From positions 1-20,803 of IMG/VR virus record IMGVR_UViG_3300032291_003815: a stretch of DNA of 20,803 nt. The stretch is one strand, 5' to 3'. The notes under the pieces were generated by a model. The model was not told the DNA's origin. It did no database searches and saw nothing but the letters and a program-made list of their open reading frames with translations. A program made the translations under genes and the position numbers. The DNA comes from a virus. This document shows, in pieces, positions 1-20,803 of this stretch. Within the stretch, counting starts at the first letter, position 1, and each line of letters opens with the position of its first letter.

Positions 1-1282
1 ATGCTGTCAATTCAGCTTCAGCATCGATGTTGTGGAATGCCGCAACGTCTTGAGCTAATTCAGGAGACCATTGTGCTCTTAGTTTTCTTTCAGTTACAGA
101 AACTGTTACAGATTCTAAATCGAAAGAAACCTCACCAATTTGATCTTCAAACTCAAGGTTAGCATATCTTCTATACCATGCGGTGAATGAAGTTGTAGAA
201 ATTCCTGTGAAAACAGTTGTTCCTGTGTAACCATCTAAAGATGTTGAGTTACAGTCAGCACATACAGGACAAGATAAATCAACCTCTAAGTAGATACATC
301 CATTCTCATCACAAATGTCATTGTAGTTACCACCGTTACCAGTGTTTGTTCCATTTGCAGGGAATGTGCTACCGAAAGTAGTTGAAGCGTTTGAACCGTA
401 TTGAACGATACCTTTACCATATATTTGAGTTACAACTCTAAATAACAATGGTAAGTATTGATTATTTGCGTTTTTAATAACGTCACATGGTGTTGTAGAT
501 GCCGATAAACCAGCACCACCGTAGATTTTAAGATCTGAAAGGAAAGATTCAGTATCCATTTCATTACCATCAGGACCAATAAGTTTACCAGCGCCTGCGT
601 TAGCGAAACCACAAAGTTTGATAATAACTTTTCTTGTGTTACCTGCTGGAACATTAGCATCAACTAAAGTTCCTGCAGACCATACTTGTGTTGTTGCAGT
701 TGCAGTAACAGCAGTCCATCTACCTTTAGAGTAGTCAAATAATCCTGGAGGATCTAAACTTGCTTCATTTCCTTCATAGAATAAATCGTAAAGATCTTTT
801 GTATAAGGATAGTTAGGTGCCGGTGCCCCTGGATAACCTTGATTAGGATCTCCATTTGGGTTATTTGGTGAACCTACAGGTGCGTAATGATCACCACCTG
901 TTGGGTTATTCGGGAAATCTGCAATTGATCCTGCGTTTGAATAACCTTGGATTCTTGGCACAAAGTAGAACAATTTACCGATTGGTAAGTTCATAGCTTG
1001 CACTGATACGATGTCGTTAGCCAACAATTTAGAGAAAACTCTTCTTACGATTGGAAAAACAACTGTTTCGAATGCTCCGTTAGAAGTTCCATCAGCAGTT
1101 GCTTCGTTAATCAAGAAAGAAGCTTGGTTTTCATATAACTGTGCTACGTTTTCTTTTAAGTGACCTCTTAGACCATCTAAAAAGCCTAATTTGTCCCATT
1201 TGTTAATTGTGTCTTCTTTGATAACTTTAAGGTGTTTCAAACCGATGTTACCAACAAGACCTGATTCTAATAATGCTCCCAT
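1..1282 (-). CDS. 23: Major capsid protein, T4 gp23-like (3' end cut by window edge)
   Basis: This is the precursor of the main hexameric shell protein of the phage head. The first 427 codons are visible from the ATG at 1282; the C-terminus lies beyond base 1. The region near residues 405-425 (RKLRAQWSPELAQDVAAFHN) is a gp23 hallmark. An early stretch near residues 73-110 (VFPIVRRVFSKLLANDIVSV, then MNLPIGKLFYF) also matches the gp23 pattern. Residues 58-61 read INE|A, which fits the T4 prohead protease rule (Ile/Leu-x-Glu, cut after Glu), so a propeptide of about 60 residues would be removed by the nearby protease. An insertion near residues 300-345 is unusually Cys-rich. The gene follows the scaffold gene by 32 bases, as gp23 follows gp22 in T4. 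No clear Shine-Dalgarno is visible; the leader is A-rich. The family call is firm; the partial state is due only to the window. Confidence 0.93.
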   Translation of the reverse strand, partial: MGALLESGLVGNIGLKHLKVIKEDTINKWDKLGFLDGLRGHLKENVAQLYENQASFLINEATADGTSNGAFETVVFPIVRRVFSKLLANDIVSVQAMNLPIGKLFYFVPRIQGYSNAGSIADFPNNPTGGDHYAPVGSPNNPNGDPNQGYPGAPAPNYPYTKDLYDLFYEGNEASLDPPGLFDYSKGRWTAVTATATTQVWSAGTLVDANVPAGNTRKVIIKLCGFANAGAGKLIGPDGNEMDTESFLSDLKIYGGAGLSASTTPCDVIKNANNQYLPLLFRVVTQIYGKGIVQYGSNASTTFGSTFPANGTNTGNGGNYNDICDENGCIYLEVDLSCPVCADCNSTSLDGYTGTTVFTGISTTSFTAWYRRYANLEFEDQIGEVSFDLESVTVSVTERKLRAQWSPELAQDVAAFHNIDAEAELTA

Positions 1283-1314
1283 TTTTTTTGGTTTTTATTA
1301 TTTATGTTTATTGT

Positions 1315-2844
1315 TTATTTTATTTTACCCATCAAATCTTTCATTCTTAAGAATTGAGGATTTTCATAAGTTTTTGATTCAATTAAATTAACTGATGAAC
1401 CTGTTTCAACAGTTCTATTTACAGTTCTTTCAATTGATTCATTAAGTTTAGTTTCTGATGCAGAACCTGAATTCAATTCACTTTTAATTGTTCTGTATAG
1501 ATTTTTTGATTCTTTCAAAGACTCAACATTATCAAATCTTTTAAGAATATTTATTTTTTCTTGTTTTGTTGTCGAATGTTCAGTGAATAAACGAGTAGCG
1601 TATGCTAAATTGGAATTGAAAACTGCAACCTCATTTAATTTTGTTCTAAACACATCAAGAGCTTTTCTGTATTCTTCATTTTTTTCTCTTAATAAGTTTA
1701 TTTCTCCATTAGATTCAGTTTCGTGAAGTTTGAAAGGGTTAAAACTCATATTTCTATTGTTTGTTCTCGCCTTTCTTAGACCTCTACTTCCATCTTTAGA
1801 TCCATTACCCAAAGTTCTTGAAGCTTCTTTTGTTTCAGCTTTCTTAACTTTAGTCATATCTCCTTTCATGTTTTCACCTTCTTTGTATTCAAATTTGGCT
1901 TTACCAGTTCCCATTGCTTTAGTTCCTTTTCCAAAAGCTTCTTTTCTTTTTTCATTGAAACCTCCACCCATGTTAGGTTTTTTATCGTAACTAAATCTAG
2001 GACCTTTACCCATTCCAACACCTTTTGGTTTCCTTGATTTTTTAATTGACTCATAAAGGTCTTCTTCTAAAGAATCAGTATACATGTCCATACCTTCTTC
2101 CATAGAATCAGTATACATGTCCATACCTTCTTCCATAGAATCAGTATACATGTCCATACCTTCTTCCATAGAATCAAATTCTTCATAAAAATTATCTTTT
2201 TTAGATCCCATTCCCATCATGTTATCCATTTCAATTTCGTAGATAGTTTCTTCTTCGTCAAGACCAAAACCACCTTTGATAGCACCCATTGCGGCACCAC
2301 CCCAATTGAATTCAGAAATTTCATCTTCTAAACCAACGAATTCATTTTCTTCGTCCATTTCGACTTCATACATATTTTCGTATTGTTCTTCAGATTCACC
2401 TAATTGGATCATGTATTCGTCATCACCATCTTGAAGGTGGATATTTCCTCCCTCTTTTTTAACGATAATTCCATCATCATCACCCATAGCTTTAAATACC
2501 TTTAAAACTTCTGCATCTGAAGCACCTGTCATGTCGATTGTTTCGTCATCGTCAGAATCATCTTCATCAGAAAAATCATCATCTGCGAAATCATCATCAG
2601 CCACTGCTGCGTCATCATCATCATCCATAGCCATTTGATCATCCGCCATCATGTCTTGATCGTCAACATCGACTTCATCATTCTCAACCTCATCTTCTTG
2701 TTCTTTCAGAGATTCTTTTACTAATTGTCTGATTTCTTCTGTCATTGTAGACTGAAGTATTCCTTTTGCATTTTCTTGTAGAGTTTCTTCCAAATTTCTA
2801 ATTTGAAAAAGAGCATCTTCTACTACATTTTTGTTATTTGCCAT
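1315..2844 (-). CDS. Probable prohead core scaffold protein (gp22 position)
   Basis: Likely forms the internal core on which the prohead shell assembles, and is then degraded by the prohead protease. The call rests on position (directly before the capsid gene and after the protease, as T4 gp22) and on composition. Residues 1-50 form a charged helix, about 50-105 are extremely Asp-rich, about 226-258 are three identical 11-residue repeats, about 265-365 are Lys/Gly-rich, and about 366-509 are helical. The helical part contains LNEVAVFNSNLAYATRLFTE followed by a Lys/Glu/Arg-rich segment, which resembles conserved C-terminal helices of scaffold proteins in distant T4-like phages. Several Leu-x-Glu|Ser sites could be protease cuts. 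At 509 aa it is nearly twice the length of T4 gp22 (about 270 aa), so it may be expanded or fused. An intrinsic terminator and the TATTTATT motif lie just upstream, suggesting its own transcription start. Homology is inferred, not proven. Confidence 0.7.
   Translation of the reverse strand: MANNKNVVEDALFQIRNLEETLQENAKGILQSTMTEEIRQLVKESLKEQEDEVENDEVDVDDQDMMADDQMAMDDDDDAAVADDDFADDDFSDEDDSDDDETIDMTGASDAEVLKVFKAMGDDDGIIVKKEGGNIHLQDGDDEYMIQLGESEEQYENMYEVEMDEENEFVGLEDEISEFNWGGAAMGAIKGGFGLDEEETIYEIEMDNMMGMGSKKDNFYEEFDSMEEGMDMYTDSMEEGMDMYTDSMEEGMDMYTDSLEEDLYESIKKSRKPKGVGMGKGPRFSYDKKPNMGGGFNEKRKEAFGKGTKAMGTGKAKFEYKEGENMKGDMTKVKKAETKEASRTLGNGSKDGSRGLRKARTNNRNMSFNPFKLHETESNGEINLLREKNEEYRKALDVFRTKLNEVAVFNSNLAYATRLFTEHSTTKQEKINILKRFDNVESLKESKNLYRTIKSELNSGSASETKLNESIERTVNRTVETGSSVNLIESKTYENPQFLRMKDLMGKIK
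2071..2169 (-). repeat. Three perfect 33-bp tandem repeats inside the scaffold gene
   Basis: Units at 2071-2103, 2104-2136 and 2137-2169 are identical at the base level and begin agaatcagtatacatgtcca on the plus strand. Each encodes 11 residues with the core SMEEGMDMYTD. A fourth, degenerate copy (SLEEDLYES) follows in the protein. The lack of synonymous differences points to recent expansion or active homogenisation. Confidence 0.95.
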
Positions 2845-2866
2845 ACTTTTTATAAAATATTTTTCT

Positions 2867-2874
2867 AATAAATA
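2867..2874 (-). promoter_or_regulatory. TATTTATT motif before the scaffold gene
   Basis: The sense-strand core GATATTTATT lies 22 nt before the ATG at 2844 and downstream of an intrinsic terminator. This placement fits a promoter for the scaffold-capsid pair. It is one member of the motif set found before 12 genes in the window. Confidence 0.5.
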
Positions 2875-2917
2875 TCACAACAAATAAAAAAAATTCATTT
2901 TTTAGATATTATGGCAC

Positions 2918-2953
2918 AAAAAAAAGGGAAAAACTATTGTCTTTCCCCTTTTA
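2918..2953 (-). terminator. Intrinsic terminator after the 70-aa gene
   Basis: On the minus strand a GGGAAA / TTTCCC stem (2942-2947 with 2926-2931) closes a 10-nt loop. The stem can extend by A-T pairs past one bulged C. It is followed by an eight-T run (complement of 2918-2925). This is classic rho-independent form, 20 to 30 bases after the stop of the upstream gene. It would separate the protease transcript from the scaffold-capsid transcript. Confidence 0.75.
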
Positions 2954-2973
2954 AAATTTTATTCTTAGAAGTT

Positions 2974-3186
2974 TTATCCTTCGATTACCTCATCGATTTT
3001 AGATTCAACAATTGCCGTAATTCTCCAATCCATAGAATAATTTTCGTAAACTTTTGTTACTTTCGCCTCAACATCGGTAGGTGAATAACCTTTTACCAAT
3101 TTCTCTTCTTTCATTTTTTTCACTTTTCCTGTGTTCTCATCAACCATATCAGTTGTGATTCTTGCTATAAAATACTTCTCATCCAT
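2974..3186 (-). CDS. Small protein of unknown function, DUF4494-like
   Basis: A 70-residue charged protein starting MDEKYFIARITTDMVDENTG. The pattern of an N-terminal YFIAR strand, a KVKKMKEEKLV segment, a 'YSPTDVEAKV' helix and a final strand resembles DUF4494. That is a small domain of unknown function common in Bacteroidetes and their phages. I recognise the shape only, so the family name is tentative. Its start lies 7 bases after the protease stop codon, so it is almost surely co-transcribed with the protease. A strong intrinsic terminator follows it. T4 has no counterpart between gp21 and gp22. No motif or Shine-Dalgarno is seen before its ATG. Confidence 0.75.
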   Translation of the reverse strand: MDEKYFIARITTDMVDENTGKVKKMKEEKLVKGYSPTDVEAKVTKVYENYSMDWRITAIVESKIDEVIEG

Positions 3187-3193
3187 AATTTTG

Positions 3194-3922
3194 TTATTTA
3201 TCCAAATAATCGGATAATCTTTTCATTAAGTCAAGTGATTTATAACCAGATTCACCAACATGTCGTTCAGCATTTATTTTTTTCTCCTCCTCAAGATTTT
3301 CTTCAAACTGAAATCTTTGATCAGGTTCACTAAACAAATAAGCTCCTGGTGTAGATGGAGATGACACAAGGTCAAAACAAATTAATTCAAAATCATCCTG
3401 AACTTCGTTTTGTTCACCAACTTTTTTAAGAGACCCAACTCCACGAGAAGAAATACCCAAAGTAACTCCCTGACGAAGATAGTTAGCCGCTAAATCTCCT
3501 TTTGTTGATACAATACCTCTTTCGTGAAAACCTGGACTTGTAAGTAATTTTAATTTACCCAATAATACGGGACCTTCCCACCATATATCAGTAATGGCGT
3601 GTGATACTCTATCTAAGTCTATTAGAGAAGACTCAGGGTGGTTTAGTTCTGAAAGGGCGGTTCCTTTTTGAATCATTTTTTTATAATTCTCGGCTTCTCT
3701 TTTTAAAATCTTTTCAGGATAGATTCTTCCGTTTCTATTTGGGGTGTTATATTTTTGTAATACGGCATAAAACTCAAAAGGTTTTGAATGATCTAACATA
3801 TCACGATTCTCCCTTATCATAGATAAGTTTCTTCTTTCATTCGGATCGATATAACCCGCATCATACTCAACAAGAATTCCACGACCTGAATCTCTTGGTC
3901 CTAATATTTTTAAATTGTCCAT
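3194..3922 (-). CDS. 21: Prohead core protease, T4 gp21-like
   Basis: A serine protease that cuts scaffold and capsid precursors during head maturation. The 242-aa length compares with 212 for T4 gp21. The fold signature is NRNGRIYPEKIL (about residues 62-73), the catalytic histidine in SELNHPE (His95), the serine in GISSRGVGS (Ser158 or Ser159), and a downstream FDLVSSPSTPGA segment whose Asp184 may complete the triad. These are the landmarks of the herpesvirus/T4-type prohead protease family. A possible substrate site, INE|A, is visible near residue 60 of the capsid protein in this window. A TATTTATA motif sits 13 nt before the ATG, directly behind the stop codon of the preceding gene. The call is firm; which serine is catalytic is inferred. 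Confidence 0.92.
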   Translation of the reverse strand: MDNLKILGPRDSGRGILVEYDAGYIDPNERRNLSMIRENRDMLDHSKPFEFYAVLQKYNTPNRNGRIYPEKILKREAENYKKMIQKGTALSELNHPESSLIDLDRVSHAITDIWWEGPVLLGKLKLLTSPGFHERGIVSTKGDLAANYLRQGVTLGISSRGVGSLKKVGEQNEVQDDFELICFDLVSSPSTPGAYLFSEPDQRFQFEENLEEEKKINAERHVGESGYKSLDLMKRLSDYLDK

Positions 3923-3935
3923 TTAATGTTTTCTT

Positions 3936-3943
3936 TATAAATA
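3936..3943 (-). promoter_or_regulatory. TATTTATA motif before the protease gene
   Basis: Sense TAATATTTATAAAG. The TAA is the stop codon of the upstream 155-aa gene, and the motif abuts it. The protease ATG follows after 13 nt. Confidence 0.45.
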
Positions 3944-4411
3944 TTAATTAGTTTCGATTTCTTTTTTGACGGGTTTGATATTTCCTTTTTTTGTAAGGTA
4001 GAATTTGAAGTATTTGTTTTTATTCATTACGTCACCATATACTTCTTTAATTAGGGACTTTACGTATTTTTTTAATTTTGGTGATTTAAAATCCATCGGT
4101 TCTAAAACGAATAAATTTATTTCTAAATTCATAAAGGATTTTTTTTGAAGTTGTATTCCACTTGTTCTTAAGTCTAAATCTACGATAAATTTTGTGTCAA
4201 AAACTTCTTTGTTTATGTTTTCTAAAATTGTGTGTTTTATTGATCTTGTCATATTTAAAACAACTCGATTCCAATTTTCAACTTCTTCTTTTGGTTCAAC
4301 CCAACTTTGAATGTTTATAAAAATTGATTTTAGATTAGTGGAATCAATTGTTCCATAGTGTGATTTGAACGTTCTGTAACCACTTAATTTGATAGTTTTT
4401 CCTTTTTTCAT
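3944..4411 (-). CDS. Conserved-looking phage protein, function unknown (155 aa)
   Basis: Not recognised. The protein is basic at both ends and has alternating strands and helices. It includes a long amphipathic segment (about residues 45-70) and a VDLDLRTSGIQLQKKSFMNL stretch (about 97-116) that looks like a beta sheet core. There is no signal peptide, membrane segment or metal motif. It is divergent from the bS21 gene, with 82 bases between starts, and precedes the protease. In T4 the space between portal and protease holds the small core proteins gp67 and gp68; position alone does not make this a homologue. Its own leader has no clear TATTTAT motif, only a weak AATTTATT at about 4457-4464. 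Confidence 0.75.
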   Translation of the reverse strand: MKKGKTIKLSGYRTFKSHYGTIDSTNLKSIFINIQSWVEPKEEVENWNRVVLNMTRSIKHTILENINKEVFDTKFIVDLDLRTSGIQLQKKSFMNLEINLFVLEPMDFKSPKLKKYVKSLIKEVYGDVMNKNKYFKFYLTKKGNIKPVKKEIETN

Positions 4412-4465
4412 AGATTTTTTTCATACTCGAAATGTTTATTTTTAAACAATTGTAATAAATTATTA

Positions 4466-4473
4466 TATTTATA
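4466..4473 (+). promoter_or_regulatory. TATTTATA motif before the bS21 gene
   Basis: Sense ATTATATTTATATC, 20 nt before the ATG at 4494, followed by an A-rich leader without Shine-Dalgarno. This is a plus-strand member of the motif set. It keeps the same orientation relative to the gene, which shows that motif direction matters. Confidence 0.5.
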
Positions 4474-4493
4474 TCAACAAACTAAAAAAACTT

Positions 4494-4682
4494 ATGTTAA
4501 TTGTAGAAGTAAAAAAAGGTAATATTGAAAAGGCGTTAAAAGACCTTAAAGGAAAAGTTATTAAAACAAAACAAAATAGTGTTTTGTTTCAGCGAAAAGA
4601 ATTTGTTAAACCTTCAGTAATAAAAAGAGAAGAAAACAAAAAGGCTGTTTATATTCAAAAAGTAAAATCCAAAAAGAATTAA
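4494..4682 (+). CDS. rpsU: Phage-encoded 30S ribosomal protein bS21
   Basis: A 62-residue basic protein matching the bS21 pattern along its whole length: an N-terminal strand (MLIVEVKKG), IEKALKDLKGKVIKTK (helix 1, residues 11-26), then RKEFVKPSVIKREENKKA (residues 34-51) with the family's Phe-x-Lys-Pro-Ser-x-x-x-Arg core, and a Lys-rich tail. Bacteroidetes bS21 is about the same length. In that phylum bS21 helps to hide the 16S anti-Shine-Dalgarno, so a phage copy could alter which mRNAs are initiated. The gene is a single plus-strand insertion in a minus-strand structural block. Its stop overlaps that of the facing gene through a shared TTAA (4679-4682). The leader is A-rich with no Shine-Dalgarno. 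The family call is strong; replacement of the host protein in ribosomes is inference. Confidence 0.85.
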   Translation: MLIVEVKKGNIEKALKDLKGKVIKTKQNSVLFQRKEFVKPSVIKREENKKAVYIQKVKSKKN

Positions 4683-5395
4683 AGTCCTTCGTTAAGTTGT
4701 TTTAACTTATAGTAATTCAGTTCTGAAAATGATTCTGTTTGCAATCTTGTTAACACTTGATTTATGGTTGAGATTGTTTCAGAATCGGTTTCGTTATTTT
4801 TTTGATCTTCTAATTTTGAAATAACTTCTTCTTTTTGAGAGTTATAGTTCTCAACCAAAGTTTCTTTTGGGGTATTTAAAATTACTTTTAATTCTTTTCT
4901 TTCAGATTCTGTTAGAGAAGAAATAAATTTAGATATTGTTTTGTTTGCCACAGAAACCATAGATTTTAATGGAACTTTTATCACCTCATCAGTTTTATTT
5001 TCTTTTTGAGTTAATCCCTCTAAAATCATTTTTTTACTTTTAATTTTGTTTTCAAGAGTCAAGACACTTGTGGAAAATAAATTATCAATTTTTTCATAAT
5101 TATTTTCACATTTCTGATGACCAGCCCAAGCATTTAATTCTCTTAAGTGTAGTGGGTTAACTTTGTTGATCAAATTTTCGTAAGCCACAATTGACTCATT
5201 TATGAATTCGTTTGCAACATTTTCTGAAAGTCCTTTTTTATTTGATAACTCATCATATAAGAAAAAAAGTTTTGCAATGTTTTTATTTTTCAAAACCAAT
5301 TCCTCAAAAATAAAAATATTTTCTTTAAATGAATTTTTTTTGTATGACTCAACTAGTTGATTTTCTATTTTTGATTTTAATTCTCCGACTTTCAT
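4679..5395 (-). CDS. Helical phage protein, function unknown (238 aa)
   Basis: Not recognised. The protein is almost wholly alpha-helical, rich in Lys, Glu, Asn and Ser, with no signal peptide, membrane segment or obvious motif. A likely coiled-coil region spans about residues 175-215. It lies between portal and protease. A core or chaperone role in head assembly is possible from location and composition alone, since T4 prohead core proteins are also small, charged and helical. Its 3' end overlaps the stop of the convergent bS21 gene by three bases. The TATTTATT motif lies 14 nt before its ATG and begins within a base of the upstream stop codon. Confidence 0.78.
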   Translation of the reverse strand: MKVGELKSKIENQLVESYKKNSFKENIFIFEELVLKNKNIAKLFFLYDELSNKKGLSENVANEFINESIVAYENLINKVNPLHLRELNAWAGHQKCENNYEKIDNLFSTSVLTLENKIKSKKMILEGLTQKENKTDEVIKVPLKSMVSVANKTISKFISSLTESERKELKVILNTPKETLVENYNSQKEEVISKLEDQKNNETDSETISTINQVLTRLQTESFSELNYYKLKQLNEGL

Positions 5396-5409
5396 TTTTT
5401 TTGTTTTAT

Positions 5410-5417
5410 AATAAATA
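5410..5417 (-). promoter_or_regulatory. TATTTATT motif before the 238-aa gene
   Basis: Sense TTGATATTTATTATAAAAC. The TGA at 5420-5418 is the stop codon of the upstream 151-aa gene and abuts the motif. The ATG is 14 nt downstream. Confidence 0.45.
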
Positions 5418-5873
5418 TCAAGTTAATTTATTTATTTCAACAATATCGGTATCTGTTGTTTCTTCATCATAATCTTCTCTATCAATCATTTCACCTTCCC
5501 ACCAATCATCACCAAACCAAGAAATAAAATCATTAACATCATCTTCGTCTTCAAAATAACTATTAACTTCATTTTTCCAATATTCTCTAATACTAACGTT
5601 AGCGTATCTTTTAGTTATTACTTCATATGTGTGAAGTTCGGGAATTTTTATTTTTTCAGTGGCAAAATTAGGGTTTAACTTGTATAATGCCAAAATAAAT
5701 CCTAAATCATCTTGATCGATTGATATACCAATATCATCAAAAATATCTTTTATTATTTTTTGATTAGCATGCGAAATTAAATCTCCATTTCGACCAAATC
5801 GATCAATATCGTCATACATTCGTTTTAGAATGAATTTAAAATTTTTTTCTGGTAATTTTTCTAATTTACTCAT
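5418..5873 (-). CDS. Acidic phage protein, function unknown (151 aa)
   Basis: Not recognised. An N-terminal basic, helical half (KNFKFILKRMYDDIDRFGR at about residues 10-28) is followed by a strongly acidic C-terminal half with FEDEDDVNDFISWFGDDWWE (about residues 107-126). The aromatic-acidic patch suggests a protein-binding surface. It follows the portal gene after 11 bases and is presumably made with head proteins. Its start codon lies only three nt after the TATTTATA motif, the shortest spacing seen. If the motif is a promoter -10, the mRNA would be leaderless. Confidence 0.78.
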   Translation of the reverse strand: MSKLEKLPEKNFKFILKRMYDDIDRFGRNGDLISHANQKIIKDIFDDIGISIDQDDLGFILALYKLNPNFATEKIKIPELHTYEVITKRYANVSIREYWKNEVNSYFEDEDDVNDFISWFGDDWWEGEMIDREDYDEETTDTDIVEINKLT

Positions 5874-5876
5874 ATC

Positions 5877-5884
5877 TATAAATA
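5877..5884 (-). promoter_or_regulatory. TATTTATA motif before the 151-aa gene
   Basis: Sense TAATATTTATAGATATG. It abuts the portal stop codon (TAA at 5887-5885) and ends three nt before the ATG at 5873. The same layout, TATTTATA-G-n-T-ATG, recurs at 14956-14963. Confidence 0.5.
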
Positions 5885-7696
5885 TTAGTCACCAAGAAGT
5901 TTATTTAACTCATCTTCCATTAACCCTAAAGATCCATTAACTTTTTGAAAGTCCAAAAATTCATCTTCGTCAAAATCATCATTTAATGATTCTAATATTA
6001 ATTTATTTTTTTCTTTTCTATCTGAAGATTCAGGAATTGGTGGTGCTCCACCCGCTTCAGGTCCTGGAGGTGGAGGCGGTGCTCCTCCTTCTGCCGGTGC
6101 TCCTCCTTCTGCCGGTGGTGCCCCCGCACCTGCGGTAGATCCTGTAACAGGTTTATATAACTTATCTACGGTGTTAAATATTCCTGTGCTTGTAATAATT
6201 GTTGCGGTATTATCTAACTCAGCAGAAACTGCTCTTTCCATTCTAATTTGTTGAAGTTCTAATTTAATTTCATCATCTGAGAAACCAAAAATGTGTTTTT
6301 TAGCCCATGTTGCAGACGTTGGTTGGATTGATTTGGCAATTTCACCAACCATATCTTTATACAGAGTCACTTTTTCTTTCCAAACATCAATCATTAAAAG
6401 ATCTGCTTGTTTAGAAGGGTTTGTAAGTTGTAAAGTAAAGTTTGACAACTCGTCTTCAAACCCCATCAAAAATAAGTGAATAATTGCAATTTTATTTAAC
6501 TCAGCTAATGCTGATTTTTGAATTCTATTAATTGTTCTTGCAAAACGAATATCCAATAATGATAAGTTTTTACCATCACCCACAGGTTCTTCAAATCCTA
6601 AATACGCTTTAGGGATTCTTAATGCTGTAACAAGTTTCTTTTGGATATATTCAATATCTGCAATTTCAGATAAATTTGTTCCACCAGGTAAAGTATCGAT
6701 AGGATTCCCCTGTGTTGCATCACGAACAGGAATAAAGTAATCTTGATCCACGGCCATTTGATTAAATCTTAAATCCACATTTCCTGTTTTTCTATCAACA
6801 ACTTGATCTCTTTTGAATTTGTTGGCAACTCTTTGAACGTAAGCTTCAACATCTTTATCGTCCATGTTCCCAACAAATACTTTAAATACCCTTCTTTCAG
6901 GGGCTCTTGATGTTCTATAAATTAACATCGCATCTTCTGCTAATACTAATTGTTTCCAAATACGACGAGCTTTTTCTAACATTGATGTTCCATAAGGAAG
7001 TTTTCTATCGTCACCTAATAATCTAAAGTGTGCAACCTCCCAAGTGTTGAATTCAGCGTCTCTTGCTTTCCATGCAAACTTTAAAGCCTTTCTATTGATG
7101 TTAATTGTTGCACTATAAGTTCGAGAGTCAACACCCCTTTCAAGTCTTTCGATTTCAATATTTGGTAGTTGTAAACAACCAGTAACTCCTTTTTCGTGGT
7201 CTAATTTTAAATAAACAAAATTATCACCATACTTACACATATTTCTAATCCACATTGGTAAGTTGGTGTTAATATCTAATACATTAACAAATAAATCAAC
7301 TAATATACTTTTAATTCTTTTTGATTCTGAATAAACCTGTAATATATAACCATTGGCATCAGGAGTTGTTGATTCCTCAGCGTAGATGTCCAAAGCTGTT
7401 GAGATCTCAGGAGTATATTCCATAGATTCATAATCATAAAACGCGGCTAATCTTGTTGGTTCATAATAAACCGCCTGTGTATATAGATTATTCTCAACTT
7501 TAGCCCAATTGGTGCTAAGATATAACGATTGTTGATTTTGTAACTTGGCTCTTTCGTATTCGGCTTTGTCTTGAGTTTTTAAAAGTTCTTTTTTATCTAA
7601 CTTGTAATCTGGTTGTCCTTGACCTAATGTTGAATCGGGTCCAAATGTCTTGGATAACCTTTGCCAAACCGTCAGATTTTGATTATTATTTTCCAT
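5885..7696 (-). CDS. 20: Portal vertex protein, T4 gp20-like
   Basis: Forms the dodecameric ring through which DNA enters and leaves the head, and which nucleates prohead assembly. Diagnostic stretches are YYEPTRLAAFYDYESMEYTP (about residues 77-96), ALDIYAEEST, the NMCKYGDNFVYLKL strand (about 150-163), and LPGGTNLSEIADIEYIQKKL followed by a TALRIPKAYLG loop (about 336-366). All are typical of gp20-family portals. At 603 residues it is about 80 longer than T4 gp20. The extra length is a C-terminal Gly/Pro/Ala-rich linker (about 516-556, with repeated PAEGGAP) and a short acidic helical tail. That tail may be an added peptide exposed on the portal. The TATTTATA motif lies 20 nt upstream of the ATG. 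The assignment is firm; the tail function is unknown. Confidence 0.93.
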   Translation of the reverse strand: MENNNQNLTVWQRLSKTFGPDSTLGQGQPDYKLDKKELLKTQDKAEYERAKLQNQQSLYLSTNWAKVENNLYTQAVYYEPTRLAAFYDYESMEYTPEISTALDIYAEESTTPDANGYILQVYSESKRIKSILVDLFVNVLDINTNLPMWIRNMCKYGDNFVYLKLDHEKGVTGCLQLPNIEIERLERGVDSRTYSATININRKALKFAWKARDAEFNTWEVAHFRLLGDDRKLPYGTSMLEKARRIWKQLVLAEDAMLIYRTSRAPERRVFKVFVGNMDDKDVEAYVQRVANKFKRDQVVDRKTGNVDLRFNQMAVDQDYFIPVRDATQGNPIDTLPGGTNLSEIADIEYIQKKLVTALRIPKAYLGFEEPVGDGKNLSLLDIRFARTINRIQKSALAELNKIAIIHLFLMGFEDELSNFTLQLTNPSKQADLLMIDVWKEKVTLYKDMVGEIAKSIQPTSATWAKKHIFGFSDDEIKLELQQIRMERAVSAELDNTATIITSTGIFNTVDKLYKPVTGSTAGAGAPPAEGGAPAEGGAPPPPPGPEAGGAPPIPESSDRKEKNKLILESLNDDFDEDEFLDFQKVNGSLGLMEDELNKLLGD

Positions 7697-7716
7697 ATTA
7701 ATAATTTAACTATAGA

Positions 7717-7724
7717 TATAAATA
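7717..7724 (-). promoter_or_regulatory. TATTTATA motif before the portal gene
   Basis: Sense GAAATATTTATATCTATAG, 20 nt before the ATG at 7696. It lies in the 67-base gap after the Ig-like protein gene. An AT-only hairpin (TTTATGA / TCATAAA, 7744-7762) lies in the same gap but lacks a T run on the minus strand, so I do not call it a terminator. Confidence 0.45.
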
Positions 7725-7763
7725 TTTCAATAGTTTTTTGTGTTTTATGATATATTCATAAAC

Positions 7764-9080
7764 CTATATTGCGTTTATATAAGTATCCCATGCAGTCACA
7801 AATGCGGTATTTTGACTAACCAAATTACCACCCATAGCATATCCTGCAACAATATGATTTCCAAAATCTATTCCTGATCTTCCAATCAACTGATTGCCGT
7901 TCTGAACGGATGTCACAGATGCCAATCTGGCGGTAATTGATGTTCCATTAGAAAGTCTAAGAGATGTATTACCAATTCTTTGGATTGATTTAACTGATGG
8001 AATGTTCTTTGGCCCACTTGGGTCATTTAAATAATTAAACGATGTATTTAAATCGAACGGACCTTGATTAATTCGTTGAGTAACAACGTTTCCTAATTGA
8101 ATACTGTTTATAAATGAATTCGGTATTGTCAATACACCATCAAAAACTCCTGACGTTACCGAATATGGCATAAAATATCTTGATGATTGTAAAGTTTGAT
8201 AATTGACTCCACTTGTAAATGGATTAAATTGAGTATCAATATAACCACTCACACCATCTAAAGAGAATCCTTGGTTCGGAATAAATGTATATCCACTGTA
8301 AGCGACCGAATTTCTGGTGTTAGTTTTCCAATCGGTTAAGGCATAAAACTCATCTCCGTCTGTTGCACAAACTATAAAATAATCTAATTTAACCCACGCA
8401 CCCGATGATTTAACACCTAACATTAGTTGATTTTGTAAAATACTTTGCCCTACCGAAGGAGGTCCAATTGTGTATCCTGTGTAAATCGCATAGTAATCAT
8501 TATCATAAATATAATTGGAACTATTACTACTGCTAGCAACACCACTACCATATAGATTTATTGCCGTTACTTCACAATAAACGTAAGTGTTTGCTTCAGA
8601 TTGTGTTAGTAAATAAGTAGAATTAGTTGCCCCTGTTAGTAGAGTAGGACTTCCACCTGAATAATTTAAACTATACCATTGATACGTATATGATGTTGGT
8701 GAATTAGTCCATGTCCCATTTGTTGTAAATAAAACCGACCCAACAGAGTTTACTCCCGAAACTACAGGAATACTGATGTTTGTAGGTGGTAAAGGTATTG
8801 GTGGTGTTGGAGTTGGTGTAGGAGTGTTTGTCGGGGTTTGTGTTGGTGTAGGTGTATTAGTCGGTGTATTTGTTGGGGTTACAGATGGAGTTGGGGTTGG
8901 GGTCGGTGTTTGTGTTAAAAAGGGTAAGATTTGCTCAAACAATTCATTATCTGTTGGTGCAGAAACTTTATATTTGAATGTTGGAGAAAAAACTTTTTGT
9001 CCAGTGGTTGGCTGACCATCGACAATTAATCTTGATCCATTTGCAATTCTTCCTGACCTTTTTCTAAAATCTAAACCCAT
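7764..9080 (-). CDS. Probable virion surface protein with Pro/Thr linker and Ig-like domain
   Basis: A 438-residue modular protein. Residues 1-55 form a short N-terminal anchor domain. Residues 57-99 are a Thr-Pro repeat linker. About 100-195 form an Ig-like domain with the TYQWYSLN strand and the YVYCEVTAINLYGSG strand typical of bacterial and phage Ig-like folds. About 200-438 look like a beta-rich carbohydrate-binding or LamG-like domain (GVSGYIDTQFNP, GRSGIDFGNH). The likely role is head or tail decoration, perhaps binding host glycans. I chose the ATG at 9080 rather than one at 9110, because AGG lies five nt upstream and the longer form would overlap the terminase end by 28 bases. The terminase stop is two bases away, so the pair is probably coupled. 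T4 has the sheath and tube genes here. Function is inferred from architecture. Confidence 0.82.
   Translation of the reverse strand: MGLDFRKRSGRIANGSRLIVDGQPTTGQKVFSPTFKYKVSAPTDNELFEQILPFLTQTPTPTPTPSVTPTNTPTNTPTPTQTPTNTPTPTPTPPIPLPPTNISIPVVSGVNSVGSVLFTTNGTWTNSPTSYTYQWYSLNYSGGSPTLLTGATNSTYLLTQSEANTYVYCEVTAINLYGSGVASSSNSSNYIYDNDYYAIYTGYTIGPPSVGQSILQNQLMLGVKSSGAWVKLDYFIVCATDGDEFYALTDWKTNTRNSVAYSGYTFIPNQGFSLDGVSGYIDTQFNPFTSGVNYQTLQSSRYFMPYSVTSGVFDGVLTIPNSFINSIQLGNVVTQRINQGPFDLNTSFNYLNDPSGPKNIPSVKSIQRIGNTSLRLSNGTSITARLASVTSVQNGNQLIGRSGIDFGNHIVAGYAMGGNLVSQNTAFVTAWDTYINAI
8784..8912 (-). repeat. Thr-Pro coding low-complexity repeat
   Basis: A degenerate hexanucleotide-like repeat (ggtgtt / ggagtt on the plus strand) encodes about 43 residues of Thr-Pro repeats with Asn and Gln interruptions. 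It acts as a stiff linker between the N-terminal anchor and the Ig-like domain. Such repeats readily change length by slippage. Confidence 0.85.
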
Positions 9081-9082
9081 TT

Positions 9083-10861
9083 TTACCTCATTAAACCTCC
9101 AAATAACCAACCATATGTTTGATAATCATTTCTGGTTGGACCGTTATTTTGTAATCCTGCCCTTTCCCTTAACATATTATCGTTAGGGATTGTTGGATTA
9201 AAGTGAGCTTCTTTTCCTACAGATTCGTTATTAACTACCGCCCAAGAGTCAATCATAGATTTTGCTTGTTCGGTCGCCTTCTCTAATTTAGAAAAAGATG
9301 CTTCGGCAATATAGATTGCCATTGAAATACCCATAATCAAATCGTCATGTTGTCCTTTTTGATGATCAGGTCTTCCATTAATATATACAAAAGTATTCAT
9401 TTCGTTATATAAACGAATACTTTTTAATTTAAATTTGTGTCTAACGGCCTCCTCAAAAGCCGCAATAATTTGAACTCTTTTGTTGTTAAAGTTTAATCCT
9501 GGTATTTTTTCAACCGATCCTTTGTTTGTTGCCCACGGATTAAATGCATCAACACCATCAACATATAAACTTTTATAACCAAGTTCTTGCATTTTTCTAA
9601 CCGTTGTGATTCCCATACCACCAGTTATATCGACAACAACAAACGCATTATACATCAACCCCCACTTATAAGCAACTTCCGCCAAAGTGTCAGGTGGTAT
9701 TTTTCCAACATATTCCAATACTTGTTCTCTTTCATCAAAATCTATAATTTGAATTGACGAAAAGTCTTCACTATCACCACGAGAAACATCGACACCCATA
9801 ATGTATTTATGACCTTCAACAGGTTCTTTCCAGATCCAAAGAGAATTACCCATTAATTTAGATGGTGGGTCTTGTAAAAAATTATTTTTAATATCTTCTA
9901 ATTGTTTATTATCAAATACGTTGTCACCTGAACCTAAAAATTCACAATTTAACTCTTGGTTAATTTTTCTTTTATCATATTTAAGTTTTTTAACCATTTT
10001 TTCATACCAAGATGAACATGGTTTGTATCCTTGATTAAAGAAATGTTGTAATTCTTGATAATCTCTACTATATGGGTCTACATGTGCGAAAGATATATTC
10101 TTTGAGGTGTCAAAATCATCGATATTAAGTAAATAATGAATAAGATCGTCAGTTGGGACCAAATAAAGATCTTTCGCATATCTTGGATCTCTATACCAAT
10201 ACATTTCAGAGATTTTAAAGTTATTCATTCCTTTTAATGACTGATCGTATATTTCATAATAAATTTGATCGTATCCATTTGGTGTAGAAACTACAATTAC
10301 CTTACCCCCTGTGGATAAGGACGCCATACAAGCAGCCCAAAAATCACTATCGGCCTCGATAAACGCCGCCTCATCAAATACAAGAATTGTAGGGGTAAAT
10401 CCACGAAGTGCATCTTTTGATGTTGCAACCGCCTTAACCTCAGATCCATTAGTTAATTTGTAATGTCTTTGTGAGTTTTTTTCTGCCGCAAATCCAGCAC
10501 CAACCCAACTCGGCCATTGATCAACAAAGGATCTAATCTTATTTGCCATCTCCATTGATGTATCAAGTTTGTTGGCAATTATTAGAATTTTTTCAGGTTG
10601 AGTTTTTTTAGCGAAAACCAACCTTTTGGAAACCCAAGCCGCTGTCACGGTAGATACACCTGCCTGACGATATTTTAATGCAATATTTTCTTCGTAATCT
10701 TCATAATCTTTTAAAAGAGAAACTTGATCAGGAAACAATTCTAACGGCACGTATTTAGACACCGTATTATCGTATGTTTGTAAATACGTTCTAAGTGCGT
10801 ATGGAGTATCACTCATACACTTAGCATATTCAATTAAAACTTGTTCTTTAGATAAACCCAT
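9083..10861 (-). CDS. 17: Terminase large subunit, T4 gp17-like
   Basis: The packaging motor ATPase and headful nuclease, which docks on the portal. The 592 residues compare with 610 in T4. The ATPase domain shows a variant Walker A, KYRQAGVST (residues 63-71), Walker B ILVFDEA (159-165) and the coupling motif VVSTPNG (190-196). The nuclease domain shows the acidic triad positions in IMGVDVSRGD (Asp358), FVVVDITGG (Asp411) and QHDDLIMG (Asp506/507). The Walker A has Val where many P-loops have Lys; the conserved Arg in YRQ may compensate, as noted for terminases. The TATTTATA motif ends four nt before the ATG and sits in the loop of a possible hairpin over the start. A small terminase subunit was not recognised upstream. 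Confidence 0.95.
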   Translation of the reverse strand: MGLSKEQVLIEYAKCMSDTPYALRTYLQTYDNTVSKYVPLELFPDQVSLLKDYEDYEENIALKYRQAGVSTVTAAWVSKRLVFAKKTQPEKILIIANKLDTSMEMANKIRSFVDQWPSWVGAGFAAEKNSQRHYKLTNGSEVKAVATSKDALRGFTPTILVFDEAAFIEADSDFWAACMASLSTGGKVIVVSTPNGYDQIYYEIYDQSLKGMNNFKISEMYWYRDPRYAKDLYLVPTDDLIHYLLNIDDFDTSKNISFAHVDPYSRDYQELQHFFNQGYKPCSSWYEKMVKKLKYDKRKINQELNCEFLGSGDNVFDNKQLEDIKNNFLQDPPSKLMGNSLWIWKEPVEGHKYIMGVDVSRGDSEDFSSIQIIDFDEREQVLEYVGKIPPDTLAEVAYKWGLMYNAFVVVDITGGMGITTVRKMQELGYKSLYVDGVDAFNPWATNKGSVEKIPGLNFNNKRVQIIAAFEEAVRHKFKLKSIRLYNEMNTFVYINGRPDHQKGQHDDLIMGISMAIYIAEASFSKLEKATEQAKSMIDSWAVVNNESVGKEAHFNPTIPNDNMLRERAGLQNNGPTRNDYQTYGWLFGGLMR

Positions 10862-10865
10862 TTAT

Positions 10866-10873
10866 TATAAATA
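10866..10873 (-). promoter_or_regulatory. TATTTATA motif before the terminase gene
   Basis: Sense TTGATATTTATAATAAATG; four nt separate the motif from the ATG at 10861. Flanking arms AAACCCA (10854-10860) and TGGGTTT (10880-10886) are complementary, so in RNA the motif would lie in a 19-nt loop. Confidence 0.5.
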
Positions 10874-10893
10874 TCAATTTGGGTTTTTTATTA

Positions 10894-11748
10894 TTATTTT
10901 GATGTTTTCCCTATTGAATATAATTTTCCGATTGGTAATTCCATAGGAGCTTCATCTGAAAACATAGTCATTTTCTTTGGTCTACGAATTATCATAGACT
11001 TAGATTTTTTCTTTAATGTTTCGATTAAATCTTTTTTTGACATTTTTGCGTCTATGTTTTCATCTACAATTTGGGAAATTTTTTCTTCTAAAAATTTTTG
11101 TAAATTTTCTTTAGTTTCCTTTTTTTTGTATTTCACAGTTTTTTCAGGATGTTTTTTCTCTGGCATTTTTTTGTATTGTTTTTCTGATGTTGAGTCTGAA
11201 AACTCTTTTGCCATTTTACACCATTTACAGTTTTTAGAAGAACATTTATTACAACGAGCCCAAAATAAACCTTGTTGTGCTTTAGATTCGAATTTTTCTT
11301 TAATTTCACCTTCCGTTTGTGGCATACCATCTAAAGACCCATCTGGATCAACACTATTATCGGTTCCATAATCTTCAGGGTTTTTATAATTCACAGGTTC
11401 ATTACCACCAAATTCATCAGGGTTTAACAAAGTGTCAACATCAGCATCTTCAGTCATTTCACTTTCTGCCTGTGTCACTTTTAAATTACCACCCTTAATA
11501 GAAACCATAGTTCTTTTTTTAGGATCTGTTGGGGGAGGGACCTCCAAACCTTTTGCGGCATCTGAAACTGGTGCGGTGTATGTAACTTCTTGGCTTACAT
11601 TTTTTTGCCACTCCTCCTTTGATTCTTCTTTTTTATATTTTTTGAATTTTTCAACCAATAACCCAAATTGTTTATCTGACAACGAACTTACTGTTTTTGA
11701 AGACAAACCGTTTTCAATTAAAAATAAAATATTTTTTTTAGTTTTCAT
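10894..11748 (-). CDS. Phage protein with four-cysteine knuckle, function unknown
   Basis: A 284-residue protein, not recognised as a whole. Residues 1-60 are a basic helical region. About 68-150 are acidic, Pro/Asp-rich and probably disordered. Residues 166-177 carry a CxxC-x4-CxxC knuckle (CNKCSSKNCKWC) likely to bind zinc. About 205-284 are Lys-rich and helical. The segment starting SKAQQ (155-159) and running to a KKMPEKKHPEK stretch recalls the small phage domain DUF3008, here with the cysteines inserted; this likeness is tentative. Its start overlaps the previous gene by 11 bases, so it is translationally coupled, and it sits just before the terminase. T4 has the small terminase there, but I see no sequence support for that role. 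Confidence 0.78.
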   Translation of the reverse strand: MKTKKNILFLIENGLSSKTVSSLSDKQFGLLVEKFKKYKKEESKEEWQKNVSQEVTYTAPVSDAAKGLEVPPPTDPKKRTMVSIKGGNLKVTQAESEMTEDADVDTLLNPDEFGGNEPVNYKNPEDYGTDNSVDPDGSLDGMPQTEGEIKEKFESKAQQGLFWARCNKCSSKNCKWCKMAKEFSDSTSEKQYKKMPEKKHPEKTVKYKKKETKENLQKFLEEKISQIVDENIDAKMSKKDLIETLKKKSKSMIIRRPKKMTMFSDEAPMELPIGKLYSIGKTSK

Positions 11749-12145
11749 AAACTACTTTTTTTTCAAACTCTAATACTATATCTCTTTCATATAGTTTGTT
11801 TTTTACTTCTTCTTCAGATTCCCCAAAATGAAAAACTAAACGTTTCACTAAAGAGAAATCAATATTGTCGGTCTCAACCTCCCAACCCATAGCAATAACT
11901 CCATCCATAGAATCAATTAAAGAAAACACATCTGAATTTTGAACCAAATCAAAACTCACCTCTTCGTTAATTAATGTTCCCACCTTTTTAATGTATTCTA
12001 AATCAGGTGGTGATGGATAACCATTAGCAGGTTTTGATTCCCAATTTTCACCAAACACTTCTAAAGTATCTGAAAAAATAAATTCATAAATATTATCACC
12101 TTTATAGTTAGGTCCCAATCCGTTAATATAAATCAATTGATTCAT
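11738..12145 (-). CDS. Phage protein of unknown function (135 aa)
   Basis: An acidic, mixed alpha/beta protein beginning MNQLIYINGLGPNYKGDNIY. I believe similar small proteins occur in other distant T4-like phages, but I know no function for them. A conserved-looking core is NIYEFIFSDTLEVFGENW with a following Pro-rich loop (SKPANGYPSPPDL). There is no signal peptide, membrane segment or catalytic motif. Its ATG overlaps the stop of the 479-aa gene (ATGA, 12145-12142), with GGTGAG seven nt upstream as a possible weak ribosome site. Its end overlaps the next gene by 11 bases. The three genes from 13581 to 10894 therefore form one tightly coupled unit. Confidence 0.8.
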   Translation of the reverse strand: MNQLIYINGLGPNYKGDNIYEFIFSDTLEVFGENWESKPANGYPSPPDLEYIKKVGTLINEEVSFDLVQNSDVFSLIDSMDGVIAMGWEVETDNIDFSLVKRLVFHFGESEEEVKNKLYERDIVLEFEKKVVYEN

Positions 12146-13581
12146 ATGATCTCACCACTTTTAGTAATTTTAGTTTCGTTAATACCTTCTTTAAAAATTA
12201 AATTTCCTCTTGTTGATAAACCCATCAATTTTGTTCTTGGATTTTCTTTAATATATTCTAAAGCCACATCCAATTGATTTGATGATTCAGACAATCTAAT
12301 AACATTTTGTTTATTTTGATTGTAATTTAAGTTGGTTTTTTTTGTTTTAGATTCTTCGTATCTGTTAATTTGAGTTTCTTCGTTTATAAAATATTTTGAT
12401 AATACTTTATCTACTGTTGATTCACTAAAAGTTCCATGTTCAAATCTATCAACATTAGGATAGTGTTTTCTACCTTTTCTTCTTTCTCTATGGTATTCAT
12501 CATCCATATCAAAATCTTCTTCTTCATGTCTTAATTTTTTTGACATACCTGATGCCAAAGCACCTCCCATATAGTCTTTGAATGCGGGGCTAAAACCATC
12601 ATATCCTTCGGCCATTTCAGGTTCTTGTGGTGGTTCAGGAGCAACTTCCTCTTCGTCAGATTTTTCTTCAAAAGACACTTCATCTTCTTCACTACCACCT
12701 TCTCCGTCTTCAACACCTTCTAATTTATTGATAATTTGTTCAATATCATCTTCATCTAAAACATCAACATCAATTGCCGATAAAATAGAGTTAATAATGT
12801 ATTTAATATCTTTTGGATCTAATTCTTTTTCTTCTTCGTAAGATCTAATTTTTTGAGCTAATTTTCCTGTAAGAATTTGAATTCTTTTTAAATCCGAAAT
12901 TTTCTTTTCTTTTGGTTTTTTTTCAACATCAATGTCAACTTCTTCTTCACCTCCCATATCAGGCATTGGTGGCATTTCTTCTTCACCTCCCATATCCGGC
13001 ATTGGCGGTTCTTCACCTCCCATATCAGGCATTGGTGGTTCTTCTATAGGAGCGCCTCCCATATCAGGCATTGGTGGTTCTTCTATATCAGGAATAGGGG
13101 CTGGTTCAGGTGCGGGTGCTGGTTCAGGTGCGGGTGCTGGTTCAGGTGCGGGTGCTGGTACAGGAGTCGCGGCGGCTGCAGGTTCTTCAGTTTTAGGTTT
13201 CTTACTTTTTAGTATGAACTTTTTTTTTTGCTCCCCTAAAAGTGGAGTTCCTTCCTCATTTTCAAAAAGAGTGTTGATTTCTTTTGTCATCAAATTCAAT
13301 CTTTTTAATGCCTGAGAATATGAAGAATAATATTTTCTTTGTTTCATCGGCTCGATATACTCCGTTTCAGATTCGTTAAGTGTTTTTTTAACAATATAAC
13401 CTTGTCTTTCTTTAACGATTTCATAGGTATTACCATCGGCCAAACCAATTTTATATTCGCTTGATTGTGTTTCATTAATGTTTTGTGGAATATTTTCATT
13501 ATAACGAGCAATTTCCATTATTCGTCTAATTTTATCCATTCCTTGAAGTTTCTCACTTCCGATAGGTCTAAATCCTGCCAT
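12142..13581 (-). CDS. Proline-rich repeat protein of the head-gene block, function unknown
   Basis: A 479-residue modular protein. Residues 1-35 (MAGFRPIGSEKLQGMDKIRR, then IMEIARYNEN) form a helical start. About 43-105 form a compact domain with IVKERQGYIVKKTLNES, which looks like a small beta structure. Residues 140-163 are Ala-Pro-Glu repeats. Residues 167-211 contain four copies of PPMPDMGG. About 225-300 are helical and acidic. About 330-350 are GYDGFSPAFKDYMGGALASG. The C-terminus (about 395-479) is a separate small domain. The layout suggests two folded ends joined by an extended linker, as in virion or core proteins, but I do not recognise it. Two TATTTATT motifs lie upstream, and it heads a three-gene coupled unit that leads to the terminase. 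Confidence 0.8.
   Translation of the reverse strand: MAGFRPIGSEKLQGMDKIRRIMEIARYNENIPQNINETQSSEYKIGLADGNTYEIVKERQGYIVKKTLNESETEYIEPMKQRKYYSSYSQALKRLNLMTKEINTLFENEEGTPLLGEQKKKFILKSKKPKTEEPAAAATPVPAPAPEPAPAPEPAPAPEPAPIPDIEEPPMPDMGGAPIEEPPMPDMGGEEPPMPDMGGEEEMPPMPDMGGEEEVDIDVEKKPKEKKISDLKRIQILTGKLAQKIRSYEEEKELDPKDIKYIINSILSAIDVDVLDEDDIEQIINKLEGVEDGEGGSEEDEVSFEEKSDEEEVAPEPPQEPEMAEGYDGFSPAFKDYMGGALASGMSKKLRHEEEDFDMDDEYHRERRKGRKHYPNVDRFEHGTFSESTVDKVLSKYFINEETQINRYEESKTKKTNLNYNQNKQNVIRLSESSNQLDVALEYIKENPRTKLMGLSTRGNLIFKEGINETKITKSGEII
12949..13080 (-). repeat. Degenerate repeats encoding PPMPDMGG
   Basis: Four copies of a segment based on cctcccatatcaggcattgg occur with variable Glu-coding spacers. 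Small differences (for example a g for a t in the Gly codon) show they are older than the perfect repeats elsewhere in the window. Confidence 0.85.
13101..13154 (-). repeat. Three perfect 18-bp repeats encoding Ala-Pro-Glu units
   Basis: The unit ctggttcaggtgcgggtg repeats at 13101-13118, 13119-13136 and 13137-13154, with partial copies at the edges. It encodes (APAPEP)n. The GC content is much higher than in the surrounding sequence. Confidence 0.9.
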
Positions 13582-13614
13582 ATTTTATTTATTTAATGTG
13601 AGTTATTTTTTCTT

Positions 13615-13634
13615 AATAAATATACCAATAAATA
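13615..13634 (-). promoter_or_regulatory. Paired TATTTATT motifs before the 479-aa gene
   Basis: Two sense copies of TATTTATT lie at 13634-13627 and 13622-13615, 12 bases apart. The nearer one is 33 nt before the ATG at 13581. This is the only tandem occurrence seen, upstream of the coupled three-gene unit. Confidence 0.45.
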
Positions 13635-13657
13635 TAATTATTTCAATTAATGTTTTT

Positions 13658-14395
13658 TTATTGTTTCATGGATAGTTTTTTGTCGATAATTTCAGTCGGT
13701 AATTCATACAATTTTTCAACATATCCGTTTCTTCTTAGTAATTTGAATACCAAATTTTCTATCGACATTTCACCATTTTTTTCTAAACCACAGTTTCTGA
13801 AGTTTTTTAATTTTTCTTTGTATTTTTTTACAATACTTTTAATTTCTTCGGGATCCTCATCTTCGATGTTATCAACAACACCATCAATAATTCTCATCCA
13901 TTGTTTAGCCTTTTCTTTTATTAGTTCTTTATCAAGAGTTTCTTTACTTGTTTTTTTAGGTTCATTCATCCACATATCATAAAGAATAGAATAAATACCA
14001 CTACTAAAAGTTGTCTCGTCTTCTCTTTGAACAAAACATTCAACATCATACCCAAACATTTTAATATTGTGTCTTTGATTAAAGATTACTTTTTTCAAAT
14101 CAAAAAATTCAAGGTATAGATCTCTACTGTTTTCAGGAAACTGATTAAAATTAACAACAATGTGTAAATCAATATCAGAAAATTTCGACCAATTATAATT
14201 AACTAAAGACCCAATCATAATAATATCAGTAATTATTACATCAACACCTAAAAAGTCGATGAAGATATTTGCTGTTTCCAAAAGTTTTTCTCTAACTTCA
14301 GGTCTCATCATATATGACTTACCATCCTTTTCCCAAATCTTTGGGTTTAGTTCATCTTGAGATTCAAAACTTTTTAAAATATCTGAAGTATCCAT
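13658..14395 (-). CDS. Nucleotidyltransferase-fold protein
   Basis: A 245-residue protein of the DNA polymerase beta-like nucleotidyltransferase superfamily. The diagnostic motif is IGSLVNYNWSKFSDIDLHIV (residues 61-80): Gly-Ser, then Asp74-x-Asp76, the metal-binding pair. A third carboxylate is likely Asp117 or Glu119 in GYDVECFVQ. The remaining C-terminal half is helical and Lys/Glu-rich. Such enzymes move a nucleoside monophosphate onto RNA, protein or a small molecule. The substrate here cannot be read from sequence. Similar proteins are seen in distant T4-like phages. It is preceded, four nt before its ATG, by the TATTTAT motif, and it follows the KTSC gene. Confidence 0.82.
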   Translation of the reverse strand: MDTSDILKSFESQDELNPKIWEKDGKSYMMRPEVREKLLETANIFIDFLGVDVIITDIIMIGSLVNYNWSKFSDIDLHIVVNFNQFPENSRDLYLEFFDLKKVIFNQRHNIKMFGYDVECFVQREDETTFSSGIYSILYDMWMNEPKKTSKETLDKELIKEKAKQWMRIIDGVVDNIEDEDPEEIKSIVKKYKEKLKNFRNCGLEKNGEMSIENLVFKLLRRNGYVEKLYELPTEIIDKKLSMKQ

Positions 14396-14399
14396 ATAG

Positions 14400-14406
14400 A
14401 TAAATA
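14400..14406 (-). promoter_or_regulatory. TATTTAT motif before the nucleotidyltransferase gene
   Basis: Sense AAAGTATTTATCTATATG, ending four nt before the ATG at 14395. The eighth base is C, so this is a seven-base match. The AAAGTATTTAT form is shared with the 171-aa gene at 18608. Confidence 0.4.
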
Positions 14407-14414
14407 CTTTCTAA

Positions 14415-14657
14415 TTATAGTTTCTTATATGTGTGGGCTTTAGAAATGTTTTTATTAAAAAAATTCCCTTGTGATTCCGCCATTCTAAATTGAGTGTAAG
14501 TTTGATGTGGAACATCACTATATTCATACCTTACCCCGTTTTTAAACTCCGCAATCATTTTTTTTGTTAATGTATCGTATTGTGTTCTTACAATATTTGA
14601 TGATTGAACTTCATTTAAAATCGTAGTTCCGCTAATTATTTCACTTGTTATTGCCAT
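14415..14657 (-). CDS. KTSC domain protein
   Basis: An 80-residue protein covering one KTSC domain. VQSSNIVRTQYD (residues 17-28), a beta strand pair around IAEFKNGVRYEYSDVP (about 35-50) and a C-terminal ESQGNFFNKNIS match the domain's core. KTSC is a small beta fold first described at the C-terminus of some lysyl-tRNA synthetases. It is common as a free protein in phages, with no proven function; nucleic-acid binding is a guess. The start overlaps the end of the upstream gene by 17 bases, implying coupled translation. No TATTTAT motif precedes it, in keeping with its internal place in the unit. Confidence 0.85.
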   Translation of the reverse strand: MAITSEIISGTTILNEVQSSNIVRTQYDTLTKKMIAEFKNGVRYEYSDVPHQTYTQFRMAESQGNFFNKNISKAHTYKKL

Positions 14658-14952
14658 CTGGTTCTCTTAATGGGGTTATGTCATCTATGTGACGAAGTTT
14701 ATCCATAATATAATAATGAACTTCGGTTCCGTCAACATTAAAACCATAATCTCTAATTGTTTGGTCTATTTCCCGAACCAATGGTTGGATGCTTCTGTGA
14801 TAAAACATTAATTCTTCAGGATAATACGGAGGTTTTTCAATATCCTTTTGTGTCCACCCTTCTTTTTGAAAAAATTTTCTAATTTTTAAATAAGTTTTTT
14901 CTAACTCTTTTGTTAGTTCCAAAGATTCGGCAAATTTTCTCCATGACTCCAT
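14641..14952 (-). CDS. Small phage protein of unknown function (103 aa)
   Basis: Not recognised. It is a helical, charged protein starting MESWRKFAESLELTKELEKT, with an ELMFYHRSIQPLVREID helix in the middle and a DGTEVHYYIMDKL segment near the end. I chose the ATG at 14952 over the in-frame one at 14973. The longer form would translate straight through a perfect TATTTATA motif, and the short form has the same motif-GnT-ATG arrangement as the 151-aa gene. It overlaps the KTSC gene by 17 bases at its 3' end. A terminator for the preceding UVR gene stands directly upstream, so the motif probably starts this unit. Confidence 0.75.
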   Translation of the reverse strand: MESWRKFAESLELTKELEKTYLKIRKFFQKEGWTQKDIEKPPYYPEELMFYHRSIQPLVREIDQTIRDYGFNVDGTEVHYYIMDKLRHIDDITPLREPDGNNK

Positions 14953-14955
14953 AGC

Positions 14956-14963
14956 TATAAATA
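14956..14963 (-). promoter_or_regulatory. TATTTATA motif before the 103-aa gene
   Basis: Sense CGTATATTTATAGCTATG, three nt before the ATG at 14952 and 8 to 9 bases after the end of an intrinsic terminator. The terminator-then-motif order argues that transcription restarts here. Confidence 0.55.
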
Positions 14964-14971
14964 TACGAAAC

Positions 14972-14999
14972 AAAAAAATCCACCATAAAGGTGGATTTT
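14972..14999 (-). terminator. Intrinsic terminator of the UVR protein gene
   Basis: A perfect ten-base stem AAAATCCACC / GGTGGATTTT (14990-14999 with 14975-14984, read on the minus strand), loop TTTAT, then more T residues. It lies directly after the stop codon at 15001-15003 and is a strong rho-independent terminator. Confidence 0.88.
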
Positions 15000-15000
15000 G

Positions 15001-15363
15001 TTATTTAAGAGATTTTATTTTGTCTCGATATTCTATCGCCTTTTCAAAGTCTTGGTTTCGAATACATTCGTCCAACTTAAATTTTAACTTTGATAACTCT
15101 TCTTTGTTCTTTTCTAACTTTTTAATCTCATCTCTTAAATTTACAGCTTCTTCAAAATTTTCTTCTTTAATTGCCAAGTTTAATTTTTCTTTTAATACAT
15201 ATAATTCATCTGACGGACTTGGGTTATTAAAATTTCTTGTCATATACGACATAGAATACAAACCATCTGGTGATCTATAAGTATTTTTAGTCCAGTTTTT
15301 ATCATCAAATGATGAAGAAAAAAATTCATTAAATAATTTATCAAATTCGTTCCAATTAAACAT
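15001..15363 (-). CDS. Tandem UVR-motif protein, possible ClpC adaptor
   Basis: A 120-residue protein. The N-terminal third (MFNWNEFDKLFNEFFSSSFD) is aromatic and possibly a docking peptide. Residues 55-85 (core LAIKEENFEEAVNLRDEIKK) and 92-120 (core IRNQDFEKAIEYRDKI) are two UVR motifs, helical hairpins known from UvrB, UvrC, the ClpC middle domain and the ClpC modulator McsA. It is divergent from the phage ClpC-like gene, which itself has a UVR-like middle helix (QKYELAAELRDRE). An adaptor or regulator of phage or host ClpC is therefore plausible. The zinc-finger cysteines of McsA are absent. It has its own terminator and no TATTTAT motif upstream. The motif call is good; the partnership is inference. 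Confidence 0.8.
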   Translation of the reverse strand: MFNWNEFDKLFNEFFSSSFDDKNWTKNTYRSPDGLYSMSYMTRNFNNPSPSDELYVLKEKLNLAIKEENFEEAVNLRDEIKKLEKNKEELSKLKFKLDECIRNQDFEKAIEYRDKIKSLK

Positions 15364-15533
15364 TTTTTATTATTTTATAGGTTTATTTTGGTTTTTCTTA
15401 TATGAAAAATTATACCAATTAATATTATATGACAAATTGTCAGTAAAACACAAATTTTTTATAAATCAAACTGACATAAAGACAATATTGGACTTTTTAT
15501 TACATTAATATTATTATTTATTAAAAAAAAGTT
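15364..15533. promoter_or_regulatory. Divergent control region between the UVR and ClpC-like genes
   Basis: About 170 very AT-rich bases separating two divergent starts. It holds a 13-base palindrome TGACAAATTGTCA (15430-15442) and a second inverted pair, TGTCAGT (15438-15444) with ACTGACA (15470-15476). These could be an operator. No match to the Bacteroidetes TAnnTTTG element was found on either strand. A TATTTATT lies at 15515-15522 for the rightward gene. Confidence 0.45.
15515..15522 (+). promoter_or_regulatory. TATTTATT motif before the ClpC-like gene
   Basis: Sense ATTATTATTTATTAAAA, 11 nt before the ATG at 15534. The surroundings are so AT-rich that this copy is weaker evidence than the others. 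Confidence 0.35.
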
Positions 15534-17573
15534 ATGTTAGAATTTATGGACGAAGGAAATGACAAATCAAAGAAAAAATCTGATAGCGGGACTCCTGTAT
15601 TAGATAATTTTAGTAAAGACTTAAATAAGTTAGCACAAGACGGGAAATTAGATCCTGTAATTGGAAGACAAAAAGAAATTTTTAGAATCGCTCAGATTTT
15701 ATCTCGAAGAAAGAAAAATAACCCAATTATTATTGGTGAGCCAGGTGCAGGAAAGACAGCAATTGTGGAGGGTCTTGCTATGATGATTCACAACGGTGAA
15801 TGTCCAAAAAATTTAATGGATAAAAGAATCGTATCTTTAGATTTAAATTCATTAGTTGCAGGAACAAAATATAGAGGTCAATTTGAAGAACGAATGAAAG
15901 TTATTATCGAAGAATTGCAAGCAACTCCAAACATCATTTTATTTATTGATGAAATTCACACTATGGTTGGTGCAGGAAATAGTTCAGGTTCTTTAGATGC
16001 GTCAAACATTTTAAAACCTGCTTTATCAAGAGGAGATATTCAATGTGTTGGAGCAACAACTTTAGATGAATATAGAAAACACTTTGAAAAAGATGGTGCG
16101 TTAGATCGAAGATTTCAAAAGGTTATTGTTGACCCATCTTCAAAGGAAGAAACATTTGAAATTTTAAAGATGAGTAAATCAAAATATGAAGATCACCACA
16201 AAGTGACTTATGATGATAAAACTCTTTGGATATTTGTTGAGTTAGCTGATCGATATATTACAGATCGTGAGTTTCCTGATAAAGCATTTGATATTTTGGA
16301 TGAGGTTGGGTCAAGAATGCAAATTGACATCAAATTACCTGAAGAAATCGAAAAATTAAAGGACGAAGCAAACGCCATCAAACAAGAAAAAATGAATGTC
16401 ATTAAACAACAAAAATATGAGTTGGCTGCTGAGTTAAGAGATAGAGAACGTAATGTTTTATCAAAGTTGGATTTAGAAAAAAAGAAGTTTGAAGAAAGTT
16501 TATTGAATAGTAAAAGAAGTATTCCTGAAGATTTAATTTATGAGGTGGTTTCCAACATGACCAAAATTCCAATTTCTAACATTAATTTGGACGAAAGAAA
16601 TTCATTAATCAACTTAAATGAAAGTTTAAATTCAAAGGTTATTGGTCAAGAAGAAGCTGTAAATAAAATTTCAAAAGCAATTAGAAGAAATAGAATTGGA
16701 ATCAAAGATCCAAATAAACCGATCGGTTCATTTATTTTCTTGGGATCTACGGGTGTTGGTAAAACATATTTGGCAAAACAATTGGCAAAAGAAATCTTTG
16801 GTAGTGAAGACAATATGATTCGTGTAGATATGAGTGAATACCAAGAAAAACACACCATTTCTCGTTTGATTGGATCTCCTCCAGGATATGTTGGTCATGA
16901 TGAAGGTGGTCAATTAACAGAACAAGTTAAAAACAAACCTTATTCTGTGGTATTGTTTGATGAGATTGAAAAAGCACACAAAGACATCTTCTCAACACTT
17001 CTTCAGTTGTTAGATGATGGTCACATTACAGATTCATTGGGTCGTAAAATCAACTTCAAAAATTGTTTAATTATTATGACTTCCAACATTGGGGTTAAAA
17101 AATTACAAGACTTTGGAACTGGTATGGGATTCCAACCTCTAAAAAGTGATGTCGTTAAAGAAGAAGAAAAACAAGATGTGCTGAAAAAAGAAATGAAAAA
17201 GTTCTTCTCACCTGAGTTTTTAAATAGAATTGATGATGTTGTAATTTTTAACTCTTTAGAAAAACCACACATTGACGTTATTACCAAGTTAGAAATTGAC
17301 AAATTATTACAAAGAGTTTCAGAGAAAAAATACTATTTTTCTTATGAACAAGATTTGGTTAATTATTTATCCAAAGTTGGTTTTGACGAAACTTTTGGTG
17401 CAAGACCTATCAAAAGAGCAATTCAAAATAAAATTGAAGATTTAATTTCGGAAAAAATCTTAATGATGGAAATTGAAGAAAACAAAGAATATGTTTTGAA
17501 GGTGGAAAATGATGAGGTTATAATTTCTAATAAAGAAGAAAAAGTTAAAAGAACAAGAAAAAAGAAAGAATAA
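15534..17573 (+). CDS. ClpC-like AAA+ unfoldase lacking the Clp N-domain
   Basis: A two-ring-domain protein unfoldase that would feed substrates to ClpP. D1 has Walker A GEPGAGKTA (residues 68-76), pore loop KYRG (112-115), Walker B ILFIDE (135-140) and RRF (192-194). A short middle domain (about 265-330) carries a UVR-like helix at 292-305. D2 has Walker A GSTGVGKT (404-411), pore loop GYVG (451-454), Walker B VVLFDE (472-477), NRID (564-567) and sensor GARP (622-625). MGF at 531-533 sits where ClpC has its ClpP-docking VGF loop. The opening TPVLDNFSKDLNKLA is where D1 begins in flavobacterial ClpC, so the roughly 150-residue substrate-binding N-domain is missing (679 versus about 850 aa). 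No clpP is visible here, so host ClpP is the likely partner. The family is firm; activity is inferred. Confidence 0.93.
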   Translation: MLEFMDEGNDKSKKKSDSGTPVLDNFSKDLNKLAQDGKLDPVIGRQKEIFRIAQILSRRKKNNPIIIGEPGAGKTAIVEGLAMMIHNGECPKNLMDKRIVSLDLNSLVAGTKYRGQFEERMKVIIEELQATPNIILFIDEIHTMVGAGNSSGSLDASNILKPALSRGDIQCVGATTLDEYRKHFEKDGALDRRFQKVIVDPSSKEETFEILKMSKSKYEDHHKVTYDDKTLWIFVELADRYITDREFPDKAFDILDEVGSRMQIDIKLPEEIEKLKDEANAIKQEKMNVIKQQKYELAAELRDRERNVLSKLDLEKKKFEESLLNSKRSIPEDLIYEVVSNMTKIPISNINLDERNSLINLNESLNSKVIGQEEAVNKISKAIRRNRIGIKDPNKPIGSFIFLGSTGVGKTYLAKQLAKEIFGSEDNMIRVDMSEYQEKHTISRLIGSPPGYVGHDEGGQLTEQVKNKPYSVVLFDEIEKAHKDIFSTLLQLLDDGHITDSLGRKINFKNCLIIMTSNIGVKKLQDFGTGMGFQPLKSDVVKEEEKQDVLKKEMKKFFSPEFLNRIDDVVIFNSLEKPHIDVITKLEIDKLLQRVSEKKYYFSYEQDLVNYLSKVGFDETFGARPIKRAIQNKIEDLISEKILMMEIEENKEYVLKVENDEVIISNKEEKVKRTRKKKE

Positions 17574-17574
17574 A

Positions 17575-17606
17575 TTTGATAAATTAAATTTTGTCGTGTA
17601 TTTTTG
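17575..17606 (+). promoter_or_regulatory. Bacteroidetes-type promoter for the exported protein
   Basis: TTTG (17575-17578), a 20-base spacer, then TATTTTTG (17599-17606), matching the TTTG / TAnnTTTG consensus of the Bacteroidetes primary sigma factor. The ATG follows 24 bases later. The upstream element begins right after the clpC-like stop codon. Confidence 0.65.
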
Positions 17607-17630
17607 TAGAAATAAATAAACATACACGTA

Positions 17631-18053
17631 ATGAAAACACTTCTTTTATCTTTGGTTCTTTTTTTAAGTTTTTTGAGTTTTAGTCAAAAAATAGTAATTG
17701 AAATTTTTGAAAGACAAGAATTTGTTTCTTATAGAAACACAACCTTGGATTCTGTAATTATGAATCCTGATGTGGTTAGTGATCTTGAGGTTACAAAAAC
17801 AACATATGTTATTGATTTAAATGAAAACACATCTTCTTACTTTGTTGATGGAGAATTTTTAAGTGTTTTACCTGTTGACGTAGTTCGTGATGGCGATGGA
17901 CTTTTTGTGGTAAAAATATTGGAAGAAGGATTTGATTACGGTTTAATTGTTAATATTGGAAATGATGGTGATAATGTTTTGTGGTATTGGAATTCGGAAC
18001 AAATGACCACCGTTAAAAAAATGACAAAGTTTAATATTCTCAAATCTTCATAA
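17631..18053 (+). CDS. Exported protein of unknown function (140 aa)
   Basis: The N-terminus MKTLLLSLVLFLSFLSFSQ is a clear Sec signal peptide: one Lys, a 14-residue hydrophobic core, and a Ser-Phe-Ser before the likely cut, with Gln as the first mature residue, common in Bacteroidetes. There is no lipobox cysteine. The mature part (about 120 residues) is acidic and beta-rich, with FVSYRNTTLDSV and YFVDGEFLSVLPVDVVRDGD. I do not recognise its family. It could act in the periplasm or envelope, for example in superinfection exclusion or lysis control, but nothing in the sequence decides this. A host-type promoter drives it, and a bidirectional terminator follows. Exported proteins are uncommon among T4-type late genes. 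Confidence 0.82.
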   Translation: MKTLLLSLVLFLSFLSFSQKIVIEIFERQEFVSYRNTTLDSVIMNPDVVSDLEVTKTTYVIDLNENTSSYFVDGEFLSVLPVDVVRDGDGLFVVKILEEGFDYGLIVNIGNDGDNVLWYWNSEQMTTVKKMTKFNILKSS

Positions 18054-18054
18054 A

Positions 18055-18085
18055 ACAAAACCCCATCTTTTCAGGTGGGGTTTTT
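18055..18085. terminator. Bidirectional intrinsic terminator between convergent genes
   Basis: An 11-pair stem (AAAACCCCATC, 18057-18067, with GGTGGGGTTTT, 18074-18084, one G-T pair) closes a TTTTCA loop. The A and T flanks give U runs in both directions. It serves the plus-strand exported-protein gene ending at 18053 and the minus-strand gene ending at 18093. Confidence 0.88.
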
Positions 18086-18092
18086 AATTTAA

Positions 18093-18608
18093 CTATTTTG
18101 GATTTTGAGTTGGTGTTGCGTTATAGTCGGCAATTTGAAAAGACGCATATTTACTATCACCGCTAAAATTGATAAACATTTTTTTAGAACCGGCTTGCAT
18201 AGGTTTACCAAGTTCTACTTTTAATTTGTCATACATTTCTTGAGTTAATCCAAATGAACCTGAAATATTTCCATTACTTGTGTCCGTAGCTTTAGTTGTA
18301 ATGCCAACCGCAGCAACATCATCAAACGCCATAGCGGTTATTTTTTTATATTCATCAGTATTAAAACCTCCACCAGGTGTTTTTTGCCCAATTATTGTAA
18401 ATTTTGCTCTTCCAATTGGATTGTATTTTTTAGATTGGTTTTTTGGATCTAACGTATATGGTAAATAAATATATATGGTTGGGGTATTTGATTGTGTAAT
18501 ACCATCATCTTCCATCAACAAATGTTTTGATTTTTCTCCCATTCTTCTACTTTCTAACATCAAGTTTGCTTCTTGTATGTGTCTAATTTTACTATAACTT
18601 CTATTCAT
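18093..18608 (-). CDS. Phage protein of unknown function, possible virion or head-internal protein
   Basis: A 171-residue protein. Residues 1-33 (MNRSYSKIRHIQEANLMLES, then a short charged run to HLLMED) form an amphipathic helix. About 40-165 look beta-rich, with IYIYLPYTLDP, GRAKFTIIGQK and KKMFINFSGDSKYASF. The helical leader ending in Leu-Met-Glu|Asp recalls the cleavable capsid-targeting peptides of T4 internal head proteins. That is only a likeness in shape and cleavage rule. It has no signal peptide. It shares a terminator with the convergent exported-protein gene and a promoter region with the divergent peptidase. The TATTTATT motif lies 17 nt upstream, so it is probably expressed with the structural genes. 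Confidence 0.78.
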   Translation of the reverse strand: MNRSYSKIRHIQEANLMLESRRMGEKSKHLLMEDDGITQSNTPTIYIYLPYTLDPKNQSKKYNPIGRAKFTIIGQKTPGGGFNTDEYKKITAMAFDDVAAVGITTKATDTSNGNISGSFGLTQEMYDKLKVELGKPMQAGSKKMFINFSGDSKYASFQIADYNATPTQNPK

Positions 18609-18625
18609 GTCTTTATATTTTACAT

Positions 18626-18633
18626 AATAAATA
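18626..18633 (-). promoter_or_regulatory. TATTTATT motif before the 171-aa gene
   Basis: Sense AAAGTATTTATTATG, 17 nt before the ATG at 18608. It lies back to back with the host-type promoter of the divergent peptidase gene, whose TTTG box starts one base away. Confidence 0.45.
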
Positions 18634-18634
18634 C

Positions 18635-18665
18635 TTTGTATTGTTAAAAAATAAATCTATATTTG
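18635..18665 (+). promoter_or_regulatory. Bacteroidetes-type promoter for the peptidase gene
   Basis: TTTG (18635-18638), a 19-base spacer, then TATATTTG (18658-18665), an exact match to the Bacteroidetes consensus. The ATG at 18681 is 15 bases further, after an A-rich leader without Shine-Dalgarno. Confidence 0.7.
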
Positions 18666-18680
18666 TAAAAACAATTAAAA

Positions 18681-19712
18681 ATGAATCTAAATAAATTTAA
18701 AGAACTCTTATCTGTCCCAACCAAGACTTATAAGGAAATTAAAATGGTGGAGTATTTAATTTCTACCATTGGTGATATGGATGGGGTTACTTTAATCTGT
18801 GACGGAAACCTTAACATATATGCAACTAAAGGAACATTGGATGAAGGTGAATTTTACCCAATGTTTATTTCTCACACCGACACGGTTCACGAACTGGTTG
18901 ATGAAATAATTGTTAAAGAAGAATATCTTATTCGTCCATTTACATTTGGAAAAGATTTTGGAAAAGATCAAGTATTATGTTTAAAGGCATATGATAAAGA
19001 CGATAACCCAACAGGAATTGGTGGTGATGACAAATGTGGAATTTATATTTGTTTGGAACTTCTTTCTCAATTAGATAAAGTTAAAGTTGCGTTTTTCGTA
19101 TCAGAAGAAACAGGTTGCCATGGATCAAAATTGGTAGATAAAGAGTTTTTAAAAGATGTTGGTTATTGCGCCCAATATGACGCACCTGGTGATCATCTAA
19201 TTTCACAGGCTTGCATGGGAACCACTTTATTTGATAAGAATGGAGATTTCTTCAATACCGCAATTCGATCAATCACAAAAGGGTTTAATAACGAGATGTT
19301 GGTTCAGTCTCATCCATATACCGATATTATGATGATTAAACAACTATCTGATCTATCTTGTATCAATATGTCATGTGGTTATTATAATATGCATACAGCA
19401 AACGAATTTGTATGTATCGATGATGTAAAAAGAGCAATCGAAGCTGGAAAAAATATGGTTAAAGATCTTGGTTTGAAAAAATACGAATTCAAATATGATG
19501 AACCAAAACCTGTTAAATCTTTATATAATTTTGATGATGTTGATGAAAGTCCATTTTATGATGAGGTTCACCAATTAACATCTATTGACGTAATTGAAGA
19601 AAAAGATGGATTCATAATCGCCGACATATACGATGAAAACCACTTTTATATTGATGATGAAGATGGGTTAAAATTATACAAGATTTTAAAAGATCGTTAT
19701 CGTCTTAATTGA
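18681..19712 (+). CDS. M20-like zinc metallopeptidase
   Basis: A 343-residue cytoplasmic peptidase of the M20/M28 clan, related to di- and tripeptidases. Metal and catalytic landmarks in order are SHTDTV (His65, Asp67), GIGGDDKCG (Asp116 or Asp117), FVSEETGCHGS (Glu142, Glu143), YDAPG (Asp167) and CGYYNMHTANEFV (His238). The last motif is typical of phage and Bacteroidetes members. The C-terminal 80 residues form an acidic extra region with no family counterpart that I recognise. The likely role is hydrolysis of short peptides, perhaps recycling products of Clp proteolysis, or a cell-wall-related amide; the substrate is unknown. It has a host-type promoter. Its 3' end overlaps the convergent 19697-20791 gene by 16 bases, so no terminator separates them. 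Confidence 0.87.
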   Translation: MNLNKFKELLSVPTKTYKEIKMVEYLISTIGDMDGVTLICDGNLNIYATKGTLDEGEFYPMFISHTDTVHELVDEIIVKEEYLIRPFTFGKDFGKDQVLCLKAYDKDDNPTGIGGDDKCGIYICLELLSQLDKVKVAFFVSEETGCHGSKLVDKEFLKDVGYCAQYDAPGDHLISQACMGTTLFDKNGDFFNTAIRSITKGFNNEMLVQSHPYTDIMMIKQLSDLSCINMSCGYYNMHTANEFVCIDDVKRAIEAGKNMVKDLGLKKYEFKYDEPKPVKSLYNFDDVDESPFYDEVHQLTSIDVIEEKDGFIIADIYDENHFYIDDEDGLKLYKILKDRYRLN

Positions 19713-20791
19713 CCTGGTTGAATTCTAAACTCAGTTGGGTTGAATAAACCTGGCTGAGTTACCATTTGAATTACCTCATCGGCGGACGCCAAACCATATT
19801 TACGATCACCAAAATAACCACCTGAACCGATTAAATATTTTACCTTTAATGTCTCAGGATCAACTGACTCTACTTTTATAAATAAATTTTTTTGACCTGG
19901 AATTTCTTTTCTATAAAATAAATTCAAAGATGAGAGTTTATTCATAATTTTCATATATTCAGGAGAAAATTCTTCTTGGGCTCTTTCTATATATTCATCA
20001 ATTAAGTTAACTAATTTTTCACAAGACTCAGATTCAAACATTTCATTGTCCATTACATAATATTCCATTTCGTAATATTCAGGAAGACTGTGGTTGAATT
20101 TTTTTTCAATCTTTTGTATTAACAAATCAAGGGCTTTTCCATCAAATTCACCATCTTCAACAAATAACTGAACCAGATTACCCCAACTTATAAAGTATAA
20201 TCCAAAACACCACTTACCCCATTTTTCAACATCATAATCACTAAGTGTATTACAATATGCTTTTTCAATCGATTCCTTAACCCCTGCTTCAGTTGCATTT
20301 GCTTTAGCAGAACATATAATCTCATCCATTTCATCTCCAATATGTTGAAAGTATTTGTCTAATACTGAAGTTATTTGACTTTCGTCATCAATTCCGCCGT
20401 TTTCATTAATATTATCGACAAGGTTAGGTGAGATTAGTTTAAGTAATTCTTTTAATCTAAGTTTTGCTTCACGACAAAGATATCCTAAAGTATATCCTTC
20501 ACTCCAATCGTCATATGCTCGATCTTGACACTCACTATAAAAATCATAAGAACCATAATACATACGATCATAGTTAATCGCATCCCACTCACCATCAGAT
20601 CCTTCTTCAAACGCAGGGTAATGAAAAAATTTTAAAAATTGTTCTAAATCATCAAAATCAAATAATAGACCATCAGGTTTAATCTGAACATGATTTAGTT
20701 TCAAGTCTTCGTAATTATCACTTTTGAATTCGACATCATCTGAATCTAACTTTCTTTTATTTAAAAGAAGGATTTTTTGAAAGTCCGTCAT
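19697..20791 (-). CDS. Acidic phage protein, function unknown (start possibly outside window)
   Basis: At least 364 residues, not recognised. The protein is acidic and helical, rich in aromatic and Glu/Asp residues. Segments include LLFDFDDLEQFLKFFHYPAF and a Tyr-rich run NYDRMYYGSYDFYSECQDRA. A distinct C-terminal beta-like part has LKVKYLIGSGGYFGDRKYG and ends in QPGLFNPTEFRIQPGQLRR. There is no signal peptide, membrane segment or catalytic motif. The ATG at 20791 is the first visible, but the frame stays open to the window edge (Asp-Val-Pro-Glu before the Met) with no stop, so the gene may begin further right. Its last 16 bases overlap the end of the convergent peptidase gene. Confidence 0.75.
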   Translation of the reverse strand: MTDFQKILLLNKRKLDSDDVEFKSDNYEDLKLNHVQIKPDGLLFDFDDLEQFLKFFHYPAFEEGSDGEWDAINYDRMYYGSYDFYSECQDRAYDDWSEGYTLGYLCREAKLRLKELLKLISPNLVDNINENGGIDDESQITSVLDKYFQHIGDEMDEIICSAKANATEAGVKESIEKAYCNTLSDYDVEKWGKWCFGLYFISWGNLVQLFVEDGEFDGKALDLLIQKIEKKFNHSLPEYYEMEYYVMDNEMFESESCEKLVNLIDEYIERAQEEFSPEYMKIMNKLSSLNLFYRKEIPGQKNLFIKVESVDPETLKVKYLIGSGGYFGDRKYGLASADEVIQMVTQPGLFNPTEFRIQPGQLRR

Positions 20792-20803
20792 TTCAGGAAC
20801 ATC

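Follow-up and report, generated by a model that had tools for sequence, protein, structure and literature searches.

A Bacteroidetes-type bS21 gene without a Shine-Dalgarno sequence in the head-gene block of a T4-like phage

The window, the whole 20,803-nt stretch of DNA analysed here (positions 1 to 20,803 of IMG/VR virus record IMGVR_UViG_3300032291_003815), carries a block of T4-like head genes and, within it, an ORF for ribosomal protein bS21. This ORF spans 4494-4682 on the plus strand and encodes 62 aa, beginning MLIVEVKKGN and ending VKSKKN. The features at and around the ORF are as follows.

2..1282, minus strand, continuing past the window edge: major capsid protein Gp23 (MCP), PF07068, E 6.7e-23
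3194..3922, minus strand: prohead protease, T4 gp21-like, Peptidase S77, PF03420, E 1.5e-22
3944..4411, minus strand: 155-aa neighbour, divergent from bS21, 82 nt start-to-start
4466..4472, plus strand: TATTTAT element resembling a promoter, 28 nt upstream of the bS21 start codon
4473..4493, plus strand: A-rich bS21 leader region without a Shine-Dalgarno (SD) sequence; neither the window nor 79 relatives showed pairing to the 16S tail
4494..4682, plus strand: bS21 gene, 62 aa, Pfam PF01165, E 6.6e-9; PDB match 7jil bS21; Tyr53 corresponds to Flavobacterium johnsoniae Tyr54
4679..5395, minus strand: 238-aa gene facing bS21, its stop overlapping the bS21 stop in TTAA
5885..7696, minus strand: portal protein, T4 gp20-like, PF07230, E 9e-78
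9083..10861, minus strand: terminase large subunit (TerL), T4 gp17-like, PF03237, E 3.9e-12; phrog_2

Within the head block, bS21 was the only plus-strand gene, and the flanking T4-like head genes were all on the minus strand. The TAA stop codons of bS21 and of the 238-aa gene opposite overlap in TTAA at 4679-4682, as the first-pass annotation had recorded. That annotation had also described bS21 as alone on the plus strand, which holds inside the head block but not farther off, where the Clp gene (15534) and the genes at 17631 and 18681 are on the plus strand too. The first of these (15534-17573) encodes a double-AAA Clp-type unfoldase and has TATTTAT upstream, and a sister phage has phrog_4871 at the corresponding place; the last (18681-19712) encodes an M20/M42 peptidase-like protein. 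Minus-strand genes farther along encode a KTSC-domain protein (14415-14657) and a proline-rich repeat protein (12142-13581; PAPEPAP, PPMPDMGG), the latter with two TATTTAT copies upstream. No Pfam or PHROG family match was obtained for the 155-aa neighbour, and none for the 238-aa neighbour, whose predicted structure was poor (pLDDT 59) and whose sole match was an uncharacterised phage protein. The 238-aa protein is probably the bS21_CN of Chen et al. Its N-terminus contains an (L/I)xE site (LVES/LTES) resembling T4 prohead-protease cleavage sites, and, judged by this resemblance, it may be an internal head protein that undergoes processing.

The 62-aa product was placed inside the Ribosomal_S21 family by a profile search, scoring 35.8 bits against a cut-off of 27 and aligning residues 4-53 of 62 to profile positions 2-52 of 55. 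In a phmmer search of the PDB, the top match was F. johnsoniae bS21 (7jil_z, E 6.9e-9), with residues 1-59 aligned to 1-60, so that the earlier description of an end-to-end match was essentially right. Helices were predicted at 11-25, 27-33, and 40-61. A Foldseek search with the bS21 model gave weak scores (E 0.8-9), and the matches listed were all ribosome entries. By alignment, Tyr53 corresponds to the host tyrosine (Tyr54) that blocks the anti-SD sequence, the residue that marks a Bacteroidia-type, anti-SD-sequestering bS21, and it was present in 81/81 close sequences, in agreement with the Bacteroidetes-type anti-SD link drawn in the first-pass annotation. The data directly support family membership and retention of this tyrosine, and by sequence the ORF is a genuine bS21 of Bacteroidetes type. 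In comparison with F. johnsoniae bS21 (PMC9976891; PDB 7jil), the phage protein has the same family, three-helix layout, and Tyr54 equivalent, whereas it is 47% identical, has one residue fewer near the N-terminus, and between its first and second helices reads KVIxTKQ where the host protein has KF(D/E)KTGxV. This linker was found in 81/81 proteins of phage groups A and B and in the 20 group C proteins (groups defined below), but in none of the 80 Flavobacterium or 30 other Bacteroidota loci sampled. In groups A and B, LRxR was also changed to LFxR.

An IMG/VR scan recovered 80 loci with bS21 65-95% identical to that of the window. The window and a further 49 loci made up group A, and group B comprised 29 loci placed by their leader together with L065 and L070, which the script had left unplaced; group C consisted of 20 loci from a second scan with the host protein as seed, with about 46-54% identity to the protein of the window. 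The order of protease, 155-aa gene, antisense bS21, 238-aa gene, and portal was kept in groups A, B, and C. In groups A and B, the 155-aa-type gene started 78-102 nt from the bS21 start in every testable locus, and the 238-aa gene was convergent with bS21 in all intact loci, with an overlap of 4, 9, or 18 nt; homologues of both neighbours were also present in group C. In the phylogeny, groups A, B, and C and one 735-kb phage joined at 97/93 inside Bacteroidota bS21; the tree was built on only 64 columns and its deep forks are weak. The median dN/dS of the close bS21 sequences was 0.16, indicating that the gene is under purifying selection. Since relatives occur in hundreds of IMG/VR contigs, selection is purifying, and the gene arrangement is kept in every locus that allowed a test, 4494-4682 is a real gene and not a chance ORF. 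One 72-kb IMG/VR contig (L221, around 2501) carried a bS21 leader near-identical to that of the host locus L171; this bS21 probably represents host DNA or was acquired very recently.

This gene arrangement has been published. Chen et al. 2022 (PMC9723584) described jumbo phages infecting Bacteroidetes in which an antisense bS21 lies in the TerL/portal/protease/MCP block between two conserved hypothetical genes, is transcribed together with the late structural genes, and has Tyr or another aromatic residue at position 54. The window shares with those phages (clades a-e) the antisense bS21, the two flanking hypotheticals, the same head block, AT-richness, the aromatic residue at position 54, and nearest bacterial relatives in Bacteroidetes. 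Their genomes are about 290-330 kb, the window is a 20.8-kb fragment, and a sister contig reaches 272.6 kb. Nothing essential differs, which confirms the window bS21 as a new member of the published group; the promoter motif and SD loss are undiscussed in that paper. Chen et al. also proposed that phage bS21 displaces host bS21 late and favours phage transcripts. The first-pass annotation, which missed this publication, thus largely restated it in both its finding and its inference. Its late placement of bS21 stands, with the gene lying among late genes and co-expressed with structural genes in the published group, and it overlooked that the gene is without the strong SD of host rpsU.

In all 80 Flavobacterium rpsU leaders, pairing to the 16S tail had an energy between -18.4 and -22.8 kcal/mol. 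The leaders of phage bS21, in the window and 79 relatives, gave -4.7 to +1.6 kcal/mol, on average no better than shuffles, and an SD was likewise absent from 20/20 group C leaders. The strong-SD rpsU leader, which is common but not universal in the host lineage, is therefore directly seen to be lacking in the window and 79 relatives; it is a trait of gene regulation and not of protein family membership. An exception was LR756501 (L216, around 3001), a 735-kb phage that retained AGGAGG before bS21 (-12.1 kcal/mol). McNutt et al. 2023 (PMC9976891) reported that host rpsU has an extended SD, that ribosomes lacking bS21 translate rpsU preferentially, and that deletion of the bS21 C-terminus or the Y54A substitution raises rpsU expression. 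The strong SD of Flavobacterium rpsU is the basis of this host autoregulation, and the phage copy, without the SD, is probably outside the feedback loop. In a broader Bacteroidota sample (the 30 best matches among 118 genomes), 20 rpsU leaders reached -13 kcal/mol and 10 fell short, so the feedback argument would hold only if the host of the window is of the strong-SD type.

Upstream of the phage genes, TATTTAT was the top enriched 7-mer in two sister phage genomes, preceding 102 ORFs in G002 (21.5 expected) and 51 in G004 (9.1 expected), with no enrichment upstream of Flavobacterium genes (5 versus 7.5 expected). Measured from motif start to ATG, distances were most often 11-12 or 20-24 nt and extended past 45 nt, with a minimum of 11 nt except for three G002 cases at 7 nt, one of them within the overlapping TATTTATTTAT. 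Immediately ahead of the motif A or G was preferred, and positions +11 to +13 favoured A. TATTTAT is best read from these patterns as a phage-specific, -10-like promoter whose start site would lie 11-13 nt downstream; many phage mRNAs would then be near-leaderless, which fits the spacings. With such a start, the commonest spacings would leave the motif outside the mRNA. The first-pass annotation had taken UAUUUAU as a recurring element in place of the SD, a reading that fails on the motif's position (11 to 45+ nt from the ATG, rarely <11, with an A-rich, start-like position 11-13 nt downstream); variable spacing and the sharp 11-nt minimum, the three 7-nt cases aside, were the grounds for rejecting a ribosome-binding element. 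At the window locus, the expected start of the bS21 transcript is near 4477-4479, so its leader would be some 15-17 nt long. The leader block TATATTTATATCAACAA was common to about 50 relatives. In nearly all group A loci, ATCAACAA (4473-4480, plus strand) directly followed TATTTAT before bS21, so that conservation extends past the promoter-like core. In group B, the bS21 ATG was preceded at a distance of about 13 nt by a motif that departed from TATTTAT at one base and mostly read TATTTGT or TATTTCT.

The T4 late promoter octamer is TATAAATA, and TATTTATA agrees with it at 6/8 positions and differs at two. In the window, the motif preceded the scaffold, protease, bS21, portal, and TerL genes as well as the 238-aa, 151-aa, 479-aa, 245-aa, Clp, and 171-aa genes, and genes for the tail sheath and tail fibre also had it upstream. 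Where G002 genes had a PHROG annotation, structural genes predominated with the motif and DNA-metabolism genes without it, though numbers were small and there were exceptions. A strictly late promoter class was only partly supported, as the DnaB helicase and homing endonuclease genes also had the motif and the MCP gene was without an exact copy upstream; late specificity is suggestive only.

These leaders also bear on how phage bS21 might act. Both Chen et al. and the first-pass annotation proposed a retargeting of ribosomes toward phage over host transcripts. It would act through the divergent N-terminal/linker region, and the fixed block that differs from the host (KVIxTKQ, with LFxR in groups A and B) does lie on the part said to face mRNA (PMC9723584). 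However, the A content of 440 phage leaders was 0.479 against 0.483 for 186 Flavobacterium-type leaders, and the SD energy was -1.5 against -1.25 kcal/mol (host leaders near rpsU, biased by shared synteny, were excluded). A-rich leaders thus do not set phage mRNAs apart, and, with position profiles also alike, there is no visible feature in the leaders to select; UAUUUAU, for its part, resembles a promoter and not an mRNA signal. The altered linker could act on mRNA choice in a way hidden at the leader level, but we regard retargeting as unlikely, and the earlier claim of a bias toward phage mRNAs finds no sequence support. Overall, the interpretation in the first-pass annotation was partly supported.

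Incorporation of phage bS21 might, by analogy, poison ribosomes rather than help them. Mizuno et al. 2019 (PMC6375957) showed that bS21 of the Pelagibacter phage HTVC008M enters E. coli 70S ribosomes and leaves them about 95% inactive (activity about 5%). A corresponding host shut-off, in which general initiation would be impaired late while phage mRNAs escaped through their abundance or some other factor, seems distinctly improbable here: the host in that work was heterologous, the window gene sits with the late capsid genes, a stage at which phage translation has to remain high, and Tyr53 and the overall helices are retained. HTVC008M bS21 is likewise phage-encoded and its ribosome entry was shown, but it has a proteobacterial host, belongs to another bS21 subgroup, and is outside an anti-SD-sequestering context. 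Least probable of all, and very doubtful, is an extra-ribosomal or virion role as a basic RNA/DNA binder for the head or a protein packaged for delivery, a possibility for which the position among head genes, the packaging raised by Chen et al. (PMC9723584), and a PHROG match (E 0.0016) to a family annotated as 'minor head protein' could speak, but that match is marginal, the strand is opposite to that of the head genes, and the ribosomal features of bS21, Tyr53 included, are retained.

We consider it reasonably probable, if well short of assured, that bS21 made late under a phage promoter enters the 30S subunit, blocks the anti-SD through Tyr53, escapes feedback, and supplants host bS21. A lytic T4-like Bacteroidetes phage would thus have a functional late-gene bS21 under its own promoter class and would make the protein during capsid production. 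Phage bS21 would join host 30S subunits lacking or exchanging bS21, and Tyr53 would keep the 16S 3' tail, the anti-SD, sequestered, leaving ribosomes competent for SD-less mRNAs of host and phage alike. Translation of the SD-less phage bS21 mRNA would be independent of bS21-free ribosomes, unlike that of host rpsU, and synthesis would run without feedback. As phage bS21 filled the bS21-free ribosomes, host rpsU translation would be turned off, and the phage form would progressively replace the host form. The data themselves show family membership, Tyr53, SD loss, the promoter-like motif, the conserved locus, and purifying selection, while ribosome incorporation, host rpsU repression, and any benefit to phage translation are what we infer.

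Phage bS21 may, on this sequence pattern, silence host rpsU. More tentatively, and possible rather than probable in our view, the host feedback would be turned on itself: an SD-less, promoter-swapped bS21 would fill bS21-free ribosomes, host bS21 would fall, and the pool would be converted with no destruction of host bS21. McNutt et al. (PMC9976891) speculated that host autoregulation would counter phage bS21 and that host bS21 might be cleared by a protease of the phage; contrary to the former, the SD-less phage gene suggests that autoregulation could just as well serve the phage. Literature searches on late promoters of Bacteroidetes phages and on a link between phage bS21 and autoregulation found nothing beyond PMC9723584, PMC9976891, and PMC6375957. 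Phage SD loss and the promoter reading of TATTTAT are new relative to PMC9723584 and PMC9976891, and SD loss with use of the feedback by a phage was absent from those two papers and from the searches, which reached only a minority of subscription journals.

For phage-encoded ribosomal proteins, Bacteroidetes are a rare case in which the molecular role of bS21, in anti-SD occlusion and autoregulation, has been worked out, so that the absence of the SD from the phage gene makes the proposed mechanism specific and readily testable. If repression of rpsU by phage bS21 is true, it would provide a concrete mechanism for virus-made specialised ribosomes.
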